NCBI GenBank assembly: GCA_024743315.1
Contig: JANSWU010000004.1
Coordinates: forward strand, 186,001-250,000
Source: Hyphomonadaceae bacterium
GTDB lineage: Bacteria; Pseudomonadota; Alphaproteobacteria; Caulobacterales; Hyphomonadaceae
Direction of reading: 5' to 3'
DNA length: 64,000 nt
The notes under the pieces are model-generated. The model worked only from the letters and a program-made list of their open reading frames with translations. It was not told the origin of the DNA and searched no databases. Made by a program: the position numbers and the translations under genes. Every line of letters starts with the position of its first letter. The first letter of the stretch is position 1. Shown piece after piece: positions 1 through 64,000 of this stretch.

Positions 1-1163
1 TGGTGCAGAGGATAATTGAAGAATTTGAACAAGGTGAGGACCAGCGCCACGGTCAGGGGCAAGGCCATGCCGACAACGATCGCTGCCCGCCATCCCATAA
101 CAAAGAACAGCACGGCAAAGACCAGGAAAGCCGAAATCACCAGATTCTGGGCCAGGCCGTTCAGACGGGACTCAGTATATTTGCTCTGGTCGAAAATCGG
201 CGTGACGGAAATATCTGACGGCACCGTGGTGGCGAAATCCTCGACCATGGCGCGGGCATTCCGGGCCCAGACATCAACGCGTTGATTGGACGAAATGTAT
301 GCAGTGACGAACACAGCGCGTTTGCCATTGCTGAAGGCCAGCTTGGTCGGCGGATCTTCAATGCCTTTGACAACATCGGCCACATCGCCCACGCGCAGCG
401 CCGACCCGTCCGGTGACTGAACCAAGGGGATCGAACGAATCCGCGCCACGCCGTCAAATTCGCCGCCAATCTCAAGCCCTATATTGCTGCGGTCTCCACG
501 CACTTCGCCGGCGGGCGCTTTGGAGTCGGCAGCGGCCACCAGTCGCGCAGCGTCATTCAAGGACAATCCAGCCGCCGCGAGCGCCTCGGGATCAGCAATG
601 ACCCGGACCTCTTCTTCCGGCAGGCCCATGATTTCTGTTTCTTCGGTCGCGTTGAGCCCTCGGAACCGGTCTTCAAGCACTTCGGCGAGGCGCGCCATGA
701 CAGCCAAACCCGGCTCGCCCTCGCCTTCCCAGGCCAGTGCCACCGTCATCGTCGCGGCACCGACATAGACGCGCCGAACAAAGGGCGTCGACGCCCCCTG
801 CGGTAGGTCGGGCTGGGCCAGTTGCACCTGCTGTCGGATCAGCGTCCAGGCATTATCGACTTCGGCGGCTGAGAGGCTCTCATCGATTTCAATCGAGATT
901 TGCGATGTGTTAGCGCGTGAAGTCGATTCTGTTTCAGACACTTCCGGCAATTCCAACAAACGCCGTTCAATCGGCTCCGTGACGGTTGACTCAATCCGCT
1001 CGGCATCAGCGCCAGGCAATGTGGTGAGCACGAAGCCAAACCGCTCGACCAGCGTTGGGTCTTCTTGCCGGCCCAGCGTCAGAATGGCGAAGAACCCACT
1101 GATCAGCGCAACGATGACTGCCAGGATCGTCAGGCGAGGCAGGCGATAGAAAAGCGTTGTCAT
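1..1163 (-). CDS. RND-family efflux pump inner-membrane subunit (N-terminal part, cut by window start)
   Basis: The frame is open from an ATG at 1163 to the window edge, giving about 387 residues of a protein that normally exceeds 1000. It begins MTTLFYRLPRLTILAVIVAL, the first membrane helix of AcrB/MexB-type proton-driven transporters. A periplasmic porter-domain sequence follows, with LTTLPGADAERIE and TEPIERRLLELPEV. The next membrane segment (LVISAFLVFAVLFFVMGWRAA) lies near the truncation. The start is 5 bases after the adaptor stop, so the two are one operon downstream of the tetR-type gene. The substrate cannot be read from sequence, and no outer-membrane channel gene is visible here. 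The ORF track lists only shadows of this gene because it has no stop inside the window. Confidence 0.93.
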   Translation of the reverse strand, partial: MTTLFYRLPRLTILAVIVALISGFFAILTLGRQEDPTLVERFGFVLTTLPGADAERIESTVTEPIERRLLELPEVSETESTSRANTSQISIEIDESLSAAEVDNAWTLIRQQVQLAQPDLPQGASTPFVRRVYVGAATMTVALAWEGEGEPGLAVMARLAEVLEDRFRGLNATEETEIMGLPEEEVRVIADPEALAAAGLSLNDAARLVAAADSKAPAGEVRGDRSNIGLEIGGEFDGVARIRSIPLVQSPDGSALRVGDVADVVKGIEDPPTKLAFSNGKRAVFVTAYISSNQRVDVWARNARAMVEDFATTVPSDISVTPIFDQSKYTESRLNGLAQNLVISAFLVFAVLFFVMGWRAAIVVGMALPLTVALVLTLFKFFNYPLH

Positions 1164-1168
1164 GGGCT

Positions 1169-2356
1169 TTATCCGTTTCCGGCGACCAGGCCGACCGTAT
1201 TGGTATCGACCGGCGTGACGGGTTGCCCCGGAGCGATGCGCTGCAGGCCATCAATAATGATCCGATCGCCATCACGAATGGACCCACGTACGAAGACCCG
1301 GTCTCCATCTTGATGCAGGATTTCGACAATTCCCGGTTCAGCAACAGTGCTACCGCTGCTGCCACGCGCCTTGTATATGGACCACAGACCGCGATCCGCC
1401 TCGGCAAGGGCGGAGACTGGCAGCCACAGACCTTGCTCATCAATATCACGTTCAAGCCCGAGCCGGACGACGGCGCCGGCCGAGACCTGGCTTGGATCAT
1501 CAATGTCAAACACAGTGGTGACGGTACGGTTACTGGCATCGATGACACCGGTCATGGAGCGTAGCGACGCCGAGACAGTGCCTTGATCAGAGACTAGAGG
1601 ATAAGATTGTCCAACAACCATATCGCGCGCGAGTTTTGCCGTCAGGCCGATACGCGCCTCAAGCACGTCAGTCTCAACCAGTTCAAAGATTGGCTGCCCC
1701 GGACCGGCAATCGCGCCTTCGTCCACCATGCGCGTAGTCACGGTTCCAGCAAAAGGCGCGGTGATCCGTGCCAGATCGATTTGGACCCGCAGCGCATCGG
1801 CATTTGCCTTGGCCGCAGAAATGCGAGCATAGGCCGTATTCGATTGCGCACGAGCCTCGTCCACGACTTGGCTCGAGACGTGGCCGCGTTCGAGCAGAGA
1901 GATCTGACGATCGACCGTGGTTTCAGCGAGATCAAACGCTGCTTGCGCTTCGGCGATCACAGCTTCTGCTGACGCAAGTTGGGCGCGCAAGGTTCGGGTA
2001 TCAAGGATTGCGAGCGTTTGTCCGCGCTCAACCCTGTCGCCGATATCGACACGCAACGCATCGATCCGTCCGCCCGTCGCAAAACCGAGTTGGCTGGTCC
2101 GGCGCGGCGCTACGATGCCCGTAAACTTCTCTTCGACACTGAAGGCCGGTTCGACTTGCGCGACGATCGTTTTTACAGAAATCGGAACCGGGCGCTCACT
2201 TGGCACCAGCGGGCCGTCAATCGAACGGTTCTGCAAAACGAAGAAGCCGAGCAGCGCAGCGATCCCGATAATCACCAGGATGAAGATCAGGCCTTTGCCA
2301 AAGGTCGGTCGTGCTGCTCGTTTATCGATTGCGTATTCTTGTGTTTGCTCACCCAT
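1169..2356 (-). CDS. RND efflux periplasmic adaptor (HlyD/MFP family)
   Basis: This 395-residue membrane-fusion protein should bridge the RND pump encoded just downstream and an outer-membrane channel. One membrane anchor lies at about residues 22-42 (GLIFILVIIGIAALLGFFVL). A lipoyl half-motif follows (GGRIDALRVDIGDRVERGQTL), then an alpha-hairpin, the second lipoyl half (ITAPFAGTVTTRMVDEGAI) and a beta-barrel. Length and domain order are normal for the family. Its start overlaps the end of the TetR gene by 8 bases, which implies translational coupling in a regulator-adaptor-pump operon. Confidence 0.93.
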   Translation of the reverse strand: MGEQTQEYAIDKRAARPTFGKGLIFILVIIGIAALLGFFVLQNRSIDGPLVPSERPVPISVKTIVAQVEPAFSVEEKFTGIVAPRRTSQLGFATGGRIDALRVDIGDRVERGQTLAILDTRTLRAQLASAEAVIAEAQAAFDLAETTVDRQISLLERGHVSSQVVDEARAQSNTAYARISAAKANADALRVQIDLARITAPFAGTVTTRMVDEGAIAGPGQPIFELVETDVLEARIGLTAKLARDMVVGQSYPLVSDQGTVSASLRSMTGVIDASNRTVTTVFDIDDPSQVSAGAVVRLGLERDIDEQGLWLPVSALAEADRGLWSIYKARGSSGSTVAEPGIVEILHQDGDRVFVRGSIRDGDRIIIDGLQRIAPGQPVTPVDTNTVGLVAGNG

Positions 2357-3002
2357 GGTGCGCCTCCAATCCGCGGACCACCTGATCCGCGTGAAACTGA
2401 ATAAAGTCTTCTCTAGACATGGTATTTTGCTCCGGTTTGAATGCCGGAAAGGTTGGGATGTGGACGATCATCATGGTCAGGCCATGCATGGATGCCCAAA
2501 CAGATTTGGCGGCGAGCGATGGATCGATGTCCGCACGGAAAGCCCCGAGCTCAACACCTTCTTCAATCATCCCGCGCAATACGTTGAACGCCTGACCTTT
2601 CTTTGACAGCTGGAACCCGGGTTCATTTTCGACCGGACCGTCGGTTTCGGATTCACCAGCAAAGGCGGCGGCGTAGTGATACGGCTTCTCTGTTGCAATC
2701 TGGACATAAGTCGCGACACAGTCTCGCGCCCGTTGGTCGAACGGCGTCGATTTGTCAGCGATGCGATGGACGTTTTCGAGGATCAACTCAAAGAAGGATT
2801 CCTTAAGCTCATCGACCAATTCATCCTTGGAGCTGAAATACTTGTAGATCGCCGCTGGGGAGTAATCGATGTTCTCGGCCAAGCGACGAATGGACAAGCC
2901 TGCAGCGCCTTCGCGCGCAAAAACTTGCTCCGCAGCCGTTAGGATGCGAGCTCGAATTTTGTTGCGACGGCGCTCGGCCGGGGAGGAAACGCTTGCAGTC
3001 AT
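2349..3002 (-). CDS. TetR/AcrR-family transcriptional regulator of the efflux operon
   Basis: A 217-residue repressor-type protein. The N-terminal helix-turn-helix at about residues 15-62 (ILTAAEQVFAREGAAGLSIR, then YSPAAIYKYFSSKDELV) is typical of TetR. The C-terminal ligand domain contains WASMHGLTMM, resembling the WHG-type TetR C-terminal domain. It is the first gene of the operon with the adaptor and pump, and probably represses that operon and itself. A near-perfect inverted repeat at 3044-3062 just upstream is the likely operator. The inducer is unknown. Confidence 0.93.
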   Translation of the reverse strand: MTASVSSPAERRRNKIRARILTAAEQVFAREGAAGLSIRRLAENIDYSPAAIYKYFSSKDELVDELKESFFELILENVHRIADKSTPFDQRARDCVATYVQIATEKPYHYAAAFAGESETDGPVENEPGFQLSKKGQAFNVLRGMIEEGVELGAFRADIDPSLAAKSVWASMHGLTMMIVHIPTFPAFKPEQNTMSREDFIQFHADQVVRGLEAHHG

Positions 3003-3043
3003 CTAATGGACCCTTTCGACCATAAATAGTACACGCGTTCAGA

Positions 3044-3062
3044 AAGTAAACACTGTTCACTT
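3044..3062. promoter_or_regulatory. Probable TetR operator
   Basis: AAGTAAACA-C-TGTTCACTT is a 9-bp-arm inverted repeat with one mismatch around a single central base. It sits between the tetR-type gene and the divergent nitroreductase. A TACTAT box on the minus strand nearer the tetR start could be the -10 element. Position and symmetry fit autoregulation. Binding is inferred. Confidence 0.6.
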
Positions 3063-3107
3063 AAATTTCTTTTTGGTGATTTGAAAACAAGGACCTAAGT
3101 GCGGCTC

Positions 3108-3746
3108 ATGGCTTCCATTTTCCCACCCGCACCGCCTTTGGGCACTCCGATGCTGCCCACTCGCCCAAGCCCTGAAGCTCGCCAATTGATCGCATTGAGA
3201 CGATCGACGAGCAAACGCGGGCTCATCACACCAGGGCCTGATCGAACGGCGCTAGATGAAATTCTTACGGTGGCAACCCGGGTACCGGATCACCGCCGGC
3301 TGGCACCATGGCGGTTTTTGGTGTTCGAGGGAGATGCGAGAGCAGATTTCAATGCCAAAGCCGTCGAGATCCAAAAGGCGGAGAACCCAGACGCCACGGA
3401 GGCCATGCTCGCCGATACAGCAGGCTATTTCAGCCGAGCCCCAGTCGTCGTGGCAGTGATCTCGTCGCCAGACCCAACCCATAAAACCCCCGTTTGGGAA
3501 CAAGAGCTATCCTGTGGCGCCTTGTGCCAAAATCTATTGCTGGCGGCCAATGCCAGCGGATGGGCTGGCTGCTGGCTGACGGAGTGGATCGCGTTCAGCC
3601 CGGGCATCAATGCGCTGCTCGGTCTGACGGAGCACGAGCGAATTGCCGGTTTTATTTATCTCGGCACGGCCAAAGAACATCCGCAGGAACGGCTGCGGCC
3701 AGATCTATCGGCCAAAATTCAACGCTGGCAACGTGAACCAGACTGA
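3108..3746 (+). CDS. Nitroreductase-family protein (YdjA-like)
   Basis: A flavin-binding oxidoreductase of the nitroreductase fold, about 212 residues. RRSTSKRGLITPGP is the family's N-terminal FMN-binding R-R-S motif. RVPDHRRLAPWRFLVFEG matches the APDHGxLxPWRF pattern of YdjA-type nitroreductases. The C-terminal part ends in a second FMN-contacting region (IAGFIYLGTAKEHPQ). The ORF track starts at a GTG (3099); I prefer the ATG at 3108, although an AAGGAC motif at 3089-3094 is better spaced for the GTG. It is divergent from the efflux operon and shares its regulatory gap, so the TetR protein might control it too. The substrate is unknown. Confidence 0.88.
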   Translation: MASIFPPAPPLGTPMLPTRPSPEARQLIALRRSTSKRGLITPGPDRTALDEILTVATRVPDHRRLAPWRFLVFEGDARADFNAKAVEIQKAENPDATEAMLADTAGYFSRAPVVVAVISSPDPTHKTPVWEQELSCGALCQNLLLAANASGWAGCWLTEWIAFSPGINALLGLTEHERIAGFIYLGTAKEHPQERLRPDLSAKIQRWQREPD

Positions 3747-3750
3747 CGGC

Positions 3751-4893
3751 TTAAGCCGCGGTCGGCCGACTGAGGTCAAACTTTACGGAACTGCGATCCA
3801 GGGACTTAACTTGGCGCGCCTGTTCGCTCGCCGCTGCGATCAGATCACTTGGAGTCCATCCCGCGCGCACGGACGCACCGCCAATGGCGCACTCAACGTA
3901 TCCAACAAATTGTCCGCTTTGCTTTTTGACGATTTTGAACATTTCCAATTCATCAATGAGCGCGTTCGCTAATTTGCCCGCATCTGCATAAGCGTGCCGT
4001 GGCAGCATGATTGCGAACTCTGGCCCCGAGAATCGGGCACACAAACCTTTGTCGCCGATCGTTCTCCGGGCAATATCGGAAAATGATTTCATGATAAACT
4101 CGGAAATATCCGAGCCCGCCTCCTGACACAGGCCGTGAACGTTCTTGATGTGCAGCACCATAACGGTGAGCGAGTAGCCATTGGTTATGGCTTCGTCATA
4201 TCGCTCCGTCAGTACTTCCTCAAACTTGGCTCGATTGACCAGTTCGGTGAGCGCGTCCTTGGCCAGATCGTCCCGTAGTTTCAGGACTTTGGAACTCAAG
4301 AGTGAAATTTCATCATGCCGTCTTTGCAGGGACACTTGTAGGTCTTGCGCCGACGCTTTGGACGCCTGCCCTTGCTGAAGAATCCCATCAATAGCGATTT
4401 TGAGGTCATCTTCTGAAGCATCCGCGGGCAACATATCTTTCGTCTTATCAATCGACGCGACATACTCATCCGTGTTTGAGATGATATCGGTGACCAGCGA
4501 TTTCGCCCCTGCCACCTCATCTTGAATGGCGCGACTAATGTGTTCCAGTTCGCCCTCGGTTTCGCTCCTAGACTGAACATATTCAGCGTGTAACTGTTTC
4601 ATCTCGGCCGCATTGATAGTGCTGCCCTGAGCGAGAATGGCGTCCACTGCGGCCACCAAATCAGGGTCAGTTTTGGCCGCATAGGCGTACCAAACAGCAT
4701 ATGAGAGGGGATCGGCTGGAGTCCGGTGAGATGCGATAAGCTCGAACGCCGTTTTGGCGGCTTCCCAAGTGTTTGAAAATGTCGGCTTCACCAATTTCCG
4801 GTTGCGAATTGGCAGATCTGGCACGTTGGTCATGTCGAATAGCGTCCCCGTTTGCTTTTCACTATTCGAATTATCTACTTTAAGTTGCGCCAT
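3751..4893 (-). CDS. GGDEF-domain protein with degenerate active site
   Basis: About 380 residues. The first half is predicted helical without a recognised sensor domain. The second half is a GGDEF domain: DALTELVNRAKFEE matches the DxLTxLxNR entry motif. The catalytic GGDEF loop reads SGPEF (CARFSGPEFAIML), and the metal/substrate segment reads LHIKNVHGL where active enzymes have a D-x-D/F-K pattern. Family knowledge says such changes usually abolish diguanylate cyclase activity, so this may be a c-di-GMP-related regulator or structural protein. The track start is a TTG at 4923; the ATG at 4893 (MAQLKVDNSNSEK) seems likelier. Confidence 0.85.
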   Translation of the reverse strand: MAQLKVDNSNSEKQTGTLFDMTNVPDLPIRNRKLVKPTFSNTWEAAKTAFELIASHRTPADPLSYAVWYAYAAKTDPDLVAAVDAILAQGSTINAAEMKQLHAEYVQSRSETEGELEHISRAIQDEVAGAKSLVTDIISNTDEYVASIDKTKDMLPADASEDDLKIAIDGILQQGQASKASAQDLQVSLQRRHDEISLLSSKVLKLRDDLAKDALTELVNRAKFEEVLTERYDEAITNGYSLTVMVLHIKNVHGLCQEAGSDISEFIMKSFSDIARRTIGDKGLCARFSGPEFAIMLPRHAYADAGKLANALIDELEMFKIVKKQSGQFVGYVECAIGGASVRAGWTPSDLIAAASEQARQVKSLDRSSVKFDLSRPTAA

Positions 4894-4961
4894 GATTAAT
4901 TGAGACGGTGCAATATTTCGCAAACAAGACTTTATTTTACGCCGACGCTTTATGCAGACTC

Positions 4962-6731
4962 TCAGTTGAGCCCGAACAAGGCTTCGCTTTCCGCCAGCAT
5001 GGCCTGACCGCCATGCGTGATCCCGGCCACTGCGCCCGGCGCTGCGGCGAGCGCGGTCTCAGCAAAGAACCCTGCCAGGGCGGTCATGCGCCCGCGAATT
5101 TGGCCACTTTCACTGCGCGCCTCGATCGCGCCCTTGGTTAGAAAGTGTCCGCCGATCACGTCGCCCGCCAATGCCAGATAGGCCGTCGCCCCAGACAGCG
5201 CGACTTCGCGATCCTCTTTCATGGTCCGTTTCATCCACTCCGTGGCTTCAGACAGAGCGGCATTTGCAGCGACCAGGCGATCCGCGACCTGAACCATATT
5301 CGGATCATTGGTCTCCCGCGCGTCCCGGGCAGTTTGCTCAATCTCTGCAATCATGGCGGTCATCGCTGCCCCATCCGCCATTGAGAGTTTGCGGCCGGCA
5401 AGGTCAATTGCTTGGATCCCGTTGGTGCCCTCATAAATCGGCGCGATGCGGGCGTCCCGATAGAGCTGAGCGGCCAGCGTCTCATTCATGAAGCCCATGC
5501 CACCATGAACCTGAACCCCAAGGCTCGCCACCTCTACCCCCATATCGGTGGACCAGGCCTTGGCGATCGGCGTCAGAAGTTCTTCGCGCAATTTCGCGGT
5601 TTCGCGATCTTCTTCGGTTTCAGCATGTTCCGCCATATCAGCGGCCACACCGGTTGCATAACAAATCGCCCGCGCCGCCATGACTTTGGCGCGCATCGTG
5701 GTCAGCATGCGTCGCACATCGGCATGGTGCAGGATGGGAGCAGCGCCGCTGACCCCTTCGGCTTTGCCCTGCTTGCGTTCCTGGGCGTAATTGAACGCGG
5801 TTTGCCAGGCCGCCTCGCCCACGCCGACGCCTTCAAGCCCGACATTCAAACGAGCCGAGTTCATCATGGTGAACATACAGGCAAGGCCTTTATTCTCGGC
5901 CCCGATCAGCCAGCCTTTGGCACCGTCATATTCCATCACGCAAGTCGGCGAGGCGTGAATGCCGACTTTCTCTTCAAGCCCGATACATTTAACGCCATTA
6001 TCAGCCCCAAGGCTGCCATCAGCATTCACGATCCGCTTTGGGACAATGAACAGCGACACACCGCGAGAGCCTTCCGGCGCATCCGGCAAACGGGCGAGCA
6101 CAAGGTGGATAATGTTCTCAGCAACATCATGATCCCCCCATGTGATATAGATTTTCTGCCCTGAAATCGCGTAGGAGCCATCGCCATTGGGAATGGCTTT
6201 GGTTTTCAGCGCCCCGACATCGGATCCGGCTTGCGGTTCAGTCAGGTTCATTGTGCCGGTCCATTCGGCGCTGATCAGTTTTGGTAAGTAGGTGGCTTTC
6301 TGATCCTCGGTGCCATGCGCCAACAGCGCTTCAATCGCGCCGAAGCTCAACATCGGGCAGAGGCCGAAGGCCATATTCGCGCCGTGAAACATTTCCATCA
6401 CGGCCAGGCCCAGGACCTTTGGCAGCCCTTGCCCGCCCCATTCTTCTGGCGCTGATAATCCCATCCAGCCGCCATCCCGAAAGGCCGCATACGCCTCGGC
6501 GAATCCAGGGGCTGCCTTGACCCCGTCTTCCGTCAGTTTGGACCCTGCTTTGTCCCCGGTTTGGTTGAGTGGCGCGAGAATATCACGCGCAAGTTTACCC
6601 GCCTCGTCCAGGATTGGCTCGACCAATTCGGCGTCATAATTCTCAAACTCCGGATGTCCCTCAAATTTGTGCAGACCCGCCAAGTGGGTCAGGGCAAAAG
6701 CGATATCTGTGACTGGGGCGGTATAGGACAT
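4962..6731 (-). CDS. Acyl-CoA dehydrogenase, DmdC-like (large form with C-terminal extension)
   Basis: A 589-residue FAD-dependent acyl-CoA dehydrogenase, longer than the roughly 380-residue core enzymes. The length matches the group containing 3-methylmercaptopropionyl-CoA dehydrogenase (DmdC) and its many beta-oxidation paralogues. FAD/substrate motifs are clear: TGTMNLTEPQAGSDVGA, LGVQVHGGMGFMNE and the catalytic glutamate in PIYEGTNGIQA (Glu434). The extra C-terminal domain (about 460-589) is present. It stands alone, divergent from the YceI genes, so the true acyl-CoA substrate cannot be decided. A DMSP role would need dmdA/B/D elsewhere. Confidence 0.92.
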   Translation of the reverse strand: MSYTAPVTDIAFALTHLAGLHKFEGHPEFENYDAELVEPILDEAGKLARDILAPLNQTGDKAGSKLTEDGVKAAPGFAEAYAAFRDGGWMGLSAPEEWGGQGLPKVLGLAVMEMFHGANMAFGLCPMLSFGAIEALLAHGTEDQKATYLPKLISAEWTGTMNLTEPQAGSDVGALKTKAIPNGDGSYAISGQKIYITWGDHDVAENIIHLVLARLPDAPEGSRGVSLFIVPKRIVNADGSLGADNGVKCIGLEEKVGIHASPTCVMEYDGAKGWLIGAENKGLACMFTMMNSARLNVGLEGVGVGEAAWQTAFNYAQERKQGKAEGVSGAAPILHHADVRRMLTTMRAKVMAARAICYATGVAADMAEHAETEEDRETAKLREELLTPIAKAWSTDMGVEVASLGVQVHGGMGFMNETLAAQLYRDARIAPIYEGTNGIQAIDLAGRKLSMADGAAMTAMIAEIEQTARDARETNDPNMVQVADRLVAANAALSEATEWMKRTMKEDREVALSGATAYLALAGDVIGGHFLTKGAIEARSESGQIRGRMTALAGFFAETALAAAPGAVAGITHGGQAMLAESEALFGLN

Positions 6732-6852
6732 GGATCATGCGGCTCCGGCATAAGAGTTATCGTCCCCATTCTTCTACATTGCGTCTGGCCAAGAAGAAAT
6801 CCCACGCTACCTTTTGGCGCAGGATAGATTCAACCCGTTAAAGGAGCCTCCC

Positions 6853-7473
6853 ATGCGTAAACTTGCAATTGCTGCCAGCCTCTTGGCCCTGACCTTGCCC
6901 GCGCAAGCCAATCCGACACTCGAGGGTGTCGCCTCCGGCCTTTATGAGCTTGAAAAAACTCATGCCTTCCTGACCTGGACCGTGCAGCACAATGGCATCT
7001 CTGGCTATACCGTAAACTTCACCGATTTCGATGCAGACCTGGTATTTGACGCCGAAACCCCTGCCAATTCGCAGCTTTCAGTCTCGATCAACCCAACCGC
7101 GTTGAATACGAATTACCCGGACCCAGACAAGAAAGTCGAATGGGAGACCGAACTTGGCACCGATGCGCGTTTCCTGAATGCCGGTGAATTTCCAACGATT
7201 ACATTCAACTCGACCTCGGTTGAGCAAACCGGTGAATTCGAAGGCACCGTCACCGGAGACCTCACCTTCCTCGGAGTCACACAACCGGTCACGCTCGTCG
7301 TGTCTTATGGCGGCGTCGCCAATCCGCCTTGGTTCGGACAGCGCGACGTGATCGGGTTCACCGCATCAACCACCATCAATCGCTCGGAATTTGGCAACAC
7401 ATCGCTCGGTGGCGTAATCTCTGATGAGGTCGTGATCGAATTCTCGGGCGAGTTCCTGCAGGCTGAAGAGTAA
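6853..7473 (+). CDS. YceI-family periplasmic protein
   Basis: A 206-residue secreted YceI protein with a lipocalin-like barrel that binds polyisoprenoid ligands in characterised homologues. The signal peptide is MRKLAIAASLLALTLPAQA. The mature part shows the family pattern: LEKTHAFLTWTVQHNGISGY, a TDFDADLVFD strand, GTVTGDLTFLGVTQPV and WFGQRDVIGFTASTTINR. The true start is the ATG at 6853 behind an AAGGAG ribosome site; the longer track ORF begins upstream of it. First of three consecutive YceI-domain genes. Confidence 0.93.
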   Translation: MRKLAIAASLLALTLPAQANPTLEGVASGLYELEKTHAFLTWTVQHNGISGYTVNFTDFDADLVFDAETPANSQLSVSINPTALNTNYPDPDKKVEWETELGTDARFLNAGEFPTITFNSTSVEQTGEFEGTVTGDLTFLGVTQPVTLVVSYGGVANPPWFGQRDVIGFTASTTINRSEFGNTSLGGVISDEVVIEFSGEFLQAEE

Positions 7474-7498
7474 ACCAAACACCTGACCTAGGGGACAG

Positions 7499-8233
7499 AT
7501 GAGAAGGACCATTTTCATGACATTAAGACCCCATCTTGTTGCGGGTGTGGGCGCTTTCGCCCTCGCCGCCTGCGGCGGCACCGACGCGCCGACAAGCTCT
7601 ATCGAGGCCGACGCACCACCGGCTGAGGCCGAAACCGAAGCCGAGCTACACCCGCTCCTGGCAGAGGTCGCACCCGGCGCCTATTCGCTTGAGAAAACGC
7701 ACGCCTTCATGACGATCAAGGTCGGCCATGCGGGTGGTATCTCGCAATATCGGATCAGCTTCACAGACTTTGATGCGGATCTCGATTTCAATCCGGCCGA
7801 TCCGGAAAGCTCGAGCATTTCGTTCTCCATCAATCCGGCAGCGGTCGAAACCAATTATCCCGCTGATTATGCAGCGGGTCATCCAGACAGCCAGTGGTCG
7901 AGCTGGAATGAAGATGTGTCCCGCGATGCGAAATGGTTGAACGCCGACGAATACCCGGAAATCACCTTCGTCTCGACCGCAGCGACCAAGACTGGTGAGT
8001 TGTCGGGCACTGTCACCGGTGATTTGACACTGCTCGGCGTGACGCGTCCCGTGACCTTGGATGTGACCTATAATGGCGTTGCCAATCCGCCTTGGTTCGA
8101 AGGCCGGGATGTCATTGGCTTTGATGCCAGCACATCAGTCTTGCGGTCGGATTTCGGCATGACCGCTTTCATTCCCAATATTGGCGATGAAGTGACGGTC
8201 GAGTTCTCAGGCGAATTCCTGCAGGACGAATAA
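7499..8233 (+). CDS. YceI-family lipoprotein
   Basis: A 244-residue YceI protein about 25 bases after the first one and clearly its paralogue: shared LEKTHAFMTIKVGHAGGIS, FTDFDADLDFNPA, GTVTGDLTLLGVTRPVTL and VANPPWFEGRDVIGF. Unlike its neighbour it has a lipobox (FALAACGG), so it should be anchored to a membrane. A Pro/Ala/Glu-rich linker follows the cysteine. An ATG at 7517 behind GAAGGA is an equally good start and gives a more standard lipoprotein signal. The insertion HPDSQWSSWNEDVS lengthens one loop relative to the first paralogue. Confidence 0.92.
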   Translation: MRRTIFMTLRPHLVAGVGAFALAACGGTDAPTSSIEADAPPAEAETEAELHPLLAEVAPGAYSLEKTHAFMTIKVGHAGGISQYRISFTDFDADLDFNPADPESSSISFSINPAAVETNYPADYAAGHPDSQWSSWNEDVSRDAKWLNADEYPEITFVSTAATKTGELSGTVTGDLTLLGVTRPVTLDVTYNGVANPPWFEGRDVIGFDASTSVLRSDFGMTAFIPNIGDEVTVEFSGEFLQDE

Positions 8234-8234
8234 G

Positions 8235-9449
8235 ATGAGCGCGCCATCGGAGCGATACACGACAGTCGCCATTGTGCTGCACTGGATCATCGCGATCGCA
8301 ATTGTCGGGATGTTGATGGGCGGTTGGTACATGACCAACCTGCCTGACGGTGCGCCCGGACAATACGATTTGTATCAATTCCACAAATCGCTCGGGATCA
8401 CGATCCTGTTGCTGACGGTGGCGCGTATCATCTGGCGGGTGATGAACCCGCCGCCCGCTCTGCCGGGCGATATGAAAGGCTGGGAGAAATCGCTCAGTCA
8501 TCTTGTCCATATCGGGGTCTATTTGCTGATGATCGCCTTGCCGCTCACGGGCTGGCTTTACAGCTCCGTCAGCTTGAAGCTCGACGTGCCCACAGTACTT
8601 TACGGCGTGATCAGTTGGCCAGATATGCCGTTTGTTGAGGGGTTGAAAACAGAGGCCGGGGCCGGCGCGGCCAATCGCGCACACGGCATGCTCGGATTCC
8701 TCGCCGTCGCCTTGATCGCTTTGCATATTGGCGGTGCCATCAAGCATGAATTTGGCGCCGAAGACGGCGTCATCAAGCGCATGGCCCCAGGCCTGTTTGG
8801 TCCCGACAATGTGTTCGCCAAGCCGAGCCGCGGCGCGCTCACTGCCTTTGGCAGCGCCTTCGCGCTTTTGGTCGTCATCGCCGGCGCAGGTCCGGCGATG
8901 TCAGCCCTCTCTGGCGCAGGCGCCCCGGTCGCATCCGGCGCAACCTTCGAACCGAACTGGGCCGTCGACGCGGACGCCTCTTCGATCCGTTTTTCGGGGA
9001 TTCATGATGGCAATGAGTTTTCCGGACAGTTTGGCAATTGGGATGCCGCCATCCAGTTTGAGCCGACAGCGCCCGAAAACGCAGAAGTTCGGGTCACCGT
9101 TTCAACCGCGAGCGCGACCGCCAACCAAAAACTCTACACAGACAGCTTGCCATCTGGAGAATGGTTCAACACGGCCGCATTTCCAACCGCCTCGGTCGAC
9201 ATCCTGGACATCGCCAGCGGTGGCGATGGAACTTATACATCCACTGCTCGGCTGACATTGAAGGATCTGACAGTCGACGCTGCCTTCCCGTTTGAGCTAC
9301 AGATAGATGGCGACCGCGCCCAGATGACGGGACAAGCTGTGTTTCAGCGCACGCCGCTTGATCTCGGGCAAGCCTCTGATCCAGGCGCCGACTGGGTATC
9401 GGAGGACATTACCGTCAATGTCGTCGTCGAAGCGGATCGCTTGAACTAA
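8235..9449 (+). CDS. Cytochrome b561 fused to a YceI domain
   Basis: A 404-residue two-domain protein. Residues 1-185 are a four-helix di-heme cytochrome b561. Candidate heme ligands are His16 (IVLHWIIA), His50 (YQFHKSLG) and histidines in the later helices (HLVHIGVY, HGMLGF, ALHIGGAIKHE). A membrane linker near 195-215 is followed by a C-terminal YceI domain (about 235-404: DADASSIRFSGIHDGNEFSG ... ADRLN). It starts one base after the previous stop. The likely role is membrane electron transfer, possibly with quinol, coupled to a periplasmic YceI lipid-binding module. That coupling is inference from the fusion. Confidence 0.93.
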   Translation: MSAPSERYTTVAIVLHWIIAIAIVGMLMGGWYMTNLPDGAPGQYDLYQFHKSLGITILLLTVARIIWRVMNPPPALPGDMKGWEKSLSHLVHIGVYLLMIALPLTGWLYSSVSLKLDVPTVLYGVISWPDMPFVEGLKTEAGAGAANRAHGMLGFLAVALIALHIGGAIKHEFGAEDGVIKRMAPGLFGPDNVFAKPSRGALTAFGSAFALLVVIAGAGPAMSALSGAGAPVASGATFEPNWAVDADASSIRFSGIHDGNEFSGQFGNWDAAIQFEPTAPENAEVRVTVSTASATANQKLYTDSLPSGEWFNTAAFPTASVDILDIASGGDGTYTSTARLTLKDLTVDAAFPFELQIDGDRAQMTGQAVFQRTPLDLGQASDPGADWVSEDITVNVVVEADRLN

Positions 9450-9492
9450 ATGACGGCGCGGCCGATATGTGGTCCGCAAGGAGCACACCACG

Positions 9493-10194
9493 ATGATGAT
9501 CGAAACACCGCATGAGGAACACCATTTCATTCATCGTGCCGGGTGGCTGCGCGCCGCCGTTCTCGGCGCAAATGACGGTATTCTGTCAACGTCAAGCTTG
9601 ATGATCGGCGTTGCCGCCGCCGCCGCTTCGTCCCAGAGCATTCTCCTCGCTGGGGTCGCGGCGCTCGTCGCGGGTGCTTTATCGATGGCGGCTGGTGAAT
9701 ACGTTTCAGTGAGTTCGCAGGCCGATATCGAAAAGGCAGATCTGGAAATCGAACGACTAGCCTTGGAACAGGACCCTAAAGGCGAACTCAACGAACTGGC
9801 CCAGATTTACATGACACGCGGTCTATCCAAGGATCTTGCCTGCCAAGTCGCTGACGCCTTGACCAAAAATGGCGCGCTCGAAGCCCATGCGCGCGACGAG
9901 CTGGGGATCTCTGACTTTTCAAAAGCCCGTCCCCTTCAAGCGGCTTGGGCCTCTGCAGCGAGTTTTTCGGCCGGCGCCGCGCTGCCGGTCGCGGTTGGCG
10001 TCTTTGCCCCACACGAGACGGTCGAGATTTGGATTGCCATCACCTCCTTGATCGGTCTGGCAATCCTGGGTGTCTTTTCAGCTCGCGCGGGAGGCGCCCC
10101 ACCGCTCAATGCTGCCGTCCGAATCGTGTTCTGGGGCGCCGCAGCCATGGCACTAACAGCTTTAGTGGGACGGCTGTTCGGCGTTGAAGTTTAG
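9493..10194 (+). CDS. VIT1/CCC1-family divalent metal transporter
   Basis: A 233-residue integral membrane protein of the vacuolar iron transporter family (Fe2+/Mn2+ export or sequestration in known members). The diagnostic N-terminal motif is WLRAAVLGANDGILSTSSLM, followed by GALSMAAGEYVSVSSQADIE. Then comes the cytosolic helical metal-binding segment with acidic residues and three C-terminal membrane helices. The start is set at ATG 9493 behind AAGGAG; the track's GTG at 9469 lies upstream of that site. Short histidine-rich start (PHEEHHFIH). Same orientation as the YceI genes but with its own ribosome site. Confidence 0.92.
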   Translation: MMIETPHEEHHFIHRAGWLRAAVLGANDGILSTSSLMIGVAAAAASSQSILLAGVAALVAGALSMAAGEYVSVSSQADIEKADLEIERLALEQDPKGELNELAQIYMTRGLSKDLACQVADALTKNGALEAHARDELGISDFSKARPLQAAWASAASFSAGAALPVAVGVFAPHETVEIWIAITSLIGLAILGVFSARAGGAPPLNAAVRIVFWGAAAMALTALVGRLFGVEV

Positions 10195-10218
10195 GCGATT
10201 GGCTCATAAGAGCCGATC

Positions 10219-11151
10219 ATGGATCTTCGCATTCTCAACCTAACCGAAGAAAATCTGGCGCTGGCCGCGCGCGTGCTGCGCAGCGGCGGCTTGATCGGCT
10301 TGCCGACAGAGACGGTGTACGGATTGGCTGCGGATGCCGCGAATGAGGCCGCCATCGAGCGCATCTATGAGGCCAAAGGCCGACCAAAATTCAATCCCTT
10401 GATTGCGCATGTCTCAGACATCGAAATGGCGCAACGCGAAGGCGTCTTTCGTCCGGAAGCCTTGGCACTGGTCGAAGCTCATTGGCCCGGACCTTTGACC
10501 GTGGTCGTGGACGTAGCACCGACCGGCACGGTCTCAAAGCTTGCGCGCGCCGGATTGGACAGCGTCGCCCTGCGCATACCGGCCCACGCGATCCCGATCA
10601 ATCTGGTCGAAACGTTTGGCGGGCCTCTGGTTGCCCCATCTGCCAATCCAAGCGGCAAGATCAGCCCAACGACCCTGGATCATGTCATGCAGGATATGGG
10701 CGACAAGCTCGATCTGATTTTTAATGGCGGCACCTGCGCCGCCGGAATCGAGTCGACCATCATCGACGCCCGCGGAGAGCGCCCGGCGCTTTTGCGTCCA
10801 GGCAGTCTCAATCCGGACTGGATCGAGGAGATCTGGCCGGGACTCATACGACCTGACCTCAATCCGGCCGCACCGCGATCACCCGGCCAATTGCTACGTC
10901 ATTATGCGCCGCGCGCCGAGTTACGTTTGAACGCCAACGCCCCCGAGCCCGGCGAAGCCTATCTCGGTTTTGGCCCTGGCGCAGCAACCCTCAATCTCTC
11001 AGAACGCGGCGACTTGGATGAAGCGGCAAAAAACCTGTTCTCAATGCTGCGGGAGCTCGACCAAAACTATGACCGCATCGCCGTCGCCCCAATCCCAACC
11101 CACGGCCTCGGCGAAGGGATTAATGACCGCCTTACGCGCGCGGCGAAATAA
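10219..11151 (+). CDS. tsaC: L-threonylcarbamoyladenylate synthase (Sua5/TsaC type)
   Basis: Makes threonylcarbamoyl-AMP from Thr, bicarbonate and ATP for t6A37 modification of ANN-decoding tRNAs. The 310-residue length indicates the Sua5 form, with an N-terminal YrdC domain and a C-terminal Sua5 domain (about 215-310). Motifs include GGLIGLPTETVYGLAADA, KGRPKFNPL, LRIPAH and APSANPSGKISPT. The linker ends PGQLLRHYAPRA, characteristic of Sua5. ATG at 10219, 24 bases after the VIT1 gene. Confidence 0.96.
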   Translation: MDLRILNLTEENLALAARVLRSGGLIGLPTETVYGLAADAANEAAIERIYEAKGRPKFNPLIAHVSDIEMAQREGVFRPEALALVEAHWPGPLTVVVDVAPTGTVSKLARAGLDSVALRIPAHAIPINLVETFGGPLVAPSANPSGKISPTTLDHVMQDMGDKLDLIFNGGTCAAGIESTIIDARGERPALLRPGSLNPDWIEEIWPGLIRPDLNPAAPRSPGQLLRHYAPRAELRLNANAPEPGEAYLGFGPGAATLNLSERGDLDEAAKNLFSMLRELDQNYDRIAVAPIPTHGLGEGINDRLTRAAK

Positions 11152-11166
11152 GCGTATGTTGCCGTT

Positions 11167-12576
11167 ATGGATGTTTCGACTGAGTTTCTGAACGAAGCCA
11201 AAGCGCTGCTCGGTGACAAGGGCTGGCGCATGGATGCCGAAAGCCTCGAACAGGTTTCAACGCCTTGGCGTGGAACCTATTCGGGTCATACGCCCTTCCT
11301 GGCGCTGCCGGAGTCGACCCAACAAGTTTCTGATCTGGTCAAACTCTGCGTCAAACATGGCGTCGCAATTACTCCGCAAGGCGGCAATACAGGCTTGGTT
11401 GACGCCGGCACACCGCATGGTGAGATCACTCTTTCGATGCGCCGGATGCAGGCCGTCCGCAACATGGATCCGTTTAACAATTCTCTCATCGTCGAAGCCG
11501 GCGCGCCATTGGTCATCGCGCAAGAGGCGGCGGACAAAGCCAATCGCCTGTTTCCCCTCTCGCTCGGCTCGGAAGGCACCGCCACAATTGGCGGGCTGAT
11601 CTCGACTAATGCCGGCGGCGTCGCTGTCTTGCGCTATGGCATGATGCGCGATCTTATCCTCGGCCTTGAGGTGGTGTTGCCAGATGGCGAAATTTGGGAT
11701 GGCTTGTCCGGCCTGCGTAAAAACAATACCGGCTATGATCTCAAACACCTGTTTGCGGGCGCCGAAGGCACGCTCGGGATCATCACAGCCGCAACGCTGA
11801 AACTCTTCCCGAAAGTGGCACGCAGCTCAGCCTGGATCAGCTGCAAGAGCGCGCAGGATGTCGTTGAGCTGCTTGCCTTGGTGCGCGACCATGCCGGCGA
11901 TACGGTTACCAGTTTCGAGATCATTCCGGCCAATGCGATCGAGATGGTGCGGCTGGAAATGCCTAATGTTCGCGATCCCAACCCGTCTGAGCTGCCCTGG
12001 CGTGTCTTGTGCGAAATCTCGATGGCGAAGGAAACCCATGCTCGCGAACTGATGGAGACCGCGCTCGCAGATGCGTTCGAAAAGGGCCTCGCCGAGGACG
12101 CGCTCATCGCCGAAACGCTGACCCAAACCCAAAGCTTCTGGGCCATTCGCGAGAGCATCCCGCTTTGCAAACGCGCTTATGGCACCTCGATCAATCATGA
12201 TGTGTCGGTGCCGGTTTCTCAGATCCCGGCCTTTATGGACGCCACAGAAGCCGCAATTCTCGATCTCTCCCCGAGCGCTGAAATCGTCGCCTTCGGCCAT
12301 GTCGGAGATGGCAACCTGCACTATTCCGCCTGCGAACCGCGAGACGCGCAAGCGCCCACTTTGAGCAATTCCGCAGCACGCATCACCGAGATTGTTCACG
12401 AACAGGCTATGACGTTTGGCGGCTCGATTAGCGCTGAGCATGGCGTCGGACGCCTGAAGCGCGATGAGTTGGAGACGCTCCGTTCCCCGGCTGCAACGAA
12501 CGCCATGAAGGCGATCAAGAAGGCGCTCGACCCGGGCGGCATCATGAACCCAAATCGCGTTGTGCGCACCGATTAG
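11167..12576 (+). CDS. FAD-binding D-2-hydroxyacid dehydrogenase (D-2-HGDH/D-lactate dehydrogenase family)
   Basis: A 469-residue flavoprotein of the VAO/PCMH fold. The PCMH-type FAD domain spans about 40-220 (ITPQGGNTGLVDAG, LGSEGTATIGGLISTNAGG, GLRKNNTGYDLKHLF, GAEGTLGIITAATLKLFP). The C-terminal catalytic domain has the metal/substrate histidines in FGHVGDGNLHYS and the closing ISAEHGVGRLKRDEL motif. These fit D-2-hydroxyglutarate dehydrogenases and bacterial D-lactate dehydrogenases; the exact substrate is not decidable. It begins 15 bases after tsaC and is probably cotranscribed with it. Confidence 0.93.
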   Translation: MDVSTEFLNEAKALLGDKGWRMDAESLEQVSTPWRGTYSGHTPFLALPESTQQVSDLVKLCVKHGVAITPQGGNTGLVDAGTPHGEITLSMRRMQAVRNMDPFNNSLIVEAGAPLVIAQEAADKANRLFPLSLGSEGTATIGGLISTNAGGVAVLRYGMMRDLILGLEVVLPDGEIWDGLSGLRKNNTGYDLKHLFAGAEGTLGIITAATLKLFPKVARSSAWISCKSAQDVVELLALVRDHAGDTVTSFEIIPANAIEMVRLEMPNVRDPNPSELPWRVLCEISMAKETHARELMETALADAFEKGLAEDALIAETLTQTQSFWAIRESIPLCKRAYGTSINHDVSVPVSQIPAFMDATEAAILDLSPSAEIVAFGHVGDGNLHYSACEPRDAQAPTLSNSAARITEIVHEQAMTFGGSISAEHGVGRLKRDELETLRSPAATNAMKAIKKALDPGGIMNPNRVVRTD

Positions 12577-12592
12577 GGCTTAAGGCGGGGAT

Positions 12593-13282
12593 ATGTGCGG
12601 ACGGTTTTTCAGGCATGAGGTCAGCTGGGAGGAATATCATTCCTATCTCAACCTTTTTGAATATGCTGGCATCGATCCGCCCGCTGCCGCTTACAATATA
12701 GCGCCAACCCAGATTGCACCGATTGTCCGGATCGCTACTGAAGACGAGCCTGTGCCAGAGGGGGCACGCCATCTTGCGCCCGCGATGTGGGGCCTGGTCC
12801 CGAGCTGGTGGCGCAAGCCGCTCAGCGAAAAGAAATTCTCGACCTTCAATGCCCGCAGCGAAGGCGTTGCGACCTCCAACACGTTTCGCGGCGCGTTTCG
12901 GCACAAACGTTGCCTGGTACCGGTCAGCGGGTTCTATGAATGGACCGGCCCAAAAGGCAAGAAGACGCCGTTTGCAATCGGTCTGCGCAATCGGCGCTGG
13001 TTCTGCTTTGCCGGGCTGTGGGATCGGGCAACAATTGACGGCTCAGAGATTGACAGTTTCACCATCCTGACCACCACGCCGAATGATTTGATGGCGGGAT
13101 TGCACACGCGTATGCCTGTAATCCTGGACCCAAGCGATTATGAGCGCTGGCTCGACACCTCGTCACGTGATGTCGCGGACCTGTTCGAGCCGTTTGCAAG
13201 CGACGCTATGCATGCCTGGCCAGTTAATCCGGCCGTTGGCAATGTCCGCAATCAGGGCGTCGAACTAATCGAAGAAGCTTAG
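12593..13282 (+). CDS. SOS response-associated peptidase (SRAP/YedK/HMCES family)
   Basis: A 229-residue SRAP protein, which in characterised members forms a DNA-protein crosslink with abasic sites in single-stranded DNA. The essential Cys2 (MCGRF) is present, as are the FNARSE DNA-binding motif, the GFYEW glutamate motif and the conserved histidine in TRMPVIL (H-T-R-M-P). It starts 16 bases after the dehydrogenase stop, with a purine-rich ribosome site. The downstream gap carries strong hairpins. Confidence 0.95.
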   Translation: MCGRFFRHEVSWEEYHSYLNLFEYAGIDPPAAAYNIAPTQIAPIVRIATEDEPVPEGARHLAPAMWGLVPSWWRKPLSEKKFSTFNARSEGVATSNTFRGAFRHKRCLVPVSGFYEWTGPKGKKTPFAIGLRNRRWFCFAGLWDRATIDGSEIDSFTILTTTPNDLMAGLHTRMPVILDPSDYERWLDTSSRDVADLFEPFASDAMHAWPVNPAVGNVRNQGVELIEEA

Positions 13283-13297
13283 ACGAGGATTAGCGTT

Positions 13298-13376
13298 CCC
13301 CACGGCTCGTCCGTGGGGCCCAACACCCGATCGTGCGGCGCAAACCGGGAGCGACTTCGTCTCTCACGGCCCGGTT
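13298..13376 (+). other. Two strong hairpins downstream of the SRAP gene
   Basis: CCCCACGG-5 nt-CCGTGGGG (13298-13318) is a perfect 8-bp stem. AACCGGG...CCCGGTT (13343-13376) is a second 7-bp stem. Neither is followed by a T-run, so they are not classical terminators. They may be a 3'-UTR structure or a rho-dependent end. The rest of this 150-base gap shows nothing recognisable. Confidence 0.4.
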
Positions 13377-13432
13377 GAAGCTTCTCGTGATGGGTTGCCC
13401 AGACAAGCTAGGCAGAACGTCAAACGGGGCGT

Positions 13433-14605
13433 TTAGGCCTTCACCGCCTCGATCAAGACATCACAGACTTTGTGGACCTGATTGGCTGACAGGTAAGGAT
13501 GCATGGGCAAGCTTAGCGAGTCTTGCGCCGCCGCTTCACAATTCGGCAAGCTGCCTTCTTCCGCGAGGTGCGAGAAGGCTGGCATCTGGTGGATCGCCAT
13601 GTCGTAATAGATACCGCTTGGAATGCCGGCATCCGACAGTTTCGCTCGCACCTCGGTGCGGTTGGGCACACGCACCGTGTAAAGTCCGTAGCCGTTTTCC
13701 TGGCCGTCCAAAGCGGTTTGCCGCGCAACGATACCTTCGAGGCGCTCATCGTAAATCGCAGCGGCCGCAATCCGGCGCTCGCGCTCGGCTTCGAACAATT
13801 TCATCTTCTCAACAACCACCGCACACTGAATAGAGTCACAGCGGCCATTGATGCCGACGCGGACAGATTCCTTGCGATTGTCGCCCGTGCCATGCCAGCG
13901 GATGGAACGCATGCGCTCAGCAAAATCCTTGTCCTGGCAAAGGATCGCACCGCCATCACCATAGCCCCCGAGGGATTTGGTCGGGTAGAAACTGGTCGCG
14001 GTGATCTCGGCAATATTACCGACCCACCGGCCCTGATCTTTACCACCAAATGCTTGCGCCCCATCCGCGATAACACGAAGATTATGCGCATCCGCAACTG
14101 CTTGGATGGCTGAATAGTCTGCTGGTAAGCCATATAAATCGACGGGCATGATGGCGCGCGGCGTCAGCTTGCCGTCGGCTTTCACCGCATCGATTTTGCG
14201 GACGAGATCAGCCGGGTCCATGTTGAACGTGTTCGGATCAATGTCGACGATGACCGGGAAGCCACCAGAGAGGAGCACAGCATTGGCCGTCGCATTGTAG
14301 GTGAAGCCTGGAATGAAGACCGCGTCGCCCTCTGCAATCCCCATCGCCAGTAATGGCATCACCAAAGCCTGCGTTCCCGATCCGACGGCCACAGCGTCAG
14401 CGCAGCCAGTAAACTCAGCCAGCTGTTCCTCACACTCGGTGACCTCGGGTCCGCCGATAAACCGGCCATGATCAAGAATGTCGATCCAGCGCTGTTCCAG
14501 CGCCGGACGAATGAGGGCCTGCTGCGTTTTAAGATCGAACAGCTGGATCGGGGCATCGTCTGGCAAGTCGATCAGAGCGGTGGTTTGGGTGTCGGAATAG
14601 GCCAT
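13433..14605 (-). CDS. DegT/DnrJ/EryC1/StrS-type sugar aminotransferase (WbpE-like)
   Basis: A 390-residue PLP-dependent aminotransferase acting on nucleotide-linked keto-sugars. AVAVGSGTQALVMPLLAMGI is the cofactor-phosphate region, VIADGAQAFGG holds the PLP aspartate and the Schiff-base lysine is in SFYPTKSLGGYGDGGA. The overall pattern, including AIMPVDLYGLPADY and GIYYDMAIHQMPAF, resembles WbpE/WlbC enzymes that form UDP-GlcNAc(3NAc)A precursors. The adjacent oxidoreductase is the matching WbpB-type partner; 3 bases separate the genes. Confidence 0.92.
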   Translation of the reverse strand: MAYSDTQTTALIDLPDDAPIQLFDLKTQQALIRPALEQRWIDILDHGRFIGGPEVTECEEQLAEFTGCADAVAVGSGTQALVMPLLAMGIAEGDAVFIPGFTYNATANAVLLSGGFPVIVDIDPNTFNMDPADLVRKIDAVKADGKLTPRAIMPVDLYGLPADYSAIQAVADAHNLRVIADGAQAFGGKDQGRWVGNIAEITATSFYPTKSLGGYGDGGAILCQDKDFAERMRSIRWHGTGDNRKESVRVGINGRCDSIQCAVVVEKMKLFEAERERRIAAAAIYDERLEGIVARQTALDGQENGYGLYTVRVPNRTEVRAKLSDAGIPSGIYYDMAIHQMPAFSHLAEEGSLPNCEAAAQDSLSLPMHPYLSANQVHKVCDVLIEAVKA

Positions 14606-14608
14606 GGA

Positions 14609-15526
14609 TCAGGCTCCTATCGTATGCAGGGCCGACAGCTCAGCTTGTTCGGCCATATGGACAGCAAGGGCAGCTTCGCGCCCGGGAATGGCACAAGCGC
14701 GCGCCCCAAGCGCACTTGCGAAAAAAGCCTCGTCCGCTGCGCCCAGCGGATCCGGCATAAGGTCAGAAACGTCCCCTCTGACTTCAAATGGAGTGGTGTT
14801 TTCAATTTCTCGGGTCAGGAAATTGATGGCAATCGTGCCGGATGGATAGGTCAAAACCATGCGACGGTCGCGCTCATTATGGCAGCGACTGGCGGTGATC
14901 TCGGCCGACCCGACAGCAAAACTCAATTGTGCCGTGGCTTCATCAATATGCGCGGTATGCGCGCTGCGACCGGTGGCTTCAACGCGAACCGCAGGGCCCA
15001 TCAGTTTGCCGACCATATCGAGATCATGGGTCATCAAATCCCAGATCACAGAGACGTCTCCAGCGCGACCATCAGGGGCGGGTGGCCCCATGCGCCAGGC
15101 TTCAATCCGTGTGGGAGTTTCAGCAATGTCAAACAAGCCCATGGCTTCCAGCACAAAGCGCTCTTGGTGGCCAACCTGAAGCACCAAGTCATGTTCATCG
15201 GCCATCGTTGCGAGCTGATCTGCGGCATATCCAGTGAGCGCCAAAGGCTTCTCAACCATGACATGGCAATTGGCATTCAGTGCGGCGCGCACAACAGCTT
15301 CATGATACGTGGCTGGACAGGCGACGAGGATCGCATCGCAACTGTCGAACAATGCATCTTGCGCTGCGAAAGATCGAACGCCGTGCGTCTCCGCCAATGC
15401 CGCCGCACGCGCTTGATCTGGGTCAAACACGCCAACGAATTCAGTGTTTTCGGATCCCGCAATCTTGCCGGCATGATAACCGCCAAAGACGCCAGCACCG
15501 ACAAGTCCGGTCTTTAGAGCTGACAT
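14609..15526 (-). CDS. Gfo/Idh/MocA-family oxidoreductase (WbpB-like)
   Basis: A 305-residue NAD(P)-dependent oxidoreductase. The Rossmann motif is at the start (GLVGAGVFGGYHAGKI), with the EKP catalytic motif in HVMVEKPLALT. The second-domain signature GDVSVIWDLMTHDLDMV supplies the substrate-binding aspartate/histidine. First gene of a two-gene unit with the WbpE-like aminotransferase. WbpB-type enzymes oxidise UDP-N-acetylglucosaminuronate at C3 and the aminotransferase then installs the amine, so the pair probably makes a diamino-uronic acid for surface glycans. No glycosyltransferase, acyltransferase or epimerase is nearby. Confidence 0.9.
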   Translation of the reverse strand: MSALKTGLVGAGVFGGYHAGKIAGSENTEFVGVFDPDQARAAALAETHGVRSFAAQDALFDSCDAILVACPATYHEAVVRAALNANCHVMVEKPLALTGYAADQLATMADEHDLVLQVGHQERFVLEAMGLFDIAETPTRIEAWRMGPPAPDGRAGDVSVIWDLMTHDLDMVGKLMGPAVRVEATGRSAHTAHIDEATAQLSFAVGSAEITASRCHNERDRRMVLTYPSGTIAINFLTREIENTTPFEVRGDVSDLMPDPLGAADEAFFASALGARACAIPGREAALAVHMAEQAELSALHTIGA

Positions 15527-15693
15527 GAACTACTCCACTCTCGCGGGGCGTAATCGCACTTCGGACCTATTAGTTGCAACTGAACTTATCGGTAAAAGCC
15601 ATCAAAAGGCATTGCGAATTCTTACAAGCCCCCTTTGCTTCCGGCGCGGCATCGTCCACATATCAACCGAGAAAAGACAGGAAGGATAAGCAC

Positions 15694-16719
15694 ATGACCG
15701 CGATCACATCGAAAGACTGGGCCCTCGCCAAACGTCCCGTGGGCGAGCCACAGACCGATGATTTTGCGCTGCAGACCAATGAAGCGCCTGCCCCCGCAGC
15801 GGGCCAGATCCAGGTCCGCAACACCTGGATGTCGGTTGACCCCTATATGCGCGGACGGATGTATGACCGCGAAAGCTATGTGCCGCCTTTCCAAATCGGC
15901 GAAGTGCTGCAAGGCGGCGCGGTCGGGCGCGTGACGGCGTCCAATCACCCGGATTATGCCGAAGGCGATTTGGTCCAGTCCATGGCAGGTTGGCGCGAAG
16001 CCTGGACGGCGGCGCCTGAAATGGTCATGGCGCAAAAACTGCCTGGCGATACCGGTCTCCCGGACAGTGCATTCCTCGGCATTGCCGGCATGCCGGGTCT
16101 GACGGCCTATGCGGGCATCTTGCGCGTCGCAGAGTTAAAAGAAGGCGACACAGTCTTCGTTTCTGGCGCTGCCGGCGCTGTTGGTTCGGCGGTGGTCCAG
16201 ATTGCAAAGATCAAAGGCTGCACGGTGATCGGCTCAGCTGGCGGGGCCGAGAAATGCGCCATAGTTAAATCGCTCGGCGCTGACGAATGCATCGATTACC
16301 GCGCCGCTGGCGACTATCAAGGCTTGCTCGCCGCCCTCAAAGCGGCTGCCCCTAAAGGCATTGATGTCTATTTCGACAATGTGGGCGGCGACCATTTCCA
16401 GGCCGCGATTGAAGCGGCGCGCCCGTTTGCCCGGATGGCGATTTGCGGGATGATCTCGCAATATAATGACACGGAACCGCGCCCGGGCCCGAACAATGTC
16501 ATTCAGATTGTCGGTAAGCAATTACAGATTCGCGGCTTCATCGTTTCAACTCATGCGGACATGTTGCCCGACTTCCAGCGCGACATGGTCGGTTGGATCA
16601 AAGGCGGTCAGATGAAGTTTGAAGAGACCGTGATGGAAGGCATCGAGAATGCCCCGAACGCGTTTATGGGTCTGTTCTCGGGCAAGAATACTGGGAAGAT
16701 GCTGGTCAAGCTGAGCTAG
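15694..16719 (+). CDS. NADP-dependent medium-chain oxidoreductase (CurA/leukotriene B4 12-hydroxydehydrogenase-like)
   Basis: A 341-residue zinc-independent MDR enzyme. The N-terminal catalytic fold has TWMSVDPYMRGRMYD, a hallmark of the prostaglandin/alkenal reductase branch. The cofactor domain has VFVSGAAGAVGSAVVQIAKIKGC and DVYFDNVGGDHF. YNDTEPRPGPNN and the VGWIKGGQMK helix also match. Likely reduces alpha,beta-unsaturated ketones or aldehydes with NADPH. The start is ATG 15694 behind GGAAGGA; the track ORF adds 40 unlikely residues. Confidence 0.93.
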   Translation: MTAITSKDWALAKRPVGEPQTDDFALQTNEAPAPAAGQIQVRNTWMSVDPYMRGRMYDRESYVPPFQIGEVLQGGAVGRVTASNHPDYAEGDLVQSMAGWREAWTAAPEMVMAQKLPGDTGLPDSAFLGIAGMPGLTAYAGILRVAELKEGDTVFVSGAAGAVGSAVVQIAKIKGCTVIGSAGGAEKCAIVKSLGADECIDYRAAGDYQGLLAALKAAAPKGIDVYFDNVGGDHFQAAIEAARPFARMAICGMISQYNDTEPRPGPNNVIQIVGKQLQIRGFIVSTHADMLPDFQRDMVGWIKGGQMKFEETVMEGIENAPNAFMGLFSGKNTGKMLVKLS

Positions 16720-16726
16720 GACGCTC

Positions 16727-17314
16727 ATGCGCCAATCGGTTTTCGACTATATTGATAATCTCGACACGCTTTTGGCGGTGATTGTCGGGGCGCTGCTCGC
16801 CACGGGCGGCGCCATGGCGGCGGAGCTTGTTCAAGAAAAGCTCGGGCGAAAACGTCGCGAACGCGATGCTGCGCGCTTTTTCGGCGAGATCTTGATGTCT
16901 GTGGACAGCATTCTCACCCGTGCGTTCAGCTCCATGGAGATTGGAGAACGCTGGGGCAGCGTATCCCTTCGCCTGTTCCGCACGGCCGTCAATGAAACGT
17001 CGATTTATGAGCGCAATCGCGAGCGTTTGTTCGAGATCAGCGACATGGAATTGCGGCGCAGTATTCACGTCCATTTCCTGACTAAAACGGTTCCGCTGCA
17101 CGCGCTGATCGACACTTGGCAAGAGATCATCGATTTGGAGCGGCAACTCGAAACCGATATTTCCTTAGCACCGGCACAAGTCGCGCATTTAACCGCTGAA
17201 CTCGAGACTCTTAAAGAATCGCGCATGGCCGCTTTGGAGTCCGTCCAGGAAAGACAGCCCGAAACATTACAGATTTGCGCACAATTGGAGCCGCTCGCCG
17301 GGTTGAATTTCTAA
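16727..17314 (+). CDS. Uncharacterised protein with one N-terminal membrane helix
   Basis: I do not recognise this 195-residue protein. One hydrophobic segment (about residues 13-34, LLAVIVGALLATGGAMAAEL) is followed by a basic stretch (KLGRKRRERDAARF). The remainder is soluble, largely helical and heptad-like near the end (LERQLETDIS...LTAELETLKESRMAALE), suggesting coiled coil. It starts 7 bases after the MDR oxidoreductase and ends 2 bases before the next gene, so it is probably cotranscribed with both. Confidence 0.72.
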   Translation: MRQSVFDYIDNLDTLLAVIVGALLATGGAMAAELVQEKLGRKRRERDAARFFGEILMSVDSILTRAFSSMEIGERWGSVSLRLFRTAVNETSIYERNRERLFEISDMELRRSIHVHFLTKTVPLHALIDTWQEIIDLERQLETDISLAPAQVAHLTAELETLKESRMAALESVQERQPETLQICAQLEPLAGLNF

Positions 17315-17316
17315 GC

Positions 17317-18231
17317 ATGTCCCGCCTATTTGACGCTTATATGATTGTTGATTGGTCGGCGGCGGCGAAGCCGGTGACGGGCGCCAATTCAATCTGGGTC
17401 GGGATTCGCGCCCGCGATGCACGCTTGAAATTCCAATTCTCGAGTACCAATCCCAAAACACGCCTCGCCGCCCGGCACTTCATCAAGGAAATGGCCGAGA
17501 AACTGATCGCGCGCGGCGATAAGCTTTTGATCGGGTTTGACTTTGCTCTGGGCTATCCAGCGGGGACAGCTAAGGCGATCGGCCTGGACATTTCGGCGAC
17601 AGCGCCTTGGGCGGCAATGCATGCGCATCTCGCCAGAAAAGTTAAAGAACGCGAAGACAATTCCAATGCCCGTTTCGCGCTCGCGGCCGGGTTGAACTAT
17701 GCGGCCTCAGGTGGCTCGCACCCGTTTTGGGGGGCGCCTAAACGCGATGTGGTCTCGACCCTATCTATGAAGAAAGGCGATTTCTCTGCTCCTGGCTCGT
17801 TGCCGGAACACCGGCTTTGCGAGCAGTGGATCAAGGCCAACTTCAAAGCCAACCCGAAATCGGTCTGGCAATTACTGGGCGCGGGGTCTGTTGGCTCGCA
17901 AGCCATGCTCGGCATTCCGACCGTCGCGTTTATAAGACAAGAGATCCCAAACTCACGCGTTTGGCCCTTCGAAACCGGGTTCGAAACGCTGACGCGTGAC
18001 GCCCTTGAAACCTTCGATTGCGTGATCGCCGAAGTCTATCCGAGCACCGCATCTGTGACCCAGAAACCGGGCGAAATCCTCGATCAGGCACAGGTCCGAA
18101 CCCTCTCTGAACGCCTCGAATCGCTCGATTCTACCGGGGAATTGGCCTCCGCCTTCGGTCCCCCAAATTCGCTTTCTAGTAGAGAAATTCACAAAATAAC
18201 TGCAGAAGAAGGGTGGATTCTGGCCAAATAA
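17317..18231 (+). CDS. Uncharacterised protein, RNase H-like/DUF429-type fold suspected
   Basis: A 304-residue protein beginning MSRLFDAYMIVDWSAAAKP. Homologues with this IVDWSAA start are sometimes labelled as molybdopterin guanine dinucleotide synthesis proteins, a name I would not trust. An acidic strand (YMIVDWS), a second acidic motif (LLIGFDFALGYP) and a late EVYPS motif (VIAEVYPST) resemble DUF429-type RNase H-fold proteins. A nuclease-like fold is therefore inferred, without a known reaction. ATG 17317 follows the previous stop by 2 bases; the track start at 17275 would overlap the upstream gene. Confidence 0.72.
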   Translation: MSRLFDAYMIVDWSAAAKPVTGANSIWVGIRARDARLKFQFSSTNPKTRLAARHFIKEMAEKLIARGDKLLIGFDFALGYPAGTAKAIGLDISATAPWAAMHAHLARKVKEREDNSNARFALAAGLNYAASGGSHPFWGAPKRDVVSTLSMKKGDFSAPGSLPEHRLCEQWIKANFKANPKSVWQLLGAGSVGSQAMLGIPTVAFIRQEIPNSRVWPFETGFETLTRDALETFDCVIAEVYPSTASVTQKPGEILDQAQVRTLSERLESLDSTGELASAFGPPNSLSSREIHKITAEEGWILAK

Positions 18232-18336
18232 GGCTGAATCGCCCGTATTTATTGGCTTTTCGGGATTCACGCTCAATTCGAATCATGAACAATGCCCGCA
18301 ACGGCACATTCTGCCGTTCAACTAAGGGAGACCCCA

Positions 18337-18603
18337 ATGAACAAGGGTGAACTGACCAAAGCCGTTGCAGAAGCAGCAGACATGTCTCAGGCCGAAGCTG
18401 GCCGTGCCGTAGACGCTGTCTTTGATTCAATCGCTGGTGCGGTGAAAAGCCGTGACTCAGTTGCAATTGCTGGTTTCGGAACATTCGTCGCGAAAACACG
18501 CGGCGCACGTGAAGGTCGCAACCCAGCGACTGGCGAGACCATCAAGATCAAAGAGAAAACCTCTGCAGCTTTCAGACCGGCTTCCGCTCTGAAAGACATC
18601 TAA
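18337..18603 (+). CDS. HU-family nucleoid DNA-binding protein
   Basis: An 88-residue histone-like protein of standard HU length. The body MNKGELTKAVAEAADMSQAE leads to VAIAGFGTFVAKTRGAREGR, then the beta-arm with NPATGETIKIKEK, the family signature for DNA bending. The ATG at 18337 is preceded by AAGGGAG. The longer track ORF begins at an upstream codon without support. Monocistronic by context, with a hairpin terminator just downstream. Confidence 0.96.
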   Translation: MNKGELTKAVAEAADMSQAEAGRAVDAVFDSIAGAVKSRDSVAIAGFGTFVAKTRGAREGRNPATGETIKIKEKTSAAFRPASALKDI

Positions 18604-18627
18604 GGTCAATCGCGAAAGCGATCCTAT

Positions 18628-20046
18628 CTAAACGGCGTGCCGCACTTCGCGGCGCGCCGTTTTCCATTCCAAGAGGCCCCATTGCAAGGCCCCCGCAACC
18701 AGTAGCGTGATCGTGATCGCTTCCATCATGCCCTGCGCCCCGCGATCAAGACTGACCCCCATGTAATAGCAAAGCGGGATCATCAGCAGAAAGAACGACG
18801 CCAAGTGGATGGCCGAGGGCAGCCACACAATTCCTTGCGCCCGCAGCGCCATGGAGGCGGTCGCCTGCAAGCCATCAAAGGTCGTTGCCAAGGCCGCATA
18901 GATGAGCAGGCTCGAAATCGCGACCGCAAGCATGGTGCCGTCAATGCTGGCTTCCGAATTGACCAGGAGCAGCGCCACCTGATCTTTGAACACATAGATC
19001 AACACGGACAGGAAGACGCCGAGCACGAACGTCGCCGCAACGCCAAGCCGAGACGCATCCTTCACGCCTTGCAGGTCGCCGCGGCCATAATGCTCCGCTA
19101 CGCGGACACTCGTCGCGGTGCCGATGCCGAGGAAGAACATGAAGCAGAAGCCCATGACCTGAACTGAGTAGCCATACACGGCATTCGCAGCGACGCTGAT
19201 AAAGGCGGCGATCGAATATGTGAGGTTGAATCCCCCCCACTCGGCTATGTTTGAAATCGCCGTGCCGCCGCCGACTTTGATTTGACGGCCGGGTTCATTT
19301 GCAGGCGCAGCTTCAGACGGTTTGAGCGCCGGGGTCAGCCAGAGCGCAAAGCCGATCAGGGCAATCGTGATTGCCCAGCGTGAGCCAACGGTGGCCCAGG
19401 CCACACCCTCTCCGCCCATTTGCGGCATGCCCCACCATCCCAGTACCAGCGCAAGATCAATGACCAGATTCACGCCGACGCCGAGATACGACGTGATCGT
19501 TACAATCAGCGGCCGTCGCAGCGCTTCGAGATAATAGCTGCACACAGTTGAAATCATGAACCCCAGAAGGCTGAGCGACAGGATCTGCGTGATTAGGGCG
19601 GTCTCAGACGCAAACTCTTGCGGCGTCATCATCGCGCTGATGTCATCATTCGGATTGATGTCAACGAATAGCAAATTGAAGAGCGGCTCTGCGACGAGAT
19701 AAACAATCATCGTGACAAGCAAGCCGAGCCCAAGCGCCCAAGCCATACCCCGCCGGAAGATCCGACCCGACAAATGCTCCTCGCCGCGTCCGACCATTTC
19801 AGATGTCAGCACTTGCACGCCCAGCAGGATGCCCATACCGAAGCCGAGCGTGATCCCGATTGGCAGCCAGGAGTTGAGGATAAAGGCCAGCTCGTGCTCC
19901 TGGCCTTTCACCTGGCCGAGTACGATCGCATCCGTCAGGCCCATCAGCATCCACGACAGGCGTGAGATCGCGATCGGCCCTGACAGCCGCAAAAGGTCTA
20001 GAATTTCAGAGGCCCGCGCCCAGGCGGGCCATGCCCGCTGGGTCAT
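18628..20046 (-). CDS. MATE-family multidrug/metabolite exporter
   Basis: A 472-residue, 12-helix cation-coupled exporter of the NorM/DinF type. Typical segments include LSWMLMGLTDAIVLGQVKGQ in the first bundle, MGILLGVQVLTSEMVGRGEE and the second-half repeat GIGTATSVRVAEHYGRGDLQGV. It begins 15 bases after the class II DAHP synthase, so the two may share a transcript. The substrate is not readable. An aromatic-pathway product is a speculative idea from that linkage only. Confidence 0.92.
   Translation of the reverse strand: MTQRAWPAWARASEILDLLRLSGPIAISRLSWMLMGLTDAIVLGQVKGQEHELAFILNSWLPIGITLGFGMGILLGVQVLTSEMVGRGEEHLSGRIFRRGMAWALGLGLLVTMIVYLVAEPLFNLLFVDINPNDDISAMMTPQEFASETALITQILSLSLLGFMISTVCSYYLEALRRPLIVTITSYLGVGVNLVIDLALVLGWWGMPQMGGEGVAWATVGSRWAITIALIGFALWLTPALKPSEAAPANEPGRQIKVGGGTAISNIAEWGGFNLTYSIAAFISVAANAVYGYSVQVMGFCFMFFLGIGTATSVRVAEHYGRGDLQGVKDASRLGVAATFVLGVFLSVLIYVFKDQVALLLVNSEASIDGTMLAVAISSLLIYAALATTFDGLQATASMALRAQGIVWLPSAIHLASFFLLMIPLCYYMGVSLDRGAQGMMEAITITLLVAGALQWGLLEWKTARREVRHAV
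18631..18663 (+). terminator. Hairpin terminator of the HU gene
   Basis: AACGGCGTGCCGC-ACTTC-/-GCGGCGCGCCGTT forms a 13-position stem with one G-T pair, followed by a short T-run. It overlaps the last codons of the convergent MATE gene, so the same DNA encodes that C-terminus and ends HU transcription. Confidence 0.7.
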
Positions 20047-20061
20047 GGTTAAACGTCCTGA

Positions 20062-21441
20062 TTATCCGGCTACACGTGATGGCATGGGGGAGGCGTCCTT
20101 AATCTCCAGGAGCTTCTCTGCGATCAGGAAGGCAAGTTCAAGGGCCTGTTCGCCATTTAGGCGAGGATCACAATGAGTGTGGTATCTGGATGACAGGTCG
20201 GCTTCCGAGATTGCCTGGGCGCCGCCAATACATTCCGTTACGTCCTGGCCGGTCATTTCAAAATGAACCCCGCCTGGCACACAGCCCTCTGCATTCAGCA
20301 CATCGATGAAGTTTCGCACCTCTGTGAGGATGCGATCCACCGGCCGGGTCTTGAAGCCGGATTCGGTCTTCAACGTGTTGCCATGCATCGGATCACAAGA
20401 CCAAACCACCGTGCGTCCGCTGGCTTTAACGGCCCGCGCCAGCGGCGTCAGACCCGCTTCCACCCCATCCGCGCCAAAGCGCGAAATCAAAGTGATCCGT
20501 CCCGGTTCATCGTCCGGGTTGAGGGTTTCGATGATGCGCAAAAGCTCATCCGGTTCGAGCCCAGGGCCGCACTTCATGCCGATCGGGTTCTTGATGCCTT
20601 TGCAGAATTCGACGTGGGCATGGTCAACCTGACGGGTGCGGTGGCCAATCCACAGCATGTGCGCCGAGGTGTCGTACCAGTCCCCTGACGTGGAATCGAC
20701 CCTGGTCATCGCCTCTTCATAGCCGAGCAACAGTGCCTCGTGCGACGTGTAGACTTCCACCTGGGCCATTTGCGGCACGCTTTGCGAGGTCACGCCGCAC
20801 GCTTTCATGAACTCCAACGCATCTGAGATTTTGTCGGCCATTGCGCTGTAACGCTCTCCGAGCGGCGAGCGATCGACAAAGCCAAGCATCCATTGGTGCA
20901 CATTCGAGAGATCGGCATAACCGCCGCGCGTGAAGGCGCGCACCAGGTTGAGCGTCGATGCTGATTGTGAATAGGCCTGGATCAGGCGCTCCGGATCAGG
21001 CGTCCGGGAGCCCTCGGAAAAGTCCATGCCATTGATATTGTCACCTCGGTAAGATGGCAGCGTGACGCCATCAATCTCTTCGACTGGTGACGATCGCGGT
21101 TTGCCGAACTGGCCGGCAAGCCGCCCCACTTTGACGACCGGCTTGGACGCCGCATAGGTCAGGACCACGGCCATTTGCAGCATCACGCGCAGCGTGTCGC
21201 GAATATTGTCGGCGCTGAACTCTTTAAAGCTTTCAGCGCAATCCCCGCCCTGTAACAGGAACGCGTCGCCCGCCGCGACGCTCGCCAGACGCTGCTTCAA
21301 GGTCCGCACTTCCCCGGCAAAGACCAGCGGAGGAAACGCCGCGAGACGGCCTTCCACATCACTCAAATGGTCGAGATCCGGATAGTCCTCCGGAATGTGT
21401 TTTGCGGGGCGTGCGCGCCAGCTGCTTGGCGTCCAGGTCAT
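20062..21441 (-). CDS. Class II 3-deoxy-7-phosphoheptulonate (DAHP) synthase
   Basis: Catalyses phosphoenolpyruvate plus erythrose 4-phosphate to DAHP, the first step of the shikimate pathway. The 459-residue length and motifs ([80 protein letters not shown]) are those of the plant/actinobacterial class II type. The start is ATG 21441 behind AAGGAG; the track ORF adds 53 residues reaching into the divergent gene. No leader peptide enriched in aromatic codons was found upstream. Confidence 0.96.
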
Positions 21442-21583
21442 GGGTTTCTCCTTAAGGTCGCGCTTTATGCACAGGCAAACCCACACAATCAAGCTGTGGA
21501 AAGCCGATATGACATGAAAGTGTGGCCCCGATCGGCTAATCACGCTAGCAAAAGAGAAAAGCCTCCCAGTCGGAATAGAATAC

Positions 21584-22891
21584 ATGTCGCAGCTATTCAT
21601 CGCTCATGGCCATCGTGATGTAGATCCGCTTCTGCAAGTGCATGAAGCGATGCGCCGGGCTGCGATTCCGACCTGGTACACACCTGCCGGAAGCAAGGAG
21701 ATTGACCCAGACTCAGTCAATGACGCGATTGACAGTGCGTTCGGCATGGTGGTCTTGGTCTCAGCTTCCTCGATCCGCTCAAAGGCCGTTCAAGCACAAC
21801 TCGATCGAGCGATCGCCCGCGGGCTCAAGCTGTTCCCAATCCGGGCCGACAATGCGCGCTTGTCAAAGCAATTCAAAACCGCGCTGGCCGACCAATTGAC
21901 CGACTCGCTGGGCGATGACGGCGCCCTGGAACGTTTGGTCGAGGCAGTGAAAGAGCGTTATGAACGCCGATGTCCGGTCATCTCTGTGATGAATCTGAAG
22001 GGCGGCGTCGGCAAGACGACAGTAAGCAGCCAGGTGTTCGGGACCTGGCAAGCCGCGCTTGGCGGCCGCACGCTGCTGATTGATCTCGACCCACAATACA
22101 ATCTGACCCAGACCTTTTTCGACATGGAGCATGCAGATGCGAGCTCGGCGCGCGACCGGTCGGTGATCTCGCTGTTCGAGCGCTCACGCCTGCACGCTTA
22201 CGATGCGACCTCCCCGTCCGAAAACTGGTCGACCATCAGCACCGAGCTGTTCGAGCCGGTCGATCGCGAAACCATCAGCCACAATCTGCTGACTGGAGAA
22301 AATGCACCTGGCGGACGGCTTGATCTGATTTCAGGTCAATTCGAGATTTCAAAATACGCTTTCGCGCCGAGCCCGGAATCGCTCGCCATTGTCGGGGCCA
22401 ACTTCCGCCGGATGATCGATTATTATCGCAGTGAGTATGATCTTATTGTCTTCGACACCAATCCAAATGCGACTTTCCTCACCCGCTGCGCCCTAGAAGC
22501 CGCCGACCGGGTGCTGACACCCATGCATCCTGATGTGTACTCCCTGCGCGGGGTACGGCTGCTCAATCAGGTGATGCAGGAGCAGATCTCAGACGAGAAA
22601 CGCCCCGACCTGTCGGTTTTGTTCAACACGGTGGGGCGCTCTGAACAATCGAATTTCGAAGCCGATGCCCGCAATGGGACTTTTGATGATCAGGCCGGAT
22701 TTGCCTTGTCAGAAACCCTGCTGACCAATGCCTTGCCACGCTCGGGGCATCTGGTCGTGCGCAGTCCTGAAGAGGGCGAAGCACCGTGGAAACAATTGGT
22801 CGTTCATAAAGGGCGCGGCGGCGGTCTGAAGAAAATTCGCGAGAGCCTGACCGGCATCGCAACCGAACTGAAGCTCCTGACGGACGCCTAG
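21584..22891 (+). CDS. TIR domain-ParA/MinD ATPase fusion protein
   Basis: A 435-residue protein joining two modules. Residues 1-90 form a TIR fold: the first strand [11 protein letters not shown], an AA-loop region [13 protein letters not shown], the helix VNDAIDSA, strand MVVLVSASS and strand LKLFPIR. At the position of the NADase glutamate (the W..E of SARM1-type TIRs) it reads AVQAQLDRA, with Gln72, so NAD hydrolysis is doubtful. Residues 130-435 are a ParA-type ATPase with the deviant Walker A KGGVGKTT (139-146), [12 protein letters not shown] and [12 protein letters not shown]. No parB or parS is visible. It is single, divergent from DAHP synthase, and its stop overlaps the convergent BCCT stop. 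Signalling or immunity is possible, as is a polar-localisation role; function unknown. Confidence 0.9.
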
Positions 22892-24471
22892 GCGCTCGCG
22901 GTTTTCAACGTTGCCAAGCGGTTTGCCTGAAACATCATCCGCAGCAGGCAAGCTTGTAGTCCGAGCACCACGAATAAAGCTGGCAGGCCGCCAACATTGG
23001 ACAGCATGCGGACGCCATCAATGCCGCTAAAGGCAACCATGATCCAGGCCATCAGGCAGAGCAGGATGACCCAGGCAATCTTCAGGCGTGGGGCGCTCGG
23101 CTCAGTTTCATCAGCTTCAGTCATCGCGTGCGTATGCGTTTTGCAAATCTGCGAAATCGCTTCGGTATTGCTGTCAGCCGCGGTGACATAAGAAATGAAC
23201 GAGAGCAGCAGGAGCACCGGGATCATCAGCCCGCTCACTGGCAATTCTTCAAGCGCCCGGAATAGCACCGATTCTGGCCCCGTCGCGTCGAGCGTCTCTT
23301 TCAACAGCCCCGCCTGAGCCAGATCCGTTTCCATCGCGAACACCCCAAAGGCGCTCATCCAGAGCATGGAAAACAAAGCCGGGAGCACGAGATTGACCAG
23401 CACAAAGGCCCGCACCGTATAGCCCCGGGCGATCCGCCCAAGGAACATGGCTGTGACCGGAGCCCAGGCGAGCCAATTGGCGAAATAGAATGTGGTCCAG
23501 CTCTTTGCCCATTCCCCATCGCCGCTGGCGGCGCCAATCATCAAAGAGCGATCAAGGAACTCGCCCGCATAGCCAATCACCGCCTGACCGCCTTGTCGAA
23601 GCATTTCGAAGGACGGTCCGAACAAGATGATGAAGCCAACAAAGATAAAGAAAAACCAGGCATTGGTGACGGAGAGAATACGAATGCCATGCATCAAGCC
23701 CGTGAGGGAGCTGATCAGCACAACAATCCCAATCGCCAGGGCGACCAGAGCCAGCAAGACTGGCCCGCTCTCCAACCCCGTCAGATTGGCCACACCGCCA
23801 GACAGGAGCAACATCCCCGCCCCCAGCGACGCGGCCATGCCCATGATCAAGGCGAGAAGGATTGCCGCATCCAAGACTGACGCCACAGGTGCTGGCAAAG
23901 GCCGTCCGAGCAAAGCGATAAACGGCCCGGAGACAGAATAAGGTTTACCAAGATTGTGATAGGCCAGCGCAAAGGTCAGCGCCGCGACCGTATAGATCGC
24001 ATAAGGCGAGATCGCCCAATGCATGAACAGGCTGACCAGGCTGAACTGTTTGGCTGCGGGACTGGCGGCTTCAATCCCTCGTGCGGCGCCGCCCGGATCA
24101 TAGAGATGATAAAGCGGCTCGGCCATGGCCCAGAAGAGGATGCCAATCGCAATGGTGGTACACAATGTGATCGAGAACCAGCTCCAGGGCTTGAGCGTCT
24201 TCTCAGCCCCCTCTCCGCCAATCGTAACGCGGCCAAGCGGTGATATCACCACGGCAAAACAGGTCAGCACGAAGCCAAAAACAGCCCAGGAAATCAGGCT
24301 GGAGAAGGTCGCCAGGATCCAATCGTTCATCGCTTTCGCGACCGCAAAGAAGCCATCCAGATTGATCAGGCTCGCTGCTGCTGCCGCGATGAAGATCGAC
24401 ATCGGGACAAAAATGACGAAGAGGCGCAAGGAACCATCCCGCGCCTCTTTTGAAAGTGTCGTCTCCGCCAA
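22888..24471 (-). CDS. BCCT-family betaine/choline/carnitine transporter
   Basis: A 527-residue secondary transporter of about 12 helices. The BCCT signature is intact: WSWFSITLCTTIAIGILFWA followed by MAEPLYHLYDP, and the later conserved segment FYFANWLAWAPVTAMFLGRIARGYTVR. Probably imports compatible solutes such as glycine betaine under osmotic stress, as in marine bacteria. It starts 2 bases after the M16 lipoprotein, so it appears to be the last gene of that unit. Its terminal TAG overlaps that of the convergent TIR-ParA gene. Confidence 0.93.
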   Translation of the reverse strand: MAETTLSKEARDGSLRLFVIFVPMSIFIAAAAASLINLDGFFAVAKAMNDWILATFSSLISWAVFGFVLTCFAVVISPLGRVTIGGEGAEKTLKPWSWFSITLCTTIAIGILFWAMAEPLYHLYDPGGAARGIEAASPAAKQFSLVSLFMHWAISPYAIYTVAALTFALAYHNLGKPYSVSGPFIALLGRPLPAPVASVLDAAILLALIMGMAASLGAGMLLLSGGVANLTGLESGPVLLALVALAIGIVVLISSLTGLMHGIRILSVTNAWFFFIFVGFIILFGPSFEMLRQGGQAVIGYAGEFLDRSLMIGAASGDGEWAKSWTTFYFANWLAWAPVTAMFLGRIARGYTVRAFVLVNLVLPALFSMLWMSAFGVFAMETDLAQAGLLKETLDATGPESVLFRALEELPVSGLMIPVLLLLSFISYVTAADSNTEAISQICKTHTHAMTEADETEPSAPRLKIAWVILLCLMAWIMVAFSGIDGVRMLSNVGGLPALFVVLGLQACLLRMMFQANRLATLKTASA

Positions 24472-24473
24472 GA

Positions 24474-25859
24474 CTATCCGTCCAGGCCTTGAGGCTGGCC
24501 GACAATAATGAAAGTGAAATTGTCCGGATTGAGATAGTCTGCGGCAACACGATTGACGTCTTCTAACGTGACCGCCTCGACCATGGCATTACGCTTATCG
24601 AAGAAGTCGACCGGCAGGCCATCCAAACGTACACCCATCATATTGGCAGCAATTTTGGCGTTGGAATCAAAGCCCAGCGGATAGGAACCGGTCAGATACG
24701 CCTTGGCCGCCGACAATTCTTCCTCTGTCATCCCCTCAGCCACCATTTGCGCCATGTTCGCCTTCACGCCGGCGATGAACTCGCCCGCGCTTTCATTCTT
24801 GGTCTGGCCACCGCCGCTCCAAAGCTGGATCTTATCTTCGCTGCTGACTTGAGTGTAGACGCCGTAAGTCAGACCTTTTTCGACCCGCAAGTCCTTCATT
24901 AGTCGGCTCTCAAAGCCACCACCGCCAAACGTGTAATTGAGCACGACGGCGGTGTAGAAATCTGGATCTTCACGCTTCATCGCAGGCGCTGCGAAGGTCA
25001 CCAGGCTCTGTGGTTGCGGCAAATCGATTACGATCGGATCAGCTGCCGCAGCGGCCAGCACCACGTCCTCCGTTTCAGAGGTCTCGCTGGTCGCGGGCAG
25101 CCCGGCCACGGCCTGATCAATCAGCGGCGCCAGTTCTTCTGGACTGATCGCCCCGACCGCAGTCACCAGCATTCCTTCCTGGACCATCAGCTTGTCTTTT
25201 TGCGCCCGCATGCCGTCCTGGGTAATCGCCGCGAGGCTTTCAGCGCTGGTCTCGCGAGCATAGGCGTGATCGGGATAGAGCGCCGCGGCGCGTGCCCGGC
25301 TCGCCAGATAGCGCGCATTGGTTTCTCGGGTTTGCAGGCTGACTTCCTGCTCGCGCTTGAACCGCTCGAACGGACCATCATCGAAGCGTGGTTCGGCGAA
25401 CGCGAGGGCGATCATTTCGAAGGAGTCGCCAACATTGTCAGTCAGCATGGAGGCGTTGCAATATGTGCTCTCATTCGTCGCCCCGCAGGCAAAGCTCATA
25501 TTCAGCTCTTCCATGCGCTTAAAGAAGGCTTGTGCCTCGAGGTCTCCGGCCCCCTCATTCATATGATAGACCATGGCATTGGTCAGGCCTTCCTGACCCT
25601 CAGGGTCTGTCGTCTCACCGGCCTGCCAGGCCATCCGGAGCGACAGGATCGGAATAGAAGGTTCCTCGACCAACCAGACGGAAACACCGCCAGGCGTTGT
25701 GAATTGCTGGATTGTTGCAAACTCACCATCATGAATTTGAACATCCAGACCCGTCGCTTCTGAATTTGGTTCGTCTGCGCCGCCATCAATGGCGGTGGGT
25801 GCACAGGCCGAAAGCAGGAGCGCCAGCGCGGCGCCGCCAAAGAGCGTTGAAATCCGCAT
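24474..25859 (-). CDS. M16-family lipoprotein lacking the zinc motif (non-catalytic partner subunit)
   Basis: A 461-residue M16 fold protein with a lipoprotein signal (ALALLLSACAPT). Where active pitrilysin-type peptidases carry HxxEH, this protein reads MVYHMNEGAG, so it cannot bind zinc in the usual way. The C-terminal M16 region is intact (YTFGGGGFESRLMKDLRVEKGLTYGVY). It is encoded 2 bases after an M16 gene with intact HxxEH, matching the alpha/beta-type pairing of bacterial M16 peptidases, where the inactive subunit completes the substrate chamber. Confidence 0.92.
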   Translation of the reverse strand: MRISTLFGGAALALLLSACAPTAIDGGADEPNSEATGLDVQIHDGEFATIQQFTTPGGVSVWLVEEPSIPILSLRMAWQAGETTDPEGQEGLTNAMVYHMNEGAGDLEAQAFFKRMEELNMSFACGATNESTYCNASMLTDNVGDSFEMIALAFAEPRFDDGPFERFKREQEVSLQTRETNARYLASRARAAALYPDHAYARETSAESLAAITQDGMRAQKDKLMVQEGMLVTAVGAISPEELAPLIDQAVAGLPATSETSETEDVVLAAAAADPIVIDLPQPQSLVTFAAPAMKREDPDFYTAVVLNYTFGGGGFESRLMKDLRVEKGLTYGVYTQVSSEDKIQLWSGGGQTKNESAGEFIAGVKANMAQMVAEGMTEEELSAAKAYLTGSYPLGFDSNAKIAANMMGVRLDGLPVDFFDKRNAMVEAVTLEDVNRVAADYLNPDNFTFIIVGQPQGLDG

Positions 25860-25861
25860 GA

Positions 25862-27223
25862 CTATAATTCTCCATCTTCGGGCAAAAGCAGCGCCTCGAT
25901 ATAGTGATTGCCTTCAGCAAAGACTTGCCGGGCAGCGGCCAGCGCGTCTTCTGTCGAGACCGCGCGGACGTCTTCAGGATAAGTCAGCAAGTCTTCAATC
26001 TCGCCGCCAATCGCCAGCCAGCTGCCAAACTGATTGGCCATGCTTTGCTGGCTGTCGCGCGCATAGATCGAGGACGCCGCTTTAGAATTGCGGACCCTCA
26101 CGACATCGGCGTCGGAAAATCCAGCCGCGAGCTGTTTGGCAAGCTCAGCAGTCACCGCAGCCTCCAACTCTTCCATACTCACCCCCGGGCTTGGCGTGGC
26201 ATAAATCACGGCGGGGCCATTATCGTGCAAACCCGTCCAGGCGAACGTGCCCGCATTGACCGCAACTTTTTGTTCCTCGACCAAGGCGACATAGAGCAGG
26301 CTGGTATTGCCCCCGCCCAGCACATCAAGCCCGACATCGAGCGCTAAGGCGAAGTCACGGTCCCGCTTCTGGCTGGTGCCATTATAATAACGATACCAGA
26401 CCGGCTGGCGCACCTTTGGATCGCTATGCACAATTTCCTGGGTCTCGGTCAGCGGAGGCACATCGGTCCACATACGGGTTCCATCGACCAATCCTGATGG
26501 CTCGATTGCGCCATAATGCTGTTCGGCGAGCGCCCGAACCTCTTCTCCGGTAACATCACCGGCGACGACGAGGATCGCATTCTCTGGCGAATAATATTTC
26601 TGATAGAAGTCGATGCCGTCTTGTGGGGTCAGGGCTTCAACTTCTTCCATCCGGCCGATCACTGTGATTTCGTAAGGGTGACCTTCCCAAAACTCGGCCA
26701 AGACCTTTTCCTGCAGGATCACGCCGGGATTGTTATCGATCCGCTGACGGCGTTCCTCGCGGACGACATCGCGTTCAGTGATGAAACTACCTTCCGGGTC
26801 CTCATCAATGATCAAATCGGTCATACGCTCGGCTTCGAGCTCCATCATCTTGCCGAGATGCTGTTTGGCAACGCGCTGATAATAGGCCGTATAGTCCCAG
26901 CTGGTGAAGGCATTGTGCTGCCCACCGAGGCGAGAAATGGTCGAATCGAACTCGCCATCCTCGAGATCATCGGTCTCTTTGAACATGACGTGCTCAAACA
27001 AGTGGGCGATGCCAGACTTACCGGGGTCTTCGTCGACGGCGCCGACTTTATACCAGACCATATGGGTGACGACAGGCGCACGATGATCCGGAAGCACAAC
27101 CACATCCATACCATTGCTGAGTGTGAAAGTCTCAGGCGCCCATTCGCTGTCTGCACTGTCAGCCAGGGCGATGCCCCCTGTCAGCGCCATGGCGATAAGA
27201 CCGCCGGAAATCCAATATTTCAT
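25862..27223 (-). CDS. M16-family zinc metallopeptidase (catalytic subunit)
   Basis: A 453-residue secreted peptidase. The signal peptide (MKYWISGGLIAMALTGGIALA) is followed by the inverted zinc motif HLFEH (74-78, GIAHLFEHVMFKET) and the downstream glutamate region. The C-terminal M16 half contains DVLGGGNTSLLYVALVEEQK. Pairs with the next gene's inactive lipoprotein to form a periplasmic peptidase. Probably cleaves short peptides; the specific substrate is unknown. Confidence 0.95.
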   Translation of the reverse strand: MKYWISGGLIAMALTGGIALADSADSEWAPETFTLSNGMDVVVLPDHRAPVVTHMVWYKVGAVDEDPGKSGIAHLFEHVMFKETDDLEDGEFDSTISRLGGQHNAFTSWDYTAYYQRVAKQHLGKMMELEAERMTDLIIDEDPEGSFITERDVVREERRQRIDNNPGVILQEKVLAEFWEGHPYEITVIGRMEEVEALTPQDGIDFYQKYYSPENAILVVAGDVTGEEVRALAEQHYGAIEPSGLVDGTRMWTDVPPLTETQEIVHSDPKVRQPVWYRYYNGTSQKRDRDFALALDVGLDVLGGGNTSLLYVALVEEQKVAVNAGTFAWTGLHDNGPAVIYATPSPGVSMEELEAAVTAELAKQLAAGFSDADVVRVRNSKAASSIYARDSQQSMANQFGSWLAIGGEIEDLLTYPEDVRAVSTEDALAAARQVFAEGNHYIEALLLPEDGEL

Positions 27224-27266
27224 ATGCGTCTCCGTTCGCGACCCTGCTTGATTTTAAGTGTTTGGC

Positions 27267-27740
27267 TTAGGTGCCGGGCAGTTTCAACCGCTCACCACTT
27301 CCACGTTCGATCGTCACCTGTCCGCCACCTGTGGCACTGTCATCGCTGGCATTGTCCGTCCCGTCCCAACCGATCACCCTGTCGGATACGCTTTGCGACT
27401 TGCGAATGACATTGGCTTCTTCCCAATCCACCTGTTCGCGGATCACTGGGCTAACAGCATTGGCCCCGGCCGCGGCGACCAGAGCACGTTCGGCCGCGCT
27501 CGCATTGGTGCCAATATCAGAGCCGAACGCGGACGCAGTTCCCGCCCGAGTCGGATCGACTTCGAATGGCAAGCCCGATCCGGCTTCAGGGGGACGCAGG
27601 CTATAGTCTGGCGGCACCACGAGGGGCGCTTTCTTGACCACTCGGAACTCATCTGGGGAATTGCTTCCGCCAAGTCCGACACAGCCGCTGAGCAATGTCA
27701 TGGCCAGTCCCGTTGAAACCAAAAGTATCGTTTTCTTCAT
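27267..27740 (-). CDS. DUF3035 lipoprotein
   Basis: A 157-residue lipoprotein (AMTLLSGCVGLGG) with the DUF3035 core PDEFRVVKKAPLVVPPDYSL near its N-terminus, then a low-complexity acidic and Gly/Ala-rich tail. The family is found mainly in alphaproteobacteria, often beside lspA and M16 genes, as here. The function is unknown. It starts 12 bases after lspA. Confidence 0.9.
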   Translation of the reverse strand: MKKTILLVSTGLAMTLLSGCVGLGGSNSPDEFRVVKKAPLVVPPDYSLRPPEAGSGLPFEVDPTRAGTASAFGSDIGTNASAAERALVAAAGANAVSPVIREQVDWEEANVIRKSQSVSDRVIGWDGTDNASDDSATGGGQVTIERGSGERLKLPGT

Positions 27741-27751
27741 GGCGTCCTCGC

Positions 27752-28291
27752 CTATTCCTCAGTTACAGCCTCAGCCGTTTTGTCTTGTCGCGACATTAGG
27801 AACTGATCCGCAAAGAGCAAGACCGCGCCTACAGATATGGCCGCGTCGGCGACGTTGAACACATAATTAAAAAAGTAAGGCCGAAAGATGCCGCTAAAGT
27901 CGAGAAAGTCGACGACGGCGCCAAATCTCACCCGGTCAATGACATTGCCAAACGCGCCGCCAATCACCAGGGCCAGCGCAATCCCGGTGAAGCGCCGCGC
28001 CGCATTGACCAACCAGACGGTGAATCCAATAGCGATCGCGGTGGTTAGGATCACCAGGACCCAGCGCATTACGCCTTCAGATTGGCCGATACCGAAGCTG
28101 ATCCCGCGATTCCAGACCATGGTCAGGTCAAAAAAGGGAAGAACCTCGATCTGACCACAGCGCTGGGATCGATCGAGACAGCCAATCGCGTTAAACTGTG
28201 GCTCTTCGAGGATCAGGTATTTCGTCCACTGATCGAGGATCACAATGATCGGGATCAAGAAAAACAGCGCTGTGCGAAACGGTTTGGTCAT
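27752..28291 (-). CDS. lspA: Signal peptidase II (prolipoprotein signal peptidase)
   Basis: Removes the signal peptide of lipidated prolipoproteins at the inner membrane. 179 residues with four membrane helices. The catalytic aspartates lie in the two conserved blocks GGAFGNVIDRVRFGAVVDFL and FNVADAAISVGAVLL. DQWTKYLI and VWNRGISFGI are the other family motifs. Overlaps the ileS stop by four bases (ATGA), a common gamma/alphaproteobacterial ileS-lspA arrangement, and directly precedes two lipoprotein genes. Confidence 0.97.
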   Translation of the reverse strand: MTKPFRTALFFLIPIIVILDQWTKYLILEEPQFNAIGCLDRSQRCGQIEVLPFFDLTMVWNRGISFGIGQSEGVMRWVLVILTTAIAIGFTVWLVNAARRFTGIALALVIGGAFGNVIDRVRFGAVVDFLDFSGIFRPYFFNYVFNVADAAISVGAVLLFADQFLMSRQDKTAEAVTEE

Positions 28292-31239
28292 GCTCGGCCT
28301 CGGACCTCCCGGATAGCAGCGGCATCGCGCGGTGTCACATCGGGAAATTCCGGGTCGGCTATGGCTGGATTAAAATATTTCCAGCTGCGTGCGCATTTAA
28401 TGCCGTCGGCTTTGCCAGGCAGGACCGCGACACTTGCTTCTTCTGGCAAGCGGAAGGCATTCTCTGGAGCCTCATCGGTCACAAGTTTGGCTTGTGAGGT
28501 GATGAAGATGTCCTCTGCCGCTTCCCCTTCATAGGCCTTGAGCAAATCAGGATCACTGACGAACACGGTCGGCGCGGCTTCGAGAGACGAACCAATCCGT
28601 TTCTCGCGACGCTCAATCTCGATCGCCCCAGTCACGACACGGCGAACCCGGAAGATTCTCTCCCACCGCGCGGCGAGCTCCGCATCTTTCCAATCGAACG
28701 GCGTTTCCGGCATTTGCAGCAGATGCACACTGTCCGCGCGGTCGGCAAACACGCTCATCAGGAACGCTTCTTCAGTCGTAAATGGCATGATCGGCGCGAG
28801 CCAGGCGAGCAAACGCTCAAGGATCGCCGCCATCACGGTGCGCGCAGATCGACGCCGCAAATCGCTTGGCGCGTCGCAATAGAGACTGTCCTTGCGGATA
28901 TCGAAATAGACCGCTGACAGATCGACCGAACAGAAGTTGAGAAGCGCCATCATCACGCGCTTGAAATCATGCTCGTCATAGGCCTTGCGGACCAGCTCAT
29001 CGAGCTCGGCGAGGCGATGCAGCACCCAGCCCTCAAGACTCGGCATTTCAACCGGCAGGACCGCTTCGTCCGGCGTAAAGCCGTCGAGGGCTCCGAGCAG
29101 ATAGCGCAATGTGTTGCGCAGGCGGCGATAATTCTCGACCGCGCCTTTGATGATCTCATCCGAGATCCGCAAGTCTTCGGTATAGTCCGCGCTGGCGGTC
29201 CAAAGACGCAGGATTTCGATGCCATATTGTTTGGCAAAGTCAGCTGGATCGATCGTGTTGCCGATCGATTTCGACATCTTCTTGCCCTCGCCATCGACAA
29301 TCATGCCGTGGGTTACGACTTGCCGGAACGGGGCCATGCCGCGCGTCGCGCAGCTTTCGAGCAGCGAGGATTGGAACCAGCCGCGATGCTGGTCCGAGCC
29401 TTCCATATAGACATCGGCCTGACCGGTCGCGTCATCGATGATGCCGCGATCGCGCAACGCAAAGGCGTGTGTCGTGCCGCTGTCGAACCAGACATCGAGC
29501 ACATCATTGACCTTGTCCCAACCGGTCGCGTCGGCCAGGAAATCGCCAACTTCGGCAGAGAACCAACCCTCAACGCCTTCCTGACGGATCTTGTTGAGGA
29601 TGCGCTCATTGACGGCGGCCGCTTCGGCTTCTGGCAAGGCCGCCGTGTGCGGTTCGCCTATTTCATTCACCAGGAGCGTGATCGGCACGCCCCAATTGCG
29701 CTGACGCGAGATGAGCCAGTCCGGGCGATCCGCGATCATGGCTTTCAGGCGATTGTAGCCGGTGGGCGGTACGAATTTGGTCTGCTCAATGCCCTCAAGC
29801 GCCATTTCACGCAGCGGCCGCGAGCCATCCTTGCCGGGCGTATCCATGGCAATGAACCATTGCGGCGTCGCGCGCCGGATCACCGGCGCTTTTGAGCGCC
29901 AGGAATGCGCATCGCGGATTGAGGTCATGCCGCGCGCCAGCAGATTGCCGCTTTCGGCGAGCAGCCGGATGACTTCGGGATTGGCCTTGCCTTGCTCGCC
30001 GCGCTTCTTGCCGGAGGTGCGGATGATATCGAGGCCGCGCAGCGGTTCTGGAACGTCGTCCGTGTAGCAGCCGTCAGGATCGACGATCTGACGGATCTGC
30101 TGCGTCGTGCGGCCGGACTCGACCCAGACATTAAAGTCATCCTCACCGTGCGCCGGCGCGGTGTGGACGAAGCCCGTCCCGGCGTCATCAGTCACGTGAT
30201 CGCCGGCCAGCATTGGGATATCGTGCTGGAAAAAGGCGTCCAACTGGTTCAGCGGATGCGATAAGGTTTTTAAGGTCGAAGGATCGACGTCTGAAACGCG
30301 AGTCCAAGCCTTGATCTTGGCGTTGTCTTTCACGCTGTCGGCAAGCGCGTCCGCAATGACCAGACGTTCTCCTGCCCTCGCATAAGGTGCGAAGCCAAGC
30401 TCTTCTTCCGTCATTACGTCTTCGACCTGGAACAAGCCGTAAGAAATGGTTGGGCTGTACGACACAGCTTGGTTGGCCGGGATGGTCCAGGGGGTCGTGG
30501 TCCAAATGACCACGCTGGCATCACCGAGATCAACCGCCGCTTCTTTCACCGGAAATTTCACCCAGATTACCGGCACTTTGCGGTCATGATATTCGACTTC
30601 GGCTTCGGCCAAAGCGGTGCGCTCGACCGGGGACCACATGACGGGCTTGGCGCCGCGGACTAGGCGTCCGCCCATGGCGACGCGTAGGAATTCGCGCACC
30701 GTCGCGGCTTCGGATTCAAAATTCATCGTCAGGTATGGGTCATCCCACTCGCCCTCGACGCCGCAGCGCCGGAAGCCCTGTTTCTGGACCTCGATCCATT
30801 CGGCCGCATATTCGCGGCAAGCACGACGGAACTCATCGCCCGGCACATCATCCTTGGTTCGGCCTTTTGAGCGGAATTGTTCCTCGACCTTCCACTCAAT
30901 CGGCAGGCCGTGACAGTCCCAGCCGGGCAGATAAGAGGCATCATAGCCGCGCATCTGGTGATTGCGGACAATGATATCCTTGATGATCTTGTTCATCGCC
31001 GTACCGAGATGGATCGGGCCATTCGCATAAGGTGGGCCATCATGCAGGATGAACGGCTCCGCCCCGCGCGCCTTGGCATCGGCGCGGAAGCGCTCATAGA
31101 GCTTCATCTCATCCCACTTTTCGATCCACTTTGGCTCGGCTTTCGGCAAGCCGCCGCGCATCGGGAACTCGGTCGTGGGCAGGAACAAAGTGTCCTTGTA
31201 AGGATTTTCGGGTTTTTTCGGTTTGTCAGTATCGGCCAT
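28288..31239 (-). CDS. ileS: Isoleucine--tRNA ligase
   Basis: A class Ia synthetase of 983 residues. The HIGH motif is PIHLG (75-79) after DGPPYANG. The CP1 editing domain follows, then KMSKS at 654-658 (GKKMSKSIGNTIDPADF) and the anticodon-binding domain. The C-terminus retains only one cysteine of the usual zinc-binding segment (GIKCARSWKYFNPAI), where enterobacterial enzymes have four; zinc is probably lost. Overlaps lspA. A candidate isoleucine-rich leader peptide with alternative hairpins lies 63 bases upstream (31303-31362), suggesting control by charged tRNA-Ile. Confidence 0.97.
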   Translation of the reverse strand: MADTDKPKKPENPYKDTLFLPTTEFPMRGGLPKAEPKWIEKWDEMKLYERFRADAKARGAEPFILHDGPPYANGPIHLGTAMNKIIKDIIVRNHQMRGYDASYLPGWDCHGLPIEWKVEEQFRSKGRTKDDVPGDEFRRACREYAAEWIEVQKQGFRRCGVEGEWDDPYLTMNFESEAATVREFLRVAMGGRLVRGAKPVMWSPVERTALAEAEVEYHDRKVPVIWVKFPVKEAAVDLGDASVVIWTTTPWTIPANQAVSYSPTISYGLFQVEDVMTEEELGFAPYARAGERLVIADALADSVKDNAKIKAWTRVSDVDPSTLKTLSHPLNQLDAFFQHDIPMLAGDHVTDDAGTGFVHTAPAHGEDDFNVWVESGRTTQQIRQIVDPDGCYTDDVPEPLRGLDIIRTSGKKRGEQGKANPEVIRLLAESGNLLARGMTSIRDAHSWRSKAPVIRRATPQWFIAMDTPGKDGSRPLREMALEGIEQTKFVPPTGYNRLKAMIADRPDWLISRQRNWGVPITLLVNEIGEPHTAALPEAEAAAVNERILNKIRQEGVEGWFSAEVGDFLADATGWDKVNDVLDVWFDSGTTHAFALRDRGIIDDATGQADVYMEGSDQHRGWFQSSLLESCATRGMAPFRQVVTHGMIVDGEGKKMSKSIGNTIDPADFAKQYGIEILRLWTASADYTEDLRISDEIIKGAVENYRRLRNTLRYLLGALDGFTPDEAVLPVEMPSLEGWVLHRLAELDELVRKAYDEHDFKRVMMALLNFCSVDLSAVYFDIRKDSLYCDAPSDLRRRSARTVMAAILERLLAWLAPIMPFTTEEAFLMSVFADRADSVHLLQMPETPFDWKDAELAARWERIFRVRRVVTGAIEIERREKRIGSSLEAAPTVFVSDPDLLKAYEGEAAEDIFITSQAKLVTDEAPENAFRLPEEASVAVLPGKADGIKCARSWKYFNPAIADPEFPDVTPRDAAAIREVRGRA

Positions 31240-31286
31240 TTGGACGTCTTCGGATCAGCGGATGAAGAAAGGGCTAAGCAATAGAA

Positions 31287-31355
31287 CCCGGCCGCGAGCT
31301 CTTTAAGAGCGGGCGACCGGGCCGCTAATTCGAATAATGGATATGATTGCGGCCC
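31287..31355 (-). promoter_or_regulatory. Alternative RNA stems of the ileS leader (attenuator-like)
   Basis: Arm A, GGGCCGC (31349-31355, leader codons 3-5), is perfectly complementary to arm B, GCGGCCC (31319-31325, codons 13-15); the Ile codons lie in the loop. Arm B also forms the base of a second hairpin (CCCGG/CCGGG, 31287-31321) with inner stems CGC/GCG and GCTCT/AGAGC, whose loop is the leader stop codon. The two structures share bases and exclude each other. A ribosome stalled on Ile codons would cover arm A. No T-run follows, so control might be translational or rho-dependent. Confidence 0.55.
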
Positions 31356-31362
31356 TGCTCAT
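31303..31362 (-). CDS. Candidate ileS leader peptide (Ile-rich, 19 aa)
   Basis: Too short for the ORF track. The frame ATG...TAA encodes MSRAAIISIIRISGPVARS: five Ile codons (ATC, ATA, ATT, ATT, ATT) within residues 6-12, directly ahead of the isoleucyl-tRNA synthetase gene on the same strand. An in-frame TAA lies just upstream, so the ATG is the first start. No Shine-Dalgarno is seen, but a -35/-10-like pair (31369-31397) puts the predicted transcription start about 6 bases after the -10, at the A of the ATG. The peptide would then be leaderless, as known for trpL of Sinorhizobium. The stop codon forms the apical loop of a hairpin. Regulation is inferred from this layout. Confidence 0.68.
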   Translation of the reverse strand: MSRAAIISIIRISGPVARS

Positions 31363-31368
31363 GCGCGT

Positions 31369-31397
31369 CGCTTAGCAGGGCTCGCAGGCGCTGTCAC
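31369..31397 (-). promoter_or_regulatory. Candidate promoter of the ileS leader
   Basis: On the minus strand GTGACA (-35), a 17-base spacer and TAAGCG (-10), ending 6 bases before the leader ATG. The -35 is good and the -10 weak. Position rather than sequence carries the argument. Confidence 0.4.
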
Positions 31398-31435
31398 TCG
31401 CCAATGGCGCTTTGTGCACAGTGCCGGTCTCGGGC

Positions 31436-31951
31436 TTAGCCTTCTGCGGCCGCGGCCGCGAGTTGACCAATGCTGCGCACTAGCGGCGGCGCGCCAGCCA
31501 TCAGGCTGCCAATCTCATGCTTGAAATTCTCGACCTGAACCCCGCCTGAGAGGATCATGTAGCGATCGACGATCAGCTGGTTGTTCGCCAGATACAGGCC
31601 GAACGCGTCCATTTGCATGTCCGCCTGGTTGAGAATCTCCCAGGTCGTGCCTTCTGGAATGTCATGTATGGACCCGATCAGAACGCCCTGACAGGCGGCG
31701 GCCTCGTCACAGACTTTCAACAAGACGAGATATTTGAAACCGCTTGGGGTTTCGACGACGATTCCGTTTCGGGCCGGCATCTCTTCAATAATCGTATGAT
31801 CATATCCGGTCACGATTGCCCGCATGTCGGCCATGGTGACGGCGGAAACGATTCGCGTGTCCGGGGCCGGCGTATCGTCGGATTGGGCCATAACAGGAAT
31901 GGAGGAAAATACGGCTGCAACTGCAGTCGCTGCTAGGAAAGACTTGAGCAT
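31436..31951 (-). CDS. Secreted YbjN-domain-like protein
   Basis: A 171-residue exported protein with signal peptide MLKSFLAATAVAAVFSSIPVMAQ. The mature part alternates strands and helices (MRAIVTGYDHTIIEEMPARN, WEILNQADMQMDAFGLYLAN, QLIVDRYMILSGGVQVENF). This is reminiscent of YbjN/type III secretion chaperone-like folds, where a 'visD/LERDLIL.GG' element is typical. The function is unknown. Located between ribF and ileS on the same strand. Confidence 0.7.
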   Translation of the reverse strand: MLKSFLAATAVAAVFSSIPVMAQSDDTPAPDTRIVSAVTMADMRAIVTGYDHTIIEEMPARNGIVVETPSGFKYLVLLKVCDEAAACQGVLIGSIHDIPEGTTWEILNQADMQMDAFGLYLANNQLIVDRYMILSGGVQVENFKHEIGSLMAGAPPLVRSIGQLAAAAAEG

Positions 31952-32004
31952 ATTGGCTCCCTCTTCGCACTCTAACGCCAGAGTGTTTTCGAATTGGTCG
32001 CCCC

Positions 32005-32928
32005 CTAGTGGTTTGAACCTAGCACATTTTTTGTTTCTGCAACATCTAATTGCATTTGAGAAACCATGGCATCGAGGCTATCAAATTTTAACTCTGGCCG
32101 CAGGAAGCGGACCAGAGCGACTTCGAGATGCTGGCCATAAAGGTCGCCGTCAAAATCGAAAATGAAAGTCTCCAGGAGCGGGTCTCGGATGCCGGTTGTC
32201 GGCGTACGCCCGAAATTGGCAACGCCAGGGCGCCAGTCCTGCTCACCGGCAATCCGCGCTCGCACTGCATAAACACCGTGCCGAGGGTGGATCAGCTCGC
32301 CAAGATGCAGGTTTGCGGTTGGAAACCCGATCGTCCGCCCGCGTTTTTCGCCATGCTCGACCAAGCCATCGACGACCCAGTCATGACCGAGGATCTCCGC
32401 CGCCCTCTCAGGCTCACCCGCGATCAGCGCTTCGCGGATCGCTGTGGACGAGGCTTTCGCGCCCAAGGCTTCAATCTTCTCAATAATGGTGACGCCAAAT
32501 CCGAGTGCCCGTCCTAAGGAGGCAAGGCGACCCGCATCGCCCATGCGCCCGCGCCCAAATCGGAAATCAAAGCCAACCGTGACATGAGACGCCCCGATAC
32601 CATCTTTCAATACGTCCCGGGCAAAGGCTTCATCGGTCATCGCCGCCATGTCGGCATTAAAAGGAAGTTCGAAAATCGCTTTTGCACCGAGCTCAGCCAG
32701 ACGCGCATTGCGCCGGGACGGGCGATAGATCCGGAACGGCGGATCGTCCGGCCGGAAAAAAGCGCGTGGGGGTGGTTCAAACGTCGCGACGCCCAGCGGC
32801 CCTTCCCCGGACGCCGCACCCTCGATGACCGCGCGGTGACCGGCATGCACGCCGTCAAAATTGCCCAATGCAACTGAGAAACCGCGCGCGGAGTCCGGTA
32901 CATCACGATAATGGGCAATCACTGTCAT
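32005..32928 (-). CDS. ribF: Bifunctional riboflavin kinase/FAD synthetase
   Basis: Converts riboflavin to FMN and FMN to FAD. The 307 residues comprise an N-terminal nucleotidyltransferase domain with ALGNFDGVHAGHRAVIEGA and the second adenylylation region VTVGFDFRFGRGRMGD. The C-terminal riboflavin kinase domain has the Mg-ATP motif GRTIGFPTANLHL and HGVYAVRA. It starts directly at the MaoC-like gene's stop (no gap), so translational coupling is likely. Confidence 0.96.
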   Translation of the reverse strand: MTVIAHYRDVPDSARGFSVALGNFDGVHAGHRAVIEGAASGEGPLGVATFEPPPRAFFRPDDPPFRIYRPSRRNARLAELGAKAIFELPFNADMAAMTDEAFARDVLKDGIGASHVTVGFDFRFGRGRMGDAGRLASLGRALGFGVTIIEKIEALGAKASSTAIREALIAGEPERAAEILGHDWVVDGLVEHGEKRGRTIGFPTANLHLGELIHPRHGVYAVRARIAGEQDWRPGVANFGRTPTTGIRDPLLETFIFDFDGDLYGQHLEVALVRFLRPELKFDSLDAMVSQMQLDVAETKNVLGSNH

Positions 32929-33360
32929 TTAAGCGTCCCGGCTGGGTACCATGACCATGGCTTCGCCCGAAATCGCCGCTTTGCCATCGACATTGCACGA
33001 CACTTTCAAGGTAACACGATTGCCGCGTTCCTGCTTTTCGGTGACCTCAACCCGGACAATGACATTGGACCCGATGAAGACCGGACGGCGAAATCGCATG
33101 TTCAATCCAACAAAGATTGATCCCGGTCCCGGCAAGTCATTTCCGAGGATCCCAGAAATATAGCTGGCGGTCAGCGCACCATGCGCGATGCGTTGCCCGA
33201 ACGCCGTATTCTTCGCGAACTCTTCATCCATGTGCAGTGGATTACGGTCGCCCGAGACTTCTGCGAACAGCTCGATGTCTTTCTCAGTGATCACATGATG
33301 CGTTTCATGGGTCATGCCCACGGACAGATCTTCGAACTTGTACCCGTCTTTATAAGTCAT
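32929..33360 (-). CDS. MaoC-like (R)-specific enoyl-CoA hydratase (PhaJ-type)
   Basis: A single-hotdog dehydratase of 143 residues. The catalytic Asp/His pair is in the hydratase-2 motif: FAEVSGDRNPLHMDEEFA, then IAHGALTASYISGILG. PhaJ-type enzymes hydrate trans-2-enoyl-CoA to the R-hydroxyacyl-CoA for polyhydroxyalkanoate or lipid metabolism; this small form fits. The track starts at a GTG (33387); I choose ATG 33360, which has a GGAG motif about 10 bases upstream. Neighbouring ribF starts immediately at its stop. Confidence 0.92.
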   Translation of the reverse strand: MTYKDGYKFEDLSVGMTHETHHVITEKDIELFAEVSGDRNPLHMDEEFAKNTAFGQRIAHGALTASYISGILGNDLPGPGSIFVGLNMRFRRPVFIGSNVIVRVEVTEKQERGNRVTLKVSCNVDGKAAISGEAMVMVPSRDA

Positions 33361-33415
33361 TGCGGCTGCGTCTCCGTTTTCGCTCACGGCCTGTTACAAT
33401 GTGTTTCAGGTTTCG

Positions 33416-34273
33416 TCACCATGTGAGTTTCGGCATCGCCCATTTCGCGGACACGGCATAATCGCCGAGCAAGTCCGCGACCTCCTGCTCGAAATTCGCG
33501 CCATGCTCTTGCAAACCGGTGCCGACATATAGCCCGTCAAACCCGCGCGCGAGCGCGCCCGTCATGTCCGTCGCGGGACTATCACCAATACATAAAACGC
33601 GCGGCGTCGCAGGCTCGACACCGAGATCGGCCAAGCGCGCCAAAGCCAGATCATAGATCGGATCATGCGGCTTGCCGGGATAAATCACTTTGCCGCCTTC
33701 TTCCTCGAACACTTTGGCAAGGGCACCAGCGCACCAGTGCAACTGATCGCCAATGCGAACCCGGATATCCGGATTGGCGCAAATCATTTCCATTTCACGA
33801 TCGGCCGCTTCGGCCAGACGATTGCGATAATCGTCAGGATGGTCATTGATTTGATCTTCCAGACCAATGCACAGAACCGTATCCGACGTTCGAGCGTCGC
33901 CGAATTGCAGATCGAGGCCCTCATACAGGAACTTATCGTGCTCCCAGCCCTCATCTGCACCCATGCGCCAGAACACTTCGCCGACCCTTTGCGATAACAC
34001 TTCCCGGGTCGCGTCCCCTGAGGTCACACAATCATCAAACGCCTCAGGCGGCACACCGAGCGGATCGAAATAGCGAATCGCCTGTTCTTTCGGCACCGGC
34101 GCATTCGTAATCAGGCAGACGGCACCGCCCTGTTCGCGGAACCGGACCAGGGCCTCGCACGCCTCTTCGAACGCGTAGCGGCCATTGTGGATCACGCCCC
34201 AGACATCGCAAAGGATCGCATCATATTGATCGGCGAGCATGGCGAGACCGCCGGGAAATTGTGGATGAGTCAT
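33416..34273 (-). CDS. HAD-superfamily class IIA phosphatase (NagD-like)
   Basis: A 285-residue HAD hydrolase. The nucleophile motif is AILCDVWGVIHNG, where the usual DxD is DxW, a feature of the alphaproteobacterial NagD-like subgroup rather than damage. Motif II is CLITNAP. Motif III/IV follow in IYPGKPHDPIYDLAL and VLCIGDSPATDMTGALARGFD. The physiological phosphoester is unknown. Not clearly in an operon with its neighbours, which are on the same strand with 36-56 base gaps. Confidence 0.92.
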   Translation of the reverse strand: MTHPQFPGGLAMLADQYDAILCDVWGVIHNGRYAFEEACEALVRFREQGGAVCLITNAPVPKEQAIRYFDPLGVPPEAFDDCVTSGDATREVLSQRVGEVFWRMGADEGWEHDKFLYEGLDLQFGDARTSDTVLCIGLEDQINDHPDDYRNRLAEAADREMEMICANPDIRVRIGDQLHWCAGALAKVFEEEGGKVIYPGKPHDPIYDLALARLADLGVEPATPRVLCIGDSPATDMTGALARGFDGLYVGTGLQEHGANFEQEVADLLGDYAVSAKWAMPKLTW

Positions 34274-34309
34274 GGCCGCGACTTAGGCAGTGCCCCTTGT
34301 CGCGTCAAT

Positions 34310-35626
34310 CTAGGAGGCGCGTGTGGTCAACATACGGACCAGTTCAGCTGGCGGCGCTGTTTCCTCCATCAGTGAGGATTTGATCGGTCGCGGCGCGCCA
34401 AAAATATGGCCCTGGCCGTAAGGAATGCCATATTCGAGGACTTCGACCACACTGACTTCTTCTTCAATTTTTTCAGCAATCAGCGTAACCCCATAGCGCG
34501 AGCAGACCGCGGCGACTTCCTCGCCAGAGATCTTGCGCTCAACCGAAGATCGGGGGCGCGGGCCAAACGGATCCCGCAATTGATCAATCAGGGCACCGCC
34601 TTTGAATTTCACGAACCGAATGCCTGCATCCTGAAGGCGCGGCAGATCAATATCGATGGTCTCGGCATGATCAATTGAGAATCGGAACCCGAGCGCGGTG
34701 AGGCGCTCCATGGCTTCGCGCATCTGGCGCGACCGGTGTTCGAACCGGCTCGCCTGGATCTCGAAAATGAGCGCACCCGCAAGATCACGATTCTGCTCTA
34801 GGTGATTGAGGAAAAACGGAAAAAAGTGCGGATCCTCGAGCGAATGCGAGGACACATTACAAAACACACCGACGCGCCGATCGCGGGCGGCGAGCCGTCG
34901 AACCACTTCGACCGACCGATACAGCATCATATTGTCGATCACGCCGAGCAGATTGGCACGGCGTGCAGCATCTAGAAACGCACCCGGCAAGATCAGGGAC
35001 CCATCCGGATCGCGCAGGCGTGTAAAGCCTTCATAGAAAGACACGCGGCGCTGCGGCAGCGAAACGATCGGTTGCAGGTGCAAATCGACCCGGCCATCTT
35101 CCAGCGCATCTTTCACGCGGCGCAGAACCGCATCTTCCTGGGGGGCGACATCGCCAGTGGTTTCAGCGTCCGCCAGTTTGGTCTCGAAGCTCTTGGACAG
35201 ACGTTCGATCAGTGTTTCGAGCTGGCGCATCTCGCTGACCAGCGCGTCGCGCCGTTCTGTCAGTTCCTGTTTGACAGTGATTTCAACCGCGCTGGTGCGC
35301 GCTTCCATCACGTCGATACGCTCCTTGGCATCTTTTTGAGCCGACTCAACCTGATCCATGCGCGCGGTGATCTCGGTCGACTCGCCAGCCCGCGTTGCGA
35401 ACAGATGAACCTGGCCGAGCAAGGCTGTCATGATCGCGCCGCCGCAGATGGCCAGAGTCAGCTCGACTTCGGCGAAACTATAGAGCCCCCAACCGGCTCC
35501 AGCTCCGATCAAAGCATAGATCATAAAGAACAAGGCAATCATCACTCTCAGCCCCTGCCGACGCAATATGCTTAACAAATATGCGCCAAACGTTAACGAA
35601 TTGGTAGCAATAGGGCTGATTTGCAC
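34310..35626 (-). CDS. tipF: TipF-like EAL-domain membrane protein
   Basis: 438 residues with two N-terminal membrane segments (about 28-50 and 55-75: VMIALFFMIYALIGAGAGWG, LTLAICGGAIMTALLGQVHL). A coiled-coil region (about 85-145) precedes a C-terminal EAL domain. The EAL motif is replaced by YEGFTRLRD, and the metal-binding DDxG element reads IDHAETIDI, so phosphodiesterase activity is unlikely. This architecture matches TipF of Caulobacter, a c-di-GMP effector that positions the flagellum assembly site. The GTG at 35626 is uncertain; internal starts exist before the first helix. Confidence 0.85.
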   Translation of the reverse strand: MQISPIATNSLTFGAYLLSILRRQGLRVMIALFFMIYALIGAGAGWGLYSFAEVELTLAICGGAIMTALLGQVHLFATRAGESTEITARMDQVESAQKDAKERIDVMEARTSAVEITVKQELTERRDALVSEMRQLETLIERLSKSFETKLADAETTGDVAPQEDAVLRRVKDALEDGRVDLHLQPIVSLPQRRVSFYEGFTRLRDPDGSLILPGAFLDAARRANLLGVIDNMMLYRSVEVVRRLAARDRRVGVFCNVSSHSLEDPHFFPFFLNHLEQNRDLAGALIFEIQASRFEHRSRQMREAMERLTALGFRFSIDHAETIDIDLPRLQDAGIRFVKFKGGALIDQLRDPFGPRPRSSVERKISGEEVAAVCSRYGVTLIAEKIEEEVSVVEVLEYGIPYGQGHIFGAPRPIKSSLMEETAPPAELVRMLTTRAS

Positions 35627-35640
35627 CTCGTGCCAAGAGA

Positions 35641-36108
35641 TCAGCCTAGGCCATCCACTGCATTTCGTTCCGCATCGAGGAATTCGCGCAACGCTTGAAG
35701 CGTTGGGAGTATTTTCGTGAGCTGCGAGATGTCCTGACCTTGCAAGACAATCTCGGCCAGAGGCGCCATGGCATCGATCCCGCGTTGCCGCGCGGCGCGC
35801 CCGGCCTTTGTAATCGTGATAATTTTTCGCCGGCGATCTTCTTCGCTGCCGATAATCTCGACATAGCCCTTGCGCTCAAGCTTGCCGAGGATCGCGGTCA
35901 TGGACGGCTTGGTCATCTGAAAGGCTTTGGCCAGGTAAGACGGCGTCTTGCCATCTCCTAGGCGGACAAAATGATTGAGCACGCCGAATTCAGACGGGTT
36001 GAGGTCTGGCGCCAGCACTTTTGTGAATCGCGCCGTACTCAGCTGGTTGATGATCCCGATTTCATTGAACAGGGTGAAGACTATGCCAGCGGCTTGGGAA
36101 TCGCTCAT
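35641..36108 (-). CDS. MarR-family transcriptional regulator
   Basis: A 155-residue winged-helix regulator. The recognition region is TPSYLAKAFQMTKPSMTAIL and the wing is SEEDRRRKIITITKAGR, both classic MarR. The ATG at 36108 overlaps the TGA of the nitroreductase gene (ATGA), which fixes this start over the track's TTG at 36144 and shows cotranscription. It probably represses the operon through a perfect inverted repeat at 37281-37296. The ligand is unknown. Confidence 0.93.
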   Translation of the reverse strand: MSDSQAAGIVFTLFNEIGIINQLSTARFTKVLAPDLNPSEFGVLNHFVRLGDGKTPSYLAKAFQMTKPSMTAILGKLERKGYVEIIGSEEDRRRKIITITKAGRAARQRGIDAMAPLAEIVLQGQDISQLTKILPTLQALREFLDAERNAVDGLG

Positions 36109-37262
36109 GCGTTGGAGCTTATCAGCTTGCTCTCGACCGGCCAACGCGGGCTAGCGGCGGGAAATTTGGTGTAACCAACACGGCCCAACATATGCAGGAC
36201 GCCATTCGGTTGGACATTCAGTTCGGCGCGGATTGCCTCATAAGGCTCGGCCATTTCCGGAAACTCCTGAAGGATCTGACTGAGCGGATGCACGCACAGG
36301 CCAATCTGTTGCGCGGCCAGATTCATCCGCACCCAGGCGCGCCCCGCTTGCAATTGACTGAGCCGCGAATTTTCCTCCGCCTTGACCCAGACAAAACCCT
36401 GCGCCGAGTGGATGATCGGATGATACATTTTCAGCCCTTCATTATAAGCCGTGCTACCAGGCGTATCGAGTCCCTCAGGGGTGACAATTCCGGTCATCTT
36501 GAACAGCCCCATCGGGATCCCGCCCATATCAATCCCGTCCGGATTATCGACGACGGCGCGATTGCCAATCCGCATGAGGTCAACGCTTTCACGGCGGGTC
36601 AGATCGGTTGCCATCTCGATCTGAAAGCCTTGCCAGGCGAGCTCGATGATTCGGGTGCGCTGCGCGGCTTCAAGGGTTCCGCCAATCTCCAAGTCGCCCT
36701 GCCCACCTGCAATCACGGTCTCTAAAGCGCTAGACGCGACGGGTTGCTCGGTATCGTAGGGCTCCTTGGTTGACCGGCGCGCGAGCACACTTTGGAAAAG
36801 CGGATCTTTAGGCGCGGTTTCGGAGCGTTCGAAGCGAACTTGTGCGATGCGATTACCGTTCAAGCGAGGCGAGGGTTGGCCGTCCGGAAACGGCGTCACG
36901 GTCGCGACATATCCGCGTTCAGCGGCCGCCATGACGAGCAATTCGAGCAGGCAACCGAAGCCAATCGTGATTTGGCGATCAAACGGGTCAGTATGCGGCA
37001 ACCGGCGCTCAAGATCGACATAGACATCAATTCGATCGTCGCCGACCAGGTCAAATTGCCAAGGCTGACGATTATGTGGATTAGGAGCCAGAATGGCATA
37101 GGCCAGAGCGTCAATTCGCGCATCGCCGAAACTCTCGCCGGCTTGCTGCCAGGGCGCGCGCGCTTTTGACAGGCCGGGCCCATGGGCCACGCCAACCACA
37201 CTTGCACCGCCCACCAAAGCCGTCGCTCCGCCGGTTATCAACAAGGTTCGCCGTGTCAGCAT
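36105..37262 (-). CDS. Tat-exported nitroreductase-family (Acg-like) oxidoreductase
   Basis: A 385-residue flavin-type reductase with a twin-arginine signal (MLTRRTLLITGGATALVGG). Motifs of the Acg/nitroreductase group include AILAPNPHNRQPWQFDLV and the mid-protein LARRSTKEPYD. The C-terminal region (AGRAWVRMNLAAQQIGLCVH) completes the FMN site. Probably a periplasmic FMN enzyme, with its substrate unknown. First gene of a two-gene operon with the MarR regulator. A MarR-type inverted repeat sits 18 bases upstream of the start. Confidence 0.9.
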   Translation of the reverse strand: MLTRRTLLITGGATALVGGASVVGVAHGPGLSKARAPWQQAGESFGDARIDALAYAILAPNPHNRQPWQFDLVGDDRIDVYVDLERRLPHTDPFDRQITIGFGCLLELLVMAAAERGYVATVTPFPDGQPSPRLNGNRIAQVRFERSETAPKDPLFQSVLARRSTKEPYDTEQPVASSALETVIAGGQGDLEIGGTLEAAQRTRIIELAWQGFQIEMATDLTRRESVDLMRIGNRAVVDNPDGIDMGGIPMGLFKMTGIVTPEGLDTPGSTAYNEGLKMYHPIIHSAQGFVWVKAEENSRLSQLQAGRAWVRMNLAAQQIGLCVHPLSQILQEFPEMAEPYEAIRAELNVQPNGVLHMLGRVGYTKFPAASPRWPVESKLISSNA

Positions 37263-37280
37263 GATCAGTCTCCATAATTG

Positions 37281-37296
37281 TTAGTTATCAAACTAA
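37281..37296. promoter_or_regulatory. Probable MarR operator
   Basis: TTAGTT-ATCA-AACTAA is a perfect 6-bp-arm inverted repeat in an AT-rich stretch between the nitroreductase/marR operon and the rest of the gap. Its size and placement fit a MarR dimer site overlapping the operon promoter. Confidence 0.6.
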
Positions 37297-37391
37297 TTAT
37301 TATTCCCAGCATGTCAAGCCGTGATCGTGACATTGGAGTCACACTGGAGCGCAGTTCGAAATTTTGGAGGATGATTCCTGCAGGGCCGGGT

Positions 37392-37420
37392 TTGACAGCG
37401 GGCGCCACGCTTTTTACCCA
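37392..37420 (+). promoter_or_regulatory. Candidate promoter of the orphan small RNA
   Basis: TTGACA at 37392-37397, a 17-base spacer and a weak -10 (TACCCA, 37415-37420). It would start transcription near 37427, just ahead of a folded segment that ends at a perfect terminator. Confidence 0.45.
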
Positions 37421-37426
37421 AGAGTT

Positions 37427-37525
37427 CAAATCCCAATACGCCCCAGGTCCACGGTCACACTTGACCGGATGGGGGCGTCTCGGGGGAGACCGGGGTCCTG
37501 TTCGCGCAGGACCCCGTCGCTTTTT
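37427..37525 (+). ncRNA. Candidate structured small RNA
   Basis: No protein gene lies on the plus strand here, yet the segment ends in a textbook terminator. Before it, ACGCCCC (37438-37444) pairs with GGGGCGT (37472-37478) around an inner perfect hairpin CGGTCA-CACT-TGACCG (37452-37467). GTCTC-GGGG-GAGAC (37477-37490) is a further hairpin competing for two bases. About 100 nt of near-continuous pairing suggests a trans-acting RNA. It lacks the SRP RNA apical motif and the T-stem/T-loop pairing of tRNA or tmRNA, and I recognise no known family. Confidence 0.6.
37491..37525 (+). terminator. Rho-independent terminator without an upstream protein gene
   Basis: CGGGGTCCTG-TTCGCG-CAGGACCCCG is a perfect 10-bp stem followed by TCGC and five T. 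The T-run is only on the plus-strand side, so it terminates plus-strand transcription, opposite to both flanking genes. Confidence 0.85.
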
Positions 37526-38238
37526 CAGGGGGAAGGATTCGTCACGAATACCGGTTCGGAAAGCGGCCAGGCCAACGCACCATTTGTACGATCGCAGCCG
37601 ATGCGAACCACTTCAACTTCGGATTCGACGATTGGTCCCGCGGGCTCTCGTCCGCACCCTTCGAGCAGGGCTCTAAACTCCTGCTCATAAGTTACCAGGT
37701 ATCCCGCAGCGACCCGCTCGACTTGCAGGTCGCCCGTATCGAAGACTTTGGTTCCACGTGTGGCGGGTCGCGCCTCCAGGACAGCAGCATCAAAACCGCC
37801 GGGGGGAAACCCCTCCTCGACCACGCGCAGCGCATCCGCCTGTTCATAGGCTTTGTTCAAGGCGAATACGACGTCCTCGATCCCTGGTGGTCCGACCGCC
37901 ATCAGCGGCACATCCCGCCCGGCCCGCCACGAGGCATTGCGCGTATCGTCCAGACCTTCCAGGTCCGCAGCGTGCAGGGAGAACACCATAACCGCATCGA
38001 GCTGTCGCAAGTCCGATTCCGAAAGCCCGCCGACAAGTCCTCCCGGGGCGCCGAACAGGATGCGCTTCCCGCCGGCGATAACTAAAGCGCAAGGTCGATT
38101 ATTGGTCAGGCCTGGGCACGGTAAAAGCGCGAACGCGTCTGGCGCCACCTCGATTCGTTCGGCAGGAGGTGCGGCCGCATCCGGCGCGCACGCGGTGAGG
38201 CACCCAAGGAGAAGGCTCGTGATCCAGCGCATATCCAA
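37525..38238 (-). CDS. Lipoprotein with degenerate metallo-beta-lactamase (RNase Z-like) fold
   Basis: A 237-residue lipoprotein (LLLGCLTACAPD). The segment LRQLDAVMVFSLHAADLEGL followed by DDTRNASWRAGRDVPLMAVG, then PPGIEDVVFALNKAYEQADALR, follows RNase Z/arylsulfatase-type MBL proteins closely. There the motif should be xTHxHxDHxxGL; here it is SLHAADLEGL, so the zinc-binding HxHxDH is gone. Probably not a hydrolase; perhaps a binding protein. Cys residues elsewhere may form disulfides. Monocistronic between FAH and the small RNA terminator. Confidence 0.75.
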   Translation of the reverse strand: MDMRWITSLLLGCLTACAPDAAAPPAERIEVAPDAFALLPCPGLTNNRPCALVIAGGKRILFGAPGGLVGGLSESDLRQLDAVMVFSLHAADLEGLDDTRNASWRAGRDVPLMAVGPPGIEDVVFALNKAYEQADALRVVEEGFPPGGFDAAVLEARPATRGTKVFDTGDLQVERVAAGYLVTYEQEFRALLEGCGREPAGPIVESEVEVVRIGCDRTNGALAWPLSEPVFVTNPSP

Positions 38239-38255
38239 GGCAATACTCAGACTCG

Positions 38256-39110
38256 CTATCCGAGCACAGTTGCTTTTTGCTCCGCGACAATCTCGTTCTC
38301 GATATAGCCCAGGCCCGAGACCTCGATACGCACCCGGTCACCCGCTTTCAGCCATTTTGGCGGTTCAAAGCCCGCCCCGACTCCTGCCGGTGTTCCCGTG
38401 AAAATGACATCGCCGGGCTCCAGCGTGAAAGCTGCGGTCAGATGGGCGATTTGTTGGGAAATCGAGAAGATCATATCCCGAGCATGGCCGCATTGGCGCA
38501 GCTCGCCATTGACATGTGATGTTACCTCAAGCGCCCCGAAGTCTTCAATCTCATCCGGTGTGACCAGGACGGGCCCGAATGGCGCATGCGTGTCAAACCC
38601 TTTGCCCATGATCATGGTCTGACTGGCGCGCTGCCAATCACGCACGGAATAGTCACATCCGCAGCAATAGCCGGCGATCAATTCATGCGCCCGCGATTCT
38701 GGAACATGCCGACCGCGTTTGCCGATGATGGCGACAATCTCCGCCTCATAATCGAGTTGTTCAGACACGGCGGGCAAATGTACCGGCGCAAATGGGCCAT
38801 TGGCCGCGGTCGCCTGCTTGTTGAACCATTTCTGTACGCTTGGCGCCGTGTTCTTGATGAAGGACACAGACTCCTTGACGTGGGCAGCATAGTTCAAGCC
38901 GATCCCGAGAATCTTCCGAGGTCGCAGAATGGGTTGGACAAAGCTCGCCTCTGACACAGGGATTTCCCCTGCCTCTCCCGCCCGCATTGTGGCCGTCTCC
39001 AAGTCTGGAAGAAGCTCACTCACGTCATGCGCGTGGGTCAACTGAATCGTTTCGCCAGCAACTAATCCCGCATGCGTCTGGCCATCTTTATTTACATTCC
39101 CCCATCTCAT
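38256..39110 (-). CDS. Fumarylacetoacetate hydrolase-family protein
   Basis: A 284-residue FAH-fold enzyme. PRKILGIGLNYAAHVKES is the entry motif. The metal ligands appear in LDYEAEIVAIIGKRGRHV (Glu-x-Glu) and CCGCDYSVRDWQ (Asp), and the closing FTGTPAGVGAGFEPPKWLK is standard. Such enzymes include acylpyruvases, oxaloacetate decarboxylases and 2-keto-3-deoxy acid hydrolases; the exact reaction is not decidable. Same strand as the upstream lipoprotein-type gene but with its own start. Confidence 0.92.
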   Translation of the reverse strand: MRWGNVNKDGQTHAGLVAGETIQLTHAHDVSELLPDLETATMRAGEAGEIPVSEASFVQPILRPRKILGIGLNYAAHVKESVSFIKNTAPSVQKWFNKQATAANGPFAPVHLPAVSEQLDYEAEIVAIIGKRGRHVPESRAHELIAGYCCGCDYSVRDWQRASQTMIMGKGFDTHAPFGPVLVTPDEIEDFGALEVTSHVNGELRQCGHARDMIFSISQQIAHLTAAFTLEPGDVIFTGTPAGVGAGFEPPKWLKAGDRVRIEVSGLGYIENEIVAEQKATVLG

Positions 39111-39239
39111 TTGCGTGTGACCTCTTCGCTACGATTGACTGAAACCGGACATTTTCTCTGAGAGTTTCAATTGAAGGCTTTGCATCGGACGTCTAGTCCT
39201 TCGACCTTCATTGGTGGGACAATAGAAAGTAGAGTGACC

Positions 39240-40904
39240 ATGGCACAAGGCCTCCGCGCCCAGGAAAGCACGCTTGCAGACCTTCTTTGCAATGGCATGG
39301 AAATGGCGATGCCGCCTTACCAGCGCAGCTATTCGTGGGAAGTCGCAGAAGCACAGGCGCTATTGTCTGACTTGCGCGATGCCAGCGATAGCGGTGAGAG
39401 CCACTTTATCGGCGCGATCGTTTTGGTCAGAGAGACGTCTGGCCGGTTTTTGATCGTCGATGGGCAACAGCGCCTTACGACCCTCACTATTTTGCTTTCG
39501 GTCTTGCGCGACACGGAAACGGATCCCGAGCGTAAAGCTGAAATCCATGCCCTGATCGCTGATCAGGATGGTCCCAATGGCCCCGCCTGGCGGATTTCTC
39601 TGAATCATATTGACGGCCCGTACTTGCGTGAAGCGATCCAGACACATGGCGCCGCGCTGAAGCGCGAGGTCGAGCCGAACGATTCAGAGAGCCAGCGCCG
39701 CATGACGCGCAATCTTGAAAGCTATATCAAGTCGGTGCGAGCCATGTCGCCGGAAGCGCAGCGCGAATTGGCCGAAACAATTAAGAACCGTATCCTCCTG
39801 GTCCGGGTCGTGGTCGAAGATTGGGATGGCGGCTATAATGTGTTCCGGGTCCTGAACACCCGCGGCAAGGCGCCGAACACGCACGATATCATTAAAACTG
39901 ATCTGTTAGAAAATGCCCATCTGACACCGGAAGAGGCGGACGCGTTTTCGCGCGAATGGTCCGAGCATGAGTCGCGTTTGAGCGGATCCGGCTTTGATGA
40001 CCTGCTCAATCAGATCAGCACCCTGTATGCGCGGAAGACCAAGAAAGGTGCCAGCGAGTTTCGCAAAGCGGTGATCAATCGCTCGTCTGGCGGCACGCGT
40101 GAATTCCTGAGCCGCGAATTGCCCGCTTATGTGGATGCCTACGTTACCATTTCTACCGGGAAAGGCGAGTTCGGCGCTCTGACCGCGCAGGTCACACAAT
40201 GCCTGAATCATCTGCGCTTGATCGATCACCAGCTATGGCGCGCCCCGGCCCTGAAATTCCTGGTCAATTCCAATGGCAGCCCGGAGACAGCGTATAGATT
40301 CTTCAAGAGCCTCGAGCGCTTTGCCTATGCGGCGATGATGGCCATTACTGAACAGCGCAGCCGACAAAGACGGTATCAGAAAATTGCTGACAATGCCGAC
40401 AATCCGCGCGTCCTCTTATCTGAAAGCGGTCCACTTGCTTTGTCGCGCGACGAGCGCCGTGAAGTGTCCAATCGCTTGCGCAGCCGGTTTGGGGCCTTTG
40501 CACAACGCCGCGCCATCGCACTTCGCATGAATGCAGAGATCGAAGGTGGGGCGGCGCTCGGTCCCGACGACGGGGCAACGGTCGAGCATGTTCTACCAAA
40601 GAATCTTCCGAATGAATCACCGTGGCATCATGCGTGGCCGAACACAGCTGTGCATCGCGATCTGGTGGATACGCTCGGCAATTTCGCCCTGCTGTCTCAA
40701 GCGACCAACCAGAAAGCCGACAATCTCTCCTTTGAGGAAAAGCGCGCCCTGTACTTTGCCAACGGCGCTCCGGAATTCGCGCTGACGCGAGACATTCAAG
40801 AAAAAGTGGCGTGGACACCTGAGGTCACGCGAAAGCGGACCGAACATCTCGCAGCCATAATGGAACACGCGTGGCAGCTCGATCGCGGCATGATCAGGTT
40901 TTAA
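39240..40904 (+). CDS. GmrSD-like type IV restriction enzyme (DUF262 + DUF1524)
   Basis: A 554-residue single-chain protein. The N-terminal DUF262 domain has MAMPPYQRSYSW and the nucleotide-binding-like FLIVDGQQRLTTLTIL, plus VFRVLNTRGKAPNTHDIIKT. The C-terminal DUF1524 HNH-type nuclease domain has ATVEHVLPKNLPNES and DTLGNFALLSQATNQKADN. Fused GmrSD enzymes cleave modified (glucosylated or hydroxymethylated) phage DNA. It is a lone gene with no methyltransferase or integrase nearby. The track uses a TTG at 39171; ATG 39240 is preferred. Confidence 0.9.
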   Translation: MAQGLRAQESTLADLLCNGMEMAMPPYQRSYSWEVAEAQALLSDLRDASDSGESHFIGAIVLVRETSGRFLIVDGQQRLTTLTILLSVLRDTETDPERKAEIHALIADQDGPNGPAWRISLNHIDGPYLREAIQTHGAALKREVEPNDSESQRRMTRNLESYIKSVRAMSPEAQRELAETIKNRILLVRVVVEDWDGGYNVFRVLNTRGKAPNTHDIIKTDLLENAHLTPEEADAFSREWSEHESRLSGSGFDDLLNQISTLYARKTKKGASEFRKAVINRSSGGTREFLSRELPAYVDAYVTISTGKGEFGALTAQVTQCLNHLRLIDHQLWRAPALKFLVNSNGSPETAYRFFKSLERFAYAAMMAITEQRSRQRRYQKIADNADNPRVLLSESGPLALSRDERREVSNRLRSRFGAFAQRRAIALRMNAEIEGGAALGPDDGATVEHVLPKNLPNESPWHHAWPNTAVHRDLVDTLGNFALLSQATNQKADNLSFEEKRALYFANGAPEFALTRDIQEKVAWTPEVTRKRTEHLAAIMEHAWQLDRGMIRF

Positions 40905-40923
40905 AGTCGAACGCCGTTTCGCG

Positions 40924-41541
40924 TCAGGACAAAGACTCGGCAGTCTTGCGATCAGCGGCATAAGTCGCAAGCTTGTCCGCCGCTTCACGGGCGCGGTCTA
41001 TACTCGCATCAAGCTCGACTAAGGCGTAAGACGCGGTGTTGACATTATCCATGTCGAGTTCAGCCAGAGTGTCGATAAAAGTCCGACGCGCTTTCTTGGC
41101 CGTGACCAAGGCACTTTCATAACTGACCAAATCTGCGCGCAGCGATTTAGCCGTCAACTCGGCCTCGAACAATTTGTCGACTTCCATTGTTGCGACATCA
41201 AGCCCATGGGCAGCGCCTTCAATATCGGTCCGGATCAGCTCAGCTTGATCCGATGGCGTGGCGGCGCTTTTTTGCAGCTCTTGCACATATGGATTGATCG
41301 GTGCGGTCTCGTCATCGCCAGCGCCGTCCATCAGCACGCGCGCAAATCCAAGGAGGCCAGAGCTTTTCGCCACCCATTTTTTGCGCTCCGCCATGTCTGT
41401 ATAAGCGTCGGAGACTTTTCGCAGGCTCGATTCTTTTGAACTCAGATTGGTTTCAACCATGGCTTCACTCGCAACCATGGAGACGGTTGCGCACCCGCCG
41501 AGGCTGGACGCCAAAAGGACCGCTGCAAATACACTACGCAT
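40924..41541 (-). CDS. Uncharacterised helical lipoprotein
   Basis: A 205-residue protein with a lipobox (LASSLGGCATVS). The mature part is almost wholly helical with charged heptads (ELIRTDIEGAAHGLDVATME, VELDASIDRAREAADKLATY), suggesting a periplasmic coiled-coil. I do not recognise a family. Convergent with the GmrSD-like gene, with a 19-base gap. Confidence 0.72.
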   Translation of the reverse strand: MRSVFAAVLLASSLGGCATVSMVASEAMVETNLSSKESSLRKVSDAYTDMAERKKWVAKSSGLLGFARVLMDGAGDDETAPINPYVQELQKSAATPSDQAELIRTDIEGAAHGLDVATMEVDKLFEAELTAKSLRADLVSYESALVTAKKARRTFIDTLAELDMDNVNTASYALVELDASIDRAREAADKLATYAADRKTAESLS

Positions 41542-41671
41542 AAAGGCTTCTCACCTGCCGAATATCAACCCTCACCTGCATTATCACATACAGATGAGAA
41601 AAACGCCGTCCATACCCTTTATTCAGATGTTAACAGCCGATAGGTGAAGAGGTCGTGAACAAAGGCAAAAA

Positions 41672-42628
41672 ATGCTTAAACTTTACCCACCTATAGAAGC
41701 GCGGCGCTCAGGTTTTCTTAGAGTCAGCGATCTCCATGAAATATACTGGGAAGAATCAGGCAATCCGAACGGATTACCGGTGATTGGAATTCATGGCGGC
41801 CCGGGCGGCGGATCAAGTCCGGAAATGCGCCGGTTTTTCGATCCAACCGTGTATCGGATCATCCTGATCGATCAGCGAGGCTGCGGAAAGTCGACCCCGC
41901 ATTCGGAGCTCGAAGAGAACACGACCTGGACCCTGGTCAGCGACATGGAGGCTGTGCGCGAGCATCTCGGCATTGAAAAGTGGGTACTGTTTGGCGGGTC
42001 CTGGGGTTCGACCCTCGCCCTCTCTTATGCGGTTACGCACACTGAACGCGTCTTCGGACTGATCCTGCGCGGCATCTTCCTTTTGACCGAAGCCGAGATC
42101 CGATGGTTCTATCAAGAAGGGGCCAGCCGCCTTTTCCCAGATGCCTATGACCGATATGTCGCCCCGATCCCGGAAAGCGAGCGCGGCGCCCTCTTGCAGG
42201 CCTTTCATAAACGTCTCACCGGCGACGATCGCGACGCACGCCGCAAAGCGGCCAAGGCCTGGGCTTGCTGGGAAGGCGAAACGATCACAATCCAAGGCCC
42301 AACCAGCCGCCCAAAACGATTTGAAGAAGACGATTTTGCCGACGCGTTCGCACGGATTGAATGCCATTTCTTCGTCAATAAGGGCTTTTTCGAAAAGGAT
42401 GGCTGGCTGTTGGAACAGGCGACTACCAAACTCAAGGACGTTCCCGGAAAGATCGTCCATGGGCGTTATGACGTGGTCACACCGCTTTCCAGTGCCTGGG
42501 CCTTGAACAAAGCCTGGCCGCTTGCCGAGTTGGAAATTGTCACCAATGCCGGGCATTCCAGTCTCGAGCCTGGCATTGTCGATAAGCTGATCCGCGCAAC
42601 ACGGGAGTTTGGTCGCCGGTTCAGATAG
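41672..42628 (+). CDS. pip: Proline iminopeptidase (prolyl aminopeptidase)
   Basis: A 318-residue alpha/beta hydrolase that releases N-terminal proline. The oxyanion motif is HGGPGGGSSPEMRRFFDP. DQRGCGKSTPH is the family signature and the nucleophile is Ser110 in FGGSWGSTLALSYA. The acid and base are in HGRYDVVTP and NAGHSS. Length and order match the S33 family. Monocistronic; ATG 41672. Confidence 0.96.
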   Translation: MLKLYPPIEARRSGFLRVSDLHEIYWEESGNPNGLPVIGIHGGPGGGSSPEMRRFFDPTVYRIILIDQRGCGKSTPHSELEENTTWTLVSDMEAVREHLGIEKWVLFGGSWGSTLALSYAVTHTERVFGLILRGIFLLTEAEIRWFYQEGASRLFPDAYDRYVAPIPESERGALLQAFHKRLTGDDRDARRKAAKAWACWEGETITIQGPTSRPKRFEEDDFADAFARIECHFFVNKGFFEKDGWLLEQATTKLKDVPGKIVHGRYDVVTPLSSAWALNKAWPLAELEIVTNAGHSSLEPGIVDKLIRATREFGRRFR

Positions 42629-42759
42629 CCAGGCTTACACGCTGACGTTGTGCGCTATCGATAAAATTGTCTCAGACTATCAAAGCCATACGAATTTTAT
42701 ATTCGCCTTATTGGTGTGTCGCTCCACCTCACGAGGGTCAAACTTGGGAGTGACATTCA

Positions 42760-43629
42760 ATGAAAAAACTATTGCTCGCCGCAGCAGCGGGGACTGTTCT
42801 TGCGGCCTGTGTCAACACTACGACCACTGAAGTCGCCGAAGAAGACGCCGAAACCGTGGTCGTCGAAGTCGAAGAGACCGTCGAAGAAGTGGTGGAAGAA
42901 GTTCAAGCCTCAGCGCCAGAGCTTTGCCTCGATGCCGGCCCACAGACGCCGCGCGATATTTCAAGCACAATCGGCCTGAACACCGTGACCTTCCCGAAGG
43001 CACCGCCATCGACCTCCATGAACCTGTGCAACATTCACACACACACCAATGCCGAACATAAAGGCCCAGGCTTCAGCGTCTTCGTCGATGCCACGGACAA
43101 TGGCGGCTATGCGTGTAACGAAACCGCTGATCTGACCGAAGCGGAACTAATGCCATCTGAAGGCGCTTATAAAGGCGTCGTGCCGGGCCAGACCATTGAG
43201 GTCCATTGGGTCCACACAACCTGTGATGCCACCCCTGGCGAAGGTCTGGGCGCATGTGTGCCCGAGGGCTGCACCGACCCGCTCCTGCGCGTTGAGGCGC
43301 AGACTTTCCTCGTCGTGAATGATGAGAACGCACTCGACTTCACGGTCATGGCCGACGTGATCGAGGAAAAAGGCGGCTTCTATCAGGCCGGCATGATCCC
43401 ATCTGATACCGGCACGCCGGTGACCTTCCCGGGCTCAACCACTGGACCGAGCTATACGCAAGCGGTTTGCTCGCCAGCACAGGTGACCTGGAATGTGCGC
43501 CCAATGTGCGCCAAGCTGGACATCAACTCGCTCCACGCTTGGGCCGAAGGCAATGTCTTCAACGAGACCGAGTCGCACGGTGTACGCCAGCTGGTCACAG
43601 CTCCTGAGCTGCTGTCGCCGATCCAGTAA
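42760..43629 (+). CDS. Delta-class carbonic anhydrase-like lipoprotein
   Basis: A 289-residue lipoprotein (GTVLAACVNT) with a Glu/Val-rich low-complexity linker (about 25-50). The catalytic-type core follows: MNLCNIHTHTNAEHKGPGFS and TIEVHWVHTTCD. This arrangement of zinc histidines matches the delta-class enzymes first described in marine diatoms and dinoflagellates. Six or more conserved cysteines suggest disulfides in the periplasm. Likely interconverts CO2 and bicarbonate at the cell surface. The assignment rests on motif recall; zinc binding is unverified. Confidence 0.8.
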   Translation: MKKLLLAAAAGTVLAACVNTTTTEVAEEDAETVVVEVEETVEEVVEEVQASAPELCLDAGPQTPRDISSTIGLNTVTFPKAPPSTSMNLCNIHTHTNAEHKGPGFSVFVDATDNGGYACNETADLTEAELMPSEGAYKGVVPGQTIEVHWVHTTCDATPGEGLGACVPEGCTDPLLRVEAQTFLVVNDENALDFTVMADVIEEKGGFYQAGMIPSDTGTPVTFPGSTTGPSYTQAVCSPAQVTWNVRPMCAKLDINSLHAWAEGNVFNETESHGVRQLVTAPELLSPIQ

Positions 43630-43653
43630 ACGCGATACCGTTGCCAAAAAAGA

Positions 43654-43684
43654 AAACCCCGCCTCACAACGAGGCGGGGTTTTT
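43654..43684. terminator. Bidirectional rho-independent terminator
   Basis: AAACCCCGCCTC-ACAAC-GAGGCGGGGTTT with a T-run on the plus side and an A-run on the other side. It serves both the carbonic anhydrase and the convergent transporter gene. Confidence 0.9.
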
Positions 43685-43705
43685 GTTTCGCGAAGCTTAG
43701 TCGCC

Positions 43706-45154
43706 TTATCCGTTCGGCCCGAGTAGCACGGTGAGGAAGCCTGGCAGCTGCATCCCGAAGCCCTGCAAGGCATCAAGCGAGCCGAAGATCAGGATGAAGG
43801 TCAGAGCCGGCGGCACCACCCAGCGCACCATGAAACGCCACATATTCATGACATTGCCTTCACCGAGTTCTGATTCCAGCATTTTCCGGCTCAGCACCCA
43901 GCCGGCAAAAATCGAGACCAGGAGCGCACAGAGCGGCAGCATGATATTGCCGGTGATGAAGTCGGCAAAGTCGATGAACGTGCCCGAGAACACGTAGCCC
44001 ATGCCGATCATGAACAGCACAAAGCCGATGCCCATCGCGGCGCCTGGTCGGGTCACGCCTTGGCGCTCTTCAAGCCAGGACACCGCCACTTCCATCAAAG
44101 AAATGGATGAAGTCAGTGCCGCAAACAAAGCGAGAATGAAGAAAGCCGAGCCGACCACCGTTCCGATCTCTCCCATCTGACCGAATGCGATTGGCAGAGA
44201 GATAAAGAACAGGCCTGGCCCACCAGCTGGGTCCGCACCAAAGGCAAAGACGATCGGGAAGATCGCAAAACCCGCAATCAACGCCACCATTGTATCCGCG
44301 CTGGCAACGATGGCCGAGGAACGCGGGATATTGGTCTCACGCGAGAGATACGCCCCATAAGTGATCATCAGGCACGAGCCGACGCTGAGCGAGAAAAAAG
44401 CTTGCCCGACGGCTGCCAGGAAGGTCCCAAAGCCAACTTTCGAAAAGTCTGGGCTGAGCAGGAAGGACGCGGCTGCGCCGGCATCGCCTTCGATCAAGGC
44501 AAAGCCAACAATGCCGATCAACAAGATGAAGAAGGCCGGCATCAGAATCGTCGCGGCCCGCTCAATCCCGCCTTTGACGCCGCGCGCGACGATGAAAACA
44601 TTGATCGCGATGAACAGAACCAGGAAGAACCCGACCAGCAAGCGATCACTGATCGATTTGACAAAATTCTGTGAGGAAATGTCGGCAATCGTCACAGCCG
44701 CCGCATTCGGGTCAGCTGCTTGCGCCGCCGCTGTCTGCGCCGCGGCTTGTTCCGCAAAGGTCTGGAAGGACCCGCTCATCGCTTGCGGGATAAACTCGAT
44801 TACCCAGGCTGAGATCACGATATAGAAGGTGAGAATGAAGAAGGCTGCAAGCGACCCAATCCACCCCACAGCGCCCCAATTTGAACTTTTGCCCTCTGCC
44901 CGCGCCAGTGAATGAATGCCCTCAATCGCTGACATGCCTGATTTGCGGCCGAGACTGTACTCCGCCATCAACACGACCAGGCCAAGGAAAAGGACACAGG
45001 CCAGATAGATGATGATGAAGGCGCCGCCGCCATTCTCGCCAGCGGTAAATGGAAACCGCCAGAAATTGCCGAGGCCGACTGACGAGCCAACCGCCGCCAT
45101 GATGAAGCCAAAACGCGAGCCCCACGTATCTGTCTTACGACCGATCGTTGCCAT
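43706..45154 (-). CDS. Sodium-dependent transporter, NSS (SNF) family
   Basis: A 482-residue transporter of about 12 helices. The N-terminal signature is WGSRFGFIMAAVGSSVGLGN, then FWRFPFTAGENGGGAFIIIY, followed by a typical NSS helix order. The substrate is unknown; bacterial members carry amino acids or other small amines. A strong GGGAGGAG ribosome site precedes ATG 45154. Monocistronic by context. Confidence 0.93.
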   Translation of the reverse strand: MATIGRKTDTWGSRFGFIMAAVGSSVGLGNFWRFPFTAGENGGGAFIIIYLACVLFLGLVVLMAEYSLGRKSGMSAIEGIHSLARAEGKSSNWGAVGWIGSLAAFFILTFYIVISAWVIEFIPQAMSGSFQTFAEQAAAQTAAAQAADPNAAAVTIADISSQNFVKSISDRLLVGFFLVLFIAINVFIVARGVKGGIERAATILMPAFFILLIGIVGFALIEGDAGAAASFLLSPDFSKVGFGTFLAAVGQAFFSLSVGSCLMITYGAYLSRETNIPRSSAIVASADTMVALIAGFAIFPIVFAFGADPAGGPGLFFISLPIAFGQMGEIGTVVGSAFFILALFAALTSSISLMEVAVSWLEERQGVTRPGAAMGIGFVLFMIGMGYVFSGTFIDFADFITGNIMLPLCALLVSIFAGWVLSRKMLESELGEGNVMNMWRFMVRWVVPPALTFILIFGSLDALQGFGMQLPGFLTVLLGPNG

Positions 45155-45255
45155 TCAACTCTCCTCCCAGGGAATGATTTTGTCGCGACACTAGCTCTCG
45201 GCGGACAAAAATCAACGCGATCACTGGCTTTTGCAGCAAGATTGTCGCGCGCAGA

Positions 45256-46419
45256 TCAGGCCCTCGAATGCAGGGGGTCTTTGCGCCCGAGATGCACCGC
45301 TCCGATAATCCCGAAACAGGCTGCAGTCGTAATCATCACGGTGCCGCCATAGGACAGTAGCGGTAAGGGAACGCCGACCACGGGCACCAGGCCGAGCACC
45401 ATCGCGACATTGAACAAGATATAGAAAGCCACTGTCGCGACGGCCCCCGCGGCCGCAAACCGGGCGAACAGGCTCGCTGCCCTCAGCGCGATCATCAATC
45501 CAAGCCCGAGAATCACCATCCACAGGATCAGAACGCCGCTGGTAACAAGAAAGCCAAACTCTTCAGCCAGCACGGTCAAAATGAAGTCTGTATGCTGTTC
45601 TGGAATGTAATCGAGCTGCGATTGGGTGCCTTCCATATAACCTTTTCCGGTCCAGCCGCCAGATCCGATGGCGATTTTCGCCTGCTCGATCTGATAGCCA
45701 TCATCCATCACATTGACCGATTGCCCGGTTAGCTGGGCGAGATATGTGTCGACGCGCTCGCGCTGATAGTCTTGCAGGACAAAGAAATAGATCGCGGGAA
45801 TGCTGGCGACGGCGGCTACACCAATCGCCGTGATCACCCGCCACCAAAGACCGGCGAGAAAGATCAAAACGCCCCCAGAGGCGAACAAAGCGAGCGTTGT
45901 CCCGAAATCCGGTTGGCGGAAAATCAGCGCTGCCGGCAACGCGATCAATGCAAGGGCGGGCAAGTGAATCAGGAATCCGCCGGAATAGTCGTTCCATCGT
46001 TTGTGATAATAGGCCGCCAGGGCGAGGGTCAGCGTAACCTTCATGAATTCAGACGGCTGCACGCCGATCGGGCCAATTTGCACCCAGCGCTGCGCGCCGC
46101 CGCCGGTAAACCCAAAGAACTCCACCGCGACCAGTAAGACCAGGGTGGCAAGATAGCTTGGCCAAGCGGCCCAGAACCACCACCGGATGGGCACCAAAGC
46201 CGTTGCCAGAAGCACGCCAAGCGCAACGCCAAACCGAGTCGCCTGTCGCATTGGCAGGCCAGCCTCTTCCGGATTGGTAAAGGTCGCCGAATGCAAGATG
46301 GCGACACCAATCATCGCCATGGCGCAGATCATCAAGATCAGCCCCCACGGCAAAGATCGAACTTGCGTGAAGAAGGATCGGCGGGAAAAATCCAGCGAGT
46401 TTGAGCGTGTGGACGCCAA
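45256..46419 (-). CDS. rodA: Rod-shape peptidoglycan glycosyltransferase RodA
   Basis: A SEDS-family polymerase of 387 residues and about ten helices, partner of PBP2. Signature regions include RQPDFGTTLALFASGGVLIF, MEGTQSQLDYIPEQHTDFIL and LPLLSYGGTVMITT. It lies 2 bases after mrdA and is last in the mreBCD-mrdA-rodA operon that directs lateral wall growth. Confidence 0.96.
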   Translation of the reverse strand: MASTRSNSLDFSRRSFFTQVRSLPWGLILMICAMAMIGVAILHSATFTNPEEAGLPMRQATRFGVALGVLLATALVPIRWWFWAAWPSYLATLVLLVAVEFFGFTGGGAQRWVQIGPIGVQPSEFMKVTLTLALAAYYHKRWNDYSGGFLIHLPALALIALPAALIFRQPDFGTTLALFASGGVLIFLAGLWWRVITAIGVAAVASIPAIYFFVLQDYQRERVDTYLAQLTGQSVNVMDDGYQIEQAKIAIGSGGWTGKGYMEGTQSQLDYIPEQHTDFILTVLAEEFGFLVTSGVLILWMVILGLGLMIALRAASLFARFAAAGAVATVAFYILFNVAMVLGLVPVVGVPLPLLSYGGTVMITTAACFGIIGAVHLGRKDPLHSRA

Positions 46420-46421
46420 AA

Positions 46422-48350
46422 CTATGGTCCTCCGCTTCCAGTGCCGCTGCCACCACCGGTTGAGGCCGTACGCGTATAAGCCGGCGATCGGCGGGCATCG
46501 AGGCGCATTGCCTCCGCCATGATATCGCGAGCAACCGGCGCGGCCGCCTTGGACCCACCCTCACCATGCTCGACGATCACCGAGATCGCGTATTTTGGAT
46601 CATCATGCGGGGCATAGGCGACGAACAAGGCGTGATCTCTCAGCCGTCGGGCAATCTGATCTCCTTCGAGGATACCCGTGGCGCGTTCTTGCGCGGAGAT
46701 GCGGCGGACTTGCGAAGTTCCGGTTTTGCCGGCAAGCCGCGGTCCACCCAATCCAAGATCGCCCGAGCGCAGTGCCGTGCCGCCCGCCTCTGACGTAACC
46801 CCATACATACCGGCCTTCATGCGCCGCATAAAGTCCGGGTCGAGCGGCGCATCGAACGGAATATCCGCCTCTGGCCTTGGTCCTTCGCCAATGATGCGCG
46901 GCGTAATGATCCGACCTTCAGCCGCAATCCGTGCGCTCATCACCGCCAATTGAAGGGGGGAGGCTGAGACCTGTCCCTGCCCGATCCCGACATTCAGTGT
47001 TTCGCCTTCAAACCACGGCTCGCCGCGCGCCGCACGCTTCCATTCATCATTCGGAACGACGCCGCTACGTCCACCGGTCAGGCCCAGTTCCCAGCGTTGT
47101 CCAAATCCGAACCGTTTGGAGAAATCAGCGAGATGCTCAATCCCCATCCGCTTGGCGACCTCATAGAAATAGACGTCACAGGAACTCTTGATCGCGGTGT
47201 GCATATTCACCGATCCATGACCGCGCTTCTTCCAGCAATGCCAGGTATTGTTGCCAAAGCGGTAATGACCCGGGCAATAGACTCGCTCGCTCGGATCGAT
47301 CACACCGGCTTCAAGCGCGGCCGAGGCAACCACCATTTTGAAGGTCGAGCCAGGTGGATAGGTGCCATCATAAGCCTTGTGATAAAGCGGCGAATATTCG
47401 ACATCATCGCGCAGGACCGCATAGTCCGCCGAAGATATCCCATTGACGAAATCATTTGGGTCGAAAGCGGGCGTGGACACAAAAGCCAGAATATCGCCCG
47501 TCTCGATATCGAGCACGACGGCCGCACCGCTTTCCTCGCCAAACCGGTCAATCGCAAACTTTTGCAACTCGGCATCAACGGTCAAATAGAGATCGCGGCC
47601 GGGTTTGGGCGCCAGACTCGGATCATCAAATTCGCGGATAATCCGGCCCGCTGCATTGGTCTCGAGTTTACGAAAGCCGGCTTCCCCGCGCAGCCATTCC
47701 TCGGCGAACCGCTCAACGCCGGAGCGGCCGGTGCGCATATCCGGATGCTTGAACAGTCGCCGAATGGCGGCGCGCTCCTGCGCATTGGCATCTTCGCTCA
47801 AACGCTCAAGATCGGCTTCACTGGCTTTCGCGACATAGCCCAGCACGTGCGCGAAATCGCGACCGCGCGGATACGACCGGGTCGCCGCCATTTCAACCTG
47901 CAAACCCGGCAGGCTCGGCGCGAGGACGGACAGGCGCGAAAAATCCTCGTAAGACAGTTCGCTTTTGACAATGGTCGGCTGGAAACTCGCCTGCCGGCGC
48001 GAGTCGCGAATGAGACGCGCCTGACGTTCTGGCGAGATTTCGATCTGTTCTGCAAGATCTCGCAGCAAACGCGGCAAGTCTTCGGCTTGTTCGCGGACGA
48101 AAGAGACCCGGCCCGCTTGCCGATGCGCAGCCAAGGGGCGACCAAAACGGTCAAGGATGCGACCGCGTTGCGGCGGCGCCAAATCGAGGCGGACGCCGTT
48201 TTCCGCTGCGGCCACTTCGAACCGCTCATGTTCCATGATCTGGAGCTGGAACAAGCGCGCAATCAGGGCGCCAAACACCGCAGCCCCACCGCCAGCGGCG
48301 ATCACCGCGCGGCGGTTAAACAAAGCGTCGACGGGACGGTTCCCCTTCAT
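46422..48350 (-). CDS. mrdA: Penicillin-binding protein 2 (transpeptidase)
   Basis: 642 residues from ATG 48350, which overlaps the mreD stop (ATGA). The track's 855-residue version runs back through mreD in the wrong frame. An N-terminal anchor (AAGGGAAVFGALIARLFQLQ) is followed by the dimerisation region. The transpeptidase domain has the active-site Ser335 in PGSTFKMVVAS, SSCDVYFYEVAKR (SxN-like) and KTGTSQ. Crosslinks peptidoglycan for elongation with RodA. Confidence 0.96.
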   Translation of the reverse strand: MKGNRPVDALFNRRAVIAAGGGAAVFGALIARLFQLQIMEHERFEVAAAENGVRLDLAPPQRGRILDRFGRPLAAHRQAGRVSFVREQAEDLPRLLRDLAEQIEISPERQARLIRDSRRQASFQPTIVKSELSYEDFSRLSVLAPSLPGLQVEMAATRSYPRGRDFAHVLGYVAKASEADLERLSEDANAQERAAIRRLFKHPDMRTGRSGVERFAEEWLRGEAGFRKLETNAAGRIIREFDDPSLAPKPGRDLYLTVDAELQKFAIDRFGEESGAAVVLDIETGDILAFVSTPAFDPNDFVNGISSADYAVLRDDVEYSPLYHKAYDGTYPPGSTFKMVVASAALEAGVIDPSERVYCPGHYRFGNNTWHCWKKRGHGSVNMHTAIKSSCDVYFYEVAKRMGIEHLADFSKRFGFGQRWELGLTGGRSGVVPNDEWKRAARGEPWFEGETLNVGIGQGQVSASPLQLAVMSARIAAEGRIITPRIIGEGPRPEADIPFDAPLDPDFMRRMKAGMYGVTSEAGGTALRSGDLGLGGPRLAGKTGTSQVRRISAQERATGILEGDQIARRLRDHALFVAYAPHDDPKYAISVIVEHGEGGSKAAAPVARDIMAEAMRLDARRSPAYTRTASTGGGSGTGSGGP

Positions 48351-48898
48351 ACCCCTGCTCCTGCCGGAACGCCGCGTCTCACACCCAAATCGAACAGGGG
48401 TGAGATCAGCATATGCACAACCAGCGTTGCGAAATACGCCGTGAGCATTGGCGTAACGCGCACCAGATGACCGGACGATACACTCGCCACGAGCCATACG
48501 AGCGTGATGCCGAAAAACAAAGTTACAACCGGGAGAACAAAGCTCAGCAGCGGCGATCGTTCCGTATCTGCCATCTGGCTGACCATGGCCGACAGCCCGT
48601 AAGTCAGGAGGTTGGCCAGGCCATGACTGCCCCAGGGCGCTTGCGATGCATCTTGCGCGAACCCGAACAGAAGCAAAAAGGCCATCGGCCCGAACGCCAT
48701 GCCCGACCGGCCCCAACCGACTGCGGCGATCAATGCGATATAGGGCCAGGATAACTGCACCCCGAACAAGGTTTTTGGCGTCAGACCGACCATGCCAATC
48801 AGCACCACAAGAAGCGCGCCGATGAACAGGCGTGATCGTGGCCGGGCATTCTCCCAGCGCAGCGCCATGGCATCCGCGAACTCGCCGAGCCCGTTCAT
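48347..48898 (-). CDS. mreD: Rod-shape-determining protein MreD
   Basis: A 183-residue membrane protein of about five helices (RLFIGALLVVLIGMVGLTP, WPYIALIAAVGWG, AFGPMAFLLLFGFAQDASQA). FGFAQDASQAPWGSHGLANL is the conserved MreD segment. Both ends overlap neighbours by ATGA, giving tight coupling between mreC, mreD and mrdA. Confidence 0.93.
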   Translation of the reverse strand: MNGLGEFADAMALRWENARPRSRLFIGALLVVLIGMVGLTPKTLFGVQLSWPYIALIAAVGWGRSGMAFGPMAFLLLFGFAQDASQAPWGSHGLANLLTYGLSAMVSQMADTERSPLLSFVLPVVTLFFGITLVWLVASVSSGHLVRVTPMLTAYFATLVVHMLISPLFDLGVRRGVPAGAGV

Positions 48899-49755
48899 GA
48901 TGGATCATCCTCAGGCAGTGCCGACAATTCGGTTTCGACAGGATTGGCCTCGGGCGGCGTAACTCTGATGGTCGGCTTGAGCCGGACATAGCTGAGCTGT
49001 CCGGTCAACATAGCGAGATCGACCCGGATATCCTTGCTGTCACCGCCGCGCACATGTCCAACCACGACGCCGCGCGGAAACAATCCGCCTTCGCCTGAGG
49101 TCAGGATACGCTCATTCGGCAGGAACTCGCCCTGCTCCGGAAGGTCGGTGAGATGGCCAAGGCCGTCGCGTCCACCAAACATGATGGCGCGCAAACCGCT
49201 CGCCTCGCCCATGACTGGAACGCGGCTGTTAAAATCGGTGACTTTCAGGATCCGCGACGAGCGCTGTCCGACCTGGACAACACGGCCAACCAGACCGCGA
49301 TCATTCTCGGCATAATAACCTTCCGAGACGCCGTTGGTCGCGCCGGCATTGGCGAGCAAAGCTTCAGCGAATGGGCCATTTGTTTCAGCCATGATCCGCG
49401 CCGTGACCTCAGCGCCGCCGGGTTCCCCCTGCATGTTCAGGATCTCTTCATAGACTTCCAACCGTTCGGCCATGGTCAGCGCCAGCGCCTTATATTGCGC
49501 CAATTCCCGGACGCGGGCTTCGAGCTCGAGAATGCGCCTTTCCTTGGCCGACGCGCCGCTGAGGCGATCGATCAGGCTGGGGCGGGTGACATGAAAAAGC
49601 TGGTCCGAGGCCGCGGTCCGGATCGGCTCGACCCCTTCGCTTAGCCGCGGTGACGTTTGTAACAGAAGGAGCGCGAGCAGGCCGGCGACGGCAATAAAAA
49701 ATCCATACCGTCGAAGCGGTCGCTGTCTATATCCCTTGCCGCTGGTGCGAGGCAT
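48895..49755 (-). CDS. mreC: Rod-shape-determining protein MreC
   Basis: A 286-residue bitopic protein that links MreB to the periplasmic wall machinery. It has a basic N-terminus, a helix at about 18-34 (GFFIAVAGLLALLLLQTSP), a coiled coil (ERRILELEARVRELAQYKAL) and a beta-sheet periplasmic domain. Conserved segments include RVVQVGQRSSRILKVTDFNS, VPVMGEASGLRAIMFG and GGLFPRGVVVGHV. Starts 46 bases after mreB. Confidence 0.95.
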   Translation of the reverse strand: MPRTSGKGYRQRPLRRYGFFIAVAGLLALLLLQTSPRLSEGVEPIRTAASDQLFHVTRPSLIDRLSGASAKERRILELEARVRELAQYKALALTMAERLEVYEEILNMQGEPGGAEVTARIMAETNGPFAEALLANAGATNGVSEGYYAENDRGLVGRVVQVGQRSSRILKVTDFNSRVPVMGEASGLRAIMFGGRDGLGHLTDLPEQGEFLPNERILTSGEGGLFPRGVVVGHVRGGDSKDIRVDLAMLTGQLSYVRLKPTIRVTPPEANPVETELSALPEDDPS

Positions 49756-49801
49756 GGGCCTTTCCTTCCTTTTCGACCGAGGACATCAGCCCTCGCTCAG
49801 A

Positions 49802-50857
<1,056 letters not shown>

Positions 50858-50962
50858 TTATTTGCGCGATCTGTTTCAACACGCAGCTTTGGTTACTTGA
50901 TCAGCCCTATACCCTCATGCCGTTTAGATTTCATTAAAGCAAGAGGAAATTGTCACCGGCTA

Positions 50963-50977
50963 TGTACGCATCGTACA
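50963..50977. promoter_or_regulatory. Perfect inverted repeat upstream of mreB
   Basis: TGTACG-CAT-CGTACA (6-bp arms, 3-base spacer) lies 121 bases upstream of the mreB start in a gap otherwise without a recognisable feature. It may be an operator in the mre promoter region. No regulator is implicated by sequence. Confidence 0.4.
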
Positions 50978-51041
50978 CCAATCTTATCCTCAATATCTAT
51001 TGGGATTGGCGCCAGATGATCCATTTTGATACACGATGAAC

Positions 51042-51058
51042 ACAAACGGCGCGTTTGT
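51042..51058 (-). terminator. Possible leuA terminator hairpin
   Basis: ACAAACG-GCG-CGTTTGT is a perfect 7-bp stem starting 8 bases after the leuA stop. Only a short T-containing stretch follows on the minus strand, so termination strength is uncertain. Confidence 0.4.
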
Positions 51059-51065
51059 TAACGTT

Positions 51066-52598
51066 TTAAGCCGCTTTTCGCTTTAATCGCCGAGCCTCGA
51101 GCTTGTTGAGCGCGTGGATGTAAGCCTTGGCCGCAGCCACAAGCGTATCAGGGTCAGAAGACCGCCCTGTCGCCATAATGCCCTCTCCCTTGAGCCGTAC
51201 ATGCACGTCGGCCTGGGCATCAGTTCCGCCCGTCACGGCGCTGACCTGGAACAGATCGAGCTTGCCCTCATGTGGAACAATCTTGCGAATGGCGTTGAAC
51301 ACGGCATCGACCGGGCCGTTGCCTTCGGACGAGACTGAGTGGCTGTGACCGTCCACCAAAACGCTTAGATCAGCCGTTTGGGGCCCCTCGGATCCGGCCA
51401 CAACGCGTAAGCGCTCAAATGAAATCCGCTCACCCATAGCCGAGAGCTGATCGTCGACCAACGCAATCAAGTCGTCATCAAAAACATGTTTCTTGCGGTC
51501 GGCGAGGTCCTTGAAGCGCTTAAACGCCTCGTTCAAGCTGTCTTTATCGAGTTCGTAGCCGAGGCTTTCCAGCTTATCGCGGAAGGCATGCCGCCCCGAA
51601 TGCTTGCCCATGACCAGGCTGGTCTTGGACACACCGACATCCTCTGGCTTCATGATCTCATAGGTCTCAGCATTTTTCAGCATGCCGTCCTGGTGGATGC
51701 CGCTTTCATGCGCGAACGCATTCTTGCCGACAATCGCCTTATTAAACTGGACCGGAAAGCCGGTGATCCGGCTGACCATATGACTCGCGGTGGCAAGTTT
51801 GGTCGTATCGAGCCCGGTCGCAAAGGGCAGGTCATCGCGGCGGGTGTTGAACGCCATGACAACTTCCTCAAGCGCCGCATTGCCGGCGCGCTCGCCCAAC
51901 CCGTTAATCGTGCACTCAACCTGCCGCGCGCCGTTCTGGACGCCGGCAATCGAATTGGCGACCGCCAGACCCAAATCATTGTGACAGTGCGTGGACCAAA
52001 TTACCTTGTCGCTGTCCGGGATGGTTTCGCGCAGGCGACGGATGAGGTTTCCATACTCTTCTGGATGGGAATAGCCGACCGTGTCGGGGATATTGATGGT
52101 TGTCGCTCCAGATGTGATCGCCGCATCGATGCATTTACAGAGGAAATCGAATTCCGTCCGAGTCGCATCCTCCGGGCTCCATTCGACATCATCGACCAGG
52201 TTTCGCGCTTGCGCGACTGATCGCCCGACGGCTTCCAGAACCGCATTCGGGCCCATTTTCAGTTTATGCTTCATATGCACTGGACTGGTCGAGATGAAGG
52301 TATGGATCCGTGGCTTGGCGGCATGGCGAACCGCCTCTGCGCAGCGATCAATATCGCCGGGAGTCGAGCGTGCGAGTCCGCAAATGGTGGCGGATTTGGA
52401 ACGCCGCGCAATTTCGCTGACCGCTTCAAAGTCACCGACCGAGGCGGCCGGAAACCCTGCCTCGATGACATGAACACCCATCGTTTCAAGCAGTTCGCCA
52501 AGCGCCAGCTTCTCATTGTGTGTCATGGACGCCCCTGGCGATTGCTCGCCATCGCGCATCGTGGTGTCGAAAATTACAATATCAGTGGTGTCGGTCAT
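51066..52598 (-). CDS. leuA: 2-isopropylmalate synthase
   Basis: The first committed step of leucine synthesis (acetyl-CoA plus 2-oxoisovalerate). The 510 residues contain the TIM-barrel catalytic domain with FDTTMRDGEQSPGASMTHNE, WSTHCHNDLGLAVANSIAGV and GLGERAGNAALEEVVMAF. The linker region is KNAFAHESGIHQDGMLKNAE. The C-terminal regulatory domain (about 385-505) mediates leucine feedback. No leuB/C/D nearby. No clear ribosome site; instead GGCCAGG sits just before ATG 52598. A leucine-rich leader ORF lies upstream (52660-52731). Confidence 0.96.
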   Translation of the reverse strand: MTDTTDIVIFDTTMRDGEQSPGASMTHNEKLALGELLETMGVHVIEAGFPAASVGDFEAVSEIARRSKSATICGLARSTPGDIDRCAEAVRHAAKPRIHTFISTSPVHMKHKLKMGPNAVLEAVGRSVAQARNLVDDVEWSPEDATRTEFDFLCKCIDAAITSGATTINIPDTVGYSHPEEYGNLIRRLRETIPDSDKVIWSTHCHNDLGLAVANSIAGVQNGARQVECTINGLGERAGNAALEEVVMAFNTRRDDLPFATGLDTTKLATASHMVSRITGFPVQFNKAIVGKNAFAHESGIHQDGMLKNAETYEIMKPEDVGVSKTSLVMGKHSGRHAFRDKLESLGYELDKDSLNEAFKRFKDLADRKKHVFDDDLIALVDDQLSAMGERISFERLRVVAGSEGPQTADLSVLVDGHSHSVSSEGNGPVDAVFNAIRKIVPHEGKLDLFQVSAVTGGTDAQADVHVRLKGEGIMATGRSSDPDTLVAAAKAYIHALNKLEARRLKRKAA

Positions 52599-52601
52599 CG
52601 G

Positions 52602-52687
52602 CCTGGCCTGGTGAAGTGAGAAGCTTTGAGTTTCTGTCCCCTGGCCGTGGATGATTGCGCTAAGGCACCATCGCTACCGGCCAGGGG
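52602..52687 (-). promoter_or_regulatory. leuA leader RNA stems (attenuator-like)
   Basis: On the minus strand CCCCTGGCCG (52678-52687, inside the leader peptide codons Pro-Trp-Pro) pairs perfectly with CGGCCAGGGG (52638-52647) around a 30-base loop holding the leader stop. The inner part, CCTGGCC, can also pair with GGCCAGG at 52602-52608, which occupies the ribosome-site position of leuA. The alternatives exclude each other and the first arm lies just past the Leu codons. No T-run follows, so translational control is the simpler reading. Confidence 0.5.
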
Positions 52688-52731
52688 CCGATAAGGAGAG
52701 ATAGGCTCTGCAGGGGCAAATTCTTGCGCAT
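52660..52731 (-). CDS. Candidate leuA leader peptide (Leu-rich, 23 aa)
   Basis: Too short for the ORF track. ATG at 52731 to TAG at 52660 encodes 23 residues beginning MRKNLPLQSLSLLI, with five Leu codons (TTG, CTG, CTA, CTC, CTT) in residues 5-13, then Ile and two Val. An in-frame stop directly upstream fixes the ATG. There is no proper ribosome site. A promoter-like TTGACA-17-CATTGC ends 7 bases before the ATG, so the transcript may begin at or within a base of it (leaderless). It ends 61 bases before leuA. This is the expected form of a leucine attenuator; such elements upstream of leuA have been predicted in other proteobacteria. Confidence 0.68.
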   Translation of the reverse strand: MRKNLPLQSLSLLIGPWPVAMVP

Positions 52732-52738
52732 GCCTTAC

Positions 52739-52767
52739 GCAATGCGGCGAGCACGCGGCAGTGTCAA
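52739..52767 (-). promoter_or_regulatory. Candidate promoter of the leuA leader
   Basis: On the minus strand TTGACA (52762-52767), a 17-base spacer and CATTGC (52739-52744). It lies immediately after the end of the TVP38 gene, so leuA would have its own transcript. Confidence 0.5.
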
Positions 52768-52771
52768 CAGC

Positions 52772-53488
52772 CTATTCTGCGCTCAGCGCAATATTTTCCC
52801 CTTTGCGGCGGCGATGCCGCACATAAAAGAAACCACCGAGAAAGACCGCAATCGCCGCCAGGCCTGCCATCACGGCCACCCAGATATTACCCGCCAGAGC
52901 CGCCTGGATGGCTTGCAGGCCAAACGCGACCAAGGCGATCTTTGGGATCACGCCAAGTGCCATCCCACTGAGATAATGCAGATAATTGGCGCGAATGGCG
53001 CCAAACAACATGTTGACCATCAGGAATGGCCCGGTCGGCACGTTGCGGACAATCGCACTCGCCGCAAAAGCATTTTTGGCCACGAAATCCGCAAATCGTT
53101 TGATCCGCCCCTCTCCCAAGCGCTGCAAAGTGGCCTCGCCAAAAAAACGGCCTAGCCAGAACGTGATTGTCCCGGAGCACAGGGTGGCCACCCAAGACCA
53201 CACCGCCCCCCAGAGCGGGCCAAACGCATAGACCGCGATCCCGATCAACAGGAATTGCGGGACGCCAATGAATGCACAGGCACAAAAGGTCAGGATCAGC
53301 GCCGGCACGCCCCATGGCCCATCGGCAAATTGCGCGATCGCGGCTTCCAAAGCTTCAATGTTCAGAAAATCCGTGAACCGACCGAGCAGAAAGACGAGCG
53401 CGACAACGGCAATCGCGACCATGACGAGCCAAACGTTCAGCTTCGATCCTTTTCTCTCAATCGGCGTCTGTGGCTCGGCATTATCCAT
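52772..53488 (-). CDS. TVP38/TMEM64-family (VTT-domain) membrane protein
   Basis: A 238-residue integral membrane protein with a VTT/SNARE-associated domain. Helix 1 is WLVMVAIAVVALVFLLGRF. The re-entrant region follows with ALILTFCACAFIGVPQFLLI, then GAVWSWVATLCSGTITFWLGRFFGE, the G-x-x-x-[YF]-x-x-G-like family core. Members are implicated in lipid scrambling or transport; function here unknown. ATG 53488 follows GGGAGGG; the track ORF adds 38 residues. Confidence 0.9.
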   Translation of the reverse strand: MDNAEPQTPIERKGSKLNVWLVMVAIAVVALVFLLGRFTDFLNIEALEAAIAQFADGPWGVPALILTFCACAFIGVPQFLLIGIAVYAFGPLWGAVWSWVATLCSGTITFWLGRFFGEATLQRLGEGRIKRFADFVAKNAFAASAIVRNVPTGPFLMVNMLFGAIRANYLHYLSGMALGVIPKIALVAFGLQAIQAALAGNIWVAVMAGLAAIAVFLGGFFYVRHRRRKGENIALSAE

Positions 53489-53549
53489 TCGCCCTCCCTG
53501 CGCCGAGTGTGGTTCGAGGTCAAGTTGGCCGGGCAGGGTGGCGCTGTGA

Positions 53550-53954
53550 TCAGGCTTTGCGTTGCAGAAATTTAAGGCCGGACCAGTCCTGATCGATCGC
53601 ACAGACTTTCACATCGACCCAGCCGAGCGGCAGGACGAGATTGCGAAAGTCTTGTTCGGTAAGATCTTTGTAGAGATCAGAGCTCTTTTTCGGCCACGCC
53701 GCCCAAATCATGCCGCCTTTTACAACGCTGCTCATCGCCCGTTCGATGAGCGGTGCGACATGGCGCAAGCGCAGACAAAACGCAATCACGCAGTCGGCGG
53801 GTGCCGCCCGTTTGGGAAATCGCACCCCTTCCACTCCCGCGAGCAATTCCGGCAAATGGGCTGGTGCGCGTAGCGTTAAGCAGGTCATGCCTGGCTTGAG
53901 CCCAAGTTTTTGAAACAAAGGCTTGCCAGAATAGCCATGAGTTTCCGGCGGCAT
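53550..53954 (-). CDS. DUF3052-type small protein
   Basis: 134 residues. The end resembles DUF3052 proteins: WAAWPKKSSDLYKDLTEQDF, then VLPLGWVDVKVCAIDQDWSG and LKFLQRKA. The fold is likely a Rossmann-like, methyltransferase-derived domain, but no catalytic motif is visible. Its ATG shares one base with the stop of the upstream SDR gene, so the two are translationally coupled. Function unknown. Confidence 0.82.
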   Translation of the reverse strand: MPPETHGYSGKPLFQKLGLKPGMTCLTLRAPAHLPELLAGVEGVRFPKRAAPADCVIAFCLRLRHVAPLIERAMSSVVKGGMIWAAWPKKSSDLYKDLTEQDFRNLVLPLGWVDVKVCAIDQDWSGLKFLQRKA

Positions 53955-54925
53955 CAGGCCTCGGCCAGCATTTTCTCGCTCATTTCCCAGAGCCGGTCAG
54001 CCTTGCCTTCATCGCAAATCCATTCACGCGCATGCTCCCAGCGCTGGCTGTCCGGACCTGCCAGTTGGGCGATATCGCAGTCTTCACAATACTCACCGCC
54101 GCGCCCTTCAAGCTGCGGCGCCGTGGCCGCCCAGGTGGCAGTCGACGCCCCCTGCTCTGGTGTTTTGAACATGGCCTGGATCGCGGGTGGGATCGTGCCG
54201 TCGGGGTTCATCCAGCCCATCGCGGCCATTTCCTCATTGGTCAGATGGCGTTGCAGCGGCGTAAAAATCCCGCCCGGGTGAACGCTGAACGCGGTGATGC
54301 CAAACTCATCCCAGCGACGATCTGCGCCGAGGGCGAACAGGGCATTGGCCGATTTGGCCTGCGCATAAGCATTCCATTTTTCGTACTCGGTCCGCTCATA
54401 ATGCGGATCATCCCAATTCACGTCACCGCGAATATGCGCGGTTGAGGATAAGGCTACAACACGGGCGCCTTCCGTTTGTTGAAGCGCCGGCAAGAGGCCC
54501 AGGGCAAGCGCCATATGGCCGAGATGATTGACCCCGAATTGCCTTTCCCAACCCGGCCCAACGCGCGCTAGAGGACAGGCCATGATGCCGGCATTATTGA
54601 TCAGCACGTCAAGTTTGCGGCCCGTGCCAACGTAATCCTCCGCGAACCTCCTTACTGAGGCGAGATCGGCCAGATCCATGCTGGCCACTTCAATGTCGCC
54701 TTCGACCTCCGCCAGTGCGTCTTTTGCCGCATCAGGCCGCCGCGCCGGCACCGTCACAGACGCCCCGGCACCCGCCAGCGCCCGAACCTCTTCGATGCCA
54801 ATTCCGCTATATCCGCCCGTGACGATGATGTTTTTGCCGCTCAAATCCATGCCAGCCACAACATCCTTGGCCGGCGTCTTGGCCCCAAATCCTGATCCGA
54901 TAGGTTTCTGGTTTTCTGCCGCCAT
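53954..54925 (-). CDS. Short-chain dehydrogenase/reductase
   Basis: A 323-residue SDR, similar to WW-domain oxidoreductase/retinol dehydrogenase-like members. The cofactor motif is NIIVTGGYSGIGIEEVRALA (TGxxxGIG), NNAGIMACPL is the NNAG motif, and the catalytic Ser/Tyr/Lys lie in VVALSSTAHI and YAQAKSANALFAL. ATG 54925 behind GGGAGGAA; the track start adds 33 residues. The DUF3052 gene follows with a one-base overlap. Substrate unknown. Confidence 0.92.
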   Translation of the reverse strand: MAAENQKPIGSGFGAKTPAKDVVAGMDLSGKNIIVTGGYSGIGIEEVRALAGAGASVTVPARRPDAAKDALAEVEGDIEVASMDLADLASVRRFAEDYVGTGRKLDVLINNAGIMACPLARVGPGWERQFGVNHLGHMALALGLLPALQQTEGARVVALSSTAHIRGDVNWDDPHYERTEYEKWNAYAQAKSANALFALGADRRWDEFGITAFSVHPGGIFTPLQRHLTNEEMAAMGWMNPDGTIPPAIQAMFKTPEQGASTATWAATAPQLEGRGGEYCEDCDIAQLAGPDSQRWEHAREWICDEGKADRLWEMSEKMLAEA

Positions 54926-55044
54926 GATTTCCTCCCATTTTGATGAAACGGTGGCAGTCGAAACACTGTCTGGCAAGACTCGACAGGAATGAGTTGCGAT
55001 CTTAGCTATATTATTACACATCAAAACCAGATGCGGAGCGATTT

Positions 55045-55788
55045 ATGGTGTTCAGAGCCTTTGCGATTTTTTGCTTGGTCATTGCCCTCACCGGGACGGC
55101 CTTTGCTCAATTTGGCAAGCCAAAACCCACCCCGAAAAACGCGGATGAGTACTTTGCTGAACGGGCCATGCGCGATGCCGCGCGCTTAACCGAAGGCGTG
55201 GGGGGGCGCGATATAATCCGCCCGAGCGACGGCATCGACCTTGAACAGGCTGAAGCCCGCCTGGAAGAAGCCTTCGGGATTTATGAGCGTCTCTGCACGG
55301 ATCGCACCTTGCCGCGTGACCAATGGGCCCGGAACTGTTCTGCGCTCGGCGATATGTATCGCCGCGGGCTCGCCACTGAGCAGGACTATCCGGTCGCTCG
55401 TGAGTATTATGATGCCGCCTGCCTGGAAGGCCGACATACCGAGGCCTGCATTCAGCAAGCTTATATCTCGCAAAAAGGTCCCGATAGCGAAATTGATGTC
55501 GAACACGCGCGGGCGCTTTATCAACATGCTTGCGACCTGAACGATGCTGCGGGCTGCGCTGGTCTTGGCAATATGATGTATGCGGGCATTGGCGGATCGC
55601 GAAACCGTTTGGAAGCCGCCGAACTGCTTCAGGATTCTTGTGCTGATGGCTATCAATGGGCGTGTACACGGCTCAGCGAATATGGCCTTTGCGGGGCCTG
55701 GCGCATGGCCACAACACGCCAGAATGGCGAGGTGTCTGAATTGCTATTATGCGACCGCCTCTCGCAAGGGCGCAACATCTTTGACTAA
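55045..55788 (+). CDS. Sel1-repeat (Hcp-type) secreted protein
   Basis: A 247-residue exported protein: signal peptide MVFRAFAIFCLVIALTGTAFA, then Sel1-like repeats of about 36 residues with paired Cys (CSALGDMYRRGLATEQDYPVA, ACLEGRHTEACIQQAYISQ, ACDLNDAAGCAGLGNMMYAG, CADGYQWACTRLSEYGLCG). The Cys pairs resemble Helicobacter Hcp proteins. Probably a periplasmic protein-protein interaction scaffold. Divergent from the SDR gene. Confidence 0.9.
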   Translation: MVFRAFAIFCLVIALTGTAFAQFGKPKPTPKNADEYFAERAMRDAARLTEGVGGRDIIRPSDGIDLEQAEARLEEAFGIYERLCTDRTLPRDQWARNCSALGDMYRRGLATEQDYPVAREYYDAACLEGRHTEACIQQAYISQKGPDSEIDVEHARALYQHACDLNDAAGCAGLGNMMYAGIGGSRNRLEAAELLQDSCADGYQWACTRLSEYGLCGAWRMATTRQNGEVSELLLCDRLSQGRNIFD

Positions 55789-55880
55789 GCACGCGCTTAA
55801 CAACTGGCACTCTTCCCCTGCGCGATCTTGTTGAATCTATGAATCTAAGTCACTCCTGATTGAAAAATTGGGAGGAATGA

Positions 55881-57878
55881 ATGCGGGAATGGATTATCGG
55901 GCTGAGTGCAGTGCTGCTGGCAAGTTGTGGCCCATCGCAGGACATCGACCAAACCCCTGACGCCAGCGCGGCGGCGATTGAAGCCGGTTTGCCGTCGCCT
56001 GGCAGCGCAACGGAAGCGACCAAACGCGCCAATGCGGCGCTGGCGTCGCGTCTTGACCTGTCGCCCGGCACGGACGGTGAGGATGCCCGGCGCGATCGAC
56101 TCGCCTTTATTGAAGAGGATGCCATTCTTGCCGCCGATGGCTCCGTGGTCTGGGCGATCCCGCAATTTGATTTCCTCGACAGCGAAGCGCCGGAGACGGT
56201 GAATCCGTCGCTATGGCGGCAATCGCAATTGGCCGCGCATCATGGCTTGTTCAGAGTCATGGACGGCATCTATCAGGTCCGCGGCTACGACCTCTCCGTG
56301 ATGAGCGTGATTGAAGGTGAGACAGGGTGGATCATTGTCGACCCTCTGACCGCCAATGAAACGGCTGCGGCGGCATTAAAACTGGTCAATGATACACTCG
56401 GCGAGCGTCCGGTCACCGGCGTCCTGTATACCCACTCCCATGCTGACCATTTCGGCGGCGCGCGCGGGGTGATTTCCGACGAAGATGTGGCCAATGGCGT
56501 GCCGGTCCTGGCGCCCATCGGGTTTTCCGAGAGCGCGGTGTCAGAAAACCTGATTGCCGGCAATCAGATGAGCCGCCGGGCAACTCTGATGTTCGGCAAT
56601 ACGCTTCCACGCTCCACCACGGCGCATGTCGGGTCGGGACTCGGCCCGGGCCTGCCCAATGGCACGATCAGCCTGATCCTGCCCACTGAAGAGATTGAAG
56701 GGCGCGGCACCCGCCGGGTGATTGATGGCGTGACATTTGAGTTCATTGATGCGGCCGGCACCGAAGCCCCGGCCGAGTTCATGTTTTATCTTCCAGAGAA
56801 GCGTGCGCTCTGCACCGCAGAAGTGGCCACGGCAACCTTCCACAACGTGCTAACGCCGCGCGGCGCAAAAGTCCGCGACGCGCTGAAATGGAGCCGCGCT
56901 ATTGATTATGTGTTGGCCGAATATGGCGCCGACAGCGATGTTGTCTTCGCCTCGCATCACTGGCCGACCTGGGGCCAAGAAAATGTCGTCCAGTTCCTCG
57001 AGAGCCAGCGCGACATTTACCGCTATGTCCATGATCAGACCCTGCGCAACGCCAATGCCGGCGCCACCATGGTGGAAGCGGCAGAAGCCGTTGAGGAGCC
57101 TGACTTCCAAGCGGAAGATTTCACCACGCGCGGCTATTACGGCACGCTCAATCACAATGCCAAAGCCGTCTACCAACATTATTTTGGATGGTGGGGCGGC
57201 GTGCCGGCGGAATATAATCGCCTGCCGCATGAGGTGACCGCAACGCGTTATGTCGAAGCGATGGGCGGTGCAGAGGCTGTCCTGGAAATTGGCCAGAACG
57301 CCTTTGCAGCCGGCGATTATCGGTGGGCGGCTGAGGTCTTCAATCATCTCGTCTTTGCCGACCCTGAACGCCAGGAGGCGCGCGATTGGTTATCTGCGAC
57401 CTATGAACAGCTCGGTTTCCAGGCCGAAAGCGGTGCATGGCGGAGTTATTATCTGACCGGTGCCGCCGAGCTTCGGCGCGGCCTGCCCAATATCGGTGAT
57501 CCGCGTCTCGGCAATCCGGATTTCCTCAAAGCCGTGCCTTCGCTCGACTTATTTGACGCTTTGGCGGCCCGATACAATCCGGGCAAAATGGACCGAGATC
57601 CGTTCGCGATTGTGTTCGAGTTCCCAGATACGGCAGAAACCGTCTCATTATTGGTTGAACGTGCCGTTCTGGTGCCGCGCGAGGGCGCTGCAGAGGATCC
57701 CGCCGCAACTGTGACTATGGACCGGCGCGATTTCGATCGCCTGATCCTGGGCGATGCGCGACCGCTCGGCCTAATCACGTCGGGCAAGATGAAGATTGGG
57801 GGCAATCGCGGCGCCGTTTCGGCCATGTTCGACGCCCTGGATCAGCCGCCATTCTGGTTCAATACGGTCGTACCCTAG
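55881..57878 (+). CDS. Alkyl/aryl sulfatase (SdsA1-like metallo-beta-lactamase)
   Basis: A 665-residue lipoprotein (AVLLASCGPS) that should hydrolyse primary alkyl sulfates such as SDS. The catalytic domain has THSHADHFGGARG (about residues 184-196) and ASHHWPTWG (about 355-363) as zinc ligands, and AEVATATFHNVLTPRG. A dimerisation domain (about 430-540, with HYFGWWGGVPAEYNRLP) and a C-terminal SCP2-like lipid-binding domain (about 545-665) follow. ATG 55881 behind GGAGG. No regulator adjacent. Confidence 0.94.
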   Translation: MREWIIGLSAVLLASCGPSQDIDQTPDASAAAIEAGLPSPGSATEATKRANAALASRLDLSPGTDGEDARRDRLAFIEEDAILAADGSVVWAIPQFDFLDSEAPETVNPSLWRQSQLAAHHGLFRVMDGIYQVRGYDLSVMSVIEGETGWIIVDPLTANETAAAALKLVNDTLGERPVTGVLYTHSHADHFGGARGVISDEDVANGVPVLAPIGFSESAVSENLIAGNQMSRRATLMFGNTLPRSTTAHVGSGLGPGLPNGTISLILPTEEIEGRGTRRVIDGVTFEFIDAAGTEAPAEFMFYLPEKRALCTAEVATATFHNVLTPRGAKVRDALKWSRAIDYVLAEYGADSDVVFASHHWPTWGQENVVQFLESQRDIYRYVHDQTLRNANAGATMVEAAEAVEEPDFQAEDFTTRGYYGTLNHNAKAVYQHYFGWWGGVPAEYNRLPHEVTATRYVEAMGGAEAVLEIGQNAFAAGDYRWAAEVFNHLVFADPERQEARDWLSATYEQLGFQAESGAWRSYYLTGAAELRRGLPNIGDPRLGNPDFLKAVPSLDLFDALAARYNPGKMDRDPFAIVFEFPDTAETVSLLVERAVLVPREGAAEDPAATVTMDRRDFDRLILGDARPLGLITSGKMKIGGNRGAVSAMFDALDQPPFWFNTVVP

Positions 57879-57989
57879 GCTCCGAGTGCGACTGATCGGC
57901 CACACCCTGTGGCAGAAACGTCACGGCCATATTCCCTCCCGGCGCGAAATTTGCTTACCTGTCCTGGGTGATGACCCGTGGGGACGAAA

Positions 57990-58157
57990 ATGAAACGTTT
58001 TAAGACGATCCGATTCATTCGGCGCGAAGATCCGACTGACCGCCGTGAACCGACCATTCTGGATCATGGCGATCCGATTACGGTGAAGCTCACGCGAGAG
58101 CTGGAAGAGCGAAAACGCCGGCTTAGGCTGGGTGAGAGCCACCCGCTCGGGCTTTAA
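57990..58157 (+). CDS. Small charged protein (55 aa), unrecognised
   Basis: Below the ORF-track cutoff. Reads MKRFKTIRFIRREDPTDRRE and ends ESHPLGL. It is strongly basic/acidic with no hydrophobic segment, preceded by a purine-rich GGGGACGAAA. Codon positions look coding (strong third-position G/C) and there is no competing gene here. Its stop overlaps the end of the convergent XRE gene by four bases. No function is suggested. Confidence 0.5.
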   Translation: MKRFKTIRFIRREDPTDRREPTILDHGDPITVKLTRELEERKRRLRLGESHPLGL

Positions 58158-58372
58158 TCGCCCTCCCAGCCAAACACGTCTTCGAGGCCAACGCCGAACA
58201 CGCGGGCAATGCGGAAGGCACTCTCCAGGCTTGGCGAATACTTGCCTTGTTCGATCGCAATCACGGTCTGGCGGGTAACACCAATTTCCTTGGCCAAAGC
58301 CGATTGACTCATCTGATCATGCGCCTCGCGCAGCGATCTGACGCGATTGGTAATGGGGGGTCGCTTGGCCAT
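58154..58372 (-). CDS. XRE-family small helix-turn-helix regulator
   Basis: A 72-residue DNA-binding protein that is one HTH domain: SQSALAKEIGVTRQTVIAIEQ then KYSPSLESAFRIARVFGVGLEDVF. This is the YgzD/HipB-like compact type usually coupled to a small membrane protein, as here, 2 bases downstream of it. Probably binds the palindromes ahead of the operon (58825-58861). Confidence 0.93.
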   Translation of the reverse strand: MAKRPPITNRVRSLREAHDQMSQSALAKEIGVTRQTVIAIEQGKYSPSLESAFRIARVFGVGLEDVFGWEGD

Positions 58373-58374
58373 GA

Positions 58375-58797
58375 TTAGATGCCGCGCCGAAAGAAGAAGA
58401 TTTGCAGGCCATATTCAAAAATCTGACTGATGATCAGCGCCGCAAAGACGACATGGAACAGTCGGTTTCCATCCTGGAACACCGCGAAATCGATCAAGCC
58501 AAGCAAGACCAGGAATGCGAGTGCCCGACCACTCCAAGCCTCACCCTTGAACTGGATCATCCGTTCGCGTTCATCCAGCCGGGCATTGGCTTCCGACGGG
58601 TTGGTAAGGGCGATCACGGTCGCCATGCCTGCCGCCGCGATGACAATGAAGACGACATATAGAATTAATAGCGGCAATATGGGCGGCGGCGCCTGTCCAA
58701 GCTCAGATGAGGCAAAGAACACCCAGCCATAATATGCCGCCCCGGTGACAAAAAGGATGGCCGCCATGGCCCAGGCCATTTTTTCCTGAAATCCCAT
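58375..58797 (-). CDS. Small four-helix membrane protein (DUF2178-like) paired with XRE regulator
   Basis: A 140-residue protein with about four membrane helices (MAWAMAAILFVTGAAYYGWV, PLLILYVVFIVIAAAGMATV, ALAFLVLLGLIDFAVF, HVVFAALIISQIFEYGLQIF) and a cytoplasmic acidic/basic loop (NARLDERERMIQFKGEA) characteristic of the DUF2178-type family. Cotranscribed with the downstream XRE gene. Membrane proteins in such pairs may act as sensors or antagonists of the regulator. Confidence 0.85.
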   Translation of the reverse strand: MGFQEKMAWAMAAILFVTGAAYYGWVFFASSELGQAPPPILPLLILYVVFIVIAAAGMATVIALTNPSEANARLDERERMIQFKGEAWSGRALAFLVLLGLIDFAVFQDGNRLFHVVFAALIISQIFEYGLQIFFFRRGI

Positions 58798-58810
58798 TCC
58801 AAACTCCTGA

Positions 58811-58862
58811 TGTCAAAAATCTTGTACATCTCGATGTAGTAAAATATTTTTGACATGTCAAA
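58811..58862. promoter_or_regulatory. Palindromic operator region of the membrane protein/XRE operon and lysK
   Basis: Contains a perfect 14-bp palindrome TTTGACATGTCAAA (58849-58862), the inverted repeat TACATC-TC-GATGTA (58825-58838) and a further TGTCAA half-site (58811-58816). TTGACA on each strand of the first palindrome could be a -35, so divergent transcription may be controlled together. XRE binding is inferred. Confidence 0.55.
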
Positions 58863-58957
58863 TATCTTTTACTCAAATGGGTCATTTCCCCTGAATCCGC
58901 CTTTGACAGACGCGCTCGGAATGATACGTCCCGGCGCTCAACCAAGGAGCCCAATTC

Positions 58958-60544
58958 ATGAGTGATCTCCAGATGCTCGCAGAAACCGCAAAAGCCTGGC
59001 CGTTCGAACAAGCGCGCGCCTTGCTCAAACGCCTGCGCAATATGGAGAAACAGGGCAAACCGAAACAAGGCCCAGTGGTCTTCGAGACCGGCTATGGCCC
59101 GTCGGGCCTGCCGCACATTGGGACGTTTGGCGAAGTCGTCCGCACGACCATGGTCAAAACCGCCTTCGAGGCCCTGACGGGCGGCGAAATCGCGACCAAA
59201 CTGATCTGCATCTCGGATGATATGGACGGGATGCGTAAAGTCCCGCCGACGGTACCCAACCCGGAAAGTCTCGAAGCCTATCTGCAAAAGCCGCTCACCG
59301 CCGTGCCGGACCCGTTTGGCACGCATGACAGTTATGGCGCGCATATGGGCGCGCGGCTCTGTTCCTTCCTGGACAGTTTCGGGTTTGATTATGAGTTCCT
59401 GTCGGCCACCGACTGCTATAAGGATGGCACGTTTGATCCGATGCTGCTCAGGGCATTGGAAAAGTTCGATGAGATCATGGCTGTGATGTTGCCAACGCTC
59501 GGGGCGGAGCGGCAGGCGACGTATTCGCCGTTTCTGCCGATCTCGCCGACCACGGGCCGGGTGCTCTACGTGCCGATGAAAGCCATCGACCCGAAAGCTG
59601 GGACCATCACGTTCGAGGACGAAGACGGCACCGATGTCACCCTGCCCGTGACCGGCGGTAATACCAAGCTGCAATGGAAGCCGGATTTCGGCATGCGCTG
59701 GGCCGCGCTCGGCGTCGATTTTGAAATGTTCGGCAAGGACCATCAGGACAATGCGCCGATCTATTCCAAGATTACCCGCATTCTCGGCTGCCAGCCGCCG
59801 CAGCAATATGTCTACGAACTCTTCCTCGACGAGCACGGCACCAAGATTTCCAAGACCAAGGGCAATGGCATCGCGGTCGAGGAATGGCTGAAATACGCCC
59901 CGCAAGAGAGCCTGTCGCTGTATCAGTTCCAGAAGCCGCGTGTGGCCAAGAAGCTTTATTTCGACGTCATCCCGAAAGCGGTGGACGAGTATCTCACCTT
60001 CCTGGAAAAATTTCCGGACGAAGAACCAAAGCGTCAGGTCGAAAACCCGGTCTGGCACATTCATGGCGGGCAGCCGCCAAGTGAAACCTCGCCGGTCAGC
60101 TTTGCCTTGCTGCTCAACCTAGTCAGCGCCGCCAATCCGGAAACTCGCGACCAGCTCTGGGGCTTCATCTCTCGCTATGCGCCGGAAGCGTCTGCCGAAA
60201 CGCACCCGCTGCTCGACAAGCTCGCAGGCTACGCGATGGAATATTATCGCGACTTCGTGGAGCCGACCAAATCCTATCGCGCGCCGGATGATCAGGAGCG
60301 CAAAGCAATGGAAGATCTCGCCGCCCGCTTGCGCGCCTGGGACGGCCCGGTTGACCAGGGCGAGCTGCAGACGCTGACCTTCACGGTTGGCAAAGAGCAC
60401 GCGTTTGAAAACCTCCGTGCCTGGTTCCAGGCTTTGTATGAAGTCCTGCTCGGCCAGAGCCAGGGCCCCCGCTTTGGCGGCTTCATCGCGCTCTATGGGG
60501 TCGAGGAAACCGCGCAACTGATTGAAGAGGCGTTGGCCCGTTGA
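58958..60544 (+). CDS. lysK: Class I lysine--tRNA ligase
   Basis: 528 residues of the archaeal-type class I LysRS, unrelated to the class II enzyme of most bacteria. [20 protein letters not shown] holds the HIGH-equivalent (H53). KISKTKGNG (from residue 296) is the KMSKS-equivalent. The C-terminal helical anticodon-binding domain follows. AAGGAG precedes ATG 58958. This class is standard in many alphaproteobacteria and usually means no class II lysS elsewhere. Confidence 0.96.
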
Positions 60545-60572
60545 ACCGGCAAGGTAGACTGAGCTCGACGGC

Positions 60573-60600
60573 ATGTCCGCTTTGGTGTCAAAGCGGACAT
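60573..60600. repeat. Intergenic palindromic repeat, copy 1
   Basis: ATGTCCGCTTT-GGTGTC-AAAGCGGACAT, an 11-bp perfect stem in the lysK downstream gap. No T-run. A diverged relative occurs at 63856-63884 in another gene-end gap. Confidence 0.6.
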
Positions 60601-60677
60601 TCGATCAGCGGCCTGTTACGCCTTGAAGAGCCCCCCATCGAACCTCCGATAACGCTTGGAATTGCTGCGCTGAGCCT

Positions 60678-61928
60678 CTAGCCCGCACGTTGCCTTTTCA
60701 GTGCGTCCAATGCATCTGCCGACGGTTTTCCTAGATAGTATCCTTGTCCGCGACTGACGCCGAGCAGCTTTAGCGTTTCAAGCTCCGATGCGGTTTCAAT
60801 TCCTTCGGCGATGATTTGTGCACTGGTCTCCCGGGTGTAGAATACCAAGGCGCTGACCAAAGCGCGGCGGGCCAAATCTGAATCCACATTTCGAGTGAGA
60901 CTCATGTCGAGTTTGATGAATTCTGGGTCGAGTTGAACAATGTGGCGCAGTGAGGAATGTCCTGCTCCAGCATCATCAACGGCGACCCTAAGCCCGCGGT
61001 GACGCAGGTCTTTGAGGGCTTTGGTGACATCATCATAATCTTCGATGACCGCATGCTCAGTGATTTCAAGCACCACTTTACTCAGATCGAAGGACCGCAT
61101 CCTTGACTGAAACGTATCGGTAAGCAAGGTCGTGGGTGACACATTGACCGACAAGTAAGCATCGGCCGAAATGCGATCCAGGTTTTGCAGGGCTGCCTCA
61201 ATCGCCGACAATTCCAACTCTGCCGATAGCCCCACCTCTGCAGCTTCGTTGAACCAGATATCTGGCGCCCGGACGGGTTCCGCAGAGAACCGGCTTAGTG
61301 ATTCGAACCCGGCCGTGTGCATGCTGAGCAGATCGACAATTGGCTGGAAAACGATATTGAAACTAAAATCCGCGACAGCGTTTTGAATGCGCGCCCGCTT
61401 CACCTCAAAATCCTGCCTCGCCAGATGATCCTTTTGAACCTGGGCAGCAGCCAAATCAGCAAACATGCGCATTGTTTCGAGATCGCGAGAATTCAGTGAC
61501 AAATTGGGTGCAGGACTGAGGCAACAGAACATGCCATAGGCGCGTCCATCAGGAAGCCTGATCGGAATACTCATATGCGATCCGATCGGAATCGCTTCCG
61601 TAATCGGTAATGCCCTACAAATCGGCTCTTGGGACGTGTCAGGGATGAGCTCCGGCAAGCGGCCCTCAAGAATATGCTGACAATACACATCGTCGAGGCT
61701 CTGGCTGTCGCCGACATCGATCAGCTCTTCCAGGCCTGGCGCGCTCACATTCCGAAAGACAGAACGACCATCTACAAACTCCGAAAGATAAGCGACTGAC
61801 ATGCCCAAATGGTTTCGGATCGCGTCCAGAGCGGAATCAATCACATTTCGATCGTTCGGATCGTGTATGTTTTCCAGCGCGCGGGACGAAATAGACGGTG
61901 GCATATTTACTCTTTCAATTCTTGGCAT
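60678..61928 (-). CDS. GAF-EAL cyclic-di-GMP phosphodiesterase
   Basis: 416 residues with an N-terminal GAF-type sensor domain (about 20-170, HMSIPIRLPDGRAYGMFCCL) and a C-terminal EAL domain. Catalytic elements look complete: the EAL motif as AGFESLSRF, substrate/metal motifs VNVSP, LEITEHA, VAVDDAGAGHSSL, FIKLDMS, AEGIET and QGYYLGKP. Probably cleaves c-di-GMP in response to a GAF ligand. ATG 61928, with another possible at MPPSISS. Monocistronic. Confidence 0.92.
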   Translation of the reverse strand: MPRIERVNMPPSISSRALENIHDPNDRNVIDSALDAIRNHLGMSVAYLSEFVDGRSVFRNVSAPGLEELIDVGDSQSLDDVYCQHILEGRLPELIPDTSQEPICRALPITEAIPIGSHMSIPIRLPDGRAYGMFCCLSPAPNLSLNSRDLETMRMFADLAAAQVQKDHLARQDFEVKRARIQNAVADFSFNIVFQPIVDLLSMHTAGFESLSRFSAEPVRAPDIWFNEAAEVGLSAELELSAIEAALQNLDRISADAYLSVNVSPTTLLTDTFQSRMRSFDLSKVVLEITEHAVIEDYDDVTKALKDLRHRGLRVAVDDAGAGHSSLRHIVQLDPEFIKLDMSLTRNVDSDLARRALVSALVFYTRETSAQIIAEGIETASELETLKLLGVSRGQGYYLGKPSADALDALKRQRAG

Positions 61929-62133
61929 CTCGTCCCGGCTAACAGCTTAAAGTTGTTTTTGGGTTACACAGAGGCAGTGGTTTTCGAATGCTCCCGATCG
62001 ATGCGCGTTGAGGTCACGAAGCTTGATTTGCTTCAACGCCAGCAAAGCGCTTGAACTGTCCGCCTGATTGGTAAGTTTTCGTCGACCGAAACAATTTTCT
62101 TTCACCGCTTTTGTTTCTAGAGTATAGCGCGCC

Positions 62134-62160
62134 GCCCATTGTTTGATGGGCCGCTTTTTT
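62134..62160 (+). terminator. Orphan terminator-like hairpin ahead of the DUF389 gene
   Basis: GCCCAT-TGTTTG-ATGGGC then CGC and six T. The 260-base gap around it holds no gene. A TTTCAC-17-TATAGC promoter-like pair (62100-62128) ends just before the hairpin, so any transcript from it would begin with the hairpin. It may be an attenuator for the DUF389 gene or the end of a small RNA starting further upstream. The rest of the gap shows nothing recognisable. Confidence 0.55.
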
Positions 62161-62188
62161 AGCGTTCATAGAAAGCATTCTTCATCTC

Positions 62189-63829
62189 ATGAATATGACT
62201 GCCAATTCAAAGAAAGCGCCTGTTTGGCGGCGCTTGATCCAGCTGACTTTCCGCAAACTCGCTCGGGCGACAGATCACGAGGCCGTGGTCGAACACGCGC
62301 GTGAAGAAGGCGGTCTGACGGGACGGTATGTATTCATGGTGATCATGGCTTGCGCCATTGCCATGCTCGGCCTGCTCCTATCCTCGCCAGCCGTCATCAT
62401 TGGCGCAATGTTAATCTCACCACTGATGGGACCAATTGTGCTGATGGGCTTTTCCTTGAGCATTCTCGACATGCAGGCTTTGCGGAAGGCGGCGGTCTCG
62501 ATCTTAGTCGGCACCGTAGCCGCGATTGCAATCGCGTTTTTCATCACGCTGGTCTCGCCCATCAATGAAGCGACGAGTGAAATCCTGGCGCGAACACGAC
62601 CAAACTTCTTCGATTTGCTGGTCGCCGTGTTTTCCGGGCTGGCGGGTGGCTATGCTGTGATCACGCGAAAAGGCGAAACAATTGTAGGCGTCGCCATCGC
62701 GACGGCGTTGATGCCACCTTTGGCGGTCACGGGGTACGGGCTTGCGGTTGGCGTCATGCCGGTCGCCGGCGGGGCGTTTTTTCTGTTCATGACCAACCTT
62801 CTCGCCATCGCGCTCTCAGTGACTGTTTTGACCCGTATTTACGGCTTCGGCGCCAATCACAGTCCGCGTCACACGCTGGGTCAAACCGGACTGATCATCG
62901 CGGTTTTCGTCGCGCTTTCGATCCCGCTTGGCCTAGCCCTGCGCGACATTGCCTATGAGACTCAGGTGACGAACTCGGTCAAAAGCGAGTTGCTGGTGCC
63001 GTTCGAAGACACCCAAAGCCGGCTCGGGGATGTGATTGTCGGATTTCCGACCAATGACACGGTGCGGGTTGATGCCACCATACTGACCCGGGAGCGCGTG
63101 GCCGGTGCGGAAGGGCAATTGCAAGACTCCCTGGCGGCCAGGCTCGGGCGCACAGTCAACGTCAATCTGGATCAGGTCCTGATTGACCGCGATGTGGCGC
63201 TTGAGCAAGCAGCGATCCTGCAACTCGCTGAATCTTCTCTGGCCGCTCCGCTACGGGCTGAGATCAATCGCATCGAAACGCTGGCTGAAGTTCGACGGAC
63301 CGAGGCAGAGCTTCGAAACGCCGTGCCATTTGAACTCGCCGGGGCAGATATTGATCCCGAGGCGCACACAGCGACCTTCTTCGCCACACGGCAAGCCTCC
63401 TACTCGGTCGCGGCCTACCGGGCGATCGAAACCGGCTTGGCTGCGAATTTTACCAATTGGACGATTAGGGTCGTGCCGCCGATTATGGATTTACCCCTGA
63501 TCCCGTTCGAGACCGGGCAAACCGAAATCACGCCAGTCGGCGCCCAATCGATTGAGACCTCAATCTGGGCCCTGGAGCGCTGGGAAGTCGCAAATTTGGA
63601 GATTGTCGGTTACGCCTCGACATCCGGTGCCCTCCAGAATTTCAATAATGATGCGCTTGCTTATCGGCGTGCCGCGACCGTAGCTGACATATTGATGGAA
63701 CAAGGATTTGTTGCGACTCCCATCGGTGAGTTTCGCGCTTTCAGTCAATCGGCGGAAGAAAGACAACTTGGTTATCAGCGCTTCCAAAGCGTGCTGATCC
63801 GACCGGCACCCCAAAGGCCAGCGGAATGA
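62189..63829 (+). CDS. DUF389 membrane protein with C-terminal OmpA-like domain
   Basis: 546 residues. The N-terminal half is DUF389: YVFMVIMACAIAMLGLLLSS, PAVIIGAMLISPLMGPIV, GYAVITRKGETIVGVAIATA and ALMPPLAVTGYGLAVG, with about six helices. A soluble, Arg/Glu-rich middle follows. The C-terminus (about 430-540) resembles the OmpA peptidoglycan-binding fold: LIPFETGQTEITPVGAQSIE, VANLEIVGYASTSGALQNFN, ALAYRRAATVADILMEQG. The combination suggests a wall-attached inner-membrane protein; function unknown. ATG 62195 is an alternative start. Confidence 0.85.
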   Translation: MNMTANSKKAPVWRRLIQLTFRKLARATDHEAVVEHAREEGGLTGRYVFMVIMACAIAMLGLLLSSPAVIIGAMLISPLMGPIVLMGFSLSILDMQALRKAAVSILVGTVAAIAIAFFITLVSPINEATSEILARTRPNFFDLLVAVFSGLAGGYAVITRKGETIVGVAIATALMPPLAVTGYGLAVGVMPVAGGAFFLFMTNLLAIALSVTVLTRIYGFGANHSPRHTLGQTGLIIAVFVALSIPLGLALRDIAYETQVTNSVKSELLVPFEDTQSRLGDVIVGFPTNDTVRVDATILTRERVAGAEGQLQDSLAARLGRTVNVNLDQVLIDRDVALEQAAILQLAESSLAAPLRAEINRIETLAEVRRTEAELRNAVPFELAGADIDPEAHTATFFATRQASYSVAAYRAIETGLAANFTNWTIRVVPPIMDLPLIPFETGQTEITPVGAQSIETSIWALERWEVANLEIVGYASTSGALQNFNNDALAYRRAATVADILMEQGFVATPIGEFRAFSQSAEERQLGYQRFQSVLIRPAPQRPAE

Positions 63830-63855
63830 GTTCGTTTCACGTGTTACGCTCACTC

Positions 63856-63884
63856 ATGTCCGCGTCTGACTCAAAAGCGGATAT
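63856..63884. repeat. Intergenic palindromic repeat, copy 2 (diverged)
   Basis: ATGTCCGC-13 nt-GCGGATAT, with one changed position in the second arm. It shares the arms and a TCAAA(A)GCGGA half with the element at 60573-60600. Lies between the stops of two convergent genes. Confidence 0.5.
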
Positions 63885-63885
63885 G

Positions 63886-64000
63886 TTACAAGCTCGGATA
63901 GGTACGGCGCAGATAGCGCAGGATCGCGAAACCGCCGGTCACGGTTTGGTCCGCGTTTGGATCTTTTAATGTCGGCGTTCTCAAGCCATCGGGGGATCGT
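63886..64000 (-). CDS. C-terminal end of a protein cut by the window edge
   Basis: An open minus-strand frame enters from beyond base 64000 and ends at TAA 63886-63888, giving 37 residues (SPDGLRTPTLKDPNADQTVT ... LRRTYPSL). The composition looks coding and no plus-strand gene competes. Too short to assign. Confidence 0.5.
   Translation of the reverse strand, partial: RSPDGLRTPTLKDPNADQTVTGGFAILRYLRRTYPSL

Follow-up and report, generated by a model that had tools for sequence, protein, structure and literature searches.

Aminoacyl-tRNA synthetase genes can be placed under the control of short leader peptides, as in the pheM-pheST system of enterobacteria, in which pheM combines a run of Phe codons with a terminator/antiterminator switch. 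Attenuation of pheST is mentioned in a paper (PMC1262725) that also reports T-boxes before ileS in Actinobacteria, elements that respond to the charging of tRNA-Ile by binding the tRNA directly and that contain no open reading frame. Amongst the Alphaproteobacteria, trpL (rnTrpL) of Sinorhizobium meliloti is a classical attenuator with a Trp leader, the target trpE and a transcript starting at the leader AUG (PMC10117765). In Caulobacter crescentus, a combined ribosome-profiling and transcriptome study (Schrader et al. 2014, PMC4117421) includes the ilvIH leader, a branched-chain amino-acid leader CDS associated with transcription attenuation, and maps an ‘ileS leader CDS’, CCNA_03934. In its main text, that study does no more than name CCNA_03934 and employ it as the negative control of an overexpression assay, and gives no motif, mechanism, regulon or comparison for it.

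Here we describe an element that looks like an isoleucine-shortage sensor ahead of ileS and, in many Alphaproteobacteria, ahead of other isoleucine genes as well. Like pheM, it has a leader peptide with cognate codons before a synthetase gene, although it differs from pheM-pheST in having one invariant codon and no conserved alternative structure. It is placed before ileS as T-boxes can be, yet a search of positions 31000-31800 returned no T-box or other Rfam family up to E = 1, and no Rfam family reached the gathering score in seven related loci. It resembles CCNA_03934 in being a short CDS in an ileS mRNA leader of the same order, a likeness of description rather than of sequence, and the ilvIH leader comes from this order too. 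The statement in the earlier note on this DNA, whose author was aware of no leader peptide described for ileS, needs qualifying by the CDS named in 2014, although the main text of that study does not give its mechanism (PMC4117421). Apart from the mention of CCNA_03934, the open-access literature yielded no account of this element, of how it works or of the set of genes under it. While the existence of an ileS leader CDS was known before, the proposed mechanism and regulon of the element appear to be new.

The locus lies in the 64 kb stretch of DNA analysed here (the window), and comprises the following features:

28288-31239, minus strand: ileS, the regulated gene in the proposed scheme, coding for an isoleucyl-tRNA synthetase of 983 aa (ileS family TIGR00392, over cut-off)
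31303-31362, minus strand: leader ORF of 19 codons plus TAA, running from the ATG at 31362 to the TAA at 31303, with the peptide MSRAAIISIIRISGPVARS
31327-31347, minus strand: isoleucine-rich stretch ATC ATA TCC ATT ATT CGA ATT, its length a lineage feature and only its last ATT invariant
31326-31332, minus strand: core CGAATTA, consisting of CGA (31332-31330), the invariant Ile codon ATT (31329-31327) and an A
31287-31321, minus strand: conserved hairpin CCCGG...CCGGG, identified by covariation, with the TAA stop (31305-31303) as its triloop

Translation and coordinates confirmed that a 19-codon ORF with five Ile codons in seven ends 63 nt before the ileS start (31239), as the earlier note had it; the Ile codons are ATC, ATA, ATT, ATT and ATT, at positions 6, 7, 9, 10 and 12. 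Short ORFs are common, and the window contains 946 ATG ORFs of 8-40 codons on its two strands, so that a chance ORF with an Ile-rich run has to be considered; however, the leader is the only one of the 946 with at least five Ile in seven codons, and, given the conservation across orders and the near-zero reversed control described below, chance can be left with next to no weight. The leader includes the codon ATA, which ileS itself uses twice, and in ileS CGA accounts for 4 of 76 Arg codons and ATT for 11 of 53 Ile codons. The element is single-copy in its own genome, and the closest ileS relatives among named records come from Henriciella and other Hyphomonadaceae. Upstream of the leader (31436-31951, minus strand) lies a 171-aa ORF that begins like a signal peptide and matches nothing in Pfam.

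The upstream regions of ileS genes from the same genus, family and order share the leader, with one to six Ile codons each. What stays constant is a block, CGAATTA N4 CCCGG, which is read in the frame CGA ATT ANN NNC CCG G and codes for R-I-x-x-P. Using the search pattern CGAATTA N4 CCCGG N12-42 CCGGG, we obtained matches in 142 of 389 alphaproteobacterial genomes, compared with one match for a reversed-pattern control, while a phylum-wide draw yielded two matches in roughly 117 non-alphaproteobacterial genomes, neither of which precedes target genes. In the Caulobacterales, 88 of 150 genomes match, and all 85 of the 85 sites checked stand 142-208 nt before a match to the ileS profile.

Many of these sites were collected with the core as the search pattern, and the invariance of the core rests on two less biased scans. 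When all Arg and all Ile codons were admitted, the plausible leaders all had CGA ATT except one with CGA ATC (L257), without the full stem sequence. A second scan, over 209 distinct ileS upstream regions, required of a short ORF no more than an Ile codon placed 8 nt ahead of a stem arm of 6 nt; here 59 matches were CGA ATT, and the clear variant was TCG ATT, from a Brevundimonas-like genus. All eleven further genomes of that genus carry TCG ATT together with an extra Ile codon two codons earlier, giving the core ATT TCG ATT A (L287, L291-L301), in which the Arg is lost and the distance from AUU to the hairpin is unchanged. The earlier note had stressed the run of Ile codons; as 12 of 108 non-redundant leaders carry a single Ile codon, the run does not define the element and is instead a feature of particular lineages. 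Sensing alone does not account for why CGA and the final U of AUU hardly vary, and we suggest that slow decoding of CGA may lie behind this. In one relative (L140), the ileS leader is without CGAATTA but retains an Ile-rich peptide (MPKSILIIAARRAPAPEPAPLG).

The core lies in frame within an ATG ORF at 167 of the 173 non-redundant sites, the figures for the other two frames being 17 and 29, and 137 of the 167 in-frame ORFs reach a stop within 12 codons (2 and 15 in the other frames). Ile is the commonest residue before the core (13%, and 27% at codon -2), and the shortest leaders have just 8-9 codons, with the core right behind the start (MRIIGPAL, MTSRITRPA). The leader appears, then, to be a translated short ORF that is conserved ahead of the regulated gene. 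This bears on the idea of a protein-binding RNA operator, in which IleS or some other regulator would bind CGAAUUA and the hairpin, with ORF translation of secondary importance. Although the nucleotide-level invariance of CGAAUUA and its fixed spacing from the hairpin resemble an RNA motif, the retention of the ATG frame at 167 of 173 sites, the in-frame enrichment of upstream Ile codons and the Brevundimonas-like core, which is without CGAATTA yet keeps AUU in frame, make an operator improbable.

Conservation of R, I and P in nearly all leaders, with a stop close behind, could also point to nascent-peptide arrest, with R-I-x-x-P acting as a SecM-type or RAPP-type motif and the peptide, not the supply of tRNA-Ile, setting the stall. 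Such a motif is very unlikely: residues 3 and 4 are free, CGA and ATT are fixed where synonymous codons would serve, the Pro is imposed by the CCCGG of the stem, the Brevundimonas-like leaders read S-I-S-R-P, some leaders have just 8 residues, and the targets are isoleucine genes. The SecM/RAPP class was rejected on the grounds that the positions after R-I vary freely and that codons, rather than residues, are fixed.

The hairpin is as constant in position as the codon pair. Its first pair stands exactly 8 nt downstream of the A of ATT (11 nt downstream of the C of CGA), and the hairpin was found at the same place in 171 of 173 non-redundant sites, with a commonest length of 23-26 nt; in most sites the leader stop falls 18-27 nt after the C of CGA, within the 5' arm or the loop. 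Because MAFFT misplaced the variable loops of natural elements, N was put in place of each loop and covariation was scored on the stems. Paired cells made up 93.9% of the stems as against 79.8% in shuffles, and 65 cells were changed on both sides as against 18.8 in shuffles, a count reached by none of 500 shuffles. Five complementary outer pairs served as the criterion for placing the stem ends, and the inner five pairs alone are independent evidence of covariation. Sliding the partner by one column brought stem pairing down to about 59%. The refuting conditions named in the earlier note were applied: orthologous regions retain the ORF together with an Ile codon, and the hairpin, the second of the two that the note had described (31321-31287, with the leader TAA as triloop), covaries.

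The first hairpin of that scheme is formed by two arms:

31349-31355, minus strand: arm A, GGGCCGC, which pairs perfectly with arm B in the window and is not conserved in the family
31319-31325, minus strand: arm B, GCGGCCC, which shares positions with the 5' strand of the conserved hairpin

As the earlier note had it, arm A (31355-31349) is exactly complementary to arm B (31325-31319), a complementarity partly kept in some close relatives, and the leader region is more stably folded than dinucleotide shuffles (z = -3.4). This is what would be seen in a classical trp-type attenuator, with one hairpin made of A and B, a terminator made of B and a 3' arm, and the choice between them set by stalling on the Ile run. 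However, upstream complementarity to B is absent over the 173 sites (mean z 0.09), a result on which we rejected arm A as a conserved pairing partner and which leaves the proposed mutually exclusive A/B switch unsupported. Nor was an antiterminator partner of the second hairpin found, since arm A is not conserved, though the second hairpin is. Several leaders of 8-9 codons have the core right after the start, with scant space for an A arm; a U-tract is absent; and masking of A by a stalled ribosome would free B for the second hairpin, a response of the wrong sign should that hairpin repress. Taken together, these points make the trp-type reading highly improbable. We place the element with ribosome-mediated attenuation and set it apart from the trp-type class because exclusive hairpins and a U-tract terminator were looked for and were not found. 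Compared with leaders of the trpL/hisL/pheM type, the run of cognate codons amounts to five of seven in the window, while relatives are enriched in Ile and share one invariant Ile codon.

As to the downstream genes, the element agrees with that type, as ileS, ilvA, cimA and an IlvN-like ACT protein make, sense or charge isoleucine. Class-wide, we classified targets at 90 distinct sites (two ilvA sites had been listed twice and were counted once), finding ileS at 47, an ACT-like gene at 24, an ACT-like gene followed by ileS at 5, ilvA at 2 and none at 12; 52 of the 90 therefore precede ileS, 47 directly and 5 via the ACT-like gene. None of the 90 sites is at ilvIH. Behind the ACT gene lie ilvA in one case (L223; NCBIfam threonine ammonia-lyase, 3.8e-159, over cut-off) and a truncated cimA in another (L151; NCBIfam citramalate synthase, 3.6e-133, just under cut-off). 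The ACT-like protein itself is weak in Pfam, and its predicted model (pLDDT 88.7) has IlvN with valine bound (5ypp, E 1.3e-5) as the top match among solved structures. These observations suggest an isoleucine role for the small ACT protein family, and the set of ileS, ilvA and the IlvN-like ACT gene, in some cases linked to ilvA or cimA, appears to constitute an isoleucine regulon. Tandem complete leaders, about 180-200 nt apart, stand before the ACT-like gene or ilvA in several genomes (L216, L217, L218, L211).

Some sites precede genes without a known isoleucine role, which counts against the explanation that we favour. At L350, L351, L374, L379, L392 and L395, the core and a tight hairpin, in leaders ending ...RI.xPA*, stand before a small P-loop kinase (AAA_33, E 3e-32), and at L341, L402 and L403 this type of leader precedes a protein of about 170 aa with no Pfam match. 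Separately, at L156, L161 and L176 the ACT-like gene is followed by one for a DUF4743 (Nudix-associated) protein, where a functional link is possible.

Upstream of the leader are two promoter-like elements:

31392-31397, minus strand: -35-like GTGACA, whose TGAC is conserved in Hyphomonadaceae
31370-31377, minus strand: -10-like TGCTAAGC, matched in relatives by a conserved CTGCTA 14-17 nt upstream of the leader ATG

The promoter pair GTGACA/TAAGCG of the earlier note does exist, and relatives keep TGAC...CTGCTA, in which GCTA begins 14-17 nt upstream of the leader ATG, though a generic sigma-70 scan gave no site. A G[CT]TA promoter-like element was found 9-20 nt before the leader ATG at 38 of 53 sites from the Caulobacterales and close outgroups, preceded by TGAC in Hyphomonadaceae. 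The conservation of TGAC...CTGCTA makes an almost leaderless transcript plausible, in which transcription would begin at the leader ATG or a few nucleotides before it.

A translated frame, an invariant Ile codon, a covarying hairpin at fixed spacing, an isoleucine regulon and, in one lineage, a long-range stem can all be read from the sequences compared. It is probable, in our judgement, that the element before ileS is one copy of a class-wide, ribosome-dependent isoleucine attenuator, in which a ribosome waiting at AUU would block the hairpin and derepress the downstream gene. Frame, Ile enrichment, hairpin covariation and target identity all agree with the earlier note on its central point, a translated leader that would sense isoleucine through an Ile codon and act on ileS. 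A ribosome would load at the leader AUG of an almost leaderless mRNA and proceed to CGA-AUU, where, if charged tRNA-Ile were scarce, it would pause while AUU occupied the A site. The leading edge of a ribosome is some 12 nt past the point at which the A-site codon begins. With the hairpin starting 8 nt after the A of AUU, the waiting ribosome would therefore cover or abut the CCCGG base and prevent the hairpin from forming, so that the downstream gene would be expressed. With plentiful Ile-tRNA, the ribosome would reach the stop inside the hairpin and depart, the hairpin would close and expression would drop. Such a scheme would work with a single structure, in keeping with the lack of a conserved upstream partner arm. 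We infer the stalling at AUU under isoleucine shortage, the direction of the response and its output, be it termination or another step.

The chances seem evenly balanced for a stronger form of this proposal, in which the class-wide regulon would be governed by a minimal single-codon attenuator. With the rare Arg codon CGA in the P site and the weaker Ile codon AUU in the A site, CGA-AUU would park a hungry ribosome on the base of one hairpin, such that sensor and switch would be the same element of about 35 nt, in a leader that can be as short as 8 codons and without alternative structure. If true, the Alphaproteobacteria would possess a dedicated sensor of isoleucine charging that ties the supply of the tRNA synthetase to the synthesis of isoleucine. 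With a geometry of just one codon pair, 8 nt and one hairpin, such a sensor would test the minimum that an attenuator needs, a single hungry codon, and the pattern serves as a search tool for new members of the regulon.

Regarding output, TTTT occurs within 20 nt of the hairpin in 20% of sites, U-richness after the hairpin is modest, and no terminator-like site was found in the 64-kb window. Because the hairpin is without a good U-tract, it is doubtful that intrinsic termination is the output in general. We nevertheless favour termination, possibly Rho-dependent, over sequestration of the start site as the general case, because of the modest U-richness after the hairpin and the variable distance to the gene.

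One lineage may add a further layer, through pairing of the core region with sequence close to the ileS start:

31322-31334, minus strand: 5' arm TTCGAATTAGCGG of a lineage-specific long-range stem, identified by pairing analysis
31248-31261, minus strand: complementary arm CCGCTGATCCGAAG, which ends 8 nt before the ileS ATG, a possible sequestor of the ileS start region in the Henriciella lineage only

General pairing of CGAAUUA with downstream sequence was rejected (mean z -0.5 overall), being clear in the Henriciella lineage only, and no pairing of the core with upstream sequence was seen (mean z 0.00). Within the Henriciella lineage, the core pairs with an arm whose end lies 8-15 nt upstream of the ileS ATG, with up to 10 uninterrupted pairs and z down to -7, and in the window 12 of 13 positions pair. 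Sequence changes in this long-range stem are confined to one of its sides, and sites outside the lineage do not have it. When free of ribosomes, the core TTCGAATTAGCGG would pair with CCGCTGATCCGAA before the ileS AUG and could hide the start region, in which case a stalled ribosome would also release translation of ileS. An additional translational layer of control is thus likely in Henriciella.
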